A DNA stretch of 64,000 nucleotides from Bacteroidota bacterium (GTDB lineage Bacteria; Bacteroidota; Ignavibacteria; UBA10030; UBA8401). The DNA lies in NCBI GenBank assembly GCA_035506275.1, contig DATJPT010000002.1, forward strand, positions 62,001 through 126,000, in the 5' to 3' direction. Below the pieces are notes generated by a model that worked only from the letters and a program-made list of their open reading frames with translations, had not been told where the DNA came from and made no database searches. Within the stretch, counting starts at the first letter, position 1; each line of letters begins with the position of its first letter. The position numbers and the translations under genes are program-made. Shown here piece after piece: positions 1 through 64,000 of this stretch.

Positions 1-501
1 GATGTGATAATAAAAATTGGGGATCGCCTGTCCTGTTTCGTTCACCGCTTCCACCCGCGCAGAAACATTGAACGGCATGGGGAAATAGCAGTAGTATCCG
101 CCGCTCGACATTCCGATGAACGGCGTAAGGTATTGCTTGTACTGAAATCCGGTTCCGAAAAAGTCGCCGATCGGCACTTCGACCGACGGATCTTTTTCCC
201 CGTCCCAATACATCCGGAGCACGATGTGACGCAGAAAATATTTGTCGGAGGATGAGATCGTCGTCCAGAACATCGTGATGACGCCGGGCCCTTTGATGTT
301 TGCAAGCTCTGCCGCTGCTCCTGCGGGAATGGTGATGAAATCGTCGTTTCCCCCGGTCGTATCGCTGCTCGAAATTTGAATCAGTTTTCCCGATTTGAGA
401 TACGGCAGGCGGGACGGTGAAAGGAGATTGTCCAGCATGGATTGGCCGGTTGCAATGGAGGCTGCAAATAAAAGAATCAGAAACGGGCGCATGAATTTCA
501 T
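1..501 (-). CDS. GH172 / DUF2961-like exported protein (3' part missing)
   Basis: Only the first 167 codons are in the window; the frame is still open at base 1. The protein starts with a clear signal peptide (MKFMRPFLILLFAASIATG) and goes on with LLSPSRLPYLKSGKLIQISS, a GPG..TMFWTT strand, LRMYWDGEKDPSVEVPIGDF and FFGTGFQ. This is the order of motifs at the N-terminus of the DUF2961 family, now glycoside hydrolase family 172, whose members include difructose-anhydride- and arabinofuranose-active enzymes. The start is the ATG at 501, preceded by GGAGA about 8 bases upstream. It is probably exported to the periplasm or beyond. It reads in the same direction as the GH31 gene behind it, consistent with a carbohydrate-use role. 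The substrate cannot be read from the fragment. Confidence 0.8.
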   Translation of the reverse strand, partial: MKFMRPFLILLFAASIATGQSMLDNLLSPSRLPYLKSGKLIQISSSDTTGGNDDFITIPAGAAAELANIKGPGVITMFWTTISSSDKYFLRHIVLRMYWDGEKDPSVEVPIGDFFGTGFQYKQYLTPFIGMSSGGYYCYFPMPFNVSARVEAVNETGQAIPNFYYHI

Positions 502-877
502 TGGAAAAGTCTCCAGAAGAATAACGGTTTTATCTAAGGCAGATTAAAGGCCTGTCCTTTCTTTGGTGCAAAAGAAAGCTTGCGGAATCGTCTCAAAGGT
601 CCGAAGGACCCCTTCGGAGGATCCATTCGGGAAACCGCCAGCTTGTTCACCCTCTACGAGGCCGCAGACCTGAGCAAGTAACACCGACAAAGTCGGTGGA
701 ACGTGTCTGGCTAAGCTATCCCTTTGGGAGAAAGGCGTGCTGCCATGTCCTTCGTCTCGTGCCGCTTTGCGGCGCTCGCTCAGGATGAACCGGTGGTTTG
801 TTCACCTCAAGCAGAACCCCCGAACGAATGACATTGCCAGGCGCGTTCGGAGAGTCCTTCGCGATGCCTGACTCGCG
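502..877. other. Intergenic region with two short hairpins, no gene
   Basis: This 376-base gap follows the GH31 gene and precedes the GH172-like gene. It holds a perfect hairpin CTTTCTTT / AAAGAAAG (557-564 and 571-578) and a second one, CACCGAC-AAA-GTCGGTG (682-698). Neither has the T-run of a standard terminator on the side needed for GH31. Short open frames here have no start signal or recognisable protein. The text around 740-790 (gtgccgctttgcggcgctcgctcaggatga) looks like the dispersed non-coding repeats seen elsewhere in the window. Confidence 0.5.
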
Positions 878-3604
878 CTATCGCAGAACGACTTCGAACT
901 TCTTTCGTATGTCCTTCGGGGGGACTGTTATCTCAATGTCACCGGTACTTACGTCGCGATGCCACATTTCTGTCTTTGCTTTGTTCCTCAATGCATGGCC
1001 GTCAACGATAACGTCGTGCGGTTCGGGAAATCCGTGAAGCCGGAATATGTACGCCCTTCGTGCCGGCTGCCGATCATAGCTCCCCGAAGCCGCCCCGACG
1101 ATGATGCGGTATCCATCTCCTTCCTTCCCCGAACTGGAGATCGGGGTCCATGAGTATCTCCCCTGCAAATATTGAAGAGATAACCCGTCATCTTCATATA
1201 AATTGAAGTGTCCAGAATCCGGACCGAAGACTTGAACGATGAGGGTGTCCAGCGGCCGTTCATCGCCGTAGCGCATCTCTTTCTGCATCGGGATGACCGA
1301 GCCTGATTTTACGAAAAGGGGGAGCTCATTCACATCATACGATCGTTTGACGACCACTCCTCCCTCGATTTCTCTTCCGTCGGAGTACCGGATCCATTTC
1401 CCCGGCGGAAGATAGGTTGCTGCGATGTTGTTCGAATCGACAACCGGCGACACGAGAAAGTTATCGCCGAAGAAATATTCATCCGGATGCAGATACGCTT
1501 CCGGCGCTTCCGGATATTCAAGATAGAGGGGACGCATCAGCGGAAGTCCGTCGTCATGGGCTGCTCTCGCATACGTGTAGATGTACGGCAGGAGCTGCTC
1601 GCGCAGATTGAAATATCTTTGCGCGACGTCGATTCCCGTTTGACCGTACATCCAGGGCATGCGCAGGTTTCCGTTGGCAGGATTCTCATAAGCGCCGTGC
1701 AGACGCATCACCGGACTGAATGCACCGAATTCCAGCCACCGGCAATAGAGTCCGACGCCCAACGTATCCGCATGAAAACCGCCGATATCGTTTGAAACGT
1801 ACGGTATCAGCATGTTGCCGCCTCGCGCAGAGAACCCGACCTGAAACGCCAGCATCGGCCATTCCGAGTACGTGTCGCCGGTGTGAAACGCCGGGTAGCG
1901 CTGACTCCCCCATCCCGCATATCTGCTCAGGATCAGGCTCCGCTTCCCTGTGAGCTCCTGGGTAAAATCATAATAGAGTTTGTTCGTCCAGAGTTGATCA
2001 TTCAATCCTTTGACGAGGCACGGTCCCGTTCCGTCGATCCACCAGAAGTCGATCCCTTCGTTCATCGGCGGCGCATGAAGGGCGTTCATGAATGCGCCGG
2101 CCTGACGCTTGTCGGTCAGCGTGAATTCCAGCATCCCCGGAGGAACCGCGTCGCTGATCTCGACCGGCAAAGCGCTCAACCCTCCGTAATTCGACCAGGC
2201 ATTGATCCTGAGCGCGATGAGATTCGGTTTTCCTTTCTGGAACGAATCCGTGATCTCGGTATACGTCATCGTGTTATAGGTGCTGTTCCCGGCGGAGATA
2301 TGGTCGCTCACCATTTTTCCGTTCACGAAAAGAGCATACTGCGACGACGCTCCTCCGAAGATAAGATACAGCCGCTTCGCATTGTTCGGCGGCAGCTCCA
2401 CCCACTTTCGGTACCACGCGGCGCCGATGTAGTCCGGGTACCCTTGTTCCTGCCACGTCTTCCCGCCGTCAAGATACCCCCAGCTGCTGTCGTTGAAATT
2501 CGGCGAACCCCATGATGCAAGCCTTCCGGTGTCGGTCGGGTCGATGTTGAACCGCCACTTTTCGGGAAATTCGTACGTGAAGGCCGGCTTCCCGCCGGCG
2601 TTCTCCCCGAGCAACCTCCGCGCCACGGAGGCATGGCTGTCCTGATCCGCAAGCGCGGTTTCGCCCCGCGTTTTCGGATGGTCGTTGACGGTAACATGAA
2701 GGCCGGCGCCATGGCACCACGAAAGAAAATCCCGCGCGTTGTCAAAAACCGGGCTCCAATCGTAGCCCCCCTGCCAGCCGAATTTATGCCAGCCGAAATC
2801 CAGCACAAGGACGTCGAGCGGAAGTCCTTCGCTCCGGAATCTGTCGATCTCTTTTTTCAGATCGTCCGAAGTGAAATGAAACTTTGTCGTCATGTCGGAC
2901 CCCGCCAGATATTCGTAGTTGAGGTCCGTCATCCAGATGCCGAGACTGTACCTCGGCACCATCGGAATTTGCCCGCAGAGAAGGGAAAAATCCTTCAGAG
3001 CGTGGCGGTAGTCGCTGCCGTAGGCAAGAAAGTACCAATCCTGATCTCCGTCTTCCGTCCTCGCGGCGACCCACGCCGACGCTGAATCCATGACCGGGCT
3101 TCCGCTGTCGTCGAGAACGAAATATCCGCTCCGGCTCAGGATCCCCTTTTGCGGCGGCGGAAGCCTGTCCCCGTTGACGCCGTCGAGGGTCGTAATACCG
3201 CCGAGGTTCAGCGTGTCCGGATCGCCGGGGGACCACGTCCCGCTTCGATTTGCGAAATTCCAGGCCACGCTGAGATTTTCTTTGGTAAACGCTCCCGAGC
3301 CGGCCTTGTAGCGAAGAGTCAATGAGGTCGAAGAAACAACCACCCAGCCGTTCTCTTCTTTCACGCTGACCGGTATTGCGGCCTTCCGCCGCAACTGGAC
3401 GACAACGGTCGGCTGATCGACGAAATGCGACGTCGGAGAAAATTCGATCCGGACCATCGTAGGAGTAAGAAATTCGAACCGTGCCGGACCTGCGGTAACG
3501 GCTCCGTTGTCGGTCCGGTATGTTTCCGATGCAGAGAGCCCCTGGCCCGCGAGGGGGGAAAGGACAAGCATTGTCATGGAAAAAACATAAGATGATAATT
3601 TCAA
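878..3604 (-). CDS. Exported GH31 alpha-glycosidase with an inserted galactose-binding-like domain
   Basis: Glycoside hydrolase family 31 (alpha-glucosidase/alpha-xylosidase type), 908 residues. I start it at the TTG at 3604: AAGGAG lies 8 bases upstream and the result is a clean signal peptide (MKLSSYVFSMTMLVLSPLAG), while the upstream GTG extension has neither. An N-terminal beta-sandwich is followed by the first half of the catalytic barrel (SLGIWMTDLNYEY, LDVLVLDFGWHKFGW; about 218-315). Roughly 345-490 is a GH2-type jelly-roll (WYRKWVELP, LIFGGASSQYALFVNG). The barrel then resumes with the nucleophile motif DFWWIDGTGP (Asp about 524) and the acid/base motif HTGDTYSEW (Asp about 577). C-terminal beta domains end the protein. 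The inserted domain is unusual and may bind the substrate. It is last in a likely operon behind the T9SS protein and the YciI-like gene (51-base gap). Confidence 0.9.
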   Translation of the reverse strand: MKLSSYVFSMTMLVLSPLAGQGLSASETYRTDNGAVTAGPARFEFLTPTMVRIEFSPTSHFVDQPTVVVQLRRKAAIPVSVKEENGWVVVSSTSLTLRYKAGSGAFTKENLSVAWNFANRSGTWSPGDPDTLNLGGITTLDGVNGDRLPPPQKGILSRSGYFVLDDSGSPVMDSASAWVAARTEDGDQDWYFLAYGSDYRHALKDFSLLCGQIPMVPRYSLGIWMTDLNYEYLAGSDMTTKFHFTSDDLKKEIDRFRSEGLPLDVLVLDFGWHKFGWQGGYDWSPVFDNARDFLSWCHGAGLHVTVNDHPKTRGETALADQDSHASVARRLLGENAGGKPAFTYEFPEKWRFNIDPTDTGRLASWGSPNFNDSSWGYLDGGKTWQEQGYPDYIGAAWYRKWVELPPNNAKRLYLIFGGASSQYALFVNGKMVSDHISAGNSTYNTMTYTEITDSFQKGKPNLIALRINAWSNYGGLSALPVEISDAVPPGMLEFTLTDKRQAGAFMNALHAPPMNEGIDFWWIDGTGPCLVKGLNDQLWTNKLYYDFTQELTGKRSLILSRYAGWGSQRYPAFHTGDTYSEWPMLAFQVGFSARGGNMLIPYVSNDIGGFHADTLGVGLYCRWLEFGAFSPVMRLHGAYENPANGNLRMPWMYGQTGIDVAQRYFNLREQLLPYIYTYARAAHDDGLPLMRPLYLEYPEAPEAYLHPDEYFFGDNFLVSPVVDSNNIAATYLPPGKWIRYSDGREIEGGVVVKRSYDVNELPLFVKSGSVIPMQKEMRYGDERPLDTLIVQVFGPDSGHFNLYEDDGLSLQYLQGRYSWTPISSSGKEGDGYRIIVGAASGSYDRQPARRAYIFRLHGFPEPHDVIVDGHALRNKAKTEMWHRDVSTGDIEITVPPKDIRKKFEVVLR

Positions 3605-3655
3605 ATCTTTCTTCTCCTTGAAATAGTTGATACCGACGACAAACACATTTCCGCT

Positions 3656-3952
3656 TTACTGGGGCGAAGTCGTCGCATTCATCGGGTAGTATTCATAGTT
3701 GTGGATGATCGAGGCAGGGTCGCTCTCCACAAGTCCTTTGACCTCCTCCTCATCCTCAACGGTTACAATGCAGATCCCATGCGTTCCTTTCGGATCGAAC
3801 ACGGGACCGAAGAGAATGGCCCGCCCCTTCTTCATCTGTTCCACCCAATAAGCATGATGCTGTTGGACGATCATTTTTTCTTCCGCGGTCATTGTCCGTA
3901 CAAAATCAGGCCGGCGGGGGGAAAATTTCACCATGAATTGTTTCTTTTCCAT
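3656..3952 (-). CDS. YciI-like domain protein
   Basis: A 98-residue protein (from ATG at 3952; a GTG four codons upstream is possible but no better supported). It has the YciI/DGPF fold pattern: QFMVKFSPRRPDF near the start, a helix with EEKMIVQQHHAYWVEQMKKG, then ILFGPVFDPKGTHGICIVTVED and a final strand NYEYYPM. YciI-like proteins are small dimeric alpha-beta barrel proteins; a few are hydrolases, most are uncharacterised, so no reaction is assigned. It sits 18 bases behind the T9SS cargo gene and 51 bases ahead of GH31, so it is probably co-transcribed. No Shine-Dalgarno sequence is evident, which makes translational coupling to the gene before it plausible. Confidence 0.75.
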   Translation of the reverse strand: MEKKQFMVKFSPRRPDFVRTMTAEEKMIVQQHHAYWVEQMKKGRAILFGPVFDPKGTHGICIVTVEDEEEVKGLVESDPASIIHNYEYYPMNATTSPQ

Positions 3953-3970
3953 ACCAGCAACCACAAATTG

Positions 3971-5359
3971 TTATTTAAGGACGATCATCTTTTTCGTCTG
4001 AACAAAAATTCCGGCGGTCAACCTGTAGAAATAGACGCCGCTCGTGAGGCTGCCGGCGTCAACAAGGGCGGAGTGCTCTCCAGCATTCTGGCGTTCGTTC
4101 ACAACGGTCATCACTTCTCTGCCGACGACATCGAAGACCTTAAGCGTCACAAAACCTCCCGCAGGCAATTGGTACTGAATTTCTGTGGAGGGGTTGAACG
4201 GGTTGGGGAAATTCTGTCTGAGCTCGAATGCCGACGGCAATGCATTCAGCGAATGAACTGCGCTTATGGGGATCGAATAGCTCAGCAGTCCATAATGCTG
4301 CGACGACATGCCAAACACTCCGCCCGTTCCAATGTACAAGGTGCCGTCGTAAACGCCGAGGGCAGAAATAATGGTCGAATCCAATAATCCCGTCACCGCG
4401 ACCGGCGCCCAGCCCGCGCCGTCGCCGATCATTTGAAAGAGACCATGTTTGAAATGAAGGCTGTCGATGCAAAGCGTGCCGGCATAGAGATAATAATCAA
4501 TCGTATCGGGAGCGAAACACCAGACAGCATTTGTCGAATCGGCAAAAGGAATTTGGGTCCAGCTGGTTCCGCCGGTGTCCTTCCAAAAGACTCCTTTATA
4601 GAGTGTACTGACTAAGAGATGAGAGTACATGCGTGTGATCGCGACGATATCCCTGTTCGGCAGATCATAGCTTATATCGGTCCAGGTCGTCCCATGGTCG
4701 GTCGACTTAAAGATCCCACCGCTTCCAGGCCCTTTGGTCCCGGGTTGGATCGGCACATCGCTCGACAAAGCTCCCGCATAAAGCCCCGTCCAGTCTTCAT
4801 ACAGAACAGGGATAAACGAAGAGTCGGTCATGGGACCGGAGTAACATGAATCCCAGGAGCCGCCTGAGCCAAGGCGCCAGACTCCTCCGAAGCTCGGGCT
4901 TTCGCTTTTCGTGTCCGCCCCGGGCATTGCAGCGTACGTGTACGGACCGTCGTCGGCAACCGCGATGATGGAGTGTGAGGGGAGAGATCCCGTCGTATTG
5001 TGCGGGTTCCCGATCTTCGACCAGGAGCCATTGTACTCCCACACTCCCCCGTCCGTTCCGTTTACGTTGACGCTGTCCGAGGACAACGCATCGATGCCGG
5101 CGATGATGCCAGAGCCGTTCGACGTAATGCTGAGAACGACATTGTCGCTTCCGGGTATTTGTCCCGAAAGCGGTGAGCCTGAGATCGGAAAGATCCCGCT
5201 GTCATACACCGCTTGGTAAAATCCCGAGGGGAGCGAAACGAAACCAGTGACGGCGCCACGCTGGGCCATTCCCCTGGGAGACTGAGCGGAGCTGCTTTGG
5301 GCAATGCCCTCTGCCGCAACAAAAATGATTATAACGGAGGCCGCAATAATAGTTTTCAT
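3971..5359 (-). CDS. Secreted protein with type IX secretion sorting domain, beta-propeller-like
   Basis: 462 residues. The start ATG at 5359 has GGAAGGAGC just upstream and opens a signal peptide (MKTIIAASVIIIFVAAEGIA). The middle consists of repeated short blades such as GGIFKSTDHGTTWTDIS and GVFWKDTGGTSWTQIP, the BNR/sialidase-like Asp-box pattern (S.D.G.TW), suggesting a beta-propeller. The last ~85 residues are a type A T9SS C-terminal domain: FELRQNFPNPFNPSTEIQY, then VFDVVGREVM, and SGVYFYRLTAG..QTKKMIVLK at the end. By family knowledge such proteins cross the outer membrane through the PorSS machinery and lose the tail at the surface. No catalytic residues can be assigned, so the role is open: surface binding, adhesion or a lyase-like activity. 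First gene of the operon with YciI and GH31. Confidence 0.85.
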   Translation of the reverse strand: MKTIIAASVIIIFVAAEGIAQSSSAQSPRGMAQRGAVTGFVSLPSGFYQAVYDSGIFPISGSPLSGQIPGSDNVVLSITSNGSGIIAGIDALSSDSVNVNGTDGGVWEYNGSWSKIGNPHNTTGSLPSHSIIAVADDGPYTYAAMPGADTKSESPSFGGVWRLGSGGSWDSCYSGPMTDSSFIPVLYEDWTGLYAGALSSDVPIQPGTKGPGSGGIFKSTDHGTTWTDISYDLPNRDIVAITRMYSHLLVSTLYKGVFWKDTGGTSWTQIPFADSTNAVWCFAPDTIDYYLYAGTLCIDSLHFKHGLFQMIGDGAGWAPVAVTGLLDSTIISALGVYDGTLYIGTGGVFGMSSQHYGLLSYSIPISAVHSLNALPSAFELRQNFPNPFNPSTEIQYQLPAGGFVTLKVFDVVGREVMTVVNERQNAGEHSALVDAGSLTSGVYFYRLTAGIFVQTKKMIVLK

Positions 5360-5660
5360 AGAAGCTCCTTCCTATTACATGCCGTCCGAGAAATCTTTCT
5401 TTGAATTTCATTGACGAAGCCCTCAGCCGCTTATCAAGGCAGGCCAAACCTGACAGGAGAGAGTGGAACATACTTCGGGGGGAGAAGACAGGATTTCTTG
5501 ATCAGGATTGAAATCAGAGAATTCATCGTCGGGCGAGCTGTAAGTACGCCTGGAAATAATTGACGGAGGCCGGGAGACGACCGGCTGGAAACGACCGACC
5601 GCAGCAGCGCGGTTCCACTCATCGTGCATTGTTCCCGGCTTCGGTGGTTGTGCCAGTCTG

Positions 5661-5689
5661 AATGTAGCGGGAATCAAGGGGAGAATCAA
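5661..5689 (-). promoter_or_regulatory. Possible promoter of the T9SS/YciI/GH31 operon
   Basis: On the minus strand TTGATT (5684-5689) and TACATT (5661-5666) are separated by exactly 17 bases, a sigma-70-like arrangement seen before several genes here. It would leave a leader of about 290 bases before the ATG at 5359, which is long, so it is tentative. The rest of the 5360-5733 gap shows no gene: the short open frame there lacks a ribosome binding site and resembles no protein family I know. Confidence 0.35.
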
Positions 5690-5733
5690 GAAAAAACAAC
5701 GAGGCGGGATGGAGCGTGATGAAGTGCAGGCCG

Positions 5734-8700
5734 TTATTGTTTGTCCAACACACTGCGAATTTTTTTCAGCACTTCATCCGGCAAATACGGTTTTTGAATA
5801 AATTCCTCCACACCGCCTTTGAAGATCTCGGATTTTTCGTCAGCATCGATGTATCCGCTGGCGATGATGACTTTGATCGAAGGGTTGATATTTTTCAATT
5901 CTTTGAAAAGCTGTCTGCCGTTCATCTTCGGCAGTCCGATGTCGGAGACGACCAGATCGATCTCATTCCCGCGGGCGCGGTAGATGTCCAGCGCTTCGAG
6001 ACCGTTCATCGCGGCGATAACCCGGTAGCCTCTGTCTTCGACCAGGACTTTCATCATTTCAAGCAGCGTCACTTCGTCCTCGACGATCAGAAGAGTTTCG
6101 CTTCCCCCCGGAATTTTTTCTTCTTCGCCGGCTGCGGCAGGCGAAGGGTTCGCTCCCGCCCTGATGACCGGGAAATACAGGTTGAAGGTCGATCCTTTGC
6201 CCGGAGTGCTTTCGACGTTGACGAAGCCGTGATGCTCTTTCATAACCCCATAGACGACGGAAAGACCGAGGCCGGTCCCCTTCCCTTCCGCTTTGGTCGT
6301 AAAAAACGGGTCGAAGATCTGATTCAGAGTTTTATTGTCCATTCCGGCCCCGGTATCAATGACGCTCAGACGTGCGTACTCCGCCGCCGCAACATCCGGA
6401 AAAAGTGTGCGCAGATTTTCCTTGGTCACGACATCGGTCTGCAAGGTCAGGACCCCGCCGTTCGGCATGGCGTCGCGGGCATTGACGCACAAATTAAGGA
6501 CGGCCTGGTGAAGTTGTGTCGGATCCGCATTGATCGGGGGGATCGTCCTGCCGAGGCTGAGAGAGATTTCAACCGTTTTAGGGAATGTCTCCTTCAGCAT
6601 CTTTGCGATCTCCTTGATCATACTGTTGACCTCCAGCGGACCGACCACAACCCCGGACTTGCGGGCGAAGGTGAGGATCTGCTTCACGAGGCCTGCTCCC
6701 CGGTTGACTGCAGCGTTGATCGATTGGATGCTCTGGGAGATCGTACGCGGGTCGCGCTCGATCAGCGCCGCATACCCTACAATAATGCCGAGGATGTTGT
6801 TGAAGTCGTGCGCAATTCCCGATGCAAGCGTTCCGATGCTCTCCATTTTCTGCATCTGAACGAGTTCGGCTTGGAGTCTCTTCCTCTCCGTCACATCCTG
6901 TTTGATGGCAATGAAAAAGGAAATATTCCCCGCCGCGTTGGCGACAGGGGTGATCGTCATTTCCTCATTATAGAGGCTTCCGTCTTTTCGTTTATTGACG
7001 ATCTCCCCCTGCCACACCCGGCCGGAAAGAATCGTCTCCCACAGGCTCTTGTAAAATGACGGGGCCTGCGCCCCGGAACTAAGAAACCGCGGATTTTTTC
7101 CAACAACCTCATCGGCAGCATATCCGGTAAACCGGCTGAAGGCCGGATTGACGGAAACTATGATCCCCTCCCGGTTAGTGATCACGATTGCATTCGCCGC
7201 AGACTCGAGTGCCCGGCTGTGCAGCGCGATCAACTCTTCAGATTTTTTCCGGTCGGTGATGTCCTGGATCGTCCCGATCATCTTTAACAGCCTTCCGTCC
7301 TCGCCAAAAATTAGTTCACCGCGTCCGTAGACCCACCGCTCCGCACCGTCGTTGACCCGGATGATCCTGTACTCTTTGTCGAACGGCATCCGCTGAGCGA
7401 TGATGCTGTCGAGGTATGAGATCATCCCGGCCTGTTCATCGGGGTGGACAATGGATCCCCATCCTTCGACGGTGCGCTGAAAATTTTGATCGATGCCGAA
7501 GATATCGTCCAGCTCTTCAGAACTCCTCCATACCCCGGCCGTAAAATCCGTAGCATACGAACCGATCCTGCCGGCTTTCTGAGAATTTCTCACCAGCTCG
7601 GTGCTTTCTTTCAACGCCTCTTCTGCAAGCGCCCGTTCCAGTTCTCGTTCGATATTTTCAATGGCGAACGAAACATCGAGGACGATCTCGTTCAAAAGTT
7701 CCAGCTCATCCTGACTAAAAAAATCCACGGAGGACGCATTCAGGGCGAAGAGGCCCACGGTACGGGAATGCAATTGGATCGGAAGCAGGGCAAATGACCG
7801 ATATCTCCTTACTGAGGCTTGACGTCGCCACGGCCATTGTTGAACGTCCTTTTCAATGTCATTACAGATATACGACTGACCCGCCTGCAACGCTTTGACG
7901 ATCTGATGGTCAGGGGGCATGCGGCGAATTTCTTCGTTGATCAGGGAAAAGAATTCGTCGTCAAGCCCGCGCTGACAAACGAGCTTCAATCTATGCGAAT
8001 CCGTGTCGAACATTCCGATCCATGCCATTTGAAAAGAGCCGTATTCCACGCTGATATCGCATACTTTTTGAAACAGGGCATACTGTTCTGTGGCGCGGAC
8101 GATCGTTTGATTCACCTGGCTCAACATGTAATAGAGGGAGTTGAGCGTCCTCAGCTTTTGTTCGGCTTGTTTTCGCTCTGTGATGTCCCTGACGATGCTC
8201 TGAAAAAAAATCCTGTCCCCAATTTTCATCGTCCGCGCGCTGACTTCGACGGGAAACATCGCGCCGTCTTTGCGCCGATGCCTCGTTTCGAATAGCAGCC
8301 CCTTTTCGTCCCCCAACTTCTCCGGAGCATCTGCCACCGGCGTCATGTTGCTCATTTCACGAATGTCGGCAATAGTAAGTCTGCGCATCTCATTCCGCGA
8401 GTAACCGTACGCATGGATTCCCCGTTCATTGATATCGATGATGTTCCCCGCTTCATCGGCCATAATAATGATATCGTTGGCATACCTCGTCGCATAGTCG
8501 TAATGCTCGGCAAGAGCCTTACGTTCGAGTTCTAACGCAAGTTCTCTCTTGTAATATGTTAAACGCCCTTGCCGCCAGAATAATCCAATGATCGATCCGA
8601 CCGTCGCGATAAAGAGGCCTGCGTTGAGTTCCATCGCGGATTTCAATTCCCGGATGGGGGCATATACTTCATCCGTGCTTTCTTCGATGACAATGCCCCA

Positions 8701-9546
8701 GGGGGTGCCTGGAATATTCCTGGCGGCAGCAAGAACGGGAATCCCGTTATAATCAATCCCTTCAACAACTTCCCGGCCAGTGTTGATAAATTCAACAGCT
8801 GGAAGCTGGCTCTGAGTCAGTGGAAAACAAAGCGACAACGGCGCGTGCTTATGGTCTTTTGTCTCATTTATGAAAGAGACCGAATCTCTCTCCTTCCGAA
8901 AGAGAAGGGTTTCGCAGGTTTTATAGTTGGACGGAAACGAGTTGAGCGAGGGAAAGAAAAAATCCAGCGGTTTCAACTGCAGCAAAACGGCCCCCACGGA
9001 AACAGTGTCTTTCCCCCGTTCTATCAGGAGGGGGGCGATAATGTCGAGGTATATGCTGACGTCCGGCGCTTCCTTTTCGAAATCTCCAAAGACGATGTTC
9101 CTCGTTCTAAATGCCGATGAAAGGTCGCGATGAGCATTGAAGCCTATCTCCGCGCTTTTGCGTCCGGCGGATAGGAGAACGTTGCCGGCAGTATCAAGAA
9201 GGGATGCCATGTCATACGGCTGCGATTCTATTCTGGTGGTAAGCCAACTGGCGAGACCTTCGTTGACCGGCCGGGGGGACGGGCTTTTCAGCCATTGATC
9301 GAATGCGCGGGAGATGATCCTGTTGCGGGAAATTGTGAGAGCATCTGCGGCGCGCTCCTTTCGCCATTCTTCAATCTGTTGGACCTTCAGGTCAACGATC
9401 GTTGCGAGCTCTTTTTTCTTCTCTTGCTTGATCGACTCGCTTTGTTCACGATAATAAAGAAGTCCAATGAGGCTGACAGAAGCTGACGCAAAAACAAAAA
9501 CGGCTATGTACATCCACGGTATGGTCCGTGAATTAATGGCTTTCAT
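5734..9546 (-). CDS. Hybrid sensor histidine kinase (PAS/GAF/PAS/PAS, kinase, receiver)
   Basis: 1270 residues. AAAGGAG precedes the ATG. Two membrane segments (about 10-31 and 310-328) bracket a periplasmic sensor of about 280 residues, probably a Cache-like fold. Then follow a PAS domain with PAC (about 345-465, ending DITERKQAEQKL), a GAF domain (about 480-620, with LFALNASSVDFF), and two more PAS domains, the second with the classic SALESAANAIVIT..GIIVSVNPAF pattern. The kinase core has the H-box SGIAHDFNNILG, N-box NLCVNARDAM, DTGAGMD and GTGLGLSVVYG. A receiver domain ends the protein, with acceptor Asp in LVVSDIGLPKMNG. The HDFNN H-box is typical of hybrid kinases that pass phosphate to their own receiver. 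No separate response regulator is next to it, so the output is unknown. The ligand is also unknown. Confidence 0.93.
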   Translation of the reverse strand: MKAINSRTIPWMYIAVFVFASASVSLIGLLYYREQSESIKQEKKKELATIVDLKVQQIEEWRKERAADALTISRNRIISRAFDQWLKSPSPRPVNEGLASWLTTRIESQPYDMASLLDTAGNVLLSAGRKSAEIGFNAHRDLSSAFRTRNIVFGDFEKEAPDVSIYLDIIAPLLIERGKDTVSVGAVLLQLKPLDFFFPSLNSFPSNYKTCETLLFRKERDSVSFINETKDHKHAPLSLCFPLTQSQLPAVEFINTGREVVEGIDYNGIPVLAAARNIPGTPWGIVIEESTDEVYAPIRELKSAMELNAGLFIATVGSIIGLFWRQGRLTYYKRELALELERKALAEHYDYATRYANDIIIMADEAGNIIDINERGIHAYGYSRNEMRRLTIADIREMSNMTPVADAPEKLGDEKGLLFETRHRRKDGAMFPVEVSARTMKIGDRIFFQSIVRDITERKQAEQKLRTLNSLYYMLSQVNQTIVRATEQYALFQKVCDISVEYGSFQMAWIGMFDTDSHRLKLVCQRGLDDEFFSLINEEIRRMPPDHQIVKALQAGQSYICNDIEKDVQQWPWRRQASVRRYRSFALLPIQLHSRTVGLFALNASSVDFFSQDELELLNEIVLDVSFAIENIERELERALAEEALKESTELVRNSQKAGRIGSYATDFTAGVWRSSEELDDIFGIDQNFQRTVEGWGSIVHPDEQAGMISYLDSIIAQRMPFDKEYRIIRVNDGAERWVYGRGELIFGEDGRLLKMIGTIQDITDRKKSEELIALHSRALESAANAIVITNREGIIVSVNPAFSRFTGYAADEVVGKNPRFLSSGAQAPSFYKSLWETILSGRVWQGEIVNKRKDGSLYNEEMTITPVANAAGNISFFIAIKQDVTERKRLQAELVQMQKMESIGTLASGIAHDFNNILGIIVGYAALIERDPRTISQSIQSINAAVNRGAGLVKQILTFARKSGVVVGPLEVNSMIKEIAKMLKETFPKTVEISLSLGRTIPPINADPTQLHQAVLNLCVNARDAMPNGGVLTLQTDVVTKENLRTLFPDVAAAEYARLSVIDTGAGMDNKTLNQIFDPFFTTKAEGKGTGLGLSVVYGVMKEHHGFVNVESTPGKGSTFNLYFPVIRAGANPSPAAAGEEEKIPGGSETLLIVEDEVTLLEMMKVLVEDRGYRVIAAMNGLEALDIYRARGNEIDLVVSDIGLPKMNGRQLFKELKNINPSIKVIIASGYIDADEKSEIFKGGVEEFIQKPYLPDEVLKKIRSVLDKQ

Positions 9547-9761
9547 GATCTCCTTTCTTAGGCTGAAAAAGAATGAACCATTCTCTCACAGCCTAAAAAA
9601 CACCCCCGGCAATCTCCTGAGAGGCTTTACGCCCAACGGCCATTAATTGCCAACAAACTGGAATTCGAGGCAACGATACTTACCCTACATTACTTCGTAT
9701 GTACGTTTATTCGCTGGAAAAGTCAACACGTGTCCTACAACCAGTTCTTTGTTGGCGCGAT

Positions 9762-9790
9762 TTGATTAAATCGTTCTATTTCAATACATT
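9762..9790 (+). promoter_or_regulatory. Candidate promoter for the heavy-metal efflux region
   Basis: TTGATT (9762-9767) and TACATT (9785-9790) with a 17-base spacer, same style as other promoters in the window. Transcription would begin near 9797, right at the ATG of the first small frame. A short imperfect inverted repeat TACAT...ATGTA lies upstream (about 9686-9703). The 9547-9761 part of the gap has no other feature that I can support. No metal-responsive regulator gene is adjacent. Confidence 0.45.
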
Positions 9791-9797
9791 AGGACCA

Positions 9798-10043
9798 ATG
9801 TCATTGTCCACTCGCCGAAGAACTACTCTACTTTGTATTGCAGCGTATGCAACAAGCTTGATGATAGTCGTGTTGCCGCACGGCGACAATCGGTCCGCGT
9901 TCGGCTCGGGAAAAACAGCGATCGCTCCCCACAGCGAGTCGGATATATCCGAGGTCCTCTTCGGCAGCATCTTCACCGTGACGTCGTCCCAGATCCTCAC
10001 GATGGCGAGGGAACTTATAAGTTATCCGGATCGTCTATATTGA
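9798..10043 (+). CDS. Small hypothetical membrane or exported protein
   Basis: An 81-residue frame from ATG 9798: basic N-terminus (MSLSTRRRTTL), one hydrophobic segment (LLCIAAYATSLMIVVL), then a polar tail ending ISYPDRLY. I do not recognise a family. AGGA lies only 3 bases before the ATG and the candidate promoter ends 7 bases upstream, so translation would be almost leaderless. The frame could therefore be spurious and the stretch merely the leader of the next gene. Its position, the first frame ahead of the efflux operon, gives the only functional hint. Confidence 0.35.
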   Translation: MSLSTRRRTTLLCIAAYATSLMIVVLPHGDNRSAFGSGKTAIAPHSESDISEVLFGSIFTVTSSQILTMARELISYPDRLY

Positions 10044-10121
10044 CGCACGACCGGGTAATGGGCATTCTCAATGTGGTTGTGCATTTTGCCTTGAATTGAT
10101 ATTTGGCGTATTCCTCCTTCG

Positions 10122-10532
10122 ATGAATAGATTCATCAGCAATAAATCGCTCTTCTTCTTCGCCGTTAGTTGGCTCTTCATCATCGCTCTTTTTGCGGATG
10201 GGGCCAACCTCGACGATCTGCTCCCCGGGACGGTCGTCATCCACTCGGACGAGGATAACGATTCTCAGACCGATTCGGATCTTTTGGCACAGGTGTCCGA
10301 CAATGCTCCGGTCCATGCCCAGTCTCTCCCGCAGCATCAGACGAAACAGGAAGTTCCCCAGCCGGTTCCCCCGCTACGGATCGTCTATGACCAGGACAGC
10401 GATTCCCTCGCTGCGAACCCCGTCCTCGCATCCGAAGCATTCGTGCTGCTTCCCCCGGAAACCCAGGTTTCAATCGAATCCATCATACCGACTCATTCGC
10501 TCTACCTCCGCAACTGCACATTTCTCATCTAG
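10122..10532 (+). CDS. Small exported hypothetical protein upstream of czcCBA
   Basis: 136 residues. Residues about 7-27 (LFFFAVSWLFIIALFADG) form a signal peptide or anchor. The rest is acidic and His/Gln-containing (HSDEDNDSQTDSD, HAQSLPQHQTKQ), with proline-rich linkers, and ends SLYLRNCTFLI. No family recognised. Small periplasmic proteins of unknown role often precede TolC-type genes of metal efflux operons, and the acidic, His-bearing stretch would suit weak metal binding, but that is inference. No convincing Shine-Dalgarno site. A strong hairpin follows 23 bases after the stop. Confidence 0.5.
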   Translation: MNRFISNKSLFFFAVSWLFIIALFADGANLDDLLPGTVVIHSDEDNDSQTDSDLLAQVSDNAPVHAQSLPQHQTKQEVPQPVPPLRIVYDQDSDSLAANPVLASEAFVLLPPETQVSIESIIPTHSLYLRNCTFLI

Positions 10533-10555
10533 CGTTTCGGCTCCTCTTTCACGTT

Positions 10556-10591
10556 GGTCAATGGAAAAATCTTTCAATTTTTGCATTGACC
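10556..10591. promoter_or_regulatory. Strong intergenic hairpin between the small gene and czcC
   Basis: Arms of 15 bases (10556-10570 and 10577-10591) pair at 14 of 15 positions around a 6-base loop CTTTCA; the outer 8 pairs are GGTCAATG/CATTGACC. No T-run follows, so it is not a normal terminator. It could be an RNA-processing or stabilising element or a partial terminator that sets the ratio between the small gene and the efflux genes. The remaining part of the 10533-10780 gap shows no gene. Confidence 0.5.
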
Positions 10592-10780
10592 GCTAATTCC
10601 CGATCGCGCGACGAATATCCGTTCTGAAGCATCGTGCCGGTTCACGAGTATTTCAGTACGGCGTTTGTGAATTCATTCGATCGTTGAATCCGCTGCATTC
10701 ATGGTCTCCCGTGATGCGCGCGTTCACGCATTCGTCATTCGCGCGATGCCGTCATTGGACATTACAGACCCGGATGATTT

Positions 10781-12073
10781 ATGATGAGAACATTCATATT
10801 CAACGGCGTTCTTCTCTTTGCCGCAGCGGTATGCTGCGCCGCCGAAGAACGCGGAACCAGGAGCGATACGGTTGCCGTTACGCTCGAACAGGCCGAGGCC
10901 CGTTTTTTGAACGGCAATCTGCAGCTGCTCGCCGCGCGCTTCAACATCGACGCGGCGAAAGCGGCGGCATACCAGGCGGAGATCTGGAGCAACCCGAATA
11001 TCGCCATAGAGCAGAATGCCTACAACAAGTTCACCAAAAAGTATTTCGACATCAGCAAAACCGGAAATACGGAAGTTCAGCTCCAGCAATTGATCCTTCT
11101 GGCTGGGAAGCGCGACAAACAGATCCGTCTGGCGGAGATCAATACGCGAATCGCCGAGAACACGTTCTACGATCTCCTCCGGGCGCTGAAGTTCGAGCTG
11201 CGGACCGATTTCTTCGACCTCTACTTTCTTCAGCAATCACTCGCGTTCTACGACGAGACGATTCCCCGCGTGAGGAAAACCGTCGCCTCCACCGAAGCGA
11301 TTTACCAGAAGCGCTCCATTCTTCTCTCCGAGGTTTTGCGGCTGAAATCTCTCCTCTTCTCGCTTGAAAACGAGCGGCTCGGTTTGCTGAACTCCATCTC
11401 GGACATCGAACACGGGATGAGCATTCTTTTGCGCGACTCATCGGAGACAAGCCCGTATTTTGTTCCGCGGCTGAACCCGGAGGCTATCGACAGCCTGCGC
11501 ATCGATTCTCTTTCACTGCAGGAGGTTCTTGCGGCGGCGTACGAAAAACGCCCCGACTTCAAGAATGCCGGGGCGCAAGTCGAGTACGAAGAGACGAACC
11601 TCTCGCTCCAGAAAGCGATGCGCGTTCCCGACCTGACCGTCGGCGGAAGATACTCGCGCGCCGGCAGCTACATTCCCGATTACTACGCACTCACCCTGTC
11701 CATCGACCTTCCGATCTTCAACCGGAACCAGGGGAATGTCGAAGTCTCGGAGAACATGCTGGAAGCGGACAAACTTCTCCGCGAGTACGCCCGCAAGAGT
11801 CTCGAACGGGAAGTTGCCGTCGCTTACAAAAGAGCTGTCGATACCGACAGCCTCTTCAGATCGTTCGATAAGAAATTCACGGGGGAGTACAAGACCCTTG
11901 TCGAAGGAATGGATGCAGACTACCAGAAGCGAAACATTACGATCATCGAATTCACCGACTTCTACGAGTCATACAGGACGAGCATGCTCCAGATGAACCA
12001 GCTTCAAAACGACCGGATGGATGCGTTTGAGGGACTGAACTATGCCGCCGGAACGAGCTTGATCAACCCGTAA
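10781..12073 (+). CDS. TolC-family outer-membrane efflux protein (CzcC/CusC type)
   Basis: 430 residues with a signal peptide (MMRTFIFNGVLLFAAAVCCA). The frame is mostly long amphipathic helices typical of outer membrane efflux proteins: VTLEQAEARFLNGNLQLLAARFNIDAAK near the start and the second OEP repeat from about 245 (SLQEVLAAAYEKRPDFKNAG). IEQNAYNKFTKKYFD and the ISLPIFNR-like stretch SIDLPIFNRNQGNVE are classic CzcC features. It would form the trimeric channel across the outer membrane and periplasm. The next genes encode the adaptor and the RND pump, so it is the first of a three-gene efflux operon. The start could be either of two adjacent ATGs (10781 or 10784); no strong ribosome binding site is visible. 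Confidence 0.9.
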   Translation: MMRTFIFNGVLLFAAAVCCAAEERGTRSDTVAVTLEQAEARFLNGNLQLLAARFNIDAAKAAAYQAEIWSNPNIAIEQNAYNKFTKKYFDISKTGNTEVQLQQLILLAGKRDKQIRLAEINTRIAENTFYDLLRALKFELRTDFFDLYFLQQSLAFYDETIPRVRKTVASTEAIYQKRSILLSEVLRLKSLLFSLENERLGLLNSISDIEHGMSILLRDSSETSPYFVPRLNPEAIDSLRIDSLSLQEVLAAAYEKRPDFKNAGAQVEYEETNLSLQKAMRVPDLTVGGRYSRAGSYIPDYYALTLSIDLPIFNRNQGNVEVSENMLEADKLLREYARKSLEREVAVAYKRAVDTDSLFRSFDKKFTGEYKTLVEGMDADYQKRNITIIEFTDFYESYRTSMLQMNQLQNDRMDAFEGLNYAAGTSLINP

Positions 12074-12114
12074 AACGATCACGATTCAACGGACTTTATA
12101 GAGGAATCAGAGAT

Positions 12115-13113
12115 ATGAAAACCATGGAATTACTTGTGAAAAATCTTATTCTCCCCGGCGCGGCGGCAATCTTGATCTTTGCGGCGGCCGGGTGCCAGGA
12201 GAAGAGCGACGCAAATTCGCAGACGGAACAAGCGTCCAAAAAGCCGTTCGTCTCCGACGACGGAAAAGTGATCCGCTTTCCGTCGGGGACGGCGGGCCTG
12301 CAGCAGATCATGACCGCCGAAGCACATAAAGGGACGGCGCTCGTATCCGTGATCGCCCCTGCGCGGGTCGTTGCGACCATTTCCCCGTCGTCGACGCTTT
12401 CGAGGAACCTTGTGCTGTTCGAATCGCCCGATGTCACGACGCTCTATTCACAGTACCGCCAAAGCAGTTCCAACCTTGATCTGACGTCCAAGAACCTCGT
12501 CCATGTCAGGGAAATGTACAACAACCAGGGGGCCACGGCGCGCGACCTCAATCAGGCAGAATCCGACGCCGCGAACGCGCGTGCCTCGATGAATGAAATG
12601 GAGGGACGGCTGCGGGCGTACGGATTCAACCCCGCCGAGCTCGAATCGGTCGCTACGCAGACGGCATGGCTGATGTCCGATGTTCCCGAGACGGAGCTTC
12701 ACGAGGTTCAAAAAGGGGAAGAAGTTCGGATCGTCTTCTCCTCCTTCCCCGATAAAACGTTCTCCGGGAAGGCGGCGGCGATCGGCGATATCGTCGACCC
12801 GGTCACGCGAACGGTGAAGGTCCGCGTAACCCTGCAAAACCCGAACGGGAGACTCCTTCCCGGAATGTTCGCGCGCGTCGATTTCAGTTACCCGCAGCGC
12901 GGCGTCATCCTCCTTCCGCTGAACGCGATCGTCACCGTGGATGCGGCCGACTATGCCTTTGTGCAGACATCCGACGGAGAATTTGCGCGGAGGAAAATAA
13001 CGATCGCCAACGCCAGCGATGAAAATGCGGTCGTCCTTAACGGAATTTCGGAGGGGGAAAAAATCGTCACAGGGGGAACCATGCTTTTGAAAGGACTCAG
13101 CTTCGGGTATTAA
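12115..13113 (+). CDS. RND efflux periplasmic adaptor, lipoprotein (CzcB/CusB-like)
   Basis: 332 residues. An N-terminal lipobox (FAAAGC, Cys about 27) predicts a lipoprotein anchored in the inner or outer leaf of the periplasm. After a short linker come a barrel-sandwich segment (VIAPARVVATISPS), a coiled-coil hairpin (about 110-175: SQYRQSSSNLDLTSKN ... MNEMEGRLRAYGF), a beta-barrel domain (VQKGEEVRIVFSSFPDKTF, DPVTRTVKVRVTLQNPNG, LLPGMFARVDF), and a membrane-proximal domain to the end. This is the CzcB/HlyD layout. No His/Met-rich metal-binding extension like that of CusB is present. GAGGAATCAGAG precedes the ATG; the gap from czcC is 41 bases. Confidence 0.9.
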   Translation: MKTMELLVKNLILPGAAAILIFAAAGCQEKSDANSQTEQASKKPFVSDDGKVIRFPSGTAGLQQIMTAEAHKGTALVSVIAPARVVATISPSSTLSRNLVLFESPDVTTLYSQYRQSSSNLDLTSKNLVHVREMYNNQGATARDLNQAESDAANARASMNEMEGRLRAYGFNPAELESVATQTAWLMSDVPETELHEVQKGEEVRIVFSSFPDKTFSGKAAAIGDIVDPVTRTVKVRVTLQNPNGRLLPGMFARVDFSYPQRGVILLPLNAIVTVDAADYAFVQTSDGEFARRKITIANASDENAVVLNGISEGEKIVTGGTMLLKGLSFGY

Positions 13114-13193
13114 CCCAAGTGCACTACGGCACAAAATCTTCTCTCTTCATGTCTTGGCGGCTACGTGCCCCAAACTAAAATCGATAAAACGCT

Positions 13194-16100
13194 ATGATAC
13201 GAAAACTGCTTGCCTCAGCCCTCAACCAGCGGTTCGCGACCCTCTCGCTCGTGGCCGCGATCATCGGAGTCGGCATCTGGTCGTGGGAGACATTAAAAAA
13301 AGAAGCGTATCCGGACATCGGCGATACGCAGGTCACTGTCATCACGCTTTTTCCCGGACGCGCCGCCGAAGAGGTCGAGCAGCAGGTGACGCTCCCCATC
13401 GAGCGGGCGCTCAACGCCGTGCCGAACGTCATCAGCCGCCGTTCGAAAACGATCTTCGGCCTCTCCGTCATCGAGCTGACGTTCGAAGACGGAACGGACG
13501 ATTATTTTGCGCGGCAGCGGGTCCTGGAGAAATTGAACGATGCGGTTCTCCCCGACGGCGTCAGTCCGTCGCTCGGTCCGCTCACCGGACCGGTCGGCGA
13601 GATCTTCCGGTATGTGATCGAAGCGGACCAGTCGTTTACTCCGATGGAATTGCGAACGCTGCAGGACTGGGTCGTCACCCCGCGGCTTCTCCAGGTCCCC
13701 GGAGTGGCCGATGTCGTTAACTTTGGCGGATTGGTGAAGCAGTATCACGTCATCACTTCTCCCGACCGGCTGCTGCGCTACAACCTCTCCGTTCAGAACG
13801 TCATCGACGCCATCACTGCCAATAACCTCAACACGGGGGGGAACATCATCCAGCGCGGCGGACAAGGGTTCGTCGTGCGCGGTATCGGTGCGATCCACAC
13901 GATCAACGACATCAAGAACATCGTGGTCACGTCGATGAACGGAGTTCCGGTCTTCATCCACGATGTGGCGAGCGTGGAAGAATATCCGCTCCCCCCCGCC
14001 GGGGTTCTCGGATACACCCTCCAGCCGAACGATTCGACGCACATTGACGTCAACTCGAGCATTCAGGGGCTGATCGCGATGCGCCGCGGCGAAAATCCTT
14101 CCGACGTCGTCAATGCCCTGAAGGAACGGGTTCAGGAGATCAACGAAAATAATCTTCCCGACGGGGTGCGGCTGCGCGTCACGTACGACCGGAGCGAGCT
14201 CGTCAACTACACGATCGATACCGTTTCCAAAACCCTTTTCGAGGGATTTTCGATCGTCATCATTGTCCTCATTTTCTTTATCGGCAGCGTTCGTGCGGCG
14301 CTCGTGGTCGCGACAACGATCCCGATCTCGATGCTCTTCGCCTTCAGCATGATGAAGCTGACCGGCATTCCGGCGAACCTTCTCTCCCTCGGGGCGGTCG
14401 ATTTCGGCATCATCGTCGACGGCGCGGTGGTCATGGTGGAAAATATCATGAGGAGATACCGCGATGCGACGCCCGACGAACGGCGGCAGGGGATCATTCG
14501 TTTCACGTTGTCATCGGCGCAGGAGGTAGGCCGGGAAATATTTTTCTCGATCACGATCATCATCCTGGCCTATCTGCCGATCTTTTCCTTCCAGAGGGTG
14601 GAAGGAAAATTGTTCTCGCCGATGGCGTACACGCTTGCCTACGCCATCACCGGATCGATGCTCCTCGCGTTAACGGCCATCCCCGTGCTTATGACGATGA
14701 TCTACAGGAAGCATTTTGATTCGGATAACCCCGGACGCATCGAGTGGCATAATCCGGTGTACGAATGGATCGAGAAGAAATACCGAAAGATCATCGAACA
14801 CATCACCCGCTATTCGCTCGCGGCGACGATCGTGTCGGCGTTGATCGTGATCGCCGTTGTCTTTGTGGGAGTGAAAAAGATCGGCACCGAGTTTCTTCCC
14901 GAACTCGACGAGGGGTCGTTGAACATCCGGTGTTTCTTCCCGGTGGGGATTTCGCTGAAGGAGGCGGAACGCTACTGCCCCGTCATCCGCAGCGTCATAA
15001 GCAAACACAAACCGGTCAACGTTGTCCTTACTCAATTGGGAAGGAACGATGACGGGACCGATCCGTATGGACCGAACCGGCTCGAAATTCTCGTCGGCCT
15101 GAAGGAATATTCCACCTGGAACAAGCAGATCTCAAAGGAAGAACTGCTCACGCAGATCAAGAATGAACTTGAGGAGGCGGTGCCCGGCGCGCAATTCTCC
15201 TTCTCCCAGCCGATCCTCGACAACGTGACCGAAGCCGTCACCGGAAGCGTCGCTGACCTCGCCATTCTCATCAACGGCGACGACCTGAAATTGATGCGGT
15301 CGAAAGCCGATTCCATCCTCGCCATCATCAAAACGATTCCCGGCGCGAGCGAGTGCGGCATCGAGCAGGAAGGAGACCAGGCGCAACTGACGGTCGACAT
15401 CGACCGGGGGGCTGTTGCCCGGTACGGCATCAACGTGAGCGATGTCCAGAAGATGATCGAAGCCGCGATCGGCGGGAAAATCGTCGGGAAGCTGTATGAA
15501 GGCGAGCGGCGGTTTGACATCGTTGTCCGCTACTCATCCGAGTACCGGGCGTCCATCGAATCGGTCCGGGACATGCTGGTCCCCTCGCCGACCGGCGGAC
15601 GCATTCCGATGTCGCAGCTTGCCGCCATCAAGCTGATCGACGGTCCGACGATCATTCAGCGCGAGGACGGGCTGCGGCAGATCTCCGTCCGCACCAACAT
15701 CCGCGGGCGCGACCAGGGGGGATTCGTGGCCGAAGCGCAGGCGAGGGTCGGCGCTGCGATCACGCTGCCAAAAGGATACACGATGTCATGGGGGGGCCAG
15801 TTCGAAAATCTTTCCCGGGCCGGGAAGCGTCTCGCCGTGGTGATCCCGTTGACAATCGGCATTATCTTTCTTATCCTTTTCACCATGTACAGGAACGTGT
15901 GGCATGTCGGCGTCGCGATGTCGAGCATCCCTTTTGCGTTGATCGGCGGGATCGCCGCGCTCCTCATCCGCGGATACAGTTTCAACGTTTCAGCCGGCGT
16001 CGGTTTCATTTCGCTCTTCGGCGTATCGATCATCGCCGGCGTTCTTTTCGTCTCACGGACGAACCGATTGATGGAGGACCTCAATCTGGATCTTTACGAG

Positions 16101-16346
16101 GCGGTGAAAAAGGCGGCGGTCATCCAGCTTCGCCCGAATTTGATGACCATGCTTCTTGCACTGCTGGGGCTCATCCCCGCCGCACGGGCGACCGGCATCG
16201 GTTCGGACGTGCAGCGCCCTCTGGCCACCGTGATCGTCGGCGGACTCTCATCGGCTCTTCTTATGACGCCGCTGATCCTCCCGGCAATCTATCTTGTTTT
16301 TGTGAGACGAAAAAATAACAATCACTCCATTCCAACCGAATCATGA
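13194..16346 (+). CDS. czcA: Heavy-metal RND efflux pump, CzcA type
   Basis: 1050 residues, full length for the HME-RND family: two halves, each with one leading and five further membrane helices and a large periplasmic domain. The fourth helix carries [15 protein letters not shown], the signature of divalent-cation pumps (Zn/Co/Cd, also Ni), with the two Asp and one Glu needed for proton coupling. The monovalent Cu/Ag CusA group has a different sequence here, so I call CzcA rather than CusA. Other markers are [33 protein letters not shown] and [16 protein letters not shown]. It would drive metal out of the periplasm with the adaptor and channel encoded upstream. The 80-base gap before it has no evident terminator. 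The exact metal is not fixed by sequence alone. Confidence 0.93.
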
Positions 16347-16353
16347 GGCGGCT

Positions 16354-16653
16354 ATGCTTGAAGTGACGATCTTCCTCGACGAAGACGACAGGATCAAAGA
16401 CGAATCGTTGTACCAGTATATCATGAAGTATCTCCTCCATCAGCATATCAAGGGGGCTTCAATGTTCTCGGCGATGGGGGGATACGGCGCAAAGCGGCAT
16501 CTTCATTATCCGCATACTATCGGGGCATCCGGGGAAGGACCGATGATGATCCTCTTCATCGATGAAGAAGAGAAGGTCAGAGAAGTTCTTCCCCATTTGA
16601 AGGAGGTTGTTGCGGAGGGACTTATTGTGCTGAAGAAGGTGGAACGGGCGTGA
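16354..16653 (+). CDS. DUF190 family PII-like protein
   Basis: 99 residues: MLEVTIFLDEDDR at the start, a helix YQYIMKYLLHQHIKGASMF, then AMGGYGAKRHLH, PMMILFIDEEEKVREVLPHLKEVV and GLIVLKKVE. This is the DUF190 pattern, a ferredoxin-like fold related to PII signalling proteins; family members form trimers. Function is unknown, but the gene commonly stands next to transporters. The AGGCGG ribosome site overlaps the czcA stop codon (7-base gap), so the two are surely co-translated. I infer a regulatory or sensing role for the efflux pump. It ends the operon; an inverted repeat that may terminate transcription follows. Confidence 0.85.
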   Translation: MLEVTIFLDEDDRIKDESLYQYIMKYLLHQHIKGASMFSAMGGYGAKRHLHYPHTIGASGEGPMMILFIDEEEKVREVLPHLKEVVAEGLIVLKKVERA

Positions 16654-16664
16654 AGCAGGCTTCT

Positions 16665-16755
16665 CAGTTAACAGTGATCAGTGATCAGATCCCTTTGGTG
16701 TCTTCGTTTTTACTGATCACTGCTTACTGTTTATTGTTGAATGTTCATTGATCCT
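16665..16755. repeat. Word-repeat inverted element, likely bidirectional terminator
   Basis: Between two convergent genes. The left part repeats CAGTGATCAGTGATCAG; the right part runs ACTGATCACTGCTTACTG. The 11-base arms CAGTGATCAGT (16672-16682) and ACTGATCACTG (16712-16722) are perfectly complementary. The right side goes on with drifting words (TTTATTGTTGAATGTTCATTG). Similar in build, though not in sequence, to the elements near 26.7, 45.4 and 50.3 kb. Confidence 0.6.
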
Positions 16756-16762
16756 TGTGCAG

Positions 16763-19186
16763 CTAAATTCGGAACCCAGCCTTCAAAACGACGCATCGCG
16801 GCTCCTCCCAGCTTGCTCCGGTTGTATATGCCCCTTTGATAAGATGAATATGATCTAGCAAATTGGTGATGTAGATGGACGGTTCGAAAGCTCCCCCTCC
16901 TTCGAGATGGAATGTATGTCCCCCACTGAGATTAAATATCCAGTACGGCGTCGTATGAGCTGCCTGATTAAAATCAAACAATCCTGTTTTGTAGATTGAA
17001 ATGTCTTCCGGGTGGCCGTTTGAAAGTCCGGACCCGTATGTCGCCTCGGCGTTGATATACCAGTCTTGCGGCTGGTAATTCACATCAGCGACGATCGAGA
17101 GTCTTTGATCATGGTCAAGGTCCGTTGCAGATCCGTCGCTGCTCGGGGGCAAGAAACCTCCTGTCAAGAGTCCCGAACCGATCGCATGAATAATTGAAGA
17201 GTTCAAGTGGCCTGAGAACGGCGTTCCCGGATCGCTGTAAGAGAAAGAACACTCGATCCCCGTGGTCTTCACGTCCGCTATATTGAACGGGGTCTTGATT
17301 GCCGTGTTGCCAATTTGCGCGTCGTCCGTAAACGGGCTCGCCTCCTTGAAGAAGGCCGCCGTCTTTATTCGCACGTTGAACGGAAAGCTGCGGGTGTAGA
17401 CAGCCTCGTAGTAGGAGTCGCGTTCCGGAAATGTTGGCGAGACCGAGTTGCTCACATATTGCGCTATCGAGCGCAGCGCTTCGATATTCGTAGGCATGAA
17501 AAGTCTGCCATAATACAGGTAGCCCGAACTGTTTTCATCGATCAGGAAATTCCACCGGACGCGCGGGCTCACCTGCCGCTGAAGCGGTACATCCGGAGCA
17601 ATGTGCTGGTCATAGCGGACCCCGAGGTCAAACGAACTCCAATCGAGAGGCCGCCACTCTGTTTCGGCGAACACGCCGAAATCCGAACCGGCGAACCTGG
17701 TACGGATCGATGGTCCGGGGTTTTGCAAAGAATCTCGTGACGTGAAATTCTCGACCCCTCCTGTGGTGCTGATGTTGAATCCTACCTTATACATAGCGTG
17801 CATCGCAAGCCCCTGGTCAAACGTTGAGCGGACTCCGAGTGTTGTGAAGCTTCTGTCTTCGAAAAGATTCTCGTACGTGGTATCTCCGGCAAATTGAAAG
17901 GTTGGCGGATCAATGGCCCCGGGGGTATAATCCAGGCTCCCTTCGCGGGCATACCCTCCAATGAAGAAGTCTTCTTCCCGATCGCTTTGGGAATTCATCG
18001 CCCGAAAATACGATATCGATTGCAACGAATTGGCCGTTTCCTGCACATCGGATGCAATTTGAACCGCAGGGTCATAGGGAACTTGCGTGGAAGTTTTTCC
18101 GAAACTGAGATTTGCCGTTATGTAATCGACGTCGCTGATGATATAATCGAACTTGCCGTAAAGAAAATAATCGAACCCGTGGTCATGAAACAGCGTCGGC
18201 ACCGGCGTGTCGATGCGATGATCCGCTTCCTGGCGCGACCCGGAAATATAATACCCCAGGCTGCCAAGGTGATCGCTCATCGACAAAGCCTCCCCGTCCG
18301 AATTCAATGCCCGAAACGGGCCGACCCGGCCGCCGAGAGTGTCTCCCGGCGCGGCGGATGACGATCCGCTCGCGACTTCGGCTCCGGGAGAGAATGGTTT
18401 CGTTCCGTTGAAAACCAGATAACTCCCGATGTACGTCGACGCATCGAGATGAAAGCTCCCCGTTGGAACGCGATTGTTCAGGTCAATGATTGCGGACATC
18501 TGTCCGCCATATTCGGCCGGAAAACCTCCCGTGATGAATGTTGCCCGATCGATGACTTTCGGATCGACAACTTCATTCAATCCGCCGAATACGCCGAGAG
18601 GGACCGGAATGCCGTCAATGTAATACGTGAATTCTCCGTGCGATCCCCGGATATGAACCTCGCTGGTAGGGGCTCGTGCGGCTCCTGTAAGATTCTCCTG
18701 GATCAAGCTCGTCATTTGATTCGTCGGCGGCGGATGGTAGGTTTCCGACTCGAAGGTCTGATTGCCGGTCGCCAAGTCGATATTCGAGACGCCAAGCTCG
18801 CGCTGACCGACAACTTCAACAGTCTGAGTTTGATTTCCCAGCGGCTGGAGATTAATCGTGAGGCTTGCGTGATCCGAGTCTACGAGGATGGAATCGACAA
18901 AAATTTCATACCCGATGAACCAGGCGGTCAGCTTGTACGCGCCCGGCTGAATTGTACGAAACAGAGCCTGACCTACCATGTTGGTCGGGCTCTGTGCAAT
19001 AAATTTACTTCCGCGCTGCAATACTACCCGCGCGAGACCGATGGGAATTTTTTCCTTTGCGTCATAAACCGATACTCGCAAATCTGTTTCGTCTTTGCCG
19101 TCGGCAGCATGCGTCGGATGACTGCGCGAGTAACTCGCCAGGGAAAGGCATAGAAGCACGACGGAAGGAATTCTTCGGGTCTGCAT
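16763..19186 (-). CDS. TonB-dependent outer-membrane receptor in the metal-uptake operon
   Basis: 807 residues from the ATG at 19186. A signal peptide (SVVLLCLSLASYSRS) is followed by a carboxypeptidase-regulatory-like beta-sandwich (about 35-115: LRVSVYDAKEKIPIGLARVVLQ, AGAYKLTAWFIGYE-type strands), a plug domain (about 130-245: TSEVHIRGSHGEFTYYIDG, GGFPAEYGGQMSAIIDL) and a 22-strand barrel to the C-terminus (VVLKAGFRI). It sits 22 bases behind the UspA gene and reads in line with the MntR-like/NRAMP genes, so it may be the last gene of a metal-regulated operon and bring a metal complex across the outer membrane. That substrate is inferred only from position; many relatives transport siderophores or oligosaccharides. 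Confidence 0.88.
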   Translation of the reverse strand: MQTRRIPSVVLLCLSLASYSRSHPTHAADGKDETDLRVSVYDAKEKIPIGLARVVLQRGSKFIAQSPTNMVGQALFRTIQPGAYKLTAWFIGYEIFVDSILVDSDHASLTINLQPLGNQTQTVEVVGQRELGVSNIDLATGNQTFESETYHPPPTNQMTSLIQENLTGAARAPTSEVHIRGSHGEFTYYIDGIPVPLGVFGGLNEVVDPKVIDRATFITGGFPAEYGGQMSAIIDLNNRVPTGSFHLDASTYIGSYLVFNGTKPFSPGAEVASGSSSAAPGDTLGGRVGPFRALNSDGEALSMSDHLGSLGYYISGSRQEADHRIDTPVPTLFHDHGFDYFLYGKFDYIISDVDYITANLSFGKTSTQVPYDPAVQIASDVQETANSLQSISYFRAMNSQSDREEDFFIGGYAREGSLDYTPGAIDPPTFQFAGDTTYENLFEDRSFTTLGVRSTFDQGLAMHAMYKVGFNISTTGGVENFTSRDSLQNPGPSIRTRFAGSDFGVFAETEWRPLDWSSFDLGVRYDQHIAPDVPLQRQVSPRVRWNFLIDENSSGYLYYGRLFMPTNIEALRSIAQYVSNSVSPTFPERDSYYEAVYTRSFPFNVRIKTAAFFKEASPFTDDAQIGNTAIKTPFNIADVKTTGIECSFSYSDPGTPFSGHLNSSIIHAIGSGLLTGGFLPPSSDGSATDLDHDQRLSIVADVNYQPQDWYINAEATYGSGLSNGHPEDISIYKTGLFDFNQAAHTTPYWIFNLSGGHTFHLEGGGAFEPSIYITNLLDHIHLIKGAYTTGASWEEPRCVVLKAGFRI

Positions 19187-19208
19187 CAATCGTATTCGTT
19201 GTTTTGCG

Positions 19209-19625
19209 CTATTTGGCTTTGAGGAGGAGGACCGGCACGCTCACGCCGTGCCGGACTTTCGTCACAGTCGTACCGAGAAACAAGTCGGCCACCAGCCGGT
19301 GACCGTGGGTGCTCATGGCCAGAAGGTCGCATCCCCCCTTCTTGATCCATTTGACAATTTCTTCCGCCGGTTCGCCGTACGCCAATTCTGCCTCGGCGGG
19401 GACGCCGCCTGACCGGAACTCCGCGGTCACATCTTCCAAATATTTCTTGTCCTGAACGAGCTCCGGGCTGACCGCATCCGAACCGAAGGTGCGCGCCGCC
19501 CACCCATCGGCAACGTGCAATAAGACGACTTTGCTCTTCATGAAGTGGGCGAGCTGTTTGATGTGCTCGATGATCGCCCTGTCGGTCGGAGTCCCATCCA
19601 GCGTTACGAGAATCGTTTTATACAT
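19209..19625 (-). CDS. Universal stress protein, UspA family
   Basis: 138 residues, a single Usp domain: MYKTILVTLDGTPTDRAIIEH at the start, VVLLHVADGW in strand 2, and the C-terminal nucleotide loop STHGHRLVADLFLGTTVTKV before VSVPVLLLKAK. The ATP-binding pattern G-2x-G-9x-G(S/T) is altered: the middle Gly is replaced (THGHRL instead of THGRTG), so ATP binding is uncertain. The gene lies 31 bases after the NRAMP gene and 22 bases before the TonB receptor gene, all on one strand. A stress protein next to a Mn/Fe transporter is a recurring pairing. Confidence 0.9.
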   Translation of the reverse strand: MYKTILVTLDGTPTDRAIIEHIKQLAHFMKSKVVLLHVADGWAARTFGSDAVSPELVQDKKYLEDVTAEFRSGGVPAEAELAYGEPAEEIVKWIKKGGCDLLAMSTHGHRLVADLFLGTTVTKVRHGVSVPVLLLKAK

Positions 19626-19656
19626 CGAAGTATCCTTTTGGACTGAAGGAAGAATT

Positions 19657-21045
19657 TTATCCGCCGGTGATAACCCGCCATGCCGCTGTCAACGAATCCG
19701 GCAGGGCGTAAATATCCATAATTGTGATCAGAATTGCACTCCCCCACCCGGTGATCATCAGGAAAACGCCATTCTTCCACATCCCCATGCGCTTTCCGGA
19801 GCTTGTGAACAGAAGGAGGGGAAACATCGTGAACGGGAGCTGAAGCGCGAGGACGACCTGGCTGAGAGTAAGGAGGTCCGTTACGCTGCTGTCGCCGCGG
19901 AGGCCGATGATGAAGATTGCCGGCAGGATCGCAAGCGTGCGCGTAATGAGGCGCCGAATCCAGGGCTTGATCCTCCAATGCATGAAGCCTTCCATGACGA
20001 CCTGGCCGGCAAGCGTGCCGGTGATCGTGCTGCTTTGACCGCTTGCGAGAAGCGCAACGGCGAAGAGGGTGCTCGCAACGACCGTCCCCAGCAGCGGGGC
20101 AAGGGTAAGGTATGCAACGCGGATCCAATCGCTCTCCGCCGCGAGCTGCACGATTTGTCCGCCGGCGGCTGCAACGCTCGTCTTCCCAAAAAAAACGATC
20201 GCGGCAAGGACAAGAATCGCAGCGTTCACCAAGAACGCGATGCTCAACGCGATCACGGAATCTATGGTATTGAACTTTACCGCCTGCCGAATAGATGCTT
20301 CGTCCTTCTGCAGTTTGCGGCTTTGCACGAGCGCTGAATGGAGATACAAGTTGTGCGGCATCACCGTCGCACCGATAATGCCGATCGCCACGTAGATCAT
20401 CCCGACCTGCCGAAAGCTGGGAGAAATCAGTGCAGTCCCCATTTCGACAAAACTCGGCTGAGTCTGCGAGAGAATGAATATCTCGATGAAATAACAGACG
20501 CCCATCGTTGCCACCAGCAGCAGGACGATCGCTTCAATCGTGCGCATCCCGAATCGCTGCAACCCGAGCAGCAGGATCACGTCGAGGCCCGTAATAATGA
20601 CAGCCCACAACAGCGGAATATGGAACAACAAATTGAGGGCGACGGCGCTGCCGAGAACTTCAGCCAGGTCGCAGGCACCGATAGCAATTTCCGAAAACAG
20701 CCAGTTGGGCCACCGGGTCCATTTCGGATACCAATCCCGAAGACACTGAGCGAGGTCTTTTCCGGTCACAACGCCGAGACGGGCGGCGATCACCTGGAGA
20801 AAGATCGCCATGACGCTGGCCATCCCGACCACCCAGAGCAGCCCGTACTTGAACTGGGCGCCCCCCTGCAGATCGGTTCCCCAATTGCCGGGGTCCATGT
20901 ACCCGACGCTGACGAGGACTGCAGGCCCGACAAACGCCCGCCAACTCTTCCAGAAACCGGCCTCGTGTTTCGGGACGGCGACAGTGCCGTGCACTCCCTC
21001 CAGCGACACGTGCCCTATCTCCGATGACGATCGAGAATTTTTCAT
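19657..21045 (-). CDS. mntH: NRAMP divalent metal transporter (MntH)
   Basis: 462 residues with about 11 membrane helices. Helix 1 carries the metal-binding motif DPGNW (in VSVGYMDPGNWGTDLQGG) and helix 6 carries GATVMPHNLYLH; Asp, Asn, Ala and Met of these motifs form the metal site in known NRAMP structures, so a proton-coupled Mn2+/Fe2+ importer is a safe call. A soluble N-terminal stretch of about 35 residues precedes helix 1. It is 9 bases downstream of the DtxR/MntR-like regulator gene and upstream of uspA and the TonB receptor. Control by the regulator through the operator at 21707-21737 is likely. Confidence 0.93.
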   Translation of the reverse strand: MKNSRSSSEIGHVSLEGVHGTVAVPKHEAGFWKSWRAFVGPAVLVSVGYMDPGNWGTDLQGGAQFKYGLLWVVGMASVMAIFLQVIAARLGVVTGKDLAQCLRDWYPKWTRWPNWLFSEIAIGACDLAEVLGSAVALNLLFHIPLLWAVIITGLDVILLLGLQRFGMRTIEAIVLLLVATMGVCYFIEIFILSQTQPSFVEMGTALISPSFRQVGMIYVAIGIIGATVMPHNLYLHSALVQSRKLQKDEASIRQAVKFNTIDSVIALSIAFLVNAAILVLAAIVFFGKTSVAAAGGQIVQLAAESDWIRVAYLTLAPLLGTVVASTLFAVALLASGQSSTITGTLAGQVVMEGFMHWRIKPWIRRLITRTLAILPAIFIIGLRGDSSVTDLLTLSQVVLALQLPFTMFPLLLFTSSGKRMGMWKNGVFLMITGWGSAILITIMDIYALPDSLTAAWRVITGG

Positions 21046-21054
21046 TGTTCCCGT

Positions 21055-21705
21055 TTACGCTTCGATAAAAATATTTTTTGCCAGCACAGAACTGACGACG
21101 GTTTCCCTCGTCCCGATCTTTACGACCAGGGAATCATCGAATTTATTTTTTTGCTTCACGAAGATCCGCTTGTTGAGCGAGAGCCCGATCGATGAGGCAT
21201 ATTGCAACAGCTCCGGGTTCGCGTCATGGACGCGCAGGACGCGGACCGTCATTCCCTCTCCGGCCTCGCCGAGGGGACGAATGTTCATCGTTGCGATCGT
21301 CCCATCCTTTTGAGGAATAGGATCGCCGTGCGGATCGACCTTTGGATACCCGAGCACCTCGTCGATCTTCTCCTCCATCCTCTCGGACATGATGTGCTCA
21401 AATTCTTCCGCCTCTTCATGGATCGTGTCCCACGAAAAATGAAGCACCTCCGCGAGGAACATTTCCCACAACCGGTGTTTGCGAATGATCTGGAGCGCGG
21501 AGCGCTTCCCCTTTTCCGTCACGGCCACTCCTTTATACGGCTCGTGGCGGAGAAAGCCCTTTTCAGAAAGCTTCTTCACCATGTCCGTAACGGATGCGGG
21601 GGAAATTTTCAGCTTCGAAGCGAGGCGGCTTGTGGTGACCTTCTTCTTCCCCGATTCAAGCTCGTAAATATTCTTTAAGTAATTCTCTGCGCTGATGCTG
21701 GGCAT
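21055..21705 (-). CDS. mntR: DtxR/MntR-family metal-dependent repressor
   Basis: 216 residues in three parts: a winged helix (about 5-62: SAENYLKNIYELESGKKKVT ... LKISPASVTDMVKKLSEKGF), a dimerisation and metal-binding region (about 70-140: RKHRLWEMFLAEVLHFSW, HEEAEEFEHIMSERMEEKI, GYPKVDPHGDPIP), and an SH3/FeoA-like C-terminal domain (about 150-216). The C-terminal domain and Asn-Lys in place of the Asp/Glu of B. subtilis MntR make it closer to the SirR/TroR/IdeR branch, so the metal could be Mn or Fe. With metal bound such proteins repress uptake genes. A palindromic box overlaps its own promoter, pointing to autoregulation with mntH. Confidence 0.9.
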   Translation of the reverse strand: MPSISAENYLKNIYELESGKKKVTTSRLASKLKISPASVTDMVKKLSEKGFLRHEPYKGVAVTEKGKRSALQIIRKHRLWEMFLAEVLHFSWDTIHEEAEEFEHIMSERMEEKIDEVLGYPKVDPHGDPIPQKDGTIATMNIRPLGEAGEGMTVRVLRVHDANPELLQYASSIGLSLNKRIFVKQKNKFDDSLVVKIGTRETVVSSVLAKNIFIEA

Positions 21706-21706
21706 A

Positions 21707-21737
21707 TTTAGGCCGGTTAAATTTAGTCATACCTAAA
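21707..21737 (-). promoter_or_regulatory. DtxR/MntR-type operator boxes
   Basis: Minus strand TTTAGGTATGACTAAA (21722-21737) is a 16-base inverted repeat (TTTAG/CTAAA) close to the TTAGGTTAGCCTAA style of DtxR/MntR boxes. A second, TTTAACCGGCCTAAA (21707-21721), abuts it and runs to 2 bases before the ATG. Both sit between the -10 element and the start codon. Confidence 0.75.
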
Positions 21738-21763
21738 ATAATATTTAGAGAAACAAAAGTCAA
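21735..21763 (-). promoter_or_regulatory. Promoter of the mntR-mntH operon
   Basis: On the minus strand TTGACT (21758-21763), 17 bases, TATTTT (21735-21740). Transcription would start about 25 bases before the mntR ATG. The -10 element lies inside the first operator, the expected place for repression. Confidence 0.7.
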
Positions 21764-21820
21764 ATCTCGCGGGGTGTGGTAGTGTTACCGTCTCAGCTTG
21801 GAACCTTCTGGGACGAGGGA

Positions 21821-21914
21821 TCCCAATCTCAGATTGGGAACGGAGCGAATCTGGGGCTCGATGACTTGTGCCGAAAGAAATATTGCCGAAGATGTTCCCA
21901 AACAGAGTTTGGGA
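21821..21914. repeat. Two TCCCAA...TTGGGA palindromes (dispersed repeat family)
   Basis: TCCCAATCTCAGATTGGGA (21821-21839) and TTCCCAAACAGAGTTTGGGA (21895-21914) stand about 55 bases apart in the gap between mntR and the hydrolase gene. The same core recurs at 31345, 36435, 42665 and 42728. Apart from these and the mntR control region, the 21706-22051 gap shows no gene. Confidence 0.75.
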
Positions 21915-22051
21915 TCGAGAAAGGAAATTGTCAAACTTAGAGCTGCCCAGAACGGATTCCCCAAGTTATCGGGCCGGATGAAATCCGGTTCTACATCAAC
22001 CAAGAACTCTGGCTTTCGCTGTACGAAGGGCTTTTTTTCGTATATTACGGC

Positions 22052-22894
22052 ATGAAAACCGGCGAATTTCAGATTTCCGTTGGCTCGACACACCTTTACT
22101 ATTCCGTCGCCGGCGGCGGAGAACCCCTTTTTATTTGCCCTGTCACATGGGGGATCGACGGCCACCGATGGACGATGCTGGAGCGCCTGGCTAAAGATTT
22201 TACACTCATCCGTCTTGACCCAAGAGGAACGGGAAAATCGGGGCCAGTGAACAATAAAAGCGAGTACGGCATTCCGACTCTTGTGAGCGACATGGAACAG
22301 GTACGCGCCGACCTCGGCGTTGAAAAGTGGAATGTGATGGGGCAGTCGGCAGCTGGATGGGCAGCGCTGGAGTACGTGCTGGCCCATCAGGAGCATGTGA
22401 AGAAGCTGATCGTTGTTTGCTCGTCCCCTACCGGACAATTTCACGCCGGGACGTTCCGCGACCCCGGTCATCCCCTCTACCCGCAGTATCAGCGGCTTTC
22501 AAAGGAGATCCGTTCGCTGCCGCAGGAAGAACGGGTCAAGCAGTTCAACCGGACGATCTATCAGTTCGATGTTCGGACGGAGGAAGGGAGAAAAACGGTC
22601 GACGGGGTCTTCAGGGATGCGGAGTTCGATCCGAGGCGGAATCAATATTTTGCGATGAACGAGCTGGCGAGATATGACGTCACTCAGCGCCTGAATGAGA
22701 TTGCCGTTCCGACGCTGATCATCGGAGGAAGGCATGATGTTCACGTCTCGCCGTCATGGTCCGAATTGATGGCGCAAAAAATTCCCCGTGCGGAACTGAT
22801 GATGATGGAAGGGAGCGGACATTTCCCCTGGCTGGATGAACCGGAAAAATTCTTCGAAACAGTGACGACGTTCCTCTCGGTAACACCAGAATAA
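22052..22894 (+). CDS. Alpha/beta hydrolase
   Basis: 280 residues, no signal peptide, so cytoplasmic. An oxyanion-type strand (LFICPVTWGIDGHRW) and RLDPRGTGKSG are followed by the nucleophile elbow MGQSAAGWAA (Ser 99; the usual second Gly of G-x-S-x-G is Ala), an Asp in IIGGRHDVHVS and a His in GSGHFPWLDEPEKF. The pattern RLDPRGTGKS and the C-terminal HFPWLDEP are those of prolyl iminopeptidase-like and general esterase-like hydrolases; the substrate is not predictable. The gene stands alone between a dispersed repeat and the convergent LolA-like gene (9-base gap). No clear ribosome binding site precedes ATG 22052. Confidence 0.85.
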   Translation: MKTGEFQISVGSTHLYYSVAGGGEPLFICPVTWGIDGHRWTMLERLAKDFTLIRLDPRGTGKSGPVNNKSEYGIPTLVSDMEQVRADLGVEKWNVMGQSAAGWAALEYVLAHQEHVKKLIVVCSSPTGQFHAGTFRDPGHPLYPQYQRLSKEIRSLPQEERVKQFNRTIYQFDVRTEEGRKTVDGVFRDAEFDPRRNQYFAMNELARYDVTQRLNEIAVPTLIIGGRHDVHVSPSWSELMAQKIPRAELMMMEGSGHFPWLDEPEKFFETVTTFLSVTPE

Positions 22895-22903
22895 AAACCC
22901 TGC

Positions 22904-23602
22904 CTACTGTTTGCTGTTCTGTTCCTTCTTCTGGAAGATGTCGTCCGATAATCCGGTGTTCACTTTGTAATCGGAATAGAGGATAACAGTTTTTCCCTTT
23001 CTCGGCATCCGTTGAGGTGGATACATCTTTTCGGCGGTAGAATCGGCCGACTGTTGGGTTTCCATTCGAAGCTCCACCTTAGACGGGAGAATGTATTTCC
23101 CCCCTATCTTCTCATACTCAAGATCGGCGATGACTTTCCGAACTTCCGACGGCGACGATTCAAAATGTGTGACAACCCAGCGGGCACCATCGACCCAGAT
23201 GTAACTCTCGCGGACAGGCTTTCCTTTTTCTGGTTTGGAGACCAATTTTATTTTATAGAGGCTCACGCCGTCCTTCTGCTGAGTTTCCATTAATGTGGCA
23301 TCGAATTTATCGATGAACTGCGCAGGGTTCATGCCGACAGCGTCGCGAGGGACCATCGAAAAGCTTTTCGATTCCACATAGACCTTATCCGGTTTCTTAA
23401 AATAGAGTTTGACGAGCATCTCCGGAATCTGCATCTTCTCCATATCCACCGTGACCTTTAAGTCGACCGTGTAGTCGGTCACCAGATCGAACTGCTTCTT
23501 CACATTGCGTAGAACCTCATCGGCCGTCATTGACTGAGCAGACAGAATGCCGGTTCCCATAAAAAGCAGGGCAAAAATTTTTACCATCGTTGTTTTCATC
23601 AT
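22904..23602 (-). CDS. LolA/LolB-like outer-membrane lipoprotein-sorting protein
   Basis: 232 residues. GGAGG sits 6 bases before the first of two ATGs. Signal peptide MVKIFALLFMGTGILSAQ, then SMTADEVLRNVKKQFDLVTDYTVDL, long beta-strands with KLYFKKPDKVYVESKSFSMVP, KGKPVRESYIWVDGARWVV, and a C-terminal strand ILYSDYKVNTGLSD. This is the half-barrel pattern of LolA-like proteins that hold lipids or acyl chains. The protein is longer than E. coli LolA and belongs to the broad family often placed next to ABC or MMPL transporters, so a general lipid-carrying role is safer than LolA itself. It is last in a four-gene run (ABC ATPase, permease, POT transporter, this gene). Confidence 0.75.
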   Translation of the reverse strand: MMKTTMVKIFALLFMGTGILSAQSMTADEVLRNVKKQFDLVTDYTVDLKVTVDMEKMQIPEMLVKLYFKKPDKVYVESKSFSMVPRDAVGMNPAQFIDKFDATLMETQQKDGVSLYKIKLVSKPEKGKPVRESYIWVDGARWVVTHFESSPSEVRKVIADLEYEKIGGKYILPSKVELRMETQQSADSTAEKMYPPQRMPRKGKTVILYSDYKVNTGLSDDIFQKKEQNSKQ

Positions 23603-23623
23603 CTCATTCCTCCGCTGATAGCG

Positions 23624-24898
23624 TTATGCTGCTTCCTGAATTGTCTTATGCATCGCGATGAATCTGTTATAGATCGCCATGAGGATCGTCGCAACAACGC
23701 CGACCGCAAAGATCGAGTACCAAACGGTGGACGGATGCGAGGTCTTTGCGAACGTCACATAGAGCCACCCGCCGAACGGGCCGCCGACCAGCCAGGCGAT
23801 GGCGATCGGAAGAAATCCGTATCCCTGGAACAGTCCCTGCTGTCCTTTCGGAGCAAGTCCTGAAATATATTCGTAGTAGCGCGGCGCCTGTGTCATCTCG
23901 CCGAGCGACCAGACCGCCAGGCTGCCGACGATCACCCAGATGCTCGGATGGAGCGCGATGAGGAGCCACGAGAGCGTGCATGTTGCAAACCCGACGACAA
24001 GAGCCGCCCCGGTAGGGATGTGTTTCGTCATCCTGTTGACGACAAGCTGCAGCAGAATGATCCCCCACGCCCCGGTCGATTGAATGATCTCGAACGGCGC
24101 GTCTTTGGAAATGTAATCGGTAATGTAGTATGGGATGACGATGTAGATCTGCCAGAACATTATCCAATAGAGCGAGAAGATGATCAGGAAGACCATGAAC
24201 TTCCAGTTGCTGAGCACGACGACGAGATTCCGGAATTTCACCGAAAGAGATTCGACAACGACCGTTTCGGCGGATTCGGCATTTTTATAGAAGAGGATGT
24301 TCACCAGAAACATCGCGGCGCAGCTCAGCGACGATACAAGATAAACGTACTCGATCCCAATGCTGTCGCGGACAAAATAGGCGATCGCCGGTCCCGTCGC
24401 TCCTCCGATATTGACCAGCCAGTAGTAGACGGCATAGCCGAGCGATTTCGTCTCCGTCCTCGAGGTCGCGGCAACGGTTCCAAGCACAGACGGCTTGATG
24501 AACGCACCGCCGATGGCCGTGAAAATGAACATCACGACAAGAACCCAATACAGCGGCAAGCCGCTGTAGAGTCCTGCGAACATGCTCATGCCGGTGGTGC
24601 CGATCAGGAAGTAGCCGACCGCGAGCATGGCAAACGCCACTGAGAACGCTTTGCGAAAGCCGAATTTGTCGGCGAGCGTGCCGGCAATGATAGGAAACAT
24701 CCACAGCAAACCGCCGAAGACCGAGGAGATCTGCCCCGCCTCGATCTCGTTGAAATGGAGATGATCGCGCAGGTAAATGCTCAGGACCGTCGCTTGTCCG
24801 TAATAGGCGAGGCGCTCGAACAGTTCCATTCCGTTCGCCACCCAAAAGGTAGGGTGGAATCCGTTCTTGAAATCAGCAAGGCTTTGGCGAATCTGCAT
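23624..24898 (-). CDS. POT/PTR2-like major facilitator transporter
   Basis: 424 residues with 12 predicted membrane helices. Helix 1 has ELFERLAYYGQATVLSIYL, the E..ER..YYG pattern of proton-dependent oligopeptide transporters, and the loop after helix 2-3 has GTLADKFGFRKAF; GGAFIKPSVLGTVA in helix 4 fits the PTR2 signature too. This suggests proton-coupled import of peptides or similar small molecules across the inner membrane, though related MFS subfamilies cannot be excluded. Gaps are 30 bases from the ABC permease gene and 21 bases to the LolA-like gene, so the four genes are probably one transcript. Confidence 0.8.
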   Translation of the reverse strand: MQIRQSLADFKNGFHPTFWVANGMELFERLAYYGQATVLSIYLRDHLHFNEIEAGQISSVFGGLLWMFPIIAGTLADKFGFRKAFSVAFAMLAVGYFLIGTTGMSMFAGLYSGLPLYWVLVVMFIFTAIGGAFIKPSVLGTVAATSRTETKSLGYAVYYWLVNIGGATGPAIAYFVRDSIGIEYVYLVSSLSCAAMFLVNILFYKNAESAETVVVESLSVKFRNLVVVLSNWKFMVFLIIFSLYWIMFWQIYIVIPYYITDYISKDAPFEIIQSTGAWGIILLQLVVNRMTKHIPTGAALVVGFATCTLSWLLIALHPSIWVIVGSLAVWSLGEMTQAPRYYEYISGLAPKGQQGLFQGYGFLPIAIAWLVGGPFGGWLYVTFAKTSHPSTVWYSIFAVGVVATILMAIYNRFIAMHKTIQEAA

Positions 24899-24928
24899 GG
24901 ATCTTCTTTCGTCCGTTGATGGGAGCCG

Positions 24929-25768
24929 TTAAGAGAGAATGTCTTTCTTCCGGAAAACAAAAAGCGTGATCGCCCAAAAGCCGATGCTATAGGCGGCGAG
25001 GACGGCGCACGATTTTTCGATCAACCCCCAGTCCAGCGGATTTTTGAACGCCTGCTGCCAGACGTTTTGGTACGTCGTGAAAAGGAACGGCTTGACCGGC
25101 TCGAACAATTCCACGGGCAGGTTCGAGATGACAAGAAGCGCCACCACCACCGCCATCGTTGCGATGATAGGGCCGATGGCATTTTCGACGAACGACGAGA
25201 ACAAAAAGGCCAGCGACGCTACGACCCACATCGAAACGATCGCAAGGCCGTACGCGAGGGCAAACCGCGTCCACATCTGCGATTCCGGCAGGATCGTCAG
25301 CGTGTCCCGGTCGATGGCGAGAAGGTCGCCGCTGCCGAAGAGTGCAAGACCGAGTCCGACGCTGAGCAGAGCGATCGAACAGACGAGGGACGCGGTATAG
25401 AGCAACGTCGTAATGTACTTGGAATTGAGAATGCGGTCCCTCGAGACGGGGCGGATGAGCGTCAGGCGGAAGGTCCCGGCCGTCGCTTCCCCGGCGAGCT
25501 GGTCGCCCGCGACGAGGCTGATAAGAAACGGCACGTGCACCCACAAGCTGTTCATGATCAACTGCGCGATGACCCATCCGTTGAACAGATTGCCGGTAAT
25601 GAAGAAATCGCTCTGCAGCGTCCGCATCTGATACTGGATGAACCTTCCCCCTTCGGCCTTCATCGCCCACATCACCAGGGGAATGATGACCGCGACGACG
25701 ATGAACCCGATGTACGTCCTCCACTTTGCGTACGTCTTGAACAATTCGTAGTAAAGAAGATTAATCAT
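24929..25768 (-). CDS. ABC-2 type transporter permease
   Basis: 279 residues with six predicted helices: MINLLYYELFKTYAKWRTYIGF at the start, then a long first loop (residues about 40-70) and helices around LIMNSLWVHVPFLISLVAGDQ, TLLYTASLVCSIALLSVGLGLAL, FALAYGLAIVSMWVVASLAFL and the last near the C-terminus (YSIGFWAITLFVFRKKD). The segment GDQLAGEATAGTFRLTLIRPVSRDRIL is characteristic of ABC-2 permeases of the CcmA/NatB-like kind. It overlaps the ATPase gene by 4 bases (ATGA), so the two are translated together. Likely an exporter; the cargo is unknown. Confidence 0.88.
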   Translation of the reverse strand: MINLLYYELFKTYAKWRTYIGFIVVAVIIPLVMWAMKAEGGRFIQYQMRTLQSDFFITGNLFNGWVIAQLIMNSLWVHVPFLISLVAGDQLAGEATAGTFRLTLIRPVSRDRILNSKYITTLLYTASLVCSIALLSVGLGLALFGSGDLLAIDRDTLTILPESQMWTRFALAYGLAIVSMWVVASLAFLFSSFVENAIGPIIATMAVVVALLVISNLPVELFEPVKPFLFTTYQNVWQQAFKNPLDWGLIEKSCAVLAAYSIGFWAITLFVFRKKDILS

Positions 25769-26709
25769 GGTAGCTGCGTTCGATGATCGTTCTCATTTTC
25801 TTCAGTGACCGAGAGGAAATATTTTTCCAGCGACCGCTGCTCCTGTACAGAAAAGACCTTGCACTTGGCCGCCACCAATTTCGCCACGACCGATGGAATA
25901 TCTTTTGTTTCGACCGTTGCGACAATACCCGGCGATTCCACCTCCGGCGATCTGACGTTTTTCAACTTCGTCAAAATTCCCATCACTTTCTTTTGAGGCT
26001 CCGCAACGATCCGGATCCGGTGTGCGCTGGCGCGTAGCAGCTCGTCGACGCTCCCCTGCACCACCAGCCTTCCTTTATTGATGATGGCCATGCGTGTCGC
26101 GACCTGTTCGACTTCGTTCAAGAGGTGCGACGAAAGGAACACGGTCATGCCGTTCTCTTTGGAGAGGCGAACGATCAATTCGCGCACTTCTTTCATTCCC
26201 TGCGGGTCGAGGCCGTTGGTCGGCTCGTCGAGCACGATCAGTTCCGGGTCGCAGAGCAGCGCCTGCGCAATGCCGAGCCGCTGTTTCATGCCGTGCGAAA
26301 ATGTCTTCACCCGGTCCCCGTGCCGGTCATCGAGGCCGACGGCCGCCAGCGACTCCATGATCTTTTTTCTTTCGGGAGTTTTCCCGAGCGTCAGCGAGCC
26401 GGCGATCTCCATATTGCGGTACGCGGTAAGATACAGATAGAAATCGGGCTTTTCGACGATGCCGGCCGCCTTTGCGAGCGCCTGTTCCCTTTCTTTTTCG
26501 AGGAGATGGCCGAACAGCTCTACAGAACCGGCCGTCGGCTGAATGAGCGAAAAGATCATCCGGATGGTCGTGCTCTTGCCGGCGCCGTTCGGGCCCAAAA
26601 ATCCGAAGACGTCGCCGCGGCGGATCTCGAGGTTCACATCCTCTGCGGCCCAGCGGTTCTTATAGCGCTTGCCGAGGTTGATCGTACGAAGGACGATATC
26701 AGAAGACAT
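25765..26709 (-). CDS. ABC transporter ATP-binding protein
   Basis: 314 residues. Walker A GPNGAGKST, Q-loop region, signature FSHGMKQRLGIAQ (variant of LSGGQ, as in many DrrA/NatA-type ATPases), Walker B LIVLDEPTNGLDP, and H-loop SSHLLNEVEQ. A C-terminal extension of about 90 residues with RIRIVAEPQKKV and VVAKLVAAKCKVFSVQEQRS is typical of the ABC-2 exporters of the DrrA/CcmA class. It pairs with the permease directly behind it and begins the four-gene operon. The gap upstream carries a word-repeat element instead of a clear promoter. Confidence 0.92.
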   Translation of the reverse strand: MSSDIVLRTINLGKRYKNRWAAEDVNLEIRRGDVFGFLGPNGAGKSTTIRMIFSLIQPTAGSVELFGHLLEKEREQALAKAAGIVEKPDFYLYLTAYRNMEIAGSLTLGKTPERKKIMESLAAVGLDDRHGDRVKTFSHGMKQRLGIAQALLCDPELIVLDEPTNGLDPQGMKEVRELIVRLSKENGMTVFLSSHLLNEVEQVATRMAIINKGRLVVQGSVDELLRASAHRIRIVAEPQKKVMGILTKLKNVRSPEVESPGIVATVETKDIPSVVAKLVAAKCKVFSVQEQRSLEKYFLSVTEENENDHRTQLP

Positions 26710-26712
26710 AAT

Positions 26713-26803
26713 TCAATGACCAATGACAATGAACAATGAACTATTAAGGAGCGGCACTCGATCCCAATGACTCTTGTTCATTGCTCATTGTTGATCGTTA
26801 ATT
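26713..26803. repeat. Word-repeat inverted element
   Basis: Left side CAATGACCAATGACAATGAAC, right side GTTCATTGCTCATTGTTGATC. Arms CAATGAAC (26734-26741) and GTTCATTG (26776-26783) are perfectly complementary and surrounded by near copies of the same words. It lies between the pduT stop and the ABC ATPase start. Same build as the elements at 16.7, 45.4 and 50.3 kb. Confidence 0.55.
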
Positions 26804-26804
26804 G

Positions 26805-27359
26805 TTAAAGGACTTCTTTCAGAAGTTCTTTCCGCGGATTAGGGATGACCACTTTGTTGACAAGCAGGCCGCGTTCTGCGCATACTGCTCCTGCCGAATC
26901 AACCGCCGACCGGACGGCGGCAACATCTCCCGTCAATGTGACAAACGCTTTCCCGCCGAGCGCCATTGCGAGACGTATTTCAATGAGCTTGACGCGCGCG
27001 GTTTTTACGGCGGCGTCGGCCGCCTCGATCAACGAAGCAACGCTGAAGGCTTCGACTATCCCAAGCGCCTCAAGGACCTCAACCTGCGATGTTCCGGAAA
27101 TCGCCGGGAAGACATCTTTGTGAACGTGAGGGATGACGAATGAATCGATGACCATACCCGTGCCGCTCACTGTGCCTCCATCGACGCTCGCGCGAACGGC
27201 AGCAACGTCGCCGCCGACCATGACGATGTATTTCCCCGAACAGATGCTGCGGGAGAGAAGCAATTCAACGTCCGCAGCCTTGAGCATCGCATCGCCAACC
27301 AAATATCCGGCGGCAATGCTGGAAAGTTCGATCAAGCCGATGGAATTCATTTCTGGCAT
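26805..27359 (-). CDS. pduT: Tandem-BMC microcompartment shell protein, PduT-like
   Basis: 184 residues made of two BMC domains (about 6-85 and 100-180): SIGLIELSSIAAGYLVGDAM and then SGKYIVMVGGDVAAVRASV; second copy LGIVEAFSVASLIEAADAAV and GKAFVTLTGDVAAVRSAV. Length and layout equal PduT. Cys 40 in SICSGKY stands where PduT has the cysteine that ligates a [4Fe-4S] cluster in the trimer pore, so electron transfer across a microcompartment shell is likely. GAGG precedes the ATG by 8 bases. It follows the PduS-like gene by 15 bases, and PduS is its known partner. No other shell or enzyme genes lie in the window. Confidence 0.92.
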   Translation of the reverse strand: MPEMNSIGLIELSSIAAGYLVGDAMLKAADVELLLSRSICSGKYIVMVGGDVAAVRASVDGGTVSGTGMVIDSFVIPHVHKDVFPAISGTSQVEVLEALGIVEAFSVASLIEAADAAVKTARVKLIEIRLAMALGGKAFVTLTGDVAAVRSAVDSAGAVCAERGLLVNKVVIPNPRKELLKEVL

Positions 27360-27374
27360 GATTTTCCCTCGCGT

Positions 27375-28688
27375 CTATTTTTGTTCAATGACAATTTCTC
27401 CTTCACGCAGCGCGACAATACCCGGGATGCTGGCATGAATACGCGCACCGAGTTTCCCTTCCGGAATATCAGCGATGACTTCCCCTGCCTTCACAGCGCT
27501 TCCGGATCTCACAACCGGAGTCGCCGGCATTCCGATATGCTGGGACAAGGGTATCCGCACGCTTTCCGGACGAAAATTCCTTTCGCGATAATGGGCCGGC
27601 ACGTCATAATCTTTTACGCCAAGTTTTCCGATAAGTTGTTTCAACGGAACGTGTCTCCCGTCGTAGATGGGATGAGGTTTCACGTCCCGGCTGCCGTTCC
27701 ATGCTATTCCCTTTGCTTTGAGATCGACCTTTGCCTTGTCGCATGCTTCCTTCGGGTACAGATCTTCAGGACAAGCGTACAGCGTGCAGAGCCCGCAGGA
27801 GCAGCAGAGCTGCGCCCATTGGTTCCAAAGATCTTGGCCGGATGCCGTGAAGCTGAGGCTTCGCATGACCTTGTGCGGCTGCACATCGTAACCCAAGAGA
27901 TACCGGGGGCAAAACTCCGTGCAGTAACTGCACTGGTCGCACGCCGATTTCCCAATGCGATGCTTCGATTGTTCGGGCAAACTTTTCCTTGTCATCAGCC
28001 GGTGTTCAACAGGCAGAACGACCAGGCCGGCGCAAGTTTTGGTCACCGGAAGGGACATATCCGTGGCGAGCTTTCCCATCATGATCCCGCTGACGAAAAC
28101 AGCGTAGTCGGTGACCGTTGCTCCCCCCGCCGCCGCAATAACGTCTGCGAAGCTGATCCCAAGGGGAACGGTAAACGTTGACGGCTCTTTGACCGCCCCC
28201 GCAACCGTAATGCATTTTGCGGTGACCGGAACTCCTTCGGACGCATAATACATGTTCCGCAATGTCTCGACATTGTTGACGATGACGCCGATGTCGGCAG
28301 GGATGCCCTGCGGCGGAACGAGCCGTTTCGTCGTCTCATACACCAGAATGTATTCATCCCCTGTCGGATAATAATCTCCAAGCAGTCTCAGTTCGATGTT
28401 CGTCCTTTCAAGCGACGATTTCACAGCGCCGAGCCGTTCTTCGTATTTTTTCTTGACGCCCAGGATCCCTTTCTTCGCTCCCGTCGATGACATCAATTGA
28501 ACCATCCCCTGGACAACGGGCTCGGGTTCCCGCACCAGCAATTCCAGATCCTTATGAAGAAGAGGTTCGCATTCCGCGCCATTTGCAAGAACGTATTCGG
28601 CGTTGGATGCCGCCTTAACATGCGAGGGAAATCCCGCTCCTCCGCAACCGACAACTCCGGCACTTTTTATTTTTTCATGGAAGGTCAC
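27375..28688 (-). CDS. pduS: RnfC-like ferredoxin/cobalamin-reductase, PduS-like
   Basis: 437 residues. N-terminal flavin/NADH-binding part with GVVGCGGAGFPSHVK, then a SLBB-like segment (about 150-230: AVKEPSTFTVPLGISFADVI), two [4Fe-4S] motifs CDQCSYCTEFCP and CCSCGLCTLYACP (about 255-310), and a C-terminal barrel-sandwich domain (GEVIADIPEGKLGARI ... IPGIVALREGE). This is the PduS architecture: an NADH-using flavoprotein that reduces cobalamin or passes electrons to the shell protein PduT, whose gene follows. The frame begins with GTG at 28688; there is no in-frame ATG or Shine-Dalgarno sequence near, so the start is the weak point. The pair probably serves a microcompartment coded elsewhere. 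Confidence 0.92.
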   Translation of the reverse strand: MTFHEKIKSAGVVGCGGAGFPSHVKAASNAEYVLANGAECEPLLHKDLELLVREPEPVVQGMVQLMSSTGAKKGILGVKKKYEERLGAVKSSLERTNIELRLLGDYYPTGDEYILVYETTKRLVPPQGIPADIGVIVNNVETLRNMYYASEGVPVTAKCITVAGAVKEPSTFTVPLGISFADVIAAAGGATVTDYAVFVSGIMMGKLATDMSLPVTKTCAGLVVLPVEHRLMTRKSLPEQSKHRIGKSACDQCSYCTEFCPRYLLGYDVQPHKVMRSLSFTASGQDLWNQWAQLCCSCGLCTLYACPEDLYPKEACDKAKVDLKAKGIAWNGSRDVKPHPIYDGRHVPLKQLIGKLGVKDYDVPAHYRERNFRPESVRIPLSQHIGMPATPVVRSGSAVKAGEVIADIPEGKLGARIHASIPGIVALREGEIVIEQK

Positions 28689-28745
28689 GTTGAAGAACCA
28701 TGTTGTTCATCGGGGGATTGATTCTTACGCATGGTGAACTCGTGA

Positions 28746-28792
28746 CAATTGCCGGGCGCCGGTAACGGCGGACATTCGCCATTCGGCAATTG
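28746..28792. terminator. Inverted repeat between the GT39 and pduS genes
   Basis: CAATTGCCG (28746-28754) and CGGCAATTG (28784-28792) form 9-base perfect arms around a GC-rich loop that can fold on itself (GGCGCC). No T-run, so termination is uncertain; it may separate the two transcripts. Confidence 0.35.
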
Positions 28793-28803
28793 CCGTTCGA
28801 CGA

Positions 28804-30372
28804 TCATTCATAATGCTTTAATTGCGGCCACAATTCCCGGAGGGGCACCTTTAGATTCCGGCAGACATAGATGGCGAGGTTGTTTTCATACGGCATCGCA
28901 TATTTACTTCTCACGGTATCCGCGATCGTCACACTTTCAAATCTATCGGTCTTCCCTTTCAAGTCTCCGCCGAGAATAATAACAAGCTCACCGGTATAAT
29001 TGCGCGGCCCCCAGAGCCAATAATTGTTGTGCGGACCGATCGCTTTGGGCAGGTCATACTTCTTGGAATAATAATCGATCGCACCGCACCGGCCGTAATT
29101 ATCCCCAAAGATCGCGCAGACCGCCTGGTCCTGCGGAGAAAGCGAATGATAGACCTTCGCCACCGCCGCCGCTTTCTCTTCCCACCCGAACATGTCCGCA
29201 TAGAATTGAGGAAGACTGTCCAATTTCTTTCCTTCGGGAGTTGAAGGTTTTATCCCCAGAAGATCGGCGAAGCGGATGTACGTCTCGACTGGTAAGATTG
29301 GAATAGCCAACGGAGCTAAAAAAATTCCCGCGGCAACAACGACGCCGTACACGGGACGAATCCAGCGCGCTATTCCCGATGAGGTCCACTTTTCAATCGC
29401 GACGCCCCCGGCGGCGAAGAGAGCCGGATACGCCGGAGACAGGTATTCCGGTTTGCTGTGTCCGTTCACGAGCAGCACGGTCATTGCGGTAAGATAGATA
29501 AAGCCCAAGAGGCGGTAGCGTTTTTCCGTTCTCGAAAAGAGAACCCAAAAAAGGCCGGCGAGCCACAGCGGAAGAGTGACGGGGTTTTGCAGAAGCAGCT
29601 GCCCGCTGAGAAAGATCATCGGCGTGAGCGAGGAATATTTGTGGCCCGATGCATTCCCGATGAATTCGAGATGTGCCAGGCCGTGCGCTGCGTTCCAGAG
29701 AATAAAAGGAAGAAACAGCGCGAAGGCGATTCCGCCGGCGATGTACGGATATTCGGTCTTCAGCCAGCGTCGTTCCGAGGTTGCGGCAACGCCCGCCAAA
29801 ATTCCCAGACCGAGCCAGAGGACGCTGATCTTATTCAGCAATCCCAGGCCCAGGAGGAATCCGAGCTGCAGCCAGTATTTTTTATCGCCGGTGTTTACAA
29901 GACGGACAAGCAGGTACGCAGACCAGGCCCAAAAGAGGAGATCGAATGCGTTCATTGAAAAAAATCCGTCCATCGCAAGAAGAATAAGCGACACCAACGC
30001 GGCGAGCGAAGCGATCCCCTGAGCAAACCTCCCGCCGCCGAGCTCCCGCGCCATAAGGCCGGTAAGAAAAACTGTTGCCGCCCCCGCTATGGCGGGAAGC
30101 AGACGGATTGCGAAGATCGAATCGCCGAACAAAAACCGGTTCACCACTAAAATAAAGATGGAAAGAGGAGGCTGATCGACGTACCCTGCGCTGAGATGCT
30201 CGCTGCATGCGGCATAGTAGAGCTCATCGCGGAATATGCCGTATCCGGCGAAGGCGTTCGTATAGAGATGAATCAATAATTTCGCGCAGGCAAACAGCAG
30301 AAGGAACAGTGTGCCGGGCGAAAGGATCGCTTTGCGGCCGGCTTGAAAGCTCTGTGAAAAGGTCTGAGACAT
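28804..30372 (-). CDS. GT39/ArnT-like membrane glycosyltransferase
   Basis: 522 residues, GT-C fold with many membrane helices. The first periplasmic loop has FRDELYYAACSEHLSAGYVDQPPL, where the acidic pair (DE) is the catalytic feature of dolichyl- or undecaprenyl-phosphate-sugar transferases; FAIRLLPAIAGAATVFLTGLMARELGG and LLLFWAWSAYLLVRL-type helices follow. A soluble C-terminal part of about 170 residues (NNYWLWGPRNYTGELVIILGG) completes the protein. It would transfer a sugar from a polyprenyl phosphate donor to lipid, protein or polysaccharide on the periplasmic side; the acceptor is unknown. It lies 19 bases behind a small lipoprotein gene. Confidence 0.85.
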   Translation of the reverse strand: MSQTFSQSFQAGRKAILSPGTLFLLLFACAKLLIHLYTNAFAGYGIFRDELYYAACSEHLSAGYVDQPPLSIFILVVNRFLFGDSIFAIRLLPAIAGAATVFLTGLMARELGGGRFAQGIASLAALVSLILLAMDGFFSMNAFDLLFWAWSAYLLVRLVNTGDKKYWLQLGFLLGLGLLNKISVLWLGLGILAGVAATSERRWLKTEYPYIAGGIAFALFLPFILWNAAHGLAHLEFIGNASGHKYSSLTPMIFLSGQLLLQNPVTLPLWLAGLFWVLFSRTEKRYRLLGFIYLTAMTVLLVNGHSKPEYLSPAYPALFAAGGVAIEKWTSSGIARWIRPVYGVVVAAGIFLAPLAIPILPVETYIRFADLLGIKPSTPEGKKLDSLPQFYADMFGWEEKAAAVAKVYHSLSPQDQAVCAIFGDNYGRCGAIDYYSKKYDLPKAIGPHNNYWLWGPRNYTGELVIILGGDLKGKTDRFESVTIADTVRSKYAMPYENNLAIYVCRNLKVPLRELWPQLKHYE

Positions 30373-30391
30373 CGGTCAGCGAACGATATTT

Positions 30392-30964
30392 CTAATTCTT
30401 CTGATGAAGATACGCCTTGAACCGGGCGGCAAAATCGGACTTCGGCGCAAAATTATTTTCTCTGGTGGTGAGCAGGATCTCTTTCGTCGTGAGGGTATTC
30501 CAGTAGACGACGGTGCTGTCTTTTCCCGGAATCACAACGCCGTTCGTCGCCACGAGAGATTGATCCCCTTTGATCACAAACCGGAGTGTATCGTTGTGGA
30601 ATTCGTGCTTGAAGACATCGTCAAGATTGGCAAAAATCGCTTTTTCCGTCCAGACAAGGACGCTGTCCTCGATGGCCAGGCTCCGCTCTTTGACATACAG
30701 CCCGTCGTGCATCCGTTCGAGAAGATAATCGTCCCCCTTCCATGAGCGGATCGCTTCGTCGAAGTCTTTGGACTGCTTTGTCTGATCCGACTCGTCCGAT
30801 TGTACATTACGCATTGTGGAAACAATCGTTCCGCTTTTTCCGTCGTCATTCATCGTGATTTTGTACTCGGTGATTTCACTTGCAAGACATCCGAGACCGG
30901 CAAAGGCAAGCAAAAGAGAGACGAAAAAGGAGCAACACTTCATTGGTGTGATCGGCTTTTCCAT
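30392..30964 (-). CDS. Small exported lipoprotein, function unknown
   Basis: 190 residues from ATG 30964, chosen because AAGGAG lies 7 bases upstream; the in-frame ATG six codons earlier overlaps this ribosome site. The N-terminus MEKPITPMKCCSFFVSLLLAFAGLGCLAS carries a lipobox (AGLGC). The mature part is mixed beta with many charged residues (TEYKITMNDDGKSGTIVSTM, FKHEFHNDTLRFVIKGD, STVVYWNTLTTKEILLTTRE). No family recognised. It reads straight into the GT39-like gene (19-base gap), so a shared role at the cell envelope is possible. Confidence 0.7.
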   Translation of the reverse strand: MEKPITPMKCCSFFVSLLLAFAGLGCLASEITEYKITMNDDGKSGTIVSTMRNVQSDESDQTKQSKDFDEAIRSWKGDDYLLERMHDGLYVKERSLAIEDSVLVWTEKAIFANLDDVFKHEFHNDTLRFVIKGDQSLVATNGVVIPGKDSTVVYWNTLTTKEILLTTRENNFAPKSDFAARFKAYLHQKN

Positions 30965-31037
30965 GATGACACTCCTTACCATTGTGAGACAAGCGGGAAT
31001 ATATCACGCCAGCACAAGAGCAATCGTTGTCAGCAAA

Positions 31038-31066
31038 AGTGTAGCGATTATTGGGGAGAGAAGCAA
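31038..31066 (-). promoter_or_regulatory. Possible promoter of the lipoprotein/GT39 genes
   Basis: Minus strand TTGCTT (31061-31066), 17 bases, TACACT (31038-31043), about 75 bases upstream of the ATG at 30964. Confidence 0.35.
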
Positions 31067-31105
31067 GAAAGGGGGGCAAAGGCGCAGCGGCATGAAAAGG
31101 GATCG

Positions 31106-31273
31106 TTATCTTATTCCCCGTTTTTTCTTTTCGATGATCACCTGGGCATCGACAGGAGCTGCGCAAAGAGGGCAGACATACCGCTTCGTCGTTTCGTTAA
31201 AATCGGGCTCGTTTGTCTGGTGACAATTCGGGCATTGTATCGTCAGCGGTTTTTCTTCGCGGGGTTTGGGCAT
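31106..31273 (-). CDS. 55-residue zinc-ribbon protein
   Basis: A very short gene in the gap between the lipoprotein and GH3 genes. The protein begins MPKPREEKPLTIQCPNCHQT, continues NEPDFNETTKRYVCPLCAAP and ends with a basic tail VIIEKKKRGIR. Two CPxC knuckles (CPNC and CPLC) 17 residues apart make a zinc ribbon. No other domain. The basic tail could contact nucleic acid. The ATG at 31273 has only a weak AGG upstream. The regular spacing of the two knuckles and uninterrupted codons argue that it is real; the function is unknown. Confidence 0.65.
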   Translation of the reverse strand: MPKPREEKPLTIQCPNCHQTNEPDFNETTKRYVCPLCAAPVDAQVIIEKKKRGIR

Positions 31274-31344
31274 GGTTCAGAGCCTGTTTCTTTTGTTCCC
31301 AACGCGGACGTTCAGAACGAGATACCGCATCCCTGGAGTGCGGC

Positions 31345-31367
31345 GCTCCCAATCGGAGATTGGGAGC
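31345..31367. repeat. GCTCCCAA...TTGGGAGC palindrome
   Basis: GCTCCCAATC-GGAGATTGGGAGC, a near-perfect inverted repeat, same family as the sites at 21.8, 36.4 and 42.7 kb. It stands between the GH3 stop and the zinc-ribbon gene and may help end transcription. Confidence 0.65.
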
Positions 31368-31392
31368 GAGACTCGCAAAGCACGCCCCTCCG

Positions 31393-33894
31393 TTACTTCA
31401 ATTGTATCGTTTCCTTCAACGGCAGATCTCGCGACGATGTTCCGATCAGGATTTGATACGTACCTTTCGATGTTGCCCATTCGGCTTTCACATCGTCATA
31501 ATACGCAAACGAGCTGTTACCGAGATGGAGCGTAACTTCCTTTTTCTCTTTCGGCTGCAGGAAGACTTTTGCAAAGGCCTTTAGTTCTTTCTCAGGCCGG
31601 AGAACTTTCGCTCCGTCGTCATGGACATACACCTCCACAACTTCCGCCCCGGCCACACTTCCGGTATTCTCGACGCTGACGGTCACGGCGTATTCATTAG
31701 TTGCGCCATTAGCCGCAGGCACAACCTTTGGATCGGTAATGGAGAATTTTGTGTAGGATAATCCATAGCCGAACGGAAATCGGACATCGATCTTCTTCGT
31801 GTCGAAATGGCGATAGCCGACAAGGATGCCGTCGTTGTATTCCGTCTCGTGATTGGCTCCCGGATATGAACCGTACGCCGAACAATCTTCCCATTTCTTC
31901 GGGAAGGTGACGGGGAGTTTGCCCGACGGATCGACCGCTCCGGAGAGGACTTCCGCAATTGCCTGGGCTCCCTCCTGCCCCGGATACCATGCTTCTACAA
32001 GAGCGCTGACGTGGTTAACCCAGTCTTCCATCACGATCTGCGCCCCGGCTTCGAGCACGACGATCGTGCGGGGATTCGCTTTTGTCACAGCATTGATCAA
32101 ATTCACCTGGGCCGCCGGCAGATCGATCGTCGGACGGTCAAACCCTTCTGATTCCTGCAGCTGCGAATCGCCCACAAACAGTATCGCCGCATCGCTCTTT
32201 TGCGCGAGGGCGACGACTCCGGGTATTTTATCCTCGCTCGGTTTTGCAAGCCCGAGCCGCGCGACCGCGCCCCCCTGATTTTCATAATATTCCATTTTAA
32301 TGTCGTACGATTTTCCCGCTTCCATCACGTAATTGATGGTCCGGGCTTCCTCGGCATGCTGGCTCCAGTTGTCGATCAACAGCGTATCGTTGATATAAAA
32401 ACGGACGCCGTCGTCGGTCGATACTGAAAATTCGAACGTGCCGGATTCAGCTGCATGGAGCGTCCCGGTCCACCGGACGGAAAAGCTGTCGACGCCGATT
32501 ACTCCGGGGGCCGGACTTCCATCACCCCAGTCGAAATTCACGGTCGAGTCAACACGGCGGAGCGCCGGTTCTCCGTGCAGATCTTCATTGTTAAAATATT
32601 CTCCGAGCAAGCCTTTTTTACCCGGCTCGTTCGGAGGTGAGAGCAGATCGGAACTGATCGGCGTGATCGCTCCCGGCATTTCCGCTCCGATCAAATAATT
32701 GAAGGTCACAGCTTTTCCGAACATCCTTCTCAACGCGGCGAGCGGCGATTCAGCGGGAGATGGATTCACCATCGAGCTGCCTCCGCCGCCGGTGCGGGCG
32801 ACGTTGGCGTTCGGACCGATAACCGCAACCGATTTCAGCGACGAGATGGAAAGAGGGAGCGCATTATTGTCGTTCTTGAGCAGGACGATTCCCCCGCGCG
32901 CGACATCCAATGCAACGGAACGCTGCGGAGCGGCGTCGGCCTGCGGCTTCTCGGACGGAACGGCATCGAAGAGTCCGAGGCGGAACATCACGCGGAGGAT
33001 GCGTCTGATTTTATCGTCGATCGTCGCCTCCGTGACTTTGCCTTCCTTGATCAGCGGCATAAGCTTTTCTTTGTTGAGGAAGTCCCCGGTCGGCATTTCA
33101 AGGTCGAGTCCGTTATTTGCTGTTGCGAGCGTGCTGTGCACCGCTCCCCAATCGGACATCGCGAGCCCCTGGAACTGCCATTCTTTTTTCAGCGCTTGTT
33201 GAAGAAGGAATGTATTTTCGGCACAGAAGGATCCGTTCAGTTTGTTGTATGCTGCCATGATCGCGAGAGCCCCTCCCTCTTCAACGGCCGCTTTGAATCC
33301 GGGAAGATATATTTCGTACAGCGCACGCATGCCGACCTTGTTGTTGATGATATCACGCTCAAATTCCTGATTATTCGTGGCGTAATGTTTGACCGTGGCA
33401 GCGACGTTGCCGCTCTGGACTCCCCGGACATACGACACAGCGACACGGGAAGTGAGGTACGGATCTTCGCCGTAGCTCTCAAAATTTCTTCCCCCTTGAG
33501 GGACGCGATTGATGTTGATGCATGGCCCGAGGATGACGTTGCGGTCTTTGGCCTTCACCTCCTGCGAGATCGCCCATCCGTATTTTGCCGCCAGCGATGT
33601 GTCCCACGTCGACGCAAGCATGACCGCCACCGGAAACGCCGTGGAGGTTCCCCATCGGACTCCTACAGGGCCGTCGGTCATTTTCAGCTCAGGAATGCCG
33701 AGGCGTGCATTCGGTTTCGTGCCGAATCCGGTTCCTCCCAGCATGTCGATCTTTTCTTCAAGCGTCATTTTTGAAATCAAATCGTCGATCCGTTTCTCAA
33801 CCGGCGTCTGCGGATCTTTGTATCCCCCTTCGGCAGAGAGCGCAAGCTGAACGAACAGCACAAGCATTGTGCAAAGCAAGAGTGAACGTTTCAT
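31393..33894 (-). CDS. Exported GH3 beta-glucosidase with PA14 domain
   Basis: 833 residues from ATG 33894; AAGGA 8 bases upstream and a signal peptide (MKRSLLLCTMLVLFVQLALS) fix this start over the longer frame. GH3 N-terminal barrel with MTDGPVGVRWG, GRNFESYGEDPYL, KHYATNNQE and the nucleophile Asp 248 in GLAMSDWGAVHS. The GH3 C-terminal domain (from about 340: GIVLLKNDNNALPL) is split by a PA14 domain at about 428-551 (GLLGEYFNNEDLHG, STDDGVRFYINDTLLIDNW). A fibronectin-III-like domain ends it (YGLSYTKFSIT, VEVYVHDDGAKVLRPEKELK). PA14-bearing GH3 enzymes cleave beta-glucosides or xylosides from plant-type oligosaccharides. It is probably monocistronic. Confidence 0.95.
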   Translation of the reverse strand: MKRSLLLCTMLVLFVQLALSAEGGYKDPQTPVEKRIDDLISKMTLEEKIDMLGGTGFGTKPNARLGIPELKMTDGPVGVRWGTSTAFPVAVMLASTWDTSLAAKYGWAISQEVKAKDRNVILGPCININRVPQGGRNFESYGEDPYLTSRVAVSYVRGVQSGNVAATVKHYATNNQEFERDIINNKVGMRALYEIYLPGFKAAVEEGGALAIMAAYNKLNGSFCAENTFLLQQALKKEWQFQGLAMSDWGAVHSTLATANNGLDLEMPTGDFLNKEKLMPLIKEGKVTEATIDDKIRRILRVMFRLGLFDAVPSEKPQADAAPQRSVALDVARGGIVLLKNDNNALPLSISSLKSVAVIGPNANVARTGGGGSSMVNPSPAESPLAALRRMFGKAVTFNYLIGAEMPGAITPISSDLLSPPNEPGKKGLLGEYFNNEDLHGEPALRRVDSTVNFDWGDGSPAPGVIGVDSFSVRWTGTLHAAESGTFEFSVSTDDGVRFYINDTLLIDNWSQHAEEARTINYVMEAGKSYDIKMEYYENQGGAVARLGLAKPSEDKIPGVVALAQKSDAAILFVGDSQLQESEGFDRPTIDLPAAQVNLINAVTKANPRTIVVLEAGAQIVMEDWVNHVSALVEAWYPGQEGAQAIAEVLSGAVDPSGKLPVTFPKKWEDCSAYGSYPGANHETEYNDGILVGYRHFDTKKIDVRFPFGYGLSYTKFSITDPKVVPAANGATNEYAVTVSVENTGSVAGAEVVEVYVHDDGAKVLRPEKELKAFAKVFLQPKEKKEVTLHLGNSSFAYYDDVKAEWATSKGTYQILIGTSSRDLPLKETIQLK

Positions 33895-33972
33895 GGAATT
33901 GGTCCTTCTTCTAATTGAACGTGAGATTAGCATCATTCCAAATTTCCGCCGGACAGCACGAAAACAGTTGTG

Positions 33973-34000
33973 AATGTAAGCAAAAATCAGACGGTTTCAA
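33973..34000 (-). promoter_or_regulatory. Possible GH3 promoter
   Basis: Minus strand TTGAAA (33995-34000), 16 bases, TACATT (33973-33978), about 80 bases upstream of the GH3 ATG. The -35 element lies inside one arm of a long inverted repeat. Confidence 0.45.
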
Positions 34001-34055
34001 ATTGAGCTCGCTTTTCGGTGGTGTTCCAGTTTGAGAGGAGCCTTTAATTTGAAAC
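33994..34055. promoter_or_regulatory. 10-base inverted repeat around the GH3 promoter
   Basis: GTTTCAAATT (33994-34003) and AATTTGAAAC (34046-34055) are perfect inverted copies with 42 bases between. One covers the GH3 -35 element; a pair of operator half-sites or a regulator-made loop would explain it. The fragment CCAGTTTGAGAGG between them resembles the dispersed repeat family. Confidence 0.4.
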
Positions 34056-34098
34056 GGAATCGGGATGCAAATTTTCAGGGAGAGGAATTTGGCATACC

Positions 34099-34854
34099 CT
34101 ATTTTTTATCCTTAAAGGGATACCTCTCTCCCTGTGGATCTTCCTGATCATCGTCGAAGTAGTTCATTCCACCGACCCTTCGGTAGCTTTTGGTCAAGAA
34201 CTCCCATTGGAACGCGAAAACCGTTCGATGTTTCACGTCCCGATTGTCAAAGTAAACAATCTTCCCGTAAACCTGTCTTGCGTTATGAGCGGTATCTGGA
34301 ACCCACCACTTACAGGAGTCAGGTTGATCGACCATTGTAGGCCTTACGGGGAGAACGTAAGTTTCTCCAGGAGAAAGACTATACATTTCTTTATCAATTC
34401 CTCCTGCCAGAAACATACTATCAATATATGCGAGAGTATCTCTCGCCAAGTATTCAAATATGTAGGTGATGGTTACCTTTTTGGCGGGAGTCTTACCACT
34501 ATTTGTAATAGAAATCTTAGCCATTTCATATGGCTTTTTGAAATAAAGAGTATCGATTCGGCTTACTCCGACATAAGCTCGAAGTTCGGCATCGGTAGCA
34601 ACTTTAGATATGCATGTTTGTATGCCACTGGTAATAACAAGACAGATGGTTACAAATCCCAAAATATAAGCGGAGCGATTTTTCTTGAAATCAGACAGCC
34701 AAGGGTGATTTATCTCATATGCTTTTTCATCCTTTTGGTCTTCGCTTGTCATTGTTGGCGAATCGCCTTCTGTCAAAAAAGGGGTATTGGCAGGTTTTTC
34801 GGCTATCTTTTTATTGGGGCTGTTTGCGGCTCTCTTTGCGTGTTTTTTTCCCAT
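34099..34854 (-). CDS. Single-span membrane protein of unknown function
   Basis: 251 residues from ATG 34854, preceded by AGGGGA 7 bases upstream; the longer frame overlaps the divergent gene and lacks a site. A charged, Lys/Ala-rich N-terminus (MGKKHAKRAANSPNKKIAEK) of about 60 residues precedes one membrane helix (SAYILGFVTICLVITSGIQ), and the C-terminal part is a beta-rich extracytoplasmic domain (RAYVGVSRIDTLYFKK, ISITNSGKTPAKKVTITY, VYGKIVYFDNRDVKHRTVF). This is the pattern of many orphan genes in mobile or accessory regions. Codon use and base composition are more AT-rich than the flanks. It is 30 bases from, and divergent to, the 88-residue frame. Confidence 0.6.
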   Translation of the reverse strand: MGKKHAKRAANSPNKKIAEKPANTPFLTEGDSPTMTSEDQKDEKAYEINHPWLSDFKKNRSAYILGFVTICLVITSGIQTCISKVATDAELRAYVGVSRIDTLYFKKPYEMAKISITNSGKTPAKKVTITYIFEYLARDTLAYIDSMFLAGGIDKEMYSLSPGETYVLPVRPTMVDQPDSCKWWVPDTAHNARQVYGKIVYFDNRDVKHRTVFAFQWEFLTKSYRRVGGMNYFDDDQEDPQGERYPFKDKK

Positions 34855-34884
34855 TTGGCGTTCCCCTAATATTTTTGGAGTGGT

Positions 34885-35151
34885 ATGAATAAAGGTAATG
34901 AGAAAAACCTGAAAGAGAAACAACTAATGTTTTGCCTTAGTAAATGGCTTTCCAGAGAAGAAGCGTATGCACTGGCAAAATCAATGCGAACACCGGACAA
35001 GTGGTCTATTTACAAAATTGCAGAGAATCCGAATGCGCGGCATATTCGAGAGAGCGAGTCTTGGGTCGTGGTTCGGCCTTTTCGGAAGGGCGAAGCGGTT
35101 AGAGCCGGCGAGGGGATTTTTGAGGAGAAAAATTTGGATTATATGCTATAA
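34885..35151 (+). CDS. Small hypothetical protein (88 residues)
   Basis: GGAG lies 4 bases before ATG 34885. Sequence is charged and soluble: MNKGNEKNLKEKQLMFCLSK, then LSREEAYALAKSMRTPDKWS and ESWVVVRPFRKGEAVRAGEG. No family recognised. The stop lies inside a palindrome shared with the stop of the convergent toxin-like gene (13-base overlap). Located between the membrane protein and the Panacea-type pair, so it may belong to the same accessory unit. Confidence 0.5.
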   Translation: MNKGNEKNLKEKQLMFCLSKWLSREEAYALAKSMRTPDKWSIYKIAENPNARHIRESESWVVVRPFRKGEAVRAGEGIFEEKNLDYML

Positions 35152-35153
35152 TC
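35137..35153. terminator. Palindrome covering two convergent stop codons
   Basis: GATTATA-TGC-TATAATC. Both convergent frames end inside it. It is short and AT-rich, so weak as a terminator, but symmetrical. Confidence 0.3.
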
Positions 35154-35546
35154 AAGGTCATTATAGCCAATTACTTCTTTGCAAAGAAGTGTTTTGATTG
35201 CCTCGTACGTAGTCTCATCAATTCTTCCTTTATAGTGCTTAAAAGAAGGAAATTCAAACGGTTGATAAAAATTCACAACCGCACATGATGATTCTTTGGG
35301 ATTAAAGCCCTGGGCGATATCTTCGTACCCCTTATGAATTGGAAATGTAAGGCGGTCTGGTTTAGCAGAAGCAGACAAAGGAATTATATTGAAAATGGAT
35401 TCGTGGTCTTCAACCAAGTCCCTTAACATGACAACAAGAACAAAGCGCGGCCCCTTAAAAACTCTCTTGGTGTCGTGAAGCTTGATGTCTTTGTCAATTG
35501 CAGACCACACCTCTCTGGGCTGTGGTAGTCTAATTTTAGGGATCAT
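35139..35546 (-). CDS. Candidate toxin, MazF/PemK-like, partner of the Panacea protein
   Basis: 135 residues from ATG 35546, which overlaps the end of the antitoxin-like gene by 11 bases; the longer frame would run 41 bases into it. The pattern is PQPREVWSAID at the start, then RFVLVVMLRDL, FNIIPLSASAKPDRLTFPI, GFNPKESSCAVVNFYQPFEF and a closing GRIDETTYEAIKTLL. The order of strands and the end G-x-[LI]-x4-Y-x2-I resemble MazF/PemK-type RNases, but there is no decisive catalytic signature, so this is inference from layout as much as from sequence. In toxin-antitoxin units with a Panacea domain the second gene is the toxin and varies widely in fold. Confidence 0.5.
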   Translation of the reverse strand: MIPKIRLPQPREVWSAIDKDIKLHDTKRVFKGPRFVLVVMLRDLVEDHESIFNIIPLSASAKPDRLTFPIHKGYEDIAQGFNPKESSCAVVNFYQPFEFPSFKHYKGRIDETTYEAIKTLLCKEVIGYNDLDYSI

Positions 35547-36231
35547 GCTGAGGGCGCAAATTCTCCAACGGTGCAAACTCCCTAATTAGTTCTTTTTGCT
35601 GTTTCCAGTTCACCGTAGGATATTTTTCTAAATGCTCTAACGCCCTTTTTCTCCCCTCCGTAATTGGATTCTTATAGTCTTTCATTGTGATGCAATCACC
35701 TACCAAAACATATCCTCCCGTTACCTTTTTGAAAAGCGAATTCTTGTAGTTGATTACTGGAGCAGTCGAATACACGATTCTTTCTAATTCATCGGTAGAA
35801 TACTCACCATACTTGTCAACGACCCCATAAATGAAATCCTGAACTATTGAGGTTGGATAAAGATATTCTTCAGTTGTGCCGGTTTTTTGAATTGATACTT
35901 TTGCCTTTTCTGAATCCTCAAAACTCCTCTTTTTTCGCAGTTCCTTGAGATCCACGCTAAAAATTGAATGGCCACAGAGTTTCTCTATTTGCTTGTGATA
36001 ATTTGCAATCACCGGACCATGTGGATATTTGATAAACTTCTCCCCTGAAAGTCTTTTCCCAAAATTCTTGATGAAAAGAAATTCTACGAGATAGGTCAAC
36101 TTATTGTAGTGATAAAGTCCAATACCACTTTTTCGGTTGACTATCGTTGCAGTAACGCGATCGAGATTGGTTAGTTCGCCGGGCCGCATAGATAGGATTC
36201 TGTTACGAACGATTGATGAGAATGAGAACAT
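35536..36231 (-). CDS. Panacea-domain (DUF4065/SocA-like) antitoxin candidate
   Basis: 231 residues from ATG 36231, chosen for GGGAGG 6 bases upstream. Residues about 35-150 have the Panacea/SocA pattern: YHYNKLTYLVEFLFIKNFGK, then RLSGEKFIKYPHGPVIANYH, and later YGEYSTDELERIVYSTAP. Proteins of this domain act as antitoxins for unrelated toxins or as proteolytic adaptors. The C-terminal part (about 160-231) with PITEGRKRALEHLEKYP may contact the toxin. It overlaps the small gene behind it, the usual order antitoxin then toxin. The flanking AT-rich DNA suggests gain by transfer. A palindrome at 36349-36362 may be its operator. Confidence 0.7.
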   Translation of the reverse strand: MFSFSSIVRNRILSMRPGELTNLDRVTATIVNRKSGIGLYHYNKLTYLVEFLFIKNFGKRLSGEKFIKYPHGPVIANYHKQIEKLCGHSIFSVDLKELRKKRSFEDSEKAKVSIQKTGTTEEYLYPTSIVQDFIYGVVDKYGEYSTDELERIVYSTAPVINYKNSLFKKVTGGYVLVGDCITMKDYKNPITEGRKRALEHLEKYPTVNWKQQKELIREFAPLENLRPQHDP

Positions 36232-36348
36232 GATTAACCTCCCATCTCTTTCCACCCAATCTTCATAACGGTTGGACACGTATAAATGTCGAAAAATATC
36301 TTCGGAGGGTCAATATTTTTACCAAGACAGAAAAAATATTTATTTTGA

Positions 36349-36362
36349 TGTACTTCCGTACA
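36349..36362. promoter_or_regulatory. TGTACTTCCGTACA palindrome upstream of the toxin-antitoxin pair
   Basis: Five-base arms TGTAC/GTACA, about 118 bases before the antitoxin ATG. A TTGACC element stands nearer the gene but has no good -10 partner. Operator role is a guess. The rest of the 36232-36587 gap contains only this site and one dispersed repeat. Confidence 0.35.
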
Positions 36363-36434
36363 TAGGTAACAAAAATATCATATTTATTCAATGGATTTTC
36401 GGTAGTGATACAGTTTGAGAATTTCCATTCTCTC

Positions 36435-36454
36435 CTCCAAATTCAATTTGGGAG
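36435..36454. repeat. CTCCAAATTCAATTTGGGAG palindrome
   Basis: Same family as the TCCCAA...TTGGGA sites; preceded by ACAGTTTGAGAATTTCCATTC, which matches the leader of the copies near 42.65 and 42.93 kb. Confidence 0.65.
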
Positions 36455-36587
36455 CGAGAGTGAAATCCCTCAGGGATATCATTCTGACACAAACGGAGTG
36501 TGAGTCCTGCCATCCAAATTAAAAAAATCACTGGCCAAAATAGGATATCACCTTTTTCCGATGCTTGAGTTGGGAAACGGCCTGGAC

Positions 36588-37427
36588 TCATTTTTCATCC
36601 CCGGTTCCTTTCTCCCGGTCCAAGATCAGCGGGACGGATAGCGGAGGCTTTTGCCGCGCAGTGTCAACGGCCTTCTTCCGGGATTCACCGATCGCTTGGA
36701 GAGCCTGTTCATACGCATTATCGTACGAAACTCCTTTTGCCATCAACGCTCGCTCGTAAAGTTCCGTCGCGACGGAAAATTCGGTCTCTTCGCACGATAT
36801 TTGCCCGTCGATCCAGATCTCATTTTGAGGGATGAAGCGGCAAGCCAGATCGTTGTCGCTCAAACCAAAATCGGGATAAATGTCGCGGCGGACCGCTGCC
36901 CCGTCGACGATCCAGATCGACATATCATCCCGCTCCCCCAGGAATACCCTGTAGATGTTGTGAAGGCTTATCGAATCGGGGAGGGATGCGATCTCCTTTA
37001 CGCCGTCGCAATCGGTCGGCGAAACACGGGGAACTTCTTTCTCGTGTGCCCGGGAGAGCGAATCGTCCGCTCGCCGCATGCTCCGTTCAAGCTCAAGCGC
37101 TTGACCGTGCGCATTATCGTACGAGATCCCCCGCTTCGCCATCAGCGACCGTTCGAGCAGCTCGTGAGCAACGGTGTATTCGTATTCCTCACAACTGATC
37201 GCATTATCGATCCAGATTTCTTTTTGAGGAATAAACGGATACCGCTGCGGATTTCCGCCGTATAAAAACTCGGGATATATTTCCCGCCGGACGGCGGCGC
37301 CGTCGACGATCCATACGTTGAAGCCTTCCCTCATCCCGGCATGGAGCCGGTACATTCCGGTCACGCGATGAGCAGGGGGCGCAGCGGAGATGAAGAAGAG
37401 AAAAAAGAAAACGAGATATTTTTTCAT
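36588..37427 (-). CDS. Exported protein with a duplicated domain, one copy with an HExxE motif
   Basis: 279 residues from ATG 37427 (GGGA 7 bases upstream); signal peptide MKKYLVFFFLFFISAAPPAH. Two copies of a module of about 78 residues (38-115 and 171-246): [VI]WIVDGAAVRR[ED]IYP, then FIPQxEIWID, ISCEE, ELxERxLMAK, and SYDNAxxQAL. Copy 1 has YTVAHELLERSLM with His 88, Glu 89 and Glu 92, plus AH at 106-107, a possible metal site; in copy 2 the first His is Thr (VATELYERAL) and the second is Tyr. So copy 1 may be a catalytic or metal-binding unit and copy 2 a degenerate partner. I do not recognise the family. The linker and C-terminal tail are polar. It is alone, 62 bases from the M28 peptidase gene. 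Confidence 0.7.
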   Translation of the reverse strand: MKKYLVFFFLFFISAAPPAHRVTGMYRLHAGMREGFNVWIVDGAAVRREIYPEFLYGGNPQRYPFIPQKEIWIDNAISCEEYEYTVAHELLERSLMAKRGISYDNAHGQALELERSMRRADDSLSRAHEKEVPRVSPTDCDGVKEIASLPDSISLHNIYRVFLGERDDMSIWIVDGAAVRRDIYPDFGLSDNDLACRFIPQNEIWIDGQISCEETEFSVATELYERALMAKGVSYDNAYEQALQAIGESRKKAVDTARQKPPLSVPLILDREKGTGDEK

Positions 37428-37489
37428 GAATGCATCCCGGGGACGCTCAACAGCCAAAATACCGAATTCGGTATACCAAGCTTATTTTT

Positions 37490-39535
37490 TCACTTCCACT
37501 TGACCACCCCGACCTTCACAAGGTCGTCCAGATAATGAGCGACCGCTCTCGTCGGCACCGGCGAGTACTCGGCGCTGAGTGCATTCCTGATTTCCGAGAC
37601 ATTGTTCTTTCCGTCGATAAAGTTCACGAGTTCGAACCGCTCATCGCCGCCAAGCGTGAAGTCGGGCGAAGAATAATAGAGCGAATCGCTTCCCTTCAAC
37701 TTGCTGGCAGGAAGGCCGAAATCGAGTGGACCTCTTGTCAGGCGAACGGGGATGCGCGTGTCGGGATTTTCGGCGGCAGAGTTCCCGTTCGCACCGCGGT
37801 GCAATGCGGCTTTCCGAAGCTCCTGGACAAAATATTCCTCCTGATGCCTGAGCTCATTGCTGGCTGCAGAGATCTCGCTTCCAACATTGCCGCTTTTGTT
37901 GAAGGTCAAGATCGATTCAAGGGTCCGGATCTCCCATCCAGCCCGATGGCCAACAAGATTGAGCGCATCATTCCATGCGGTGCCCACATTCTGTGCCGAT
38001 GCTGACACAATATATTGGAGCGCTCGTCTTCCGGCGTCCGCCAAGCGCTTTGCAGAGTTTGCGTAGGTCAGGTGAACGAGGTCAACAGCCTGATCATCGC
38101 CGAGGTTCGCGAGATACAACATCGTGCTCGTTGAAATGATCTCCGTGCGTTCCAACTCGACCGGGTCGACTTTGTCCGGCGTGTCTTCCGACGTATGGTG
38201 GGTATAATCCGAGTGGCTGAACATGACCCCCGGAATCTTTCTGTCGATGAACATCATGTGGTCGCTCCCCCCTTCGTACGGTGTGATGCGGTAGTTGAAT
38301 TGCGACAGGCTGCCGCGCGGCGTCCGGATGTCCATCCCGTCCACCATGTGCGCCATATTCTCTACGACATCGTTGAGAGCGGACGGGTTCGAATCCGGCG
38401 TCCTTGTTATACCCATCTCCGAATGGAGAAGGTCGAGGTTCTCACCGACCATATCGAGATTCATATTGGCAAGGAATTTCCCTCCAAGCTCCGGGCCGAC
38501 AAGCTCGGGATGCGAGTCGATGTACGGCATCGTGCCGTTCCATTCGGGGACCCAAATGAACCGGAACGATCGCTTCGGTTTCGCCAGCCGCCCGTTGTCG
38601 GTCAACTCTTTTAATGTCCGCGCGATGTCAAGAATCGCCCCCGAGCCGCTCGCGTTGTCGTTGGAAGATTCCTTCGGGTGGTCGAGGTGTGCGCTGAAGA
38701 CCATTTCTTCTTCAGGATGTTCCGTCCCCCGAATGTGCGCGACGACGACATCCATGAAATACGGTTCGAGGCCTATCCCTTTCACCTGCCCGTGCACGAC
38801 GACCTTTTTCCCCGCCAGGAGCATGTCGCGGAGTTTCGTCCCCTGCCTGTTCGTGAGGTTGAAGCCGAACGTCACGCGGCTCAATTCATCCGTCCGCGGC
38901 CACATGCCGGTATATTGAAGCATGTCGGGATGTTCTTTTGCCCGGTCGTCATCAAGAAAACAGACGACCGCCTTCGCGCCGTACTTCAGGACTGCAAGAC
39001 GGTGGACGGTGCCCCCGTATCCTGTCGCGAGCGCGATCTTTCCCCGCACATCCTTGCCGGTATAATCCTCATCCTTCTCGCCGCTGCCGACCCAGACAAG
39101 CTCGGCGGTGACGTCGCCGGGATCCGAGTACGTTATGACGCTCATCGCAATTTCAGGATAGCCGACGATCCGTTCGTCGTACGGCTCGACCATGCGCAGC
39201 TCGGCCCACGAAATATCCCAGCCGGACGGCGACTGCCATGTTTGGTAGGTCGTCTTGCCGTCGGATTTGAACGTTTCAATGTATGCGTCCTTCTCCGAAA
39301 AACCATAGCTCCGGAGCTTTCCGAGCACATAGTTCGCCGCATCTCTGTATTGACGCGATCCTTGAATCCGATGCCACCGCGTGATCTGGTAGACATGCTC
39401 TTTCGCCAGCTCGCCGCTGAGCGATTCATGCAGCAGGTCACGCGTTGTGTTATCAAGTAGGTTCGAGTGGTCCTGGCCGGCGAGGGGGGGCGAAAACACG
39501 ATGGCGGCCGCAAGGAGGGGGATGAGGATCTTCAT
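37490..39535 (-). CDS. Exported M28-family zinc aminopeptidase with PA-like insert
   Basis: 681 residues from ATG 39535 (AAGGA 6 bases upstream). Signal peptide MKILIPLLAAAIVFSPPLAG. The M28 fold is visible as VFSAHLDHPKESSNDNASGSG (His 283, Asp 293), a Glu in FIWVPEWNGT, NLDMVGE and DYTHHTSEDTPD, which together supply the two-zinc site and the general base. An insert between about 120 and 250 with VWVGSGEKDEDYTGKDVRGKIAL is a PA-like domain. The C-terminal ~130 residues form a separate winged-helix-like part (GGDERFELVNFIDGKNNVSE, YLDDLVKVGVVKW). It probably removes amino acids from peptides in the periplasm or at the surface. Related proteins of this DUF4910-like kind are common in this phylum. 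Confidence 0.88.
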   Translation of the reverse strand: MKILIPLLAAAIVFSPPLAGQDHSNLLDNTTRDLLHESLSGELAKEHVYQITRWHRIQGSRQYRDAANYVLGKLRSYGFSEKDAYIETFKSDGKTTYQTWQSPSGWDISWAELRMVEPYDERIVGYPEIAMSVITYSDPGDVTAELVWVGSGEKDEDYTGKDVRGKIALATGYGGTVHRLAVLKYGAKAVVCFLDDDRAKEHPDMLQYTGMWPRTDELSRVTFGFNLTNRQGTKLRDMLLAGKKVVVHGQVKGIGLEPYFMDVVVAHIRGTEHPEEEMVFSAHLDHPKESSNDNASGSGAILDIARTLKELTDNGRLAKPKRSFRFIWVPEWNGTMPYIDSHPELVGPELGGKFLANMNLDMVGENLDLLHSEMGITRTPDSNPSALNDVVENMAHMVDGMDIRTPRGSLSQFNYRITPYEGGSDHMMFIDRKIPGVMFSHSDYTHHTSEDTPDKVDPVELERTEIISTSTMLYLANLGDDQAVDLVHLTYANSAKRLADAGRRALQYIVSASAQNVGTAWNDALNLVGHRAGWEIRTLESILTFNKSGNVGSEISAASNELRHQEEYFVQELRKAALHRGANGNSAAENPDTRIPVRLTRGPLDFGLPASKLKGSDSLYYSSPDFTLGGDERFELVNFIDGKNNVSEIRNALSAEYSPVPTRAVAHYLDDLVKVGVVKWK

Positions 39536-39571
39536 GAAATTTCCTTTCACATGAGAATTTTGCAGCGATGA

Positions 39572-40063
39572 TTATTTTTTCTGAAGGCGCTTGAGCAATT
39601 GAATTTGGCCGGCGTGGTACACGTCATGCGAAACGATGCCGGACACCGTTTGAAGGGTTGTCCATTTGCTTCCGGAGGGATGTCGTTTGAGGTCGGAGGC
39701 TGTGAGGCCGGCGACCGCTTCACGCAAAAGCTCATGAGTGAGCTCAAGAAGCTCAATGTCCGTGCGCCATGCCTTTTCTGCGCCGTCGACGGGGCGTTTG
39801 AACCAATTGCTCCCTTTTAAGGGGAACGTTCCTTTTTTCTCCACCAGCAATTTCCGCCGCACAACATATTTCCAGTAAGCGCAATGAACGACAATTTCCC
39901 AAATGTTGTGCCTGGCGGGGGACGGCCTCCATGCCGCCTGCGGAGCGGTCAATCCCCTGATCGATCCGCGAAGATTCACGCCATGCCAGGCGTGTTGGTT
40001 GTACGATTCATCGATCGTTTGGAGAAGAGCCTCGATGGTGCCGGAGCTTTCGCTGCGTTTCAT
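39572..40063 (-). CDS. DinB-family protein
   Basis: 163 residues, four-helix DinB fold: ESYNQHAWHGVNLRGSIRGL, then ARHNIWEIVVHCAYWKYVV and the late helix VSHDVYHAGQIQLLKRL. Three His (in VVHC, SHDV and VYHAGQ) are the metal ligands typical of DinB/YfiT-like proteins, which include bacillithiol-, mycothiol- and glutathione-dependent transferases. The reaction is not known. It overlaps the ATL gene by 4 bases and is last of three packed genes (FKBP, ATL, DinB). A second DinB protein lies at 53.2 kb. Confidence 0.88.
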   Translation of the reverse strand: MKRSESSGTIEALLQTIDESYNQHAWHGVNLRGSIRGLTAPQAAWRPSPARHNIWEIVVHCAYWKYVVRRKLLVEKKGTFPLKGSNWFKRPVDGAEKAWRTDIELLELTHELLREAVAGLTASDLKRHPSGSKWTTLQTVSGIVSHDVYHAGQIQLLKRLQKK

Positions 40064-40395
40064 GCTGTCATCCTTTCAAGCCAGTGCATGACGCCGAATT
40101 TTTCAAGATCGACTTTCCCCTTTACAAAGACCACCCCCTCTTTTTCGAGCAGCTTTTTTTGCCTGTTGTGTCGTGCGGTTTTAGGAGGGAAAGAAATTTT
40201 TCCCTGTGCGTTGATGACCCGCTGCCATGGAACGCCGGAGCCGTGCGGAAGATGATGGAGCGCGTAGCCGACAAGCCGCTGCTGGCCGGGAAGCCCCGTC
40301 AGCTCTGCGACGTCGGCATATGACGCGACTTTTCCTTTCGGAATCTGTTTTATCGTCCTCCAAATCCGTTCATACTTGCCTGGCTCTTTCGGCAT
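40060..40395 (-). CDS. Alkyltransferase-like (ATL) DNA-binding protein
   Basis: 111 residues, only the C-terminal domain of the O6-methylguanine-DNA methyltransferase family: YERIWRTIKQIPKGKVASYADVAELTG, then ALHHLPHGSGVPWQRVINAQGKI. The methyl acceptor Cys of PCHR is replaced by Trp (VPWQRV), the mark of ATL proteins, which bind O6-alkylguanine without removing the alkyl group and hand the lesion to nucleotide excision repair. The Arg of the helix-turn-helix (QRLVGYAL) is kept. One base from the FKBP stop, 4-base overlap with the DinB gene, so one transcript. Confidence 0.92.
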   Translation of the reverse strand: MPKEPGKYERIWRTIKQIPKGKVASYADVAELTGLPGQQRLVGYALHHLPHGSGVPWQRVINAQGKISFPPKTARHNRQKKLLEKEGVVFVKGKVDLEKFGVMHWLERMTA

Positions 40396-40396
40396 A

Positions 40397-41125
40397 TCAA
40401 TGTGAATGCCCCGCGGCGGTAGCTTTTTCTATTCCCAGAAGCTCGAGATCAAAGATCAGCACGGCGTTCGGCAGGATCTGGATTCCGCGCCCATCCGGTC
40501 CGTAAGCCAGGTCCGACGGAACATAGACCTCCCATTTCGACCCAACCGGCATCAATTGCAAAGCCTCCGATAATCCTTTAATGATCCCGTGCACGGGAAA
40601 AACCCCAGGCTTGCCAGTCTTGGCCGAGTTGTCGAACTCCGTTCCGTCGACCAGCGTCCCGCGGTAGTTGACCGATACCTGATCCTGCGACTTCGGCTTC
40701 TCACCGTTTCCCATCGTGATGACTTTATATTGGAGGCCGCTTGGAAGCGTTATCACTCCTTCTTTCTTTTTATTTTCCGCAAGAAAAGCTTCCCCTTCCT
40801 TTTTATTTTTCTCTCCGGCCGCTTTCATTTTCTCGGCGTGCGTTGCCATCATTTCCGTTTGAAAATCCATCATTGCCGACCGGAATTGTTCGTCGGTCAG
40901 GATCGACTTGCCGTCGCCGTTCATGTCTTTGAGCGCCTGGGCGAACGCGTCCGGGTTCAGCTCCATCATCCTTGGTTTCAAAAAATTCCTCTCAAAATCA
41001 ACTCCCATGCCGTAGCTTACACTGTCCTGCAGGGTCTTTAATTCTGTTCTGTGTTGTTGGGCATTCTGACATGAGGAGAAAACGAAGCTGAGGACGATGG
41101 CTGCGAGAACTAAAGTATACTTCAT
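40397..41125 (-). CDS. FKBP-type peptidyl-prolyl isomerase, lipoprotein
   Basis: 242 residues with a lipobox (LSFVFSSC). An N-terminal FKBP_N dimerisation region (about 30-125: TLQDSVSYGMGVDFERN, DEQFRSAMMDFQTEMM, then a Lys/Glu helix) is followed by an FKBP domain (about 130-232: GLQYKVITMGNG, VSVNYRGTLVDGTEFDNS, LMPVGSKWEVYVPSDLAYG, LIFDLELLGI). This is the Mip/FkpA/FklB layout, a periplasmic folding catalyst with chaperone activity. A His-containing tail (AAGHSH) follows. It is first of three tightly packed genes with ATL and DinB and has a readable promoter. Confidence 0.92.
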   Translation of the reverse strand: MKYTLVLAAIVLSFVFSSCQNAQQHRTELKTLQDSVSYGMGVDFERNFLKPRMMELNPDAFAQALKDMNGDGKSILTDEQFRSAMMDFQTEMMATHAEKMKAAGEKNKKEGEAFLAENKKKEGVITLPSGLQYKVITMGNGEKPKSQDQVSVNYRGTLVDGTEFDNSAKTGKPGVFPVHGIIKGLSEALQLMPVGSKWEVYVPSDLAYGPDGRGIQILPNAVLIFDLELLGIEKATAAGHSH

Positions 41126-41185
41126 TAATGATTTTCCTTATATGTGGCAGTGGGAAGACATTGCAAACGCTTCGGAATTATGACC

Positions 41186-41214
41186 ATAATACGATTTTTA
41201 TGCGGCGAATTCAA
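41186..41214 (-). promoter_or_regulatory. Promoter of the FKBP/ATL/DinB operon
   Basis: Minus strand TTGAAT (41209-41214), 17 bases, TATTAT (41186-41191), about 60 bases upstream of the ATG at 41125. Confidence 0.65.
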
Positions 41215-41249
41215 TGAGGTGTTGAAGAAACGGAGAGAGAATTCCGGCT

Positions 41250-42473
41250 CTAGAGATAGCTAAGCCAGGGATCTTTTCTCCGCTTCTTGACCGCGGCGAA
41301 CCAGCGGCATGCAGGATAGAGGGTCACAACGACAGCGGCCCAGATGAGGTAAACGAATCCGAGGCCGAACCCGTAGGAGTTCTCCCATGAACCGGGGGGC
41401 TGGTTTGAAAAAAGAAAGCCGACATCGTGAACAGTGAACGCGGCGACAACGATCGCCAAACAATGGATGAGATAAATATGAAGGACATAATAGAACATCG
41501 GAACGCGGCCGAAGATCACGAAGAAATCGGCAAGCCGTCCTTTCATTTTTTCCAGCACCGGAAGAAGCGCGATCGCCGGACCGAGGGTCATGAGGAGATA
41601 AAGGAGCGACGGCGGATATTTTTCACATTTGATGAACGATAGGACCGTGAAGACAAAATTCCTCTGTGCGGACCAGGGAACCGGGTCGCCGTAAAGATTC
41701 GTCGCGCGGATGACGATGAACGCGAGGATCATTCCAAGCCCGAGACGCAGGAGTATTTTCTTTCGAAGATGTTCCTCTTTCAACATCATCGTCCCGAAAC
41801 CGTATCCCGCCGCCATCACGCCGACCCATGGGATGAGGGGATACAGCGCGATATAGACGTAATTCGGCCGGTAGAAGAAAAACCCGCCGCTGTGGATGAT
41901 CTGCCACGGCCAGCCGAAGATCCCCATCTGCGCGGGCGTGACCGGGTCGAGCAAATTATGGAGCGCGATCATCGCCACGCCGAAGATAGCGACCGCCGTC
42001 GTCGGGAGGTAGATCAACCCGGACAGGACGATCATCGAAACACCGATCACCCAGATCACCTGGCCGAAGGAGAGCATATAATCGACGTTAAAAAGCCAGC
42101 CGAAACGGATCACCGTAAATTCGAGGACGATCAGCCACAGTCCCCGTGTGAGCAAAAATTTCGAGAGTTCCGGCTTTGTTTTGCCGCGCGACCCGGAGAG
42201 GAACGCTCCCGTTCCCGCAAGAAAAACAAAGACCGGCGCGCAGTAGTGAGTGATCCATCGGGTCAGGAAAAGCAATAAAGAAGTTTTTGAAAGATCGAGG
42301 GGGTCGAACCGGTAGTAAGAAAAGAAATCGCGGGTGTGGTCGAGCGCCATCACCACCATCACAAGGCCGCGGAGAAAATCGATAGAATCGAGCCGCGGTT
42401 TGGCCGGCGGGATCACCGTTGCCGGGGAATCAACCATGGGCGTGCGGTTCATCGTCGATGAGCTTTCCCTCAT
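41250..42473 (-). CDS. DUF1624 membrane protein, acyltransferase-like
   Basis: 407 residues from ATG 42473 (AAGGA 7 bases upstream). About ten membrane helices. The first carries PRLDSIDFLRGLVMVVMALDH..DFF, the DUF1624 / heparan-alpha-glucosaminide N-acetyltransferase-like motif with R and DH, where the His may take part in acyl transfer. HYCAPVFVFLAGTGAFL and YVLHIYLIH are typical later segments. Relatives move acyl groups from the cytoplasm across the membrane to sugars or surface polymers. The acceptor is unknown. The upstream ~300 bases are full of dispersed repeats and show no further gene. Confidence 0.88.
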   Translation of the reverse strand: MRESSSTMNRTPMVDSPATVIPPAKPRLDSIDFLRGLVMVVMALDHTRDFFSYYRFDPLDLSKTSLLLFLTRWITHYCAPVFVFLAGTGAFLSGSRGKTKPELSKFLLTRGLWLIVLEFTVIRFGWLFNVDYMLSFGQVIWVIGVSMIVLSGLIYLPTTAVAIFGVAMIALHNLLDPVTPAQMGIFGWPWQIIHSGGFFFYRPNYVYIALYPLIPWVGVMAAGYGFGTMMLKEEHLRKKILLRLGLGMILAFIVIRATNLYGDPVPWSAQRNFVFTVLSFIKCEKYPPSLLYLLMTLGPAIALLPVLEKMKGRLADFFVIFGRVPMFYYVLHIYLIHCLAIVVAAFTVHDVGFLFSNQPPGSWENSYGFGLGFVYLIWAAVVVTLYPACRWFAAVKKRRKDPWLSYL

Positions 42474-42664
42474 TGACAGTTCCTTCAACAAAAATGAAGA
42501 GGTCAATTCTCGGGTGAACACGATGCCCGAGGTCTGAAAATTTCAAGTCACAGTAATCGGCTATTTCGGAGGGGGGAAAAATTCAGGACAATGTGTGAGA
42601 AAGGGAGATGAAAGTCAAGGGAGATGACGGGCCGGTGATGTTGCAGATTGAGGATTCCCACTCT

Positions 42665-42750
42665 CGCTCCCAAACTCTGTTTGGGAGCGGCTTCGGTAAC
42701 TCGTCTTTCGGCTGAGGAGATCTCTCTGTTCCCGATCGGAGATTGGGAAC
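42665..42750. repeat. Two TCCCAA...TTGGGA palindromes
   Basis: CGCTCCCAAACTCTGTTTGGGAGCG without its last bases spans 42665-42689; GTTCCCGATC-GGAGATTGGGAAC is 42728-42750. The leader TTGCAGATTGAGGATTCCC (about 42641) recurs as TTGCAGTTTGAGAATCCCC (about 42927), with the preceding GATGACGGGC also repeated, so leader and palindrome are parts of one larger repeat unit. Confidence 0.7.
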
Positions 42751-42823
42751 GAGAGAAAATGTTCACCCTGAGCGGAGCCGCGGCGCGCTCCGCTTGCTCC
42801 CCGAAGGGGTCCTGTAGGGACAG

Positions 42824-42852
42824 GATGAGCCGTCGCGGCGGAGTCGAAGGGC
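42824..42852 (+). repeat. Dispersed repeat of the GTCGCGGCGGAGTCGAAG type
   Basis: GATGAGCCGTCGCGGCGGAG-TCGAAGGGC here and an inverted near copy at 46565-46593. The text between the palindromes and this site (ctgagcggagccgcggcgcgctcc) looks like the same non-coding family. No gene in 42474-42954. Confidence 0.55.
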
Positions 42853-42954
42853 TACAGCTTGATTGTTTCCTTCAATCCGTCCATCTATTCAAAAGAACCT
42901 ACTACCGAGATGACGGGCTGGCAGCGTTGCAGTTTGAGAATCCCCGGGTGCGTG

Positions 42955-44112
42955 TTACTCGAACTGAAGTTGGATGTTGATGATCTCCGGCCTGTTCCCC
43001 GTCCGGATGGGCGGTCCCCATGTTCCGACCCCGCACGAAACATAATAATGGGTGTTCCCTTTTTTCTTATAGCCCCAGCTGAGCTCATAGACTTTCTTCG
43101 TAATAAAATTGAACGGCCACAATTGTCCGTGATGCGTATGCCCGGAAAGCTGCAGATCGGCGCCGTTCTCTTCCGCTTCGGCAAGGCGAAACGGCTGATG
43201 GTCCATCAGGATGACGGGGCAGGTTTTATCGACTCCCGTCATCAACTCCGCCAGCGGCTTGCGCGTCTTTCCGGTGAAACCGCGGATGCTGATATCTTCC
43301 CTTCCGACCACATACACGCTGTCGGCGACCTTCACCCAGGCATCCCGCAGCATGGTGATGCCGTGTTCGACGAGGTACTTGCATGCCGGCTCCACTCCGC
43401 CGATATACTCATGGTTGCCGGTGATCGCGATAACGCCGTATGTCGACCGGATCTTTCTGAGCGTTTCGCCGAGATTATTTCTGATGACCGGACCGATATC
43501 CTCATCCACGACATCCCCGGGAAGAAGGACGAGATCGGGTTTGAGTGAATTGATCCGCTCGACAATTCTCTCGAGCTTGAATTTGCAGACGATCGTCCCG
43601 AGATGGATGTCCGAGGCGACGGCAATGTTGAGCGACTTCATCCCATACCCGTTCTTGGGGATATCGAGCTTCAGAGTTTTGATGCGCGGCGAGCGGGCGT
43701 TGATATAACCGCCAAGCACGATAACGGCGACGACGGCGACGACGGCCAGTGAGGTAACTTCCTTCGTTCGCTCTGGGTTCGCAGTAATCGCCGCGGGAAA
43801 AAATGGAACGATAAAATTCAACAGCCGCAGGATGTCGATCGCGAATGCGAACAGAAGAAAGTAGACCATTGCGGCGAGCCAGAACGACCCGAGCAAGACC
43901 AGCGTGCTGCTCAGCCACGAAAGCGATATCCGCTCGAGCATCCTTCCCGCGATGAACGAGACCGAGAGAATGAGAAATGCCGCAATGTAGACCGTCCGCC
44001 ATGTTGATTGAAATCCGCCGGCTTCCCACTCCCTGATGAAAATATAATAGTTGATGAGCGCGTAAACCGACAGCGCTACGGAAAAGAATATGACGAAGTT
44101 AATTTTTCTCAT
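42955..44112 (-). CDS. Membrane-anchored metallophosphoesterase
   Basis: 385 residues. Four N-terminal membrane helices (to about residue 140: INFVIFFSVALSVYALINYY ... LAVVAVVAVIVLGGY), then a calcineurin-like phosphoesterase domain with all five metal motifs: DIHLG, GDVVDED, GNHEY, a His in ILMDHQP, and SGHTHHGQLWPF. This is the YaeI/YkuE-like branch, which acts on phospholipid-type substrates such as UDP-diacylglucosamine or cell-wall lipids; the exact one is not predictable. The catalytic side faces the cytoplasm or periplasm depending on an odd or even number of helices, which I count as four. 40 bases separate it from the MgtC/DUF4010 gene behind. Confidence 0.92.
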   Translation of the reverse strand: MRKINFVIFFSVALSVYALINYYIFIREWEAGGFQSTWRTVYIAAFLILSVSFIAGRMLERISLSWLSSTLVLLGSFWLAAMVYFLLFAFAIDILRLLNFIVPFFPAAITANPERTKEVTSLAVVAVVAVIVLGGYINARSPRIKTLKLDIPKNGYGMKSLNIAVASDIHLGTIVCKFKLERIVERINSLKPDLVLLPGDVVDEDIGPVIRNNLGETLRKIRSTYGVIAITGNHEYIGGVEPACKYLVEHGITMLRDAWVKVADSVYVVGREDISIRGFTGKTRKPLAELMTGVDKTCPVILMDHQPFRLAEAEENGADLQLSGHTHHGQLWPFNFITKKVYELSWGYKKKGNTHYYVSCGVGTWGPPIRTGNRPEIINIQLQFE

Positions 44113-44151
44113 CAGGGGATTGGATTAAAAGTGGAATGTTGCCAGGGGGCA

Positions 44152-45396
44152 CTATGTACCGATGACGATCAGCGGCACATGGAGGAGCGCCCACAGCCCG
44201 TATGTCAACGCCGTTTGTTTTCTGGTTGATGGAGAGAGGACTGCGAAGTATGCCCCTTTCGCGATCGTGTTGCTCATCATCGCAATGATGACGGCGGGAA
44301 CGACGATCGTCGAAACGGCGGTTGCGTCGTGGACGAGCGAGAGAATGAACGGATCGATATCGGTCACGCCGACGATCCCCGCAAGCCCGAGGACTCCCGC
44401 GTTGCCGATGTTCTTTTGGACAAGCCCGGTCACGACAGAAAGGATCACGAACAAGGCGGCGAACGCCATTGCCGGCCGGATCTCGAACGGGTTTTGCGGT
44501 GCCGGAATTGAATTCTCACCGCCTTTGGAATTCTGCCATGCGATCCTCGCGGACAACGCAACCCCGATAAAAAAAAGAACGACGAGTCTCCATCCGAGGA
44601 TCGGAATGATCGACCCGTTGATGAGCCAGATAAGGATCAGAATACGCAGGTACATGACACTTCCCGCAAGGACCGCCGCCTGAAGCGCTTCGTTTGCGCG
44701 CGAAGGATTCTTCTGGGCGATGCGTCCAACCGCCATCGTCAGCGCCGTGCTCGAAACTGCGCCTCCGAGAGCCCCCGACAGCCACATGCCGACCTTCTGT
44801 CCAAATTTTTTTGACAGGAAGTAGCCGACAAAACCGATCGAGGAGACGAGAATGACGATCTGCCAGATGCGGGTAGGGTTGAGCTTGAAGCTGGTGTATT
44901 CCTCGTTCGGAAGCACCGGGAGGATGATGACGGTGACCAAGAGGAACTTGACCGTCGCAAGAAATTCTACCTTGTTAAGCCGTTCGACGTACGATTCGAG
45001 CGCGGCTTTTTCGGAGAGAAGGATCGTGTTGACGACGCCGATCGCCATCGCGATCCAGACGTCCACAAGAAGCGCGAGCGCTCCTGTGACGAACGTTAAC
45101 AGCGCTGAGATCTCGCTCGTCGACCCGAAGCGTTCAACTTTGATCTTTGCGATGTACGCGATCGACGTCAGCGCGGCGATGGAGATCAGGCCGACCGGAA
45201 GCATGAGTGGTGCGCCGATCTTGTAGAACCATGCGCAGCCGAAACCGAGCATGCTGATGATCGGATGCGTCCGCACTCCCCCAAACACCATTTTCTGTTC
45301 TTCGAGCTTCGTGCTTTCCCGTTCGAGCCCAACGAGGAACCCGAGCGCCAGCGCAACAAGAAACCGGAGCTCGGGGGTCCATTCGAATGTGTTCAT
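44152..45396 (-). CDS. MgtC/SapB plus DUF4010 membrane protein
   Basis: 414 residues with about 12 membrane helices. The N-terminal third is MgtC/SapB-like: LRFLVALALGFLVGLERE, GVRTHPIISMLG, then SEISALLTFVTGALALLVDV; the rest is the DUF4010 domain, with GALGGAVSSTALTMAVGRIA, GIVGVTDIDPFILSL, TAVSTIVVPAVIIAMMSNT. The function is unknown. Family members are tied to acid or magnesium stress or possible transport, but evidence is scarce. It stands between the phosphoesterase and a word-repeat element in front of the CsgG-like gene. Confidence 0.9.
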   Translation of the reverse strand: MNTFEWTPELRFLVALALGFLVGLERESTKLEEQKMVFGGVRTHPIISMLGFGCAWFYKIGAPLMLPVGLISIAALTSIAYIAKIKVERFGSTSEISALLTFVTGALALLVDVWIAMAIGVVNTILLSEKAALESYVERLNKVEFLATVKFLLVTVIILPVLPNEEYTSFKLNPTRIWQIVILVSSIGFVGYFLSKKFGQKVGMWLSGALGGAVSSTALTMAVGRIAQKNPSRANEALQAAVLAGSVMYLRILILIWLINGSIIPILGWRLVVLFFIGVALSARIAWQNSKGGENSIPAPQNPFEIRPAMAFAALFVILSVVTGLVQKNIGNAGVLGLAGIVGVTDIDPFILSLVHDATAVSTIVVPAVIIAMMSNTIAKGAYFAVLSPSTRKQTALTYGLWALLHVPLIVIGT

Positions 45397-45429
45397 ATGT
45401 TACGAGATATCATTTCTGTGTGTCGGACG

Positions 45430-45512
45430 CAGAATAAAGAAGACAGGAGTCAGAAGACTAAGCTCTGTATTCTGAATTCTGCCTTCTGTATTCTGTTTTT
45501 TGAATTCTAGCT
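45430..45512. repeat. Word-repeat inverted element
   Basis: Left side CAGAATAAAGAAGACAGGAG, TCAGAAGACT; right side CTGTATTCTGAATTCTGCC, TTCTGTATTCTG. CAGAATA/TATTCTG-like words face each other. It lies between the start of the DUF4010 gene and the stop of the CsgG-like gene. The same words form a larger copy at 50.3 kb. Confidence 0.55.
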
Positions 45513-45518
45513 TCTAAA

Positions 45519-46418
45519 TCACTTCTTCACCCTCACGATATCCCCCGCCTTGATGTCCTTCCCGTCGGTGATCGTCGCTTTGCTCGCCTTTCCTTTCAGC
45601 GCATCTTCGATGACTTTGATGGAGCCGACTTTGGTCTCTTCGGAGCCGAGCGATGCGCCGGTATCGGGGTCTTTCAACTCTTCCCCCTCGCGATAGATGT
45701 CGAATTCTTGTCCGATCGTGACGTTTCCTTCGGAGCCGGGTTTCATAAGGAGCGTCCCGTCGGTGTTGACCTTCAGAACTTTGCCGGACCAGGGGACCTT
45801 CTCCATATTGTCCGTGATGAGCTTCACGCAGTTGTCGACCGCTTCGCGGCACGCCTTGCCGATATCGGTGTCGTTCCAGTTGCTGACATCGCTGAAGTCC
45901 ATATCGTCGTACCGGACGCTGACGCCGGTCGTCGATTCCGACCCCTCTTCTTTTTCCGCCGCGATCACTTCGCCGGAGGTCGTATTCACCAGGCGAATAT
46001 CGACTGCCGCATGGGCCGTCTTTTTGGTGATGCCGCCGCCGAAGATCGAAACGCCCCCCCCGACCGTATTCTGTTTCGTCCCGAATTCGCTGACGCTGCC
46101 GATGACGAGGAGTTCGACGCCGAGCGCCTTTCCGACTTTAGGGGCCGACTCGGGCGTCACCACGCCCGACTGTCCGAGTTTTTGTTCTTCAAGCACCTTG
46201 TCGAATTCCGCCCGCTCGATCACGATGAACTTCCCCGATTTTACCAGGGCCGTGGTCAGCATATCCGCAACCCCGATGCCGACGTGGCTGTATCCGCTTC
46301 CGGACCGGTCGTCAAAACGAGAAACTGCGATTCTTTTCTTGAGCTGTGCATCAGCGCCCGCCGAAGATAAAGCAAATGCAGCGAAAAGCGCAATGAGAGA
46401 AAGTGCCTTGTATTTCAT
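45519..46418 (-). CDS. CsgG-family exported protein
   Basis: 299 residues, ATG preceded by GGAGG. Signal peptide MKYKALSLIALFAAFALSSA. The CsgG pattern follows: KKRIAVSRFDDRSG, GIGVADMLTTALVKSGKFIVIERAEFDKVLEEQKLGQSG, ELLVIGSVSEFGTKQNT, and DIRLVNTTSGEVI. No lipobox Cys is visible, unlike the E. coli curli channel. The C-terminal ~90 residues (SGKVLKVNTDGTLLMKPGSEGNVTIGQEF ... KAGDIVRVKK) form an additional beta-domain seen in other CsgG-like proteins. Possible outer-membrane pore or periplasmic assembly factor. The gene has a clear promoter and is single. Confidence 0.85.
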   Translation of the reverse strand: MKYKALSLIALFAAFALSSAGADAQLKKRIAVSRFDDRSGSGYSHVGIGVADMLTTALVKSGKFIVIERAEFDKVLEEQKLGQSGVVTPESAPKVGKALGVELLVIGSVSEFGTKQNTVGGGVSIFGGGITKKTAHAAVDIRLVNTTSGEVIAAEKEEGSESTTGVSVRYDDMDFSDVSNWNDTDIGKACREAVDNCVKLITDNMEKVPWSGKVLKVNTDGTLLMKPGSEGNVTIGQEFDIYREGEELKDPDTGASLGSEETKVGSIKVIEDALKGKASKATITDGKDIKAGDIVRVKK

Positions 46419-46471
46419 AGAACCTCCGGATGGTCGATGAGTAAGATTGTTCTTTGAAATTTTGCTGCGTG

Positions 46472-46500
46472 AATATAGAAATTCCGCGAGAGAGAATCAA
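46472..46500 (-). promoter_or_regulatory. Promoter of the CsgG-like gene
   Basis: Minus strand TTGATT (46495-46500), 17 bases, TATATT (46472-46477), 54 bases upstream of the ATG. Confidence 0.7.
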
Positions 46501-46564
46501 TCAAAGTGCCGGAAGCGGGGTCCTTTGAACGGATGAACGGAGTAAAGAGAACGGGGCACGCTCT

Positions 46565-46593
46565 GCTCTTCGACTCCGCCGCGACCGCTCATC
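46565..46593 (-). repeat. Inverted copy of the GTCGCGGCGGAGTCGAAG repeat
   Basis: Read on the minus strand: GATGAGCGGTCGCGGCGGAG-TCGAAGAGC, differing at two positions from the copy at 42824-42852. Confidence 0.55.
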
Positions 46594-46641
46594 TTGCCCC
46601 AAAGATTCCTGCTTCCACGGTTTTGGACATTAAAACGCAGC

Positions 46642-48669
46642 TCACCCGGCAATCCCCAATTCCCTCAACAAGAAAGCGTTGACAAACGCCTGTTCTTTGT
46701 ATGCATCGTAGCGTCCCGATGCGCCGCCGTGCCCCGCTCCCATATTCATTTTTAGAAGGAGCGTGTTGGAATCTGTTCTCATTGCCCGCATTTTGGCCGT
46801 ATACTTCGCCGGCTCCCAAAACATGACCTGGCTGTCGTTCAGCGAGGAGGTGATGAGCATGGCAGGATACGTTTTTGCTTCGATGTTGGTGTAGGGGCAA
46901 TACGATTTCATGTACTCATACTCTTCTTTCACGTTCGGGTTCCCCCATTCGAGATACTCGCCGACGGTCAGCGGCAACGACGCGTCAAGCATCGTGTTCA
47001 CGACGTCAACGAACGGAACGGCAAGGTGAGCCGCTTTGCAAAGGTCGGGGCGCATATTCAGCACGGCGCCGATGAGCAGTCCGCCGGCGCTCCCTCCCTG
47101 AATGGCAAGCCGGTCGTGCGATGTGTAGCCGGCGGCGACCACATGCTCGGCGCACGCGATAAAATCCGTGAACGTATTTTTCTTCTTCATCATCTTGCCG
47201 TCGTCGCGCCATTCTTCTCCCATATCTCCGCCCCCCCGGACATGCGCGAGCGCGAAGACAACTCCCCGTTCGAGCAGGCTCAGACGGGGGATCGAGAAAT
47301 CGACGGGAATCGAAATGCCGTACGAACCGTACCCGTAGAGCAGCAGCGGATGCGAACCGTCCTTTTTTATTCCTCTTTTATAGACGAGCGATATCGGCAC
47401 CAGCGTCCGGTCGGACGCCTTTGCCCAGATCCGTTCCGAGACGAATTGGGACGGGTCGTATCCGCCGAGGACTTCAGTCTGCTTCAGTAAGACGATCTCC
47501 CCCGAATCCATATTGTATTCGAACACCGAACTCGGCGTAATGAACGATTGGTAACTGTAGCGGAATTTCGCGGTGCTGAATTCGGGGTTGGCTCCGGGGA
47601 AAGCCGAATAGACCGGCTCGGGAAAATTGATCTGGCGGATCGTATGCGTCCGGAAATCCAGGACGCGCAGGACGTTGAGAGCATTCGCCCGTTCGTAAAA
47701 AACCGCATGGTCCTTAAACAATGCGGCATCCTCCAGCTTGACCTCTTTCCGGTGCGGAAGGATTTCCGTCCACCGTTCCGGGGAGGGGTTTTCAACCGGG
47801 GTTGCTACAAGCCGGAAATTCTTTGCATTTTTGTTCGTCCGGATGTAGAAGAGACCTTCGCGGTGTTCGACGGAATACTCATGCCCCTCTTCTCTCGGCA
47901 TCACCAGTGTAAACCTGCCGTTGACCTCGCCGCTCGGAAGGTAACGGACCTCGCTTGTGACCGAACTTTCTGAAGAGAGAAAAATATACTTGCGGTCGTT
48001 CGAACGGCCAACCCACGCTCTGTAGAGCTCGTCCGTTTCTTCATACAACACATCATCCCGGGAATTCCCAAGGACATGCCGCTGCAGTCTATACGGACGC
48101 TTTGCAGCGTCCTCTTTCACGTAGAAAATCGTTCTGTTATCCGATGCCCATTCTGCACTGTTCACCTGCCCGAGTTCATCCGGCAAATTTGTCCCCGTCT
48201 GGAGGTCCTTGACGAATCCTTTGTATTCTCGGAAACCGGTCGTATCCAGGGAGTACAGCAGCAACTTTCCGTCATCACTGATTCTGTACAAACCAAGGGA
48301 GAGGAATTGGCGCCCTTGGGCGAGCTCGTTCAGGTCAAGCGTGATCTCTTCCGGTTCCTCAAGCGTGCCCTGTTTGCGGCAATGAATCGGGTATTGTTTT
48401 CCTTCTTCGGTGCGTGTGTAATACCAATAATCGCCGTACTGATACGGTACACTCAGGTCGGTCTGCTTGATGCGGCGGAGAATTTCCTTGTAGAGTTCAC
48501 CGTGCAAACCCTCGGCTGGCTTCATCACCGATTCGGTGTACTGGTTCTCCGATTCAAGATAAGCGATGACGTCCGGGTTGGTTTTATCTCTCAACCAAAA
48601 ATAGTTATCCACCCGAACGTCGCCGTGAATGGCATCAATCTTGGGAATTATTTTTGCAACGGGAAACAA
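46642..48669 (-). CDS. ptrB: Oligopeptidase B-like S9A serine peptidase
   Basis: 675 residues. A beta-propeller (about 60-395) is followed by the alpha/beta-hydrolase domain with Ser in AIQGGSAGGLL, Asp in SSLNDSQV and His in GAGHGGASGRY; YGSYGIS and HVRGGGDMGEEW are further family markers. The N-terminal HGDVRVDNYFWLRDKTNPDVI is the usual start of oligopeptidase B, which cleaves short peptides after Lys/Arg. The frame starts with TTG at 48669, just after an in-frame stop, and no Shine-Dalgarno sequence is present, yet the family N-terminus begins right there, so I keep it. No signal peptide: cytoplasmic. Stand-alone gene. Confidence 0.9.
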   Translation of the reverse strand: MFPVAKIIPKIDAIHGDVRVDNYFWLRDKTNPDVIAYLESENQYTESVMKPAEGLHGELYKEILRRIKQTDLSVPYQYGDYWYYTRTEEGKQYPIHCRKQGTLEEPEEITLDLNELAQGRQFLSLGLYRISDDGKLLLYSLDTTGFREYKGFVKDLQTGTNLPDELGQVNSAEWASDNRTIFYVKEDAAKRPYRLQRHVLGNSRDDVLYEETDELYRAWVGRSNDRKYIFLSSESSVTSEVRYLPSGEVNGRFTLVMPREEGHEYSVEHREGLFYIRTNKNAKNFRLVATPVENPSPERWTEILPHRKEVKLEDAALFKDHAVFYERANALNVLRVLDFRTHTIRQINFPEPVYSAFPGANPEFSTAKFRYSYQSFITPSSVFEYNMDSGEIVLLKQTEVLGGYDPSQFVSERIWAKASDRTLVPISLVYKRGIKKDGSHPLLLYGYGSYGISIPVDFSIPRLSLLERGVVFALAHVRGGGDMGEEWRDDGKMMKKKNTFTDFIACAEHVVAAGYTSHDRLAIQGGSAGGLLIGAVLNMRPDLCKAAHLAVPFVDVVNTMLDASLPLTVGEYLEWGNPNVKEEYEYMKSYCPYTNIEAKTYPAMLITSSLNDSQVMFWEPAKYTAKMRAMRTDSNTLLLKMNMGAGHGGASGRYDAYKEQAFVNAFLLRELGIAG

Positions 48670-48999
48670 GAGAAAAGATTAACAATTAAAGTGCAAAGAT
48701 GAAAAATGGAGAGCAAAGGAACATGAGATGCCGCCTCAAAGACAGTTCCAACGCAGAATGTGCATGCAAATTTCCTGAGGAGCGCAGCGACGAAAGCCGA
48801 AGGCATCACGTTGGATTACATGGATCCGACTTCCGTTCTCGTCGTCCTGAATGACGATGATCTGGCTATGCTCCTTCAGAATGAAGTCATGATGAATTTT
48901 TGAGATAGCTTCCAGAAATTGATAGCTAAAAATAAAAAAAGGGGGAATCATGGTCGCATTTTTAATTCTTAATATTTAATCTTTCATTTGCTCCACATC
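48670..48999. other. Intergenic region, no supported gene
   Basis: 330 bases between the oligopeptidase start and the RsbU stop. The segment 48770-48805 (tcctgaggagcgcagcgacgaaagccgaagg) has the look of dispersed non-coding repeats. A 71-codon minus-strand frame runs through it but has no ribosome site and a repeat-derived sequence. Confidence 0.5.
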
Positions 49000-50229
49000 C
49001 TACTTGGTTCTTTTCACGACAACGATTGTCCTGTCGTCCGAGTATTTCCCTTTCGCGGAGAATTTTTGGACATCCTCCAGGATCAACCGGGCGATATCCT
49101 TTGCCGCTTCATGCTTCAATTCCATCAGCTTGTCCGTCAAACGTTTTTCGGAGTACTGATTTCCGTCCGCGTTCATGGTTTCCGGCACTCCGTCCGTGAA
49201 CAGGAGAAGCACATCCCCTTTGCCGATCATCGCCCCTTCGCTTCTGAACACCTGATCGGGAAAGGGACCGATAACATTCCCGGTCGACTCGAGGGTTTCC
49301 GTCGAATTCGTTTTTGCCCGGTAGAGAATGGGGTTGGGGTGACCGGCATTCACGTAGACGCACAGCCCCTGTTTATCGTTGATCAGCTCGGCATAGAAGA
49401 GGGTCAGGAACCGGTCGTCGCTGAATGCCCGGTGCACGAGCGTGTTGAGGTTGCGGATCAGCGCAGTGATTTTTGTCTGATAGGACGCCCCCATCCGGAG
49501 CGCACCGGAGACATACAGGGCCTGTACCGCAGCCGAAATCCCTTTGCTCGCCGCGTCGCCGATGACGATGCCGATCCGGTCGTTTTCATCGCTGACGATA
49601 TAATCGAAAAAGTCCCCTCCGACGACCCTGTCCGCCACTGAAATGCCGAACAGCTCAAAATTGTGGAACCGAAGCTCGTGCTCGGGAAGAATGCTCCGTT
49701 GAATCTCGCGAGCCTTGTCGAGGTCTTTTTCAAGCTGCGCGCTCTTCCGCTCGATATGCCTGCTTTTAAGCATCGACGTGACGGCGATGCCGATGATATT
49801 CAGCGTCGGCGCGACCTGGTCGTGCGTGAGGGCCGTGTTGAACGACATGACATAGCGGTAGAGGTCGGTATCCCGGACCTTGACTAGCTCTCCAACGCCC
49901 GTCGCCGAGTACTGGAGGATTCCTTTGCTGCGCAGATATGCATTCGTCTCCTTGGCGACGATCGTACGGTGTTTCGGAAGCATCTTGAACATCCGGTACT
50001 CGTTGATCTTCACGAGAAAATTCGGCTTGATCTTTTCCATCGCTCCGACCTGAGCGACCAACTCGTACGCGAATTTGTTGGCGTTCAGTTTCCAGACACG
50101 CCCCCCCTGAATTTCGATCCTGTCGTTCTGGACGATCTGATGAAGCACATGTTTGAGAAGGTCTTCGCTCGACTCAAACTTCCTGCTGTCAAAACTTTCG
50201 ATTGTTTTATGTAATAATCGTTGATTCAT
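49000..50229 (-). CDS. RsbU/SpoIIE-type PP2C phosphatase with N-terminal sensor domain
   Basis: 409 residues. Residues about 20-155 form a GAF-like or similar sensor (LLKHVLHQIVQNDRIEI, SFNTALTHDQVAPTLNIIGIAV), a coiled linker (about 155-185: KSAQLEKDLDKAREIQRSILP), then the PP2C-type domain: FGISVADRVVGGDFFDY, VIGDAASKGISAAV, LCVYVNAGHPNPIL, LLLFTDGVPETMNADG, TIVVVKRT. The Asp residues of GGDFFDY and GDAAS bind the metals. Such phosphatases act on anti-sigma-factor antagonists in partner-switching stress control. No anti-sigma or antagonist gene lies beside it. Single gene; no membrane segment. Confidence 0.9.
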   Translation of the reverse strand: MNQRLLHKTIESFDSRKFESSEDLLKHVLHQIVQNDRIEIQGGRVWKLNANKFAYELVAQVGAMEKIKPNFLVKINEYRMFKMLPKHRTIVAKETNAYLRSKGILQYSATGVGELVKVRDTDLYRYVMSFNTALTHDQVAPTLNIIGIAVTSMLKSRHIERKSAQLEKDLDKAREIQRSILPEHELRFHNFELFGISVADRVVGGDFFDYIVSDENDRIGIVIGDAASKGISAAVQALYVSGALRMGASYQTKITALIRNLNTLVHRAFSDDRFLTLFYAELINDKQGLCVYVNAGHPNPILYRAKTNSTETLESTGNVIGPFPDQVFRSEGAMIGKGDVLLLFTDGVPETMNADGNQYSEKRLTDKLMELKHEAAKDIARLILEDVQKFSAKGKYSDDRTIVVVKRTK

Positions 50230-50292
50230 AAGAGTCAGATTGGGGATTGATGTTCGTGGCTGTAAAATGTACTGAGATAATGGAGAAGAAAC

Positions 50293-50450
50293 AAGGCGGA
50301 AGAGAGAAGGCAGAAGATAGAAGACAGAATACAGAAGTCAGAATTCAAAAGCCAATTCCATCCTTCCTGTTCTTTGTTTCTTGCCTTATTCTGTCTTCTG
50401 TATTCTGTCTCCTGACTTCTGTATTCTGTCTCCTGCATTCTGTCTTCTTG
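50293..50450. repeat. Largest word-repeat inverted element
   Basis: Left side: words GAAGACAGAATACAGAAGTC; right side: TTCTGTCTTCTGTATTCTG, TCTCCTGACTTCTGTATTC, TCTCCTGCATTCTG. CAGAATACAGAAGTCA (50325-50340) and TGACTTCTGTATTCTG (50413-50428) are 16-base perfect arms. It overlaps only spurious frames and precedes mutS. Confidence 0.65.
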
Positions 50451-50482
50451 TTTTCCCCTCCTTTTTTCCCTACCTTTTCACC

Positions 50483-53128
50483 ATGTCAACGCCGCTGATG
50501 AAACAATACGCCGAAGTGAAGGCGAAGTATCCGGGGACGATACTTCTTTTCCGAATGGGAGATTTTTTTGAGACGTTCGACGAGGATGCCAAGATCACGT
50601 CGCGCGTCCTCGGCATCACGCTTACCCGCCGCGGCAACGGCGCCGCCGGCGAAACTCCGCTTGCCGGCTTCCCTCATCATGCACTCGATACCTACCTCCC
50701 GAAGCTTCTCAAAGCCGGGCTCCGCGTTGCGGTCTGCGAGCAGATGGAGGACCCGAAATTCGCCAAGGGAATCGTGAAGCGGGATGTCATCGAAGTCGTC
50801 TCGCCGGGCGTTGCTTTCTCCGATAAAGTGCTCGATCAGAAGCAGAATAACTATCTGGCAGCGGTCGCGCTTCCTTCTGCGGTCGCCACCGGCGACGACA
50901 CGATCGGATTTTCCTATGTCGACATTTCTACCGGTGAGTTTGCCGCGTCGGAGATCCCATTCCGCGAACTCGAACAGCAGATCAACTCCGTGATGCCGTC
51001 TGAACTCCTTGTCCAGAAAAGAGATAAGGAGACATTGCAAGCGCTCTTGAAGGCCTCCTACAACGGTCTTTTTACGACGATGGACGATTGGGTATTTCAT
51101 TTTGATTACGGCTATGAGACGCTCGTCCGCCATTTTCAGACGCAATCGCTGAAGGGCTTCGGCATCGATACGATGTCGGTCGGCATCGCCGCAGCCGGAT
51201 CGGTGATGCACTATCTGAACGAGACCCAGAAAGCGAACCTCGCTCACATTCAGAAGATCGTCCCGCATGATATCTCGGATACCATCGTTCTCGATGGATC
51301 GACGAAACGGAACCTCGAGATCACGTCTTCCTTCGGCGGAACCTCCGACGGAACGCTTTTCTCAGTCCTCGACCGATGTATGACGCCGATGGGGGGCCGG
51401 CTTCTAAAAAAATGGATCTCGCATCCGCTGAAAAGCCTCGAACAGATCCGATGGCGTTCAAACGGCATTTCTTCGCTGGTGGAACAGAGCTCGACGCGGA
51501 AAAACCTATCCGCAGAACTTGCCGAGATCGGAGACGTCGAGCGGCTCATCGCAAAGATCGCCACCGGGAGAGCGACGCCGCGCGACATGGTCGCCATGAA
51601 ACAGATTCTCCGCCGGATCCCCGTGTTGAAAAAAATTCTCGCGGATATCACCGCCCCGACGGTGGCCGGGATCAATGCGGCCCTTCAAACGCTCGACCCG
51701 GTTGCCGACACTATCGAACGGGCGATCGCCGATAATCCGCCGATGAGTCTGGCCGACGGCGGCGTGATCCGCCGCGGATACAATACGGAGCTCGATGAGC
51801 TGACAACGCTGGCGCATTCCGCGAAAGAGTGGGTCGCCAACATGCAGAAGAAGGAGCGGGAGCGGACCGGAATTTCTTCGTTGAAGATCGGCTTCAACAA
51901 TGTCTTCGGCTACTACATCGAGATCACCCACACGCACAAGGACAAGATCCCGGCCGATTACATCCGCAAGCAGACGATGACGAATGCGGAACGGTTCATC
52001 ACTCCGGAGTTAAAAGAGTACGAGGAAAAGATCCTTCACGCAGAAGAAAAGATCCTCGCACTGGAAACGAGACTCTTCAACGAACTCCGCCTGATCGTCG
52101 CGTCCCACGCAGGGGTCATCCAGCAGAATGCGCAGCAGATCGCAGTGGCCGATTGCCTTGCCTCGCTCGCGCAGGTAGCCGAAGCGAACAACTATGTGCA
52201 GCCGGAGGTCAACGATTCTTCCCGGCTGTACATCGAGGAGGGACGGCACCCCGTCATTGAGATCCTTCTCCCGGTCGGAGAAAAATACGTCTCGAACTCT
52301 GTCTCCCTCGACACTGCCGAAAATCAGATCCTTATCATCACCGGCCCGAACATGAGCGGGAAATCTTCCTATCTCCGCCAGGTCGGCCTGATCGTTCTCC
52401 TCGCTCAGATTGGAAGCTTCGTTCCCGCCAAGAAAGCGGCGATCGGGCTGGTCGATAACATCTTTACCCGAGTCGGCGCGAGCGACAATATTGCTTCCGG
52501 CGAAAGCACATTCCTTGTGGAGATGCACGAAGCCGCGAACATCGTCAACCGGGCAACGTCGCGAAGCCTTATCCTTCTGGACGAAGTCGGACGGGGGACG
52601 AGCACGTTCGACGGCATCAGCATCGCCTGGGCGCTGACGGAATATCTGCACGAGCATATCGGCGCGCGGACGCTCTTCGCAACGCACTATCATGAGCTGA
52701 ACGAATTGGCTGAATTATTTCCGCGCATCAAAAATTACAAGGTGGATGTGCGGGAATACGGCGACAAGGTCATCTTCCTTCATACCGTCACTCCGGGTAC
52801 AGCAGACCACTCCTACGGAATCCAGGTAGCAAAAATGGCCGGCCTTCCCGAAGAATTGACCGAACGGGCGAAGAAAATCCTGGACAATCTGGAAGAAACC
52901 CAGCTCCGCCCTCATGGAACCGAGGAGAACGGCGAACAACCCGGCGAGAAGCCCCGGTCGCGAAGAGGAATTGCGTCGAAGAACAGCGGGGAGAAGCTCC
53001 AGCTGACGATGTTCGAGATGAAAGACGACGAACTGCGCGCCACCCTCAACAAACTGGAGATCGACTCCCTGACACCGCTTGAAGCGCTGAAGATCTTGGC
53101 GAAGCTGAAAGAGAATTCTGCGGGGTGA
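50483..53128 (+). CDS. mutS: DNA mismatch repair protein MutS
   Basis: 881 residues. The frame is open further upstream, but those codons are repeat sequence; the ATG at 50483 begins STPLMKQYAEVKAKYPGTILLF, the proper MutS start. The mismatch-reading motif is RMGDFFETF (Phe and Glu of F-x-E kept). Connector, core lever and clamp regions follow (NMQKKERERTGISSLKIGFNNVFGYYIE-type clamp start). The ATPase has Walker A GPNMSGKSSYLRQ, Walker B LILLDEVGRGTSTFDG and the HYHEL stretch. A C-terminal tail QLTMFEMKDDELRATL and EALKILAKLKE fits the beta-clamp/tetramer segment. It binds mismatches and starts repair with MutL. No strong ribosome site is visible. Confidence 0.95.
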   Translation: MSTPLMKQYAEVKAKYPGTILLFRMGDFFETFDEDAKITSRVLGITLTRRGNGAAGETPLAGFPHHALDTYLPKLLKAGLRVAVCEQMEDPKFAKGIVKRDVIEVVSPGVAFSDKVLDQKQNNYLAAVALPSAVATGDDTIGFSYVDISTGEFAASEIPFRELEQQINSVMPSELLVQKRDKETLQALLKASYNGLFTTMDDWVFHFDYGYETLVRHFQTQSLKGFGIDTMSVGIAAAGSVMHYLNETQKANLAHIQKIVPHDISDTIVLDGSTKRNLEITSSFGGTSDGTLFSVLDRCMTPMGGRLLKKWISHPLKSLEQIRWRSNGISSLVEQSSTRKNLSAELAEIGDVERLIAKIATGRATPRDMVAMKQILRRIPVLKKILADITAPTVAGINAALQTLDPVADTIERAIADNPPMSLADGGVIRRGYNTELDELTTLAHSAKEWVANMQKKERERTGISSLKIGFNNVFGYYIEITHTHKDKIPADYIRKQTMTNAERFITPELKEYEEKILHAEEKILALETRLFNELRLIVASHAGVIQQNAQQIAVADCLASLAQVAEANNYVQPEVNDSSRLYIEEGRHPVIEILLPVGEKYVSNSVSLDTAENQILIITGPNMSGKSSYLRQVGLIVLLAQIGSFVPAKKAAIGLVDNIFTRVGASDNIASGESTFLVEMHEAANIVNRATSRSLILLDEVGRGTSTFDGISIAWALTEYLHEHIGARTLFATHYHELNELAELFPRIKNYKVDVREYGDKVIFLHTVTPGTADHSYGIQVAKMAGLPEELTERAKKILDNLEETQLRPHGTEENGEQPGEKPRSRRGIASKNSGEKLQLTMFEMKDDELRATLNKLEIDSLTPLEALKILAKLKENSAG

Positions 53129-53223
53129 TGAAGGTACGTGCGATGGAACAAAGTCGGGATTGCTGATCCGATTTTGCATATATTTCAAGGGAGTTCGGGT
53201 TTAGAAAAATTCAAAGGAACCGT

Positions 53224-53718
53224 ATGACGCTGAAAGACATCCATCTTCTCATCGAATTCAATTACTGGGCAAAAGCGCGAATGCTCGGCGCGGTCGAATC
53301 GCTCCGCGAAGAGCTTCTGTACAACGACCTGAAGACGAGCTTCGGCTCGCTCCACGGCACGCTCGTTCACATCTGCGGGGCGGAGAATGTCTGGCTGCAG
53401 CGTTTCGTGAACGTGCCGAACCCGAAAATGCTGACGGCGGCGGACCTTCCGAAGCTCGGCGATCTGAAGACCAAATGGGGGGAAGTGGAAAAAGGGATGC
53501 TTGCGTACGTCGGCTCATTGACCGAGGAACGCCTGGCGGAGTCGCTGTCGTTTCTAAACTTCAAAGGTGAACCGGTCAACAATATCGTCTGGCAGTCGCT
53601 CCAACATCTCGTCAATCACGGCACATACCATCGCGGCCAGATCACCTCAATGATCCGCCAGCTCGGCGGCACTCCGGCGAATACCGACCTGATCGCTTTC
53701 TACCGTCAAAAAAAGTGA
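53224..53718 (+). CDS. DinB-family protein
   Basis: 164 residues, four-helix DinB fold: HLLIEFNYWAKARMLGAVESL, FGSLHGTLVHICGAENVWLQRF, and QHLVNHGTYHRGQITSMIRQLGG. Three His in LVHICGAE, NHGTY and YHRGQ make the metal site. The pattern AENVWLQRF and TYHRGQI is that of the better-known YfiT/DinB branch and differs from the 39.6 kb paralogue. Function unknown; many members are thiol-dependent transferases or damage-induced. It is single, and a hairpin terminator follows at once. Confidence 0.9.
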   Translation: MTLKDIHLLIEFNYWAKARMLGAVESLREELLYNDLKTSFGSLHGTLVHICGAENVWLQRFVNVPNPKMLTAADLPKLGDLKTKWGEVEKGMLAYVGSLTEERLAESLSFLNFKGEPVNNIVWQSLQHLVNHGTYHRGQITSMIRQLGGTPANTDLIAFYRQKK

Positions 53719-53733
53719 CCCGAAGAGAAAAAC

Positions 53734-53769
53734 AAAAAGCCCGTCCAGCATTGCTCGACGGGCTTTTTT
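53734..53769. terminator. Bidirectional rho-independent terminator
   Basis: AGCCCGTC (53738-53745) pairs with GACGGGCT (53757-53764). T6 follows on the plus strand and the A5 run before it gives T5 on the minus strand, so it serves both the convergent DinB and clpC genes. Confidence 0.85.
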
Positions 53770-53788
53770 GTCGATAACGACTACAACA

Positions 53789-56293
53789 TTACGAGACGTC
53801 TGCCGGTTTTTCCTCTTCCTTCGTCGGCTCGTCCTTCTTCCGGTTCTTGTTCGCGTCGACGAACTTCAGCTGTTCGGTCTTCTTGTTGAACTTCACCTTG
53901 ATCTTGCTTCCGTCGCCGAACTTCCCTTTCAGGATCTCTTCCGAAACGGGGTCCTCGACATATTTCTGCAGCGCGCGGCGGAGCGGACGGGCGCCGAATG
54001 CCGGGTCGAATCCCTTTTCGGCCAGGAACTCTTTCGCCGGCTTGTTGAGCTCGATCGTGATGTTCATGGAACTCATCCGTTTGAACAGGTCCTTGGTCGC
54101 GATGTCGATGATCTGCATGATGTGCGATTTTTCCAGCGAGTGGAAAACGATCGTGTCGTCGACGCGGTTGAGGAATTCCGGATTGAAGACGCGCTTCAGC
54201 GCTTCCTCGATCACGTTCTTCATCGCCTTGTATTTGTCCTGGACGGTATTGTCGCCGAACCCGAAACCGCCGCTCGCCTTGATGTCGCGGGCGCCGATGT
54301 TCGACGTCATGATCAGGATCGTGTTCTTGAAATCGACCCGCCGCCCGAGGCTGTCGGTCAAAATTCCGTCGTCGAGCACCTGGAGCAGAATGTTGAAGAC
54401 ATCCGGATGCGCTTTTTCGATCTCGTCGAGGAGGACGACGGCGTACGGTTTGCGGCGGACCTTTTCCGTCAACTGTCCCCCTTCTTCGTACCCGACATAT
54501 CCCGGAGGGGCTCCGACGAGACGGGAAACGGAGAACTTCTCCATGTATTCGCTCATGTCGATGCGGATCAACGCATCCTCCGAATCGAACAGATACCGGG
54601 CAAGGGCTTTCGCCATTTCGGTCTTGCCGACGCCGGTCGGTCCGAGGAAGATGAACGAACCGATCGGACGACGCGGGTCTTTCAGCCCTGCACGCGTACG
54701 GCGGATCGCCTTCGTCAATTGTGTCAGCGCTTCATCCTGTCCGATGATCTGCGAGCGGAGAACGGTGTCCATTTTCAGTAGCTTCTCCGATTCCGATTCA
54801 GCGATCTTATTGACCGGGATGCCGGTCATCATCGCGACGACGTCGGAGACATTTTCTTCACTCACCTGGTAGACCGTGTCCTGCGCCTTCAATTCCCATT
54901 CGCGTTTGGCGATCTCAAGATCGCTCAGAAGTTTCTTCTCCAGATCGCGCAGCCGCGCGGCTTCTTCGAAGTTCTGATTCTTCACCACCTGGTTCTTCGA
55001 CTGCTTGATCTTCTCGATCTCTTCTTCGAGGTGAAGGATCTCTTTCGGCACCACGATATTGGCGAGATGCACGCGCGCTCCGGCTTCGTCCATGACGTCG
55101 ATCGCCTTGTCGGGAAGATTCCTGTCGGTGATATACCGGTCGCTCAGCTTGACCGCGGAGACGATCGCCTGTTCGGAATACCTGACGCCGTGATGCTCTT
55201 CGTATTTGTGCTTGATGTTTTTCAAGATCTGGATCGTTTCATCCACCGTCGTCGGGTCGACCATGATCTTCTGGAATCGTCGGTCAAGGGCGCCGTCCTT
55301 CTCGATGTACTGACGGTACTCATCCAGCGTCGTCGCGCCGATGCACTGCAGCTCTCCGCGGGACAAGGCCGGTTTGAACATGTTCGATGCGTCGAGCGAA
55401 CCGGAAGCTCCTCCGGCGCCGACGATCGTGTGAAGTTCGTCGATGAACAGGATGACATCTTTCGCTTTCTCGAGTTCGTTCATCACCGCTTTCATCCGCT
55501 CTTCGAACTGGCCGCGGTATTTCGTCCCGGCGACGAGGGCCGCAAGGTCGAGGGTGACGACGCGTTTGTCGTGGAGGACGCGCGAAACTTTCTTCTGCAC
55601 GATCCGGTTTGCAAGTCCTTCGGCGATGGCGGTTTTTCCGACGCCAGGTTCTCCGATGAGCACCGGATTGTTCTTTTTGCGGCGGCTCAAGACCTGCGCC
55701 ACGCGCTCAATTTCCTTTTCTCGTCCGACCACCGGGTCGAGCTTCGACTCGACCGCCAGCTTTGTCAGGTCGCGTCCGAAATTGTCGAGTACCGGCGTCT
55801 TGGATTTATCCTGCTTCTTCTCGGAAGCCTGGTGCGCCTGCGGAGGCGCGGACGGCTTGCCGCTGATGATATTGTCGAGCTCGTTCCGCACAACGTCGTA
55901 GTGGACGTTGAACTGGTGCATGATCTGTGCGGCGATATTATCGTCGTCGCGCAGGAGCGACAGGAGGAGATGCTCCGTACCGATAACGTCCGATTTATAC
56001 AGTTTCGCTTCGAGATACGTTATTTTCAGGACTTTCTCTGCCTGTTTCGTCAGCGGAATATTGCCGATGGTCAGCGTTCCGCCGGACGTCCGAACTGTAT
56101 CTTCGATCGCTTTTTTCAGCTTATAAAGATCGCATCCGAGGTTGCGGAGAATTTTCACCGCAATTCCTTCTCCCTCTCTGATTATGCCGAGCAGTAAATG
56201 CTCCGTGCCGATATAATCATGCCCGAGACGCAGGGCTTCTTCGCGGCTTAATCGGATGACATCTTGAACGCGATTGGAAAAATTTCCTTCCAT
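53789..56293 (-). CDS. clpC: ATP-dependent chaperone/protease ATPase ClpC
   Basis: 834 residues. The Clp-N domain (1-145) has two repeats, with [20 protein letters not shown] and [22 protein letters not shown]-1 has [15 protein letters not shown] and [14 protein letters not shown]; a UVR motif lies in the middle domain ([18 protein letters not shown]), which separates ClpC from ClpA and ClpB. AAA-2 has [16 protein letters not shown] and [17 protein letters not shown]-terminal Clp D2-small domain is followed by a short charged tail ([17 protein letters not shown]). It unfolds proteins for ClpP; clpP is not in the window. AAGGAAAGTAA precedes the ATG and a strong promoter lies upstream. Confidence 0.96.
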
Positions 56294-56382
56294 TTACTTT
56301 CCTTCAAAATTGTGGAATTCCCCCTTCACGACTATTAAACACGCGAGCGTGTGAAGAGGTTTCATAGGCAATCCCTGGAGTC

Positions 56383-56411
56383 AATATAAATAAAAATAGA
56401 GGGGGTGTCAA
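56383..56411 (-). promoter_or_regulatory. clpC promoter
   Basis: Minus strand TTGACA (56406-56411), 17 bases, TATATT (56383-56388), near-consensus sigma-70. An inverted repeat ACACGC-GA-GCGTGT (56339-56352) sits in the leader between promoter and ATG and could be a regulator or hairpin site; no CtsR-type operator is seen. Confidence 0.8.
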
Positions 56412-56469
56412 GAAACCGAGCCAATACCGAAAATTTATCCAATTTTGGCGAATTCAAGCAAATCTCGCC

Positions 56470-56498
56470 TTGACTTTCCGCGCCGTTTTGGATATATT
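56470..56498 (+). promoter_or_regulatory. Promoter of the tRNA-like array and tRNA-Asn
   Basis: TTGACT (56470-56475), 17 bases, TATATT (56493-56498), transcription expected near 56505. It points at the first tRNA-like unit (56525) and no other promoter is visible before the tRNA, so one transcript would hold all four units. It is back to back with the clpC promoter. Confidence 0.75.
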
Positions 56499-56520
56499 TT
56501 ATCCGAAGAAATTTTTTACT

Positions 56521-56883
56521 CCATTCCGCGATAGCTCAATGGTAGAGTCCCGCCTTACAACGGCGGGATTTCGAGCCTCACCTTCGGTGTCGGCTCTCAA
56601 CATGCGGCCATCGCAGAGTTCATAAGAATAAAATTTCGCTCCATTCCGCGATAGCTCAATGGTAGAGTCCCGCCAAACAACGGCGGGATTTCGAGCCTCA
56701 CCTTCGGTGTCGGCTCTCAACATGCGGCCATCGCAGAGTTCACAAGAATAAAAATTTCGCTCCATTCCGCGATAGCTCAATGGTAGAGTCCCGCCAAACA
56801 ACGGCGGGATTTCGAGCCGCCCCCTTCGGTGACGGCTCTCAACGTGCGGCCATCGCAGAGTTCACAAGAATAAAAATTTCGCT
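56521..56883 (+). repeat. Three tandem 120-122 bp tRNA-Asn-derived units
   Basis: Units start at 56521, 56641 and 56762 (120, 121, 122 bases). Each begins with the same 27 bases as the true tRNA-Asn (CCATTCCGCG-ATAGCTCAATGGTAGAG: leader, 5' acceptor strand and whole D arm). Instead of the anticodon arm comes a segment of about 53 bases with two hairpins: TCCCGCC-7-GGCGGGA (loop TTACAAC in unit 1, AAACAAC in 2 and 3) and GAGCC...GGCTC. Then CATGCGGC returns, as in the tRNA, followed by CATCGCAGAG, where TCGCAGA can pair with the 5' strand TCCGCGA except one position. The T arm is missing. The AT-rich spacer AAGAATAAAATTTCGCT precedes the next unit. Only unit 3 differs notably (GAGCCG/CGGCTC stem). 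Confidence 0.85.
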
Positions 56884-56887
56884 CCAT

Positions 56888-56962
56888 TCCGCGATAGCTC
56901 AATGGTAGAGCATGCGGCTGTTAACCGCAGGGTTGTAGGTTCGAGCCCTACTCGCGGAGCCA
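56888..56962 (+). tRNA. tRNA-Asn (GUU)
   Basis: 75 bases with CCA encoded. Acceptor TCCGCGA pairs with TCGCGGA, D arm GCTC...GAGC, anticodon stem TGCGG/CCGCA with loop CTGTTAA (anticodon GTT), T arm GTAGG-TTCGAGC-CCTAC, discriminator G. It is last of four related units and is followed directly by a terminator. Confidence 0.97.
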
Positions 56963-57592
56963 AGAGAACCAGGTGTGGGAACTGTCGTCACCTGGTTTTC
57001 TTTTTTAAACTCCTCCCATGTTTTTCGAATTGTACCATCCCCCCGTATTAGAATTTCAAGACCTCCCGATACTTCATCTCGCTTGAAATTTGAAACGATC
57101 CCACCGAAGATTAAGTGGTTTATCCGTCTTTTTTGTTCGGGTGTATAAGTCTGGTACAGCTCGACATACTCACTCAGCATCTGCTTCAATACCGCGGGAT
57201 CTACCTTCCCTGTTTTCACTCTTTCCAACGCCTTTTCTTTCTGACGATTAGGTCCCTTAGCTCAAATCTCTGTTCTTCCAGGTCGCTGATTGCATTGGTA
57301 ATTGTCTCTGATTCCTTCAGCTTCGCATTGGCACTTAATTGCTCCACCAGATTGGCAAGCCGCTTTGTAATCTGGTCATCATTTTTTCTTAGTTGTTGGA
57401 TTTCCTTATTCAGTCCTTCATTTTCATCCTTTGAATTACCCTGCATTTGTCTCGTTACCGATTTAAGTAATTCCTCATCCTTAACCACTTGCCGCATCGT
57501 CTCTAAAATCGTTCTTTCAAGCTCATCTGCCGGAAGATCACGACTTGGGCAATGATCCTTTGTATGATGTGCTGCTTTAGAGCACTTATATT
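56899..57592 (-). pseudogene. Remnant of a large serine recombinase
   Basis: C-terminal part only. From the IS border it reads YKCSK.A.HHTKDHCPSRDLP (second half of the recombinase zinc ribbon), then DELERTILETMRQVVKDEEL and a long coiled coil (NKEIQQLRKNDDQITKRLANLV). A one-base loss in AAAGAAAAGG near 57229-57238 shifts the frame; restoring a G gives VRKEKALERVKTGKVDP. After it, LSEYVELYQTYTPEQKRRIN and IFGGIVSNFKRDEVSGGLEI end the usual protein. The frame then reads antisense through the terminator into tRNA-Asn to 56899, which is probably not original coding. The N-terminal catalytic domain is absent; the IS element at 57593 cuts the gene. Dead integrase of an element that used this tRNA end. 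Confidence 0.8.
56967..57006 (+). terminator. Terminator after tRNA-Asn
   Basis: AACCAGGTG (56967-56975) pairs with CACCTGGTT (56989-56997), followed by TTCTTTTTT. It ends the tRNA-like array transcript. Confidence 0.85.
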
Positions 57593-57632
57593 TGAGTATA
57601 TTCAGACCATCTTTTCAAGAGGAGGCAGCAGC

Positions 57633-57998
57633 ATGAACCAATCGATCAGCCCCGGAAGTATCGTCCGGGAGATTAAGCGACGGACCCGCAAGAAATACTC
57701 CAGCGAAGAAAAGATCAGAATTGTGTTGGAAGGCTTACGAGGAGAGGCAAGCATTGCCGATCTTTGCCGGAAAGAAGGCCTCAATCCGAATATTTATTAC
57801 AAGTGGAGCAAAGAGTTTTTGGAGGCAGGTAAGAAACGTCTTCAGGGTGACACGGTGCGTGAAGCCACAAGCACCGAGGTTGGGGATCTGAAGAAGGAAA
57901 ACGATCAACTCAAACAGCTGGTGGCAGAGCTGTCGTTGAAGAACCGTTGTTTTAAAAAAAGTTTGAGTGGTTTGGAGTCCGGCTCCGAGGAGCAATGA
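57633..57998 (+). CDS. IS3-family transposase OrfA
   Basis: 121 residues from ATG 57633, AGGAGG 7 bases upstream; the longer frame runs in from outside the element. HTH: TRKKYSSEEKIRIVLEGLRG, then ASIADLCRKEGLNPNIYYKWSKEFLEAG, and a coiled C-terminus (DLKKENDQLKQLVAELSLKN). It binds the element's ends and forms part of the transposase. Its TGA overlaps the OrfB ATG (ATGA), so OrfB is made by coupled restart rather than by the usual -1 frameshift. Confidence 0.9.
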   Translation: MNQSISPGSIVREIKRRTRKKYSSEEKIRIVLEGLRGEASIADLCRKEGLNPNIYYKWSKEFLEAGKKRLQGDTVREATSTEVGDLKKENDQLKQLVAELSLKNRCFKKSLSGLESGSEEQ

Positions 57999-58990
57999 GA
58001 TACAGCCAGGCGGAGAAGATGGAAATCATTCGGATGGTGGAAGACTCAGAGTTGTCAGCGAAGCAGACATTGGAGGAGCTGCAGGTTAATCGGAGCAGCT
58101 TCTATGAATGGTATCGGCGTTACCTGGAAGAAGAGTATGATGGCTTGGCGGTGAAGGCGCCTCATCCAAGACGGTTCTGGAACAGAACCCCGGATCAGGA
58201 GAAAGAACAGATCGTGGCCATAGCTTTGGAGCACCCGGAACACTCACCACGGCAGCTGGCATGCTTTATCACCGATACAGAGGGCTATTTTATATCAGAA
58301 TCGAGCGTCTACCGGGTTTTGAAAGCCTACGATCTGGTGCCCAGTCCGAGTTACATCGTCATGGCAGCATCGGACAGCTTTCACCATCCGACTTCCAGGG
58401 TCCATGAACTGTGGCAGACGGACTTCACATACTTCCGTGCTGTCGGGTGGGGATGGTATTACCTGGCGAGCATCATTGATGACTACTCCCGGTGTATCAT
58501 TGCCTGGAAGCTCTACACGACAATGGCCACAACAGACGTGAAGGACTTGTTGGATATTGCCGTGGAGAAAACCGGGATCCACCAGATCTCCGTCAAACAC
58601 CGCCCAAGGCTTCTCTCGGACAACGGACCGGCGTATGTCTCACAAGAGCTCAAAGAATATCTCCAGACCAAAGGAATGACACCGACACAAGGTGCGCCGT
58701 ATCATCCGATGACGCAGGGGAAGATCGAACGGTATCACCGATCAATGAAGAACGAGATCAACTTGCAGAAATAGTATCTCCCGTGGGAACTCAAACAGGA
58801 GATCGCTCGCTTCATCGGACACTACAACAACGAACGTTACCACGAGTCATTGGACAATGTCACGCCAGAGGATGTGTATTACGGCAGGCATCAGGAGATC
58901 GTCACACGAAGGCAACAACTTAAGCAGCAAACACTGAGGGCACGAAAACGGCATAATCTTTCACAACCAATCGCTCAAAGTATCTCTTAA
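57995..58990 (+). pseudogene. IS3-family transposase OrfB with in-frame amber codon
   Basis: The rve-type integrase core is complete up to the DDE residues: Asp in WQTDFTYF, Asp in LLSDNGPAYV and, 35 residues on, Glu in GKIERYHRS. At 58772-58774 a TAG follows NEINLQK; the same frame then continues with YLPWELKQEIARF, HYNNERYHESLDNVTPEDVYYG to the TAA at 58988-58990. Relatives read LQxYYLPWEL, so a Tyr codon (TAT/TAC) probably changed to TAG. The catalytic residues lie before the stop, but the conserved C-terminal part would be lost unless the amber is suppressed. Recent loss, since no other damage is seen. Confidence 0.85.
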
Positions 58991-59030
58991 CAAAACGCGC
59001 TTTCTGACCAAAACGCTCTGACGACATACA

Positions 59031-59404
59031 ATTCTCCCCGTTCCCCCGGTTAGGCTTGCTGCGAAAAGGTAACGTGAATCTATCGGAGAGTCAAGAATAG
59101 AAAGCCCGGCTGTAATATCGGCACTCTCTCGTGTTCCCAGCCGACCAATCTGCAGGCACTTTTGTGAAACCGGTAGCATAGACTCAAACGAATCGCGTGA
59201 GCATCTTCTGCATGGAATCCAAGATATGGCACCGAAGCAACAACATCCTGTGCATCTTTTATCGATTGAGTACTCATATCCTTTAACGCCGTCCGTCTTT
59301 TGCCTTCTTTCTTAATTGATTCCAACCTTGTATATTGTGTCAACTTTGTTGGGGGGGCATGCCGGTCGCTAACTTTTCTAGAAGTATACAACAAAGGTGT
59401 TGCA
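59031..59404. other. Degenerate region between the IS element and the fusion gene
   Basis: 374 bases. Two overlapping minus-strand frames (one from ATG 59277: MSTQSIKDAQDVVASVPYLG) look protein-like in part, but shift against each other and match nothing I know, so they are probably remains of the disrupted element. GTATATTG near 59330 could be part of the promoter for the next gene but has no good -35. Confidence 0.45.
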
Positions 59405-62164
59405 ATGAAAATCCTCTCCTCCCTCCTCATCACTCTGTTGATGATTTCTTTTCAAAGCGAATCGGGCTCCGAAAAAGTTGTCATCGCCCGCGACGGAAAA
59501 AAAATGGTCCTTGTTCCTGGGGGTACCTTCCGAATGGGTTCCGCGCGGGGATACAGCGAAGAAGCTCCCGTCCATTCCGTGACAGTGTCAAGTTTCTACA
59601 TGGACCTGCAACTGGTCACGAACCGTGAGTTCAAAGCATACTGCGACTCGACGAAAACAGAATATCCCGAAAACCCCCGCTGGGAAGAAATGCCGGACTA
59701 TTTTCTCGATTACCCGGAATATCCCGTTGTAAACGTCAGCCTCGATCAAGCAAAAGCATACGCTTCGTGGGCCGGAAAGCGAATCCCGACAGAAACAGAA
59801 TGGGAATACGCCGCGTGCGGAGGATTGGACCAGCCGCTCTATCCGTGGGGCAATGCGGTACCCGATGCCTCCAGGGCGAAATTTGCCGACCGCAATTCGA
59901 ATTTTGAATGGCGTAATTTCCGCATCGCTACGCCGTGGAAATATACTGCCCCGGTGGGTTCATTCCCGCCCAACGGGTACGGTTTGTATGACATGGCCGG
60001 CAATGTTTATCAATGGACGACCGATTGGTTTTTCCGTTATGACGATACTGTGCGCGACACGGTACAATTCGAAGACGGCTGGGGAGGAAGCAAAGTTGTT
60101 CGCGGCGGATGTTATTATTCTGATGCCTTCGATCTTCGCGTTTCGCGACGCCGGCTTCAACCTTCGGGCACTCGATTTTTTTCAATCGGTTTCCGCTGCG
60201 TGAAAGACGTTGAAACCGACAGTGCAGCGACAGCGAAAACCTTTCCAGCAGAAAAGAAAAAACAAAACACTGCGCCGGATGCCTGGAAGCAAAAATTGGA
60301 TACTCCTCGGGTACTAACGCCGGCCGGTTTGCGCCTTTGCCTCGGCGAATCCGACGAAATATCACCGGAAGATGCCCGGCGTTTTAAGAATGCGGGCTTC
60401 TCGAGCGTAGAATTCTATCTGACCTGGGAGTCGGTGGAAAAGAAGGGAGAGAATCAATGGGATTTTTCGGCATGGGACAAACAAGTAGAGATTGTGAAAA
60501 AAGCCGGATTACAATGGACCGCATTCATCATCGCCGGTCCGGCGTACTCACTTCCGGACTGGTACAGAAACAGCAAAAACTTTGTCGGAATGCGCTGTCT
60601 TGAACACAATATTGAGAGCAAGGTAAGCACCATTTGGGATACGAGTTTTTACCGTTACGTCGACCGCTTCCTTGCGCGGGTTGCCGAGCAGTATGGAAAT
60701 TCAGGAACACTCGAAGGAGTTCTTCTTGGCATCAGCGGAGATTTCGGCGAAGCAATTTATCCTGTCTGGCACGGAGATTGGCCTCTCAGGATAGCCGGGC
60801 TCTATCATTCACACGCGGGGTATTGGTGCAATGATCAATATGCCAGGGCCGATTTCATTACACACATGCGGAGAAAATTCAACAATGATCTTGCCGCGCT
60901 GAATGGATCATGGGGGACATCGTTTCAGTCTTTCGCGTCAGTAACAATGCCCCCGGTGCATACGGATCCTGTTGAGGGGTTTCGTATCGATGAACTCACC
61001 TACAAGGGAGATGTTACGTTGAAGACACTGCAAGATCGAAAAAGGTGGGTTGACTTCATCGACTGGTATCGGGCGTCAATGACACACCATGCCGATGTGT
61101 GGATGCAGCTGGGCAGGAAATACTTTCCGGAGATTCCGGTGTACCTCTGTACGGGCGGCGATGCGAATTCAAGCCAAGGTTCCAATTTTGCCGACCAATG
61201 TAAGGTGGCGGCTAAGTATCACGGCGGAATACGAATTACCAACGAAGCTACCGATTATGGATTGAACTTCACATTGACCAATTGGGTAACGACGGCCTCG
61301 CATCTCTACGGCAACCAGTTTGGATTCGAACCTGCTGGAGGAATTTTAGACCTTGGCGTGGTCTCCCGAATCTATAACGCGGCAACTGCGGGTGTCGACG
61401 AGTTTATGACCTATGCCGGTAATATCAATGACAGGGAAGACAAGATGGATCTTTTCCTGAAATATGTCTCTCTGATTAAAACAGAGGCTCCCAACAAGGA
61501 AGGAGCTTTACTTTATCCCGACCTTGATCTCGTTATGGGAAATATCGAATTCATGCAAAATTTGGTTCCCTTTGTTTCCATGCTCCGCGACTACTCCGAC
61601 ATCCTTTTTGCCGATGATCGGCTGATCGGGGATAATATATTGCAGCGTGCAAAATGGATGATGGTTTATGATGCGCACTGGTTCAGGAAACAATCGCTGG
61701 AAAAAGTTTTGTCATGGGTCGAGAACGGCGGCTTGTTGATCGCCAGCAATACGGATTCCCTGTGTTCGCTTGAGGATGGTGAGAATTATTTTCCCCGCTT
61801 GTTCAACCCCAACAGCGGAGAAAAGAAGGTCGGAAACGGAGCCACATTATATATTCGGCACAAACTCACCAGAGTCACAAAAGTCGCCCCCGTCCGTGAA
61901 ATAAAACCGGGAGAAGAACCACAGGAAGGGTCGTGTGAACAATATCAAATCCTTCTTTTCGATCCGATGACGAGATTCCTTAACGATCACGGTATAGCTA
62001 TCCCCGACGGAAAAATAGACCGCGTGTTCACCGCCATCGTCGGCCCGAAGATGTTCATCCTCAATCACACAAGAGAAAGGGTCGTTCGCAACATCACTGT
62101 GTCAAGAAAAAATATCCGGCAGGTTTCTCTGGACGGAAATTCCATAACAGAAATAGACAAGTGA
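59405..62164 (+). CDS. SUMF1-like domain fused to a GH14/GH42-like barrel, exported
   Basis: 919 residues from ATG 59405 (AAAGG 7 bases upstream); signal peptide MKILSSLLITLLMISFQS. Residues about 25-275 are a SUMF1/FGE-sulfatase domain: VLVPGGTFRMGSARG, NREFKAYCD, YPVVNVSLDQAKAYASWAGKRIPTE, YDMAGNVYQWTTDWF, GFRCVKD. The Cys pair of true formylglycine-generating enzymes is missing (RGGCYYSDAFDLRVSRR), so it is probably a binding or other-chemistry domain. From about 300 a GH-A-like barrel follows: RRFKNAGFSSVEFYLTWESV, WTAFIIAGPAYSLPDWYRN, GISGDFGEAIYP and RITNEATDYG; the two Glu may be acid and nucleophile, as in beta-amylase or GH42 beta-galactosidase. A C-terminal domain with LSWVENGGLLIASNTD is glutamine-amidotransferase-like. 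Function unknown; precedes the FucP-like gene. Confidence 0.8.
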   Translation: MKILSSLLITLLMISFQSESGSEKVVIARDGKKMVLVPGGTFRMGSARGYSEEAPVHSVTVSSFYMDLQLVTNREFKAYCDSTKTEYPENPRWEEMPDYFLDYPEYPVVNVSLDQAKAYASWAGKRIPTETEWEYAACGGLDQPLYPWGNAVPDASRAKFADRNSNFEWRNFRIATPWKYTAPVGSFPPNGYGLYDMAGNVYQWTTDWFFRYDDTVRDTVQFEDGWGGSKVVRGGCYYSDAFDLRVSRRRLQPSGTRFFSIGFRCVKDVETDSAATAKTFPAEKKKQNTAPDAWKQKLDTPRVLTPAGLRLCLGESDEISPEDARRFKNAGFSSVEFYLTWESVEKKGENQWDFSAWDKQVEIVKKAGLQWTAFIIAGPAYSLPDWYRNSKNFVGMRCLEHNIESKVSTIWDTSFYRYVDRFLARVAEQYGNSGTLEGVLLGISGDFGEAIYPVWHGDWPLRIAGLYHSHAGYWCNDQYARADFITHMRRKFNNDLAALNGSWGTSFQSFASVTMPPVHTDPVEGFRIDELTYKGDVTLKTLQDRKRWVDFIDWYRASMTHHADVWMQLGRKYFPEIPVYLCTGGDANSSQGSNFADQCKVAAKYHGGIRITNEATDYGLNFTLTNWVTTASHLYGNQFGFEPAGGILDLGVVSRIYNAATAGVDEFMTYAGNINDREDKMDLFLKYVSLIKTEAPNKEGALLYPDLDLVMGNIEFMQNLVPFVSMLRDYSDILFADDRLIGDNILQRAKWMMVYDAHWFRKQSLEKVLSWVENGGLLIASNTDSLCSLEDGENYFPRLFNPNSGEKKVGNGATLYIRHKLTRVTKVAPVREIKPGEEPQEGSCEQYQILLFDPMTRFLNDHGIAIPDGKIDRVFTAIVGPKMFILNHTRERVVRNITVSRKNIRQVSLDGNSITEIDK

Positions 62165-62189
62165 ATCGGAACAGACAATTCCTCACCCA

Positions 62190-62356
62190 TGTTGCGCAAC
62201 ACATCATCAGCATGGCCACGCCGAAGGATGCTTTTGGCAGAAGGCCCAAAGTCACGAACCAATACGACTGTTTTTTATCAATGGATATTACAGAATGAAG
62301 CTTTCTTCAAAGAGTCTTAGTGCCTTTATTGCAAGCCCTTCAAACATTGCGCAACA
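62190..62356. promoter_or_regulatory. Two TTGCGCAA operator-like sites before the FucP-like gene
   Basis: TGTTGCGCAACA (62190-62201) is a perfect 12-base palindrome; CATTGCGCAACA (62345-62356) is the same core 34 bases before the ATG. Spacing and symmetry suit a LacI/GntR-type sugar regulator. No such regulator gene is in the window. Confidence 0.45.
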
Positions 62357-62389
62357 TCAGATACCAAATTTCTCAAAAGGAACGATTTT

Positions 62390-63811
62390 ATGACAGCTAC
62401 CGGCAGATCAATCGACCAGACTTCGGACACTTCGCAGAAATCGGAACATGGAATGTACCGCGGTCCGTTTGCTATCATGACCACATTGTTTTTCATGTGG
62501 GGTTTCATGACGGCATGGAACGACATTCTCATTCCGCGATTCAAAGAAGCATTCACGTTGAATTATTTCAGGGCGATGCTTGTTCAATTTGCTTTTTTCG
62601 GCGCGTATTTTGTCGGATCACTGCTCTATTTTACAACCTCTGTCGTGGCTGGAGATCCGATCGCGAAAATCGGATACAAAAACGGTATCGTTATCAGCCT
62701 GCTGATTTCGGCTTTTGGAAGTGCGATCTTCTGGCCTGCCGCTACGATCCCTTCTTACCCTTTATTTCTTGTCGCGCTGTTCGTCGTGGGCCTCGGTTTT
62801 GCCATGCTGCAAATTGCAGCTAATCCCTACGTAACCATCCTTGGTCCCGAGCGTACTGCTTCAAGCCGGTTGAATCTCGCTCAAGGGTTTAATTCGGTCG
62901 GTACAACCATCGGTCCGTTGATCGGCGGTTATTTGATCTTTCAATACTTCAATCACGCCGGCGTGCAGGGAGCCGATTCTGTGAAAGTTCCATATCTTGC
63001 GTTTAGTATTGCATTCTTGATTTTGGCCGCTGTTTTTTTCTTTGTCCACTTGCCTCACATAGGAGAAGGGAAAATCGATCGGGGTGCGGGCGCACTGAAG
63101 TTTCCTCATGTGGTGCTTGGGATTGTCGCAATATTCATGTACGTGGGGGGCGAAGTTTCTGTCGGCAGTTCTATCATAAATTTTCTCGGACAACCGAACA
63201 TCGCCGGTTTGACCGCTGTCGAGGCCAGCAAATATGTATCGTTGTTCTGGGGGGGAATGCTGATCGGAAGATTCATGGGTGCCGTTGAATTGAGCGATAT
63301 GAAGGCGAGGAGCAAGAAAATCCTTTTGCTCGGCATACCGGCGGGCGCTTTCGTTATTCTTGGCCTTCTTAGCGGATGGAGCATCGTCAGATACTATCTT
63401 CCGCTTCTTATCCTCTGCTGGCTCTTGTTTCAATTCGGCAAAGCGATGGCAGGACGCACGCTAGCGATCTTCTCGACAACTATTGTTCTGCTCCTTCTGT
63501 CCGCAATTGCCTTTGGTGGAAAGGCAGCGATGTGGTGTGTTGTGGGTGTAGGATTGTTCTCATCAATCGGATGGTCGAATACATTCTCTCTTGCACTGGA
63601 GGGTACCGGGATGTTAAAAAGCCAGGTCTCGTCCTTGCTGGTGATGGCGATTTTAGGGGGCGCGCTCCTTCCGCCCCTTCAGGGTCACATTGCGGACTTA
63701 GGCGGGCTCCAAATTTCATATATCGTGCCGTTGATCGCTTATTCGTACGTCGCCTTCTACGGATTGATCGGCTACCGAGCCGGACGGAATCGTCACCCTT
63801 CGGCAGCATAA
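62390..63811 (+). CDS. FucP-type sugar:H+ symporter (major facilitator)
   Basis: 473 residues with 12 membrane helices. AAGGA lies 8 bases before the ATG. The N-terminal helix has ALFFMWGFMTAWNDILIPRFK (TTLFFMWGFMTAWNDILIP here), typical of the FucP/GluP family: then FFGAYFVGSLLYF, LGFAMLQIAANPYVTILGP and LAQGFNSVGTTIGPLIGG. The family moves L-fucose, glucose, galactose or N-acetylglucosamine with protons. The residue pattern does not fix the sugar. A link to L-fucose would match the PduS/PduT pair, because fucose breakdown gives 1,2-propanediol, but this is inference. It lies 225 bases behind the SUMF1-GH gene. Confidence 0.9.
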   Translation: MTATGRSIDQTSDTSQKSEHGMYRGPFAIMTTLFFMWGFMTAWNDILIPRFKEAFTLNYFRAMLVQFAFFGAYFVGSLLYFTTSVVAGDPIAKIGYKNGIVISLLISAFGSAIFWPAATIPSYPLFLVALFVVGLGFAMLQIAANPYVTILGPERTASSRLNLAQGFNSVGTTIGPLIGGYLIFQYFNHAGVQGADSVKVPYLAFSIAFLILAAVFFFVHLPHIGEGKIDRGAGALKFPHVVLGIVAIFMYVGGEVSVGSSIINFLGQPNIAGLTAVEASKYVSLFWGGMLIGRFMGAVELSDMKARSKKILLLGIPAGAFVILGLLSGWSIVRYYLPLLILCWLLFQFGKAMAGRTLAIFSTTIVLLLLSAIAFGGKAAMWCVVGVGLFSSIGWSNTFSLALEGTGMLKSQVSSLLVMAILGGALLPPLQGHIADLGGLQISYIVPLIAYSYVAFYGLIGYRAGRNRHPSAA

Positions 63812-63882
63812 TATGGTCGAATGGCATGGAACATCTCGTGCATGATATTACCAAATTAAGAGATAGACAACATTTATAGCGG

Positions 63883-63899
63883 AGACGCGCAACGCGTCT
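63883..63899. repeat. AGACGCG-CAA-CGCGTCT hairpin
   Basis: Perfect 7-base arms, loop CAA. It resembles the widespread GGAGACGCG-type dispersed palindrome and stands between the FucP-like gene and the next start. Confidence 0.55.
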
Positions 63900-63928
63900 T
63901 TCCGAATGCCCGACGAACAAAGTAATTG

Positions 63929-64000
63929 ATGGAAGAAATATTCCTGATGATGCAGGGCGAAAGAAAGAAAACATTTTTGGGGTTTGGACTCGGCGCTGTG
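63929..64000 (+). CDS. Start of an unidentified gene (cut by window end)
   Basis: Only 24 codons are visible: MEEIFLMMQGERKKTFLGFG, then LGAV. The segment FLGFGLGAV resembles a nucleotide-binding glycine-rich loop of a Rossmann fold, as in sugar or polyol dehydrogenases. The start is uncertain (three ATGs at 63929, 63947 and 63950; no good ribosome site). Confidence 0.35.
   Translation, partial: MEEIFLMMQGERKKTFLGFGLGAV

What the first reader, a model, noticed from the sequence alone, without database searches (positions are those of the whole stretch)
26805..28688. Isolated pduS-pduT pair: a satellite microcompartment locus
Seen: a PduS-like flavoprotein with two 4Fe-4S motifs and a PduT-like shell protein with the cluster Cys, with no other shell or enzyme genes within more than 20 kb on either side. 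Known: these two proteins work together to move electrons across the shell. A satellite locus implies a main microcompartment elsewhere, perhaps for fucose or rhamnose breakdown.
Basis: partly seen in the sequence, partly recalled or inferred. Interest (0 to 1): 0.6.

Follow-up and report, generated by a model that had tools for sequence, protein, structure and literature searches.

The report
Electron port of a scattered microcompartment
The two genes probably make an optional wire that carries electrons out of a protein-shelled bacterial organelle whose parts are encoded at seven separate places in the genome, and the enzymes inherited and lost together with that organelle suggest that it digests the sugar of DNA.

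Summary
The pair is real: a PduS-like flavoprotein (27375-28688, -) and a PduT-like tandem BMC-T shell protein (26805-27359, -) with the pore cysteine. No other BMC gene lies on its 220-kb contig. It is not a satellite of a main Pdu locus, because there is none. The genome carries one complete but dispersed shell (2 BMC-H, 3 BMC-P, this BMC-T); no locus holds both BMC-H and BMC-P. That fits the "FRAG" layout (Sutter 2021), for which no signature enzyme was known. I found candidates elsewhere in this genome: an acetaldehyde dehydrogenase with a C-terminal encapsulation-peptide-like tail, a deoxyribose-5-phosphate aldolase with an N-terminal one, and a ribose-5-phosphate isomerase B with a EutQ-like extension. 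Over 120 related genomes these follow the shell almost perfectly (AldDH in 50 of 50 near-complete shell genomes, 2 of 45 others) and vanish together with it inside single genera. Aldolases in four shell-less sister genomes have lost the N-terminal helix and Cys motif. PduS-PduT is an optional add-on (36 of 65 shell genomes) with at least one apparent transfer. Fucose/rhamnose is not supported but was not excluded. Encapsulation and electron flow remain inferred.

The parts
27375..28688 (-). PduS-like NADH/FMN/4Fe-4S flavoprotein, 437 aa, GTG start
   Evidence: 53-82% identical relatives in 80 named contigs
28248..28670 (-). Complex1_51K (FMN/NADH-binding) domain of PduS, residues 7-147
   Evidence: Pfam PF01512, 4.1e-39
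27759..27944 (-). two 4Fe-4S motifs of PduS, residues 249-310
   Evidence: Pfam PF13534, 1.6e-15; all ligand cysteines invariant
27411..27572 (-). RnfC_N barrel-sandwich hybrid domain of PduS, residues 373-426
   Evidence: Pfam PF13375, 3.2e-12
26805..27359 (-). PduT-like BMC-T shell protein, tandem BMC domains, 184 aa, starting 15 bases after pduS
   Evidence: next to pduS in nearly all relatives
27240..27242 (-). codon of Cys40, the pore cysteine expected to hold the 4Fe-4S cluster
   Evidence: invariant in 13 orthologues; the role is known from PduT of PDU loci (review, PMC6325248)

Best explanation
The pair is an optional electron-exit module of a complete metabolosome whose genes are scattered over seven places in the genome. 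Shell: 2 BMC-H (C1), 3 BMC-P (two on C6, one on C19), this BMC-T (C2). [quoted passage not shown] an acetylating aldehyde dehydrogenase (C8), held by a C-terminal helix, turns acetaldehyde into acetyl-CoA and NADH; RpiB with a EutQ-like extension (C9) handles ribose-5-phosphate. PduS would oxidise the NADH inside and pass electrons by FMN and two 4Fe-4S clusters to the cluster in the PduT pore and on to a cytosolic acceptor, so renewing NAD+. Shown: the genes, their dispersal, co-inheritance and co-loss. Inferred: encapsulation, substrate and electron direction.
For: All shell genes of the genome: 4 BMC-domain hits in 3 genes and 3 BMC-P genes. AldDH: TIGR02518 acetaldehyde dehydrogenase 603 bits, with a conserved short C-terminal tail in orthologues. 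Aldolase: TIGR00126 deoC 279 bits, cut-off 117, with an N-terminal extension modelled as helix 3-16, flexible linker and TIM barrel. RpiB: N-terminal extension resembles EutQ, 8e-5. Co-occurrence in 95 genomes at least 90% complete, shell+ versus shell-: AldDH 50/50 v 2/45, EP-aldolase 48/50 v 1/45, extended RpiB 49/50 v 1/45; within three families no shuffle of 20,000 reached the observed agreement. In one genus the two shell+ genomes have all the enzymes and four shell- genomes have none; the ordinary aldolases of those four lack the helix and Cys motif, with linker remnants left. deoB lies by the BMC-P pair in 16 of 30 relatives. PduS-PduT: the only near-complete genome with a close copy but no full shell is G041, whose assembly is fragmented; an acetate kinase gene lies next to pduT in relatives L185 and L186.
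Against: No expression, microscopy or biochemistry. PduL is absent, and alcohol dehydrogenase and Pta were not searched for, so CoA recycling and the alternative NAD+ route are open. Amphipathicity of the two terminal helices did not beat shuffling (median p about 0.19 and 0.18), so the peptides are called from position, conservation and loss with the shell. The EP helix of the aldolase model has low confidence (pLDDT about 65). 29 of 65 shell genomes do without a close PduS copy, so it cannot be essential to the compartment. G046 keeps an EP-like aldolase terminus with no shell.
Confidence: 0.78

Rival explanations
1. The pair is a satellite of a canonical Pdu or fucose/rhamnose-type (PVM or GRM5) locus elsewhere in the genome.
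For: In a KSB1 contig (L223) homologous pduS-pduT sit inside a clustered locus with three BMC-P, BMC-H, an AldDH and ORFs that look like PduL, class II aldolase and acetate kinase.
Against: The genome has only 3 BMC-domain genes and 3 BMC-P genes, with no locus holding both kinds; no PduL; the enzymes that track the shell are DeoC, acetaldehyde dehydrogenase and RpiB.
Confidence: 0.06
2. PduS-PduT works with the dispersed shell, but the shell's substrate is something else; the aldolase and AldDH are co-inherited for another reason or are not encapsulated.
For: Sutter 2021 found no signature enzyme for FRAG types (PMC8217296); helix amphipathicity is not significant.
Against: Near-perfect co-inheritance of three enzymes at unlinked places, each with an added terminal extension, and loss of the aldolase extension with the shell.
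Confidence: 0.1
3. PduS-PduT acts outside any shell, for instance as a cytosolic NADH-dependent reductase with a BMC-T trimer as its electron acceptor.
For: The pair is isolated in most of the 80 named contigs across several phyla within about 10 kb and has apparently moved between lineages.
Against: In the 120 genomes, close PduS copies occur almost only with a shell (36 of 39; the other three are G041, G075 and G085) and are absent from all four shell-less genomes of one genus.
Confidence: 0.05
4. The scattered genes are relics of a decaying microcompartment.
For: Loss of the whole set has happened repeatedly in these families.
Against: All ORFs are intact in this genome and most relatives; each core gene keeps its own conserved neighbours over the order; the set is kept whole or lost whole.
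Confidence: 0.02

Closest known systems
FRAG-type microcompartments (Sutter et al. 2021, PMC8217296)
   Same: Shell genes at up to six places, BMC-P triplet, found in Ignavibacteriae and related phyla.
   Different: FRAG types were listed as having no obvious aldehyde-producing signature enzyme; here an EP-bearing DeoC, an acetaldehyde dehydrogenase and an extended RpiB track the shell from unlinked loci, and the PduS-PduT module is shown to be optional.
SPU (sugar phosphate utilization) metabolosomes
   Same: The two defining enzymes, pfam01791 DeoC and pfam02502 RpiB, plus an acetaldehyde AldDH; predicted catabolism of nucleic-acid sugars.
   Different: SPU genes are clustered in one locus; here they are at unlinked places, and PduL is missing.
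HO (Haliangium ochraceum) microcompartments
   Same: BMC-P triplet, shell genes partly split, and a remote pfam01791 enzyme with an EP-like N-terminus in some genomes (PMC8217296).
   Different: HO types have a main locus; none here.
PduS-PduT of PDU and GRM loci (PMC6325248, PMC2982820)
   Same: Same domain order, adjacent genes, pore cysteine, two 4Fe-4S motifs.
   Different: No diol dehydratase or glycyl-radical enzyme is tied to it here; the pair stands alone and is present in only about half of otherwise equal shells.

Membership tests
FRAG microcompartment | Shell genes at several places, with no locus holding BMC-H and BMC-P together | tested here: met
   BMC-H on C1, BMC-T on C2, BMC-P on C6 and C19
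FRAG microcompartment | BMC-P triplet | tested here: met
   three PF03319 genes; three in most shell-bearing relatives
FRAG microcompartment | Shell protein sequence types assigned by the catalogue's HMMs | not testable with these tools
   the catalogue's HMMs and supplements are not held
SPU metabolosome | DeoC-type aldolase (pfam01791) as signature enzyme | tested here: met
   C6:51976-52845, TIGR00126 279 bits, EP-like N-terminus
SPU metabolosome | RpiB-type isomerase (pfam02502) | tested here: met
   C9:100582-101256, 225 aa, EutQ-like N-terminal extension
SPU metabolosome | Acetaldehyde-processing AldDH | tested here: met
   C8:520336-521988, TIGR02518 603 bits, just under its cut-off of 620
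SPU metabolosome | Enzymes and shell genes in one locus | tested here: not met
   seven separate places
Metabolosome core | PduL phosphotransacylase | tested here: not met
   PF06130 absent
Metabolosome core | Alcohol dehydrogenase | not tested
[quoted passage not shown]
   no locus with both PF00936 and PF03319
PduS | Complex1_51K, SLBB, 4Fe-4S dicluster and RnfC_N domains | tested here: met
   the same four Pfam domains as listed in PMC6325248
PduS | NADH oxidation and corrin or other reductase activity | not testable with these tools
   needs purified protein
PduT | BMC-T with the pore cysteine C-(P/S/A)-G-(K/R/S)-(Y/F) | tested here: met
   C40-S-G-K invariant, followed by Y or F; PDB 3n79 4e-54
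PDU microcompartment | Diol dehydratase and clustered pdu genes | tested here: inconclusive
   no pdu cluster and no PduL; diol dehydratase not searched for

The most novel reading that the evidence does not exclude
An operon-free organelle: a housekeeping metabolosome for DNA-derived sugars, whose seven gene places mostly belong to conserved ordinary neighbourhoods yet are kept or lost as one unit, and whose redox wiring (PduS-PduT) is a plug-in module that moves between lineages.
Probability: 0.45. Interest if true: 0.75.

Novelty: new variant of a known kind. Interest (0 to 1): 0.58.

Why it matters
FRAG microcompartments were catalogued without a function because their genes are scattered. 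The co-inheritance shown here proposes one (cleavage of deoxyribose-5-phosphate and oxidation of acetaldehyde) and names the cargo, so it can be tested by expression. It also suggests that isolated pduS-pduT pairs, widespread in Ignavibacteria, Acidobacteria, Verrucomicrobia and Armatimonadetes, may mark hidden, dispersed microcompartments, and that a multi-gene organelle can be co-inherited without gene linkage.

Tried and rejected
A main Pdu/Eut locus: none. PduL: none. Amphipathic-moment test of the putative encapsulation peptides: not significant, not used as support. Neighbour conservation of pduS-pduT from 1.5-kb flanks was biased by truncated ORFs and was redone on 10-kb flanks: the ABC-transporter/MFS neighbours are shared by the sister MAG L179 but not by the nearest other relatives apart from generic ABC ATPase matches. 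Of the AldDH hits, the 41-42% identical second copies were left out as another subfamily; so were DeoC hits that begin after residue 24 of the query (no extension). Six genomes with only a different BMC (G006, G050, G070, G080, G082, G092) were counted as shell-negative for this type. Literature searches for a functional assignment of FRAG, or for work on a DeoC microcompartment, found nothing beyond the 2014 and 2021 surveys; most subscription papers and all preprints are not held.

Full report
OBSERVATION. The finding is correct. On the minus strand, 27375-28688 encodes a 437-aa PduS-like flavoprotein and 26805-27359 a 184-aa tandem BMC-T protein, 15 bases apart. PduS has the four Pfam domains listed for PDU PduS (PMC6325248) and two invariant cysteine motifs. 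The BMC-T protein has the invariant pore motif R-x-I-C-S-G-K and matches solved PduT structures. Neither reaches the named NCBIfam cut-offs, so the names rest on domain order, motifs and adjacency. The pair lies about 89 kb into a 220.6-kb contig of a 3.7-Mb genome (100% complete); no other BMC gene is on that contig.

TAXON. The nearest named relatives are Bacteroidota and Ignavibacteria MAGs: DeMMO3_9, 82% identical in PduS, and UBA10030, 70%. The scan may leave out the window's own genome.

THE REST OF THE COMPARTMENT. The genome has other microcompartment genes but no main locus. BMC-H (98 aa) and BMC-H with a C-terminal extension (185 aa) are side by side on C1 at 26 kb. Two BMC-P genes are side by side on C6 at 102 kb, near deoB (phosphopentomutase). 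A third BMC-P is on C19 at 397 kb. The BMC-T is the window's. PduL is absent.

ENZYMES. Among the aldehyde dehydrogenases one (C8:520336-521988, 551 aa) is of the acetylating acetaldehyde type and ends in a conserved short helix-like tail. Of the DeoC-family hits one (C6:51976-52845, 290 aa) carries about 70 extra N-terminal residues: a helix-like start (MNRQQLISQIVEDVLKD), then a Cys-rich CCKDGxCxDGLCVxHN stretch conserved in nearly all orthologues. AlphaFold2 gives helix 3-16, a low-confidence linker and a confident barrel. Of the two RpiB copies one (C9:100582-101256, 225 aa) has an N-terminal extension resembling EutQ. DeoC plus RpiB are the shared enzymes of SPU metabolosomes (PMC8217296).

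CO-INHERITANCE. Five searches of the same 120 genomes and a sixth for RpiB were tabulated. Shell here means at least two BMC domains and one BMC-P, leaving out six genomes that carry only another BMC. In 95 genomes at least 90% complete: AldDH in 50 of 50 shell genomes and 2 of 45 others; EP-aldolase 48 of 50 and 1 of 45; extended RpiB 49 of 50 and 1 of 45. Fisher p-values are about 1e-23 to 1e-25 but ignore kinship. Shuffling shell labels within three families gave no agreement as high in 20,000 trials. In genus 18, G031 and G094 have shell, AldDH, EP-aldolase, extended RpiB and PduS; G053, G059, G073 and G086 have none of them. Their ordinary aldolase starts inside what was the linker, so helix and Cys motif are gone. 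Genera 4 and 27 show the same all-or-none contrast. Exceptions: G041, G075 and G084 have enzymes with an incomplete shell, and G046 keeps an EP-like helix without a shell.

DISPERSED BUT ANCHORED. Each core enzyme and the BMC-P pair keep their own neighbours in relatives: AldDH with ruvB (17 of 30) and an ORF that looks like a DNA glycosylase (25 of 30); aldolase with an ORF that looks like a SPOR lipoprotein (27 of 30); RpiB with an rlpA-like ORF (29 of 30); the BMC-P pair with a sigma-factor ORF (23 of 30) and deoB (16 of 30) (ORF names read from the sequence unless given). The dispersal is therefore old, not an assembly artefact. Well-assembled relatives agree: G023 (10 contigs) has BMC-H and pduS 376 kb apart on C7 and the aldolase on C4. 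Some relatives keep pairs within a few kilobases, for example aldolase and BMC-P in G031.

PduS-PduT AS AN ADD-ON. Close PduS copies are in 36 of 65 shell genomes. The 28 shell genomes without any PduS have exactly two BMC domains, so the core shell is two BMC-H and three BMC-P, and the BMC-T comes and goes with PduS. In the PduS tree three genomes of family 5 fall, with full support, among families 1, 2 and 6 rather than with the other family-5 rows, whereas AldDH follows the families: at least one apparent transfer. The AldDH tree has only one family-5 row, so it does not test that transfer itself. The pair is found in 80 named contigs from Ignavibacteria, Acidobacteria, Verrucomicrobia, Armatimonadetes, Latescibacterota and others, mostly with no homologue of the other BMC genes within about 10 kb; the cut-off would miss very divergent shell genes.

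MECHANISM. Inferred: deoxyribose-5-phosphate enters, DeoC releases acetaldehyde inside the shell, AldDH makes acetyl-CoA and NADH, PduS oxidises NADH, and the cluster in the PduT pore hands electrons outside. The potentials quoted in PMC6325248 (PduS FMN about -150 mV, PduT about +99 mV) allow that direction. An acetate kinase gene next to pduT in L185 and L186 (named from its sequence) fits an acetyl-CoA-to-acetate route.

COMPARISON. Layout: FRAG (PMC8217296). Enzymes: SPU. Split genes with a remote EP-DeoC: also noted for HO. New here: a candidate signature-enzyme set for a FRAG-like shell, from co-inheritance, and the optional status of PduS-PduT. The fucose/rhamnose idea fits the clustered KSB1 locus L223 better than this genome.

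Noticed in passing
L008:10440-10997 (C1:26440-26997): The second BMC-H carries a C-terminal helical domain (residues 131-184, pLDDT about 95) conserved over the class, with a weak Rho_N-like match (E 0.017, below cut-off): possibly a nucleic-acid-binding tail on a shell protein.
   Followed up: partly
L013:1282-2154, residues 24-39: A conserved Cys-rich motif (CCKDGxCxDGLCVxHN) lies between the N-terminal helix and the aldolase barrel; it is present also where PduS-PduT is missing and is lost with the shell.
   Followed up: partly
L009:10332-11155: A PIN-domain protein and a small ORF that looks like an AbrB-type antitoxin lie between deoB and the BMC-P pair; the PIN gene is kept in 13 of 30 relatives.
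   Followed up: no
L185:11391-11792, L186:11608-12051, L214, L251, L257: A small ORF that looks like a GxxExxY-family protein recurs within 6 kb of pduS, between pduS and pduT in L185 and L186.
   Followed up: no
L223:7261-16645: KSB1 contig with a compact locus: ORFs that look like a DeoR regulator, PduL, class II aldolase and acetate kinase around three BMC-P, PduS, PduT, AldDH and BMC-H, plus a 243-aa protein with the same EutQ-like module.
   Followed up: partly
G006, G050, G070, G080, G082, G092: Relatives that lack this dispersed set but have another BMC with a 41-45% identical PduS, mostly close to BMC-H and BMC-P genes.
   Followed up: no
window 62390-63811: A permease that looks like the fucose:H+ symporter family; it may have prompted the fucose idea. 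Not tested.
   Followed up: no

Follow-up and report, generated by a model that had tools for sequence, protein, structure and literature searches.

Tandem, hairpin-capped 5′ ends of tRNA-Asn in an Ignavibacteria genome, and GIY-YIG nuclease genes at displaced tRNA ends in its relatives

The window, a stretch of 64,000 nt from a Bacteroidota bacterium of the class Ignavibacteria (assembly GCA_035506275.1, contig DATJPT010000002.1, positions 62,001 to 126,000 of the forward strand), carries a tRNA-Asn(GUU) gene preceded by three tandem units of 120–122 bp, each opening with a copy of the 5′ part of that gene. It is the only Asn gene found by Rfam among the 43 tRNA genes of the assembly, so the array precedes what should be an essential single-copy gene. 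The parts of the locus, in window coordinates, are as follows.

56470–56498, + strand: promoter-like TTGACT-17-TATATT, sigma-70-like, 10 of 12 consensus bases
56520–56639, + strand: unit 1, from tandem-repeat comparison, 97% identical to unit 2
56548–56568, + strand: break hairpin (hairpin 1) of unit 1, TCCCGCC-7-GGCGGGA
56573–56596, + strand: second hairpin of unit 1, GAGCC..GGCTC
56601–56618, + strand: remnant of the remaining tRNA-Asn in unit 1, CATGCGGC plus ATCGCAGAG, from comparison with the intact gene
56640–56760, + strand: unit 2, the reference for unit identities
56668–56688, + strand: break hairpin of unit 2
56693–56716, + strand: second hairpin of unit 2
56761–56882, + strand: unit 3, 96% identical to unit 2
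56789–56809, + strand: break hairpin of unit 3
56814–56838, + strand: second hairpin of unit 3
56888–56962, + strand: intact tRNA-Asn(GUU), Rfam 70.6 bits
56962–57002, + strand: terminator-like inverted repeat of 14 nt (93% complementary, 13-nt gap) with the T-rich tail TTTTCTTTTTT

Every unit runs from the leader TCCAT through the tRNA-Asn 5′ part, two hairpins, CATGCGGC and an acceptor-3′-like ATCGCAGAG to an A/T-rich spacer. The likeness to tRNA-Asn ends after ..GGTAGAG, past the D stem, at 23 nt; beyond this break follow hairpin 1, TTTC, the second hairpin, TCAA and then CATGCGGC and ATCGCAGAG, with CGTGCGGC in place of CATGCGGC in unit 3. As read from the sequence, ATCGCAGAG, which is kept in every unit, pairs with 6 of the 7 bases of the acceptor 5′ strand. 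The end of the host gene is displaced and one complete gene is left. The units do not have the anticodon and T arm of a tRNA cloverleaf, and neither ARAGORN nor Rfam at gathering score calls a tRNA in them; at a lax threshold Rfam reports a 16-bit tRNA piece in unit 1. The Asn unit matched no Rfam family at gathering score, and Rfam gave no match to a group I intron catalytic core in the window.

A preliminary description of this DNA, made from the sequence alone, had proposed a near-consensus promoter, three tandem tRNA-like units without complete tRNA structure, an intact tRNA-Asn and a rho-independent terminator, together forming one transcription unit. The promoter, the units (56520–56882), their incompleteness and the tRNA gene all held up. 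The terminator did so in part: the inverted repeat and its T-rich tail are present, and a strict consensus scan, which admits loops of 3–8 only, lists no terminator at 56962–57002. A single transcription unit is the likeliest reading, as the consensus scan of 56300–57050 places a single promoter-like site on the + strand, upstream of the array, and none within the three units; over both strands of the scanned region two sigma-70-like sites were observed vs 1.0 expected from shuffled sequence.

Minus-strand ORFs occupy 56899–57497, and one of them (56899–57228) overlaps tRNA-Asn in antisense orientation, as in a tRNA-integrated element. They look like the tail of a large serine recombinase; a Pfam search of these ORFs found nothing. 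Directly past this recombinase-like tail, at 57552–58774, lies a transposase pair with HTH_Tnp_1 and rve domains, presumably IS3-like.

Displaced tRNA ends were counted among the 44 ARAGORN tRNA genes of the source genome (G000) and among genes fetched from G001, which belongs to the same genus, G003, G010 and G031 (33, 34, 40 and 25 genes with at least 120 nt upstream, respectively; these four sets are incomplete). An exact copy of at least 12 nt of the gene's own 5′ end lies within 400 nt upstream of 25 of the 176 tRNA genes in the five genomes, as against 2 of 6208 when the 5′ ends of the genome's other tRNAs are sought instead. None was found downstream or on the reverse strand of the 176 genes, for some of which the downstream stretch is short. 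Copies of the own 3′ end mirror this arrangement, being present downstream of 6 of 122 genes, upstream of 0 of 176, and in 0 of 3242 controls. The displaced ends are specific to their own tRNA, and a hairpin sits at the break: a perfect one with at least four GC pairs, starting no more than 8 nt from the break, accompanies 21 of the 25 5′ copies vs 2.9% of 5000 random windows. On visual reading, the stems at the other four are imperfect or GC-poorer, and all six downstream 3′ copies are preceded by a palindromic stretch, one with a long loop, a count made by eye.

The genes with 5′ copies in G000 are Val(tac), Val(gac), Gly(tcc), Arg(tcg), Asn, His, Met and Ser(tga); Val(cac) has a copy of 11 nt, below the 12-nt criterion. 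Besides Asn, tandem arrays were seen at Val(tac) (five units of 59–60 bp at G000:C8:363190–363560, locus L084, the largest array seen in the source genome), Gly (three units of 89 bp), His (two of 116 bp), Met (two of 67 bp) and Val(cac) (two of 64 bp, at a contig end). Presence and copy number of the units are patchy between relatives. Sequences and folds reveal an acceptor-3′ remnant that is clear in Asn and includes G-U pairs in His; none was seen in Gly or Val(tac), and a conserved general cloverleaf remnant was rejected on this ground.

Pooling 40 5′ copies and 26 3′ copies, we found that 18 of the former, from 11 isoacceptors, end right after the D-loop sequence GCTCAR (once GTTCAG), of which six come from loci found by a pattern demanding that junction, leaving 12 of 34 without them. 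Likewise, 12 of the 26 3′ copies, from 10 isoacceptors, start right after the T-loop sequence GTTC (one each GTCC and GTTCG). Across tRNAs the D and T loops are the most widely shared parts, so a nuclease that recognizes them could target many different tRNA genes. No ORF lies in any of the 18 D-loop-break units, in which copy and tRNA are at most 141 nt apart, so this class might arise otherwise. Other breaks flank the anticodon arm, which by visual reading is replaced by the palindrome in Gly(tcc) of G000 and Pro(tgg) of G001. Two ORF-bearing 5′ units break near the 23 nt of the window units, namely Arg(tcg) of G043 (22 nt) and Ser(tga) of G050 (24 nt). The break hairpins vary widely in sequence between tRNAs, the Pro example being TGGCGCC..GGCGCCA.

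A search of ten genomes with PF01541 (GIY-YIG) returned 82 matches. We examined 69 of them, leaving out ten frames of at least 500 aa, mostly of UvrC-like length, and three others. Single-domain GIY-YIG genes no more than 450 nt from a same-strand tRNA gene make up 37 of the 69, at 33 different tRNA genes, and no detected tRNA lies within that distance of the other 32. Half of the ten genomes had been chosen once such ORFs had been seen; the remaining five (G000, G001, G003, G015 and G031) have 32 matches, 18 of them tRNA-adjacent. At 33 of the 37 tRNA-adjacent loci an end of the tRNA is present as a displaced copy of 12–70 nt, and where the copy is on the ORF side the ORF lies between the intact tRNA gene and the copy in 27 of 30 cases. 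Both a nuclease and a displaced copy were found at tRNA-Asn in G010, G050, G059 and G036. In G001 an Asn-type nuclease near a contig start (L334, left out of the tRNA-adjacent count) has two 3′ fragments of tRNA-Asn after it, each with a hairpin in front.

The lineages of the nucleases match the identity of the tRNA, in different genera and families alike, most clearly at Pro, Arg, Asn and Gln. In a tree built from 58 of the 69 proteins (60–170 aa; 11 were dropped for length), which is based on few columns and includes near-copies, a single group with 39 members (drawn open; support 93) takes in 33 of the 34 tRNA-linked rows. Amino-acid labels change eight times on this tree vs a mean of 19.9 for shuffled labels, with 0 of 200 shuffles as low; four of the changes involve Ser and two Leu. 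The tie between lineage and target is seen in the relatives as clustering by tRNA identity, rather than as cleavage specificity. Three of the proteins had no match in PHROGs and seven GIY-YIG proteins none over the cut-off in NCBIfam, whereas a comparison of one of these proteins with 50,697 phage records gave two matches, at 38% identity.

The nuclease gene that characterizes a homing element is present at the relatives' tRNA genes and absent from the window's tRNA-Asn. None of the five GIY-YIG matches of the source genome is an Asn-type nuclease: one is a UvrC-length frame, two lie away from tRNA genes and two at tRNA-Ser. In the source genome, two tandem GIY-YIG ORFs stand directly after tRNA-Ser(tga) (L324/L314, G000:C8:83694–84255), a gene that, with a 5′ unit on its upstream side and a 3′ copy of 13 nt on its downstream side, shows both mirror forms.

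The unit itself was searched for in 60 genomes, the source genome included, and matched in 34, mostly with the tRNA part or hairpin 1 alone. Homologous Asn units with both hairpins occur in G031, G001 and G074. The preliminary description had named homologous arrays in relatives as a test of its reading, and such arrays exist; the assembly error that it had considered is unlikely, because the units differ from one another and have homologues in these three other genomes. Structure prediction, which it had also recommended, found the three units more stable than shuffled sequence (z −4.2, −4.6 and −3.4). The covariation it had asked for proved weak: across six aligned Asn units only one pair, the last of hairpin 1, differs on both sides (three units have C-G, three A-U), and its cell count is reached in 30 of 500 shuffles.

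The pattern of hairpin 1 is present in 16 of 98 genomes of the order. Some loci from the hairpin 1 and unit searches adjoin other tRNA genes (Met, Ala, Arg, Asp and Ser), and others are in intergenic or integron-like places away from tRNAs. In G066 and G043 (L052, L067, L069, L073 and L078) a related hairpin, TCCCGC..GCGGGATTTCGC, lies in GCCTAAC..GTTAAGC sites, which we take to be integron attC-like motifs; this integron-like context was set aside, being present but not tied to the tRNA cases. At L036, where no tRNA was detected, a copy of the hairpin stands between two similar, diverged stretches of a gene region that looks kinase-like. The tRNA-Asn loci of six relatives, G001 among them, hold group I introns (Rfam RF00028, 59–105 bits; L006, L014, L015, L018, L021 and L023), and their flanking sequence suggests that they interrupt the anticodon loop.

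One unit type was scanned over 84,980 species of a named genome collection and gave 8 stretches, five of them in Bacteroidetes or Ignavibacteria MAGs (four genomes). In a Cyclobacteriaceae MAG, tRNA-Lys is preceded by three tandem units, of which one falls outside the scan pattern, and in an Omnitrophota MAG one stretch precedes tRNA-Pro (L143/L144 pair); either horizontal spread or an error of MAG binning could account for these. One stretch in a Myxococcota MAG, with no tRNA nearby, is probably due to chance. Related patterns were present in 9 of 391 genomes of a class sample, where the matches in G126 and G086 are without a tRNA and look like chance, and in 2 of 395 genomes of a phylum sample. 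The scan patterns cover the D-loop type only and understate the whole spread. A search of the open-licence PMC literature on tRNA-upstream repeats, palindromes in tRNA genes and bacterial tRNA-linked GIY-YIG genes found nothing of this form.

The predicted folds of the units reach z −6.75 at lowest, and those of Val(tac) (z −0.33), Gly (−1.32) and Ser (−1.41) are barely better than shuffles. Met, Val(cac), Val(gac) and His units adopt closed folds in which the tRNA 5′ strand pairs with its own 3′ flank, a pairing that might prevent competition between the dead copy and the genuine 5′ strand. Between related units, arms are changed on both sides in Val(cac), Pro(tgg) and Asn. Mean correct acceptor pairing was 0.93 when the tRNA was folded by itself, 0.17 when the real unit was included and 0.03 when the insert was shuffled (p 0.045); for 10 of 32 units, no more than 1 of the 40 shuffles matched or exceeded the real one, and for the window tRNA-Asn with its real unit the value is 0.0. 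Pairing of the fragment was not better with its own insert than with the inserts of others (15 of 32, p 0.44). In most of six printed long precursors, global folding paired the displaced copy with the tRNA 3′ strand, and a global folding model may be unsuited to precursors of this length. That the hairpin insulates tRNA folding from the displaced copy is a suggestion only, for which the models give mixed support.

Several known systems share parts of this anatomy. The rtT/tyrT repeats of Escherichia coli are tandem, carry a tRNA end and lie inside a tRNA transcription unit; these 178-bp repeats carry the 3′ end and lie downstream, whereas the Asn units carry the 5′ end and lie upstream. SegB is a GIY-YIG nuclease of the same kind as the other free-standing GIY-YIG homing nucleases of T-even phages. 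According to the part of its description available to us, this phage nuclease cuts inside tRNA genes at the motif RAWTSGAAC and drives tandem amplification of a tRNA locus, for which nuclease residues or activity are needed (PMC13096335). By our own reading, the reverse complement of this motif corresponds to the T-loop motif. Shared with SegB are the small GIY-YIG gene beside tRNA genes and the tandem tRNA locus; the elements described here are chromosomal, whereas SegB belongs to a phage and the available part of its description contains no displaced, hairpin-capped tRNA ends (PMC13096335). The mORFs of fungal mitochondria, as far as the available part of their account goes, insert in a host gene and supply a replacement end, so that the native end is displaced beyond the ORF; those of the Glomus and Allomyces atp6 type are mostly LAGLIDADG, with GIY-YIG in atp9 (PMC3630166). 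The nuclease gene and the native gene end displaced past it are common to both; mORFs sit in mitochondrial protein genes, and that part of the account mentions neither a hairpin cap nor arrays of nuclease-less units (PMC3630166). We file the finding as a hairpin-capped, tRNA-gene variant, itself new, of the known free-standing homing nuclease elements that displace gene ends. The window units have no nuclease and thus fail the defining feature of that family.

With moderate confidence, we interpret the window units as nuclease-less relics of tRNA-invading GIY-YIG elements, amplified in tandem. Mobile elements invading tRNA genes would leave behind displaced, dead 5′ ends such as those of tRNA-Asn. 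The full form would bring a small free-standing GIY-YIG gene and leave one complete tRNA gene, with the other tRNA end displaced beyond the insertion and closed off by a palindromic hairpin, giving two mirror forms: 5′ piece, hairpin, nuclease and intact tRNA, or intact tRNA, nuclease, hairpin and 3′ piece. Short forms as in the window, which probably descend from the full form, would consist of fragment, hairpins and spacer only and would have built up tandem arrays in the tRNA transcript's leader, a segment that RNase P should remove by the established pathway. The hairpin may have been kept because an unpaired copy would disturb the folding of the real tRNA. With SegB (PMC13096335) and the fungal mORFs (PMC3630166) as models, so far as the available parts of their accounts extend, we infer that the nuclease would cut tRNA genes and spread by homing, and that the resulting breaks would drive the tandem amplification. 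Counting against the whole are the lack of an Asn-type nuclease among the source genome's matches, the 0 of 18 D-loop-break units with an ORF, and the related hairpin away from tRNAs.

The same three observations keep a real rival in play, which we nevertheless consider somewhat unlikely: dispersed palindromes (REP- or MITE-like, TCC..GGA-YTTCGC), moved by a transposase, would land in tRNA genes and elsewhere, the survivors being insertions with a tandem duplication of the tRNA end, and the GIY-YIG genes would be separate passengers. Similar hairpins with TTTCGC, often with ..CTCAA, do occur in intergenic, integron-like and, on our own reading, coding places, which fits a dispersed palindrome family, and in several tRNA cases we read the hairpin as standing between the fragment and its continuation with no base lost. 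REP/BIME palindromes with RAYT transposases are likewise short, GC-rich and dispersed; unlike in these, as far as the available description goes, no known end tag was identified at our hairpins. Y1 transposase genes matched in 9 of 9 genomes searched; at none of the 21 loci looked at out of 47 is the gene bounded by the break hairpin, and the hairpins nearby are mostly of other kinds, with a similar one at L248 alone. The TCAA end and the missing target duplication are, as we see it, a mere resemblance to an IS200/IS605-derived MITE. One dispersed mobile palindrome was rejected as the full cause, given that the break hairpins differ widely between tRNAs and do not bound the transposase loci looked at; moreover, it leaves unexplained both the nuclease genes between intact gene and fragment and the nuclease clades that follow isotype.

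The preliminary description had offered a purpose, decoys or small RNAs, for the anatomy it described. The anatomy stands, whereas the many-tRNA pattern, the GIY-YIG genes and the mirrored downstream 3′-end copies favour debris of invasion over purpose-made RNAs. Functional structured leader RNAs, acting as decoys for tRNA enzymes or tRNA-directed nucleases or as regulators of tRNA folding, would account for 5′ copies that are upstream and on the same strand only, match their own tRNA exactly, retain the hairpin, are probably co-transcribed and, in some units, close on themselves in stable folds with arms changed on both sides. They would not lead one to expect downstream 3′ fragments, and the patchy presence and copy number, the single two-sided change in the Asn alignment with its 30 of 500 shuffles, and the Val(tac), Gly and Ser units that fold no better than shuffles all speak against them; we regard this explanation as improbable, even if the units might have some RNA function. 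Plain tandem duplication by slippage or unequal exchange followed by decay, with no mobile element, would suit near-identical units of varying copy number. It leaves unexplained the palindromes at the break, on which it was already disfavoured, the polarity of the copies (5′ ones upstream, 3′ ones downstream), and the nuclease genes in between, and is very improbable.

Returning to invasion by GIY-YIG elements, we tentatively suggest a broader, possible picture of chromosomal tRNA parasites: GIY-YIG lineages, each tied to one kind of tRNA, would split tRNA genes, often at the universal D- and T-loop motifs, spare one functional copy, cap the cut-off end with a hairpin against misfolding, and shed nuclease-less leader arrays whose RNAs may serve as decoys or give the tRNA gene immunity. 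Phages and islands are known to settle in tRNA genes, which they enter by recombinases. If the picture is true, there would be another route, in which tiny nuclease elements cut essential single-copy tRNA genes and mend them with their own sequence. It would also offer a testable origin for pseudo-tRNAs, extra tRNA-leader sequence and rapid copy-number change at tRNA loci, and would constitute a bacterial counterpart of the gene-end swaps of fungal mitochondria.
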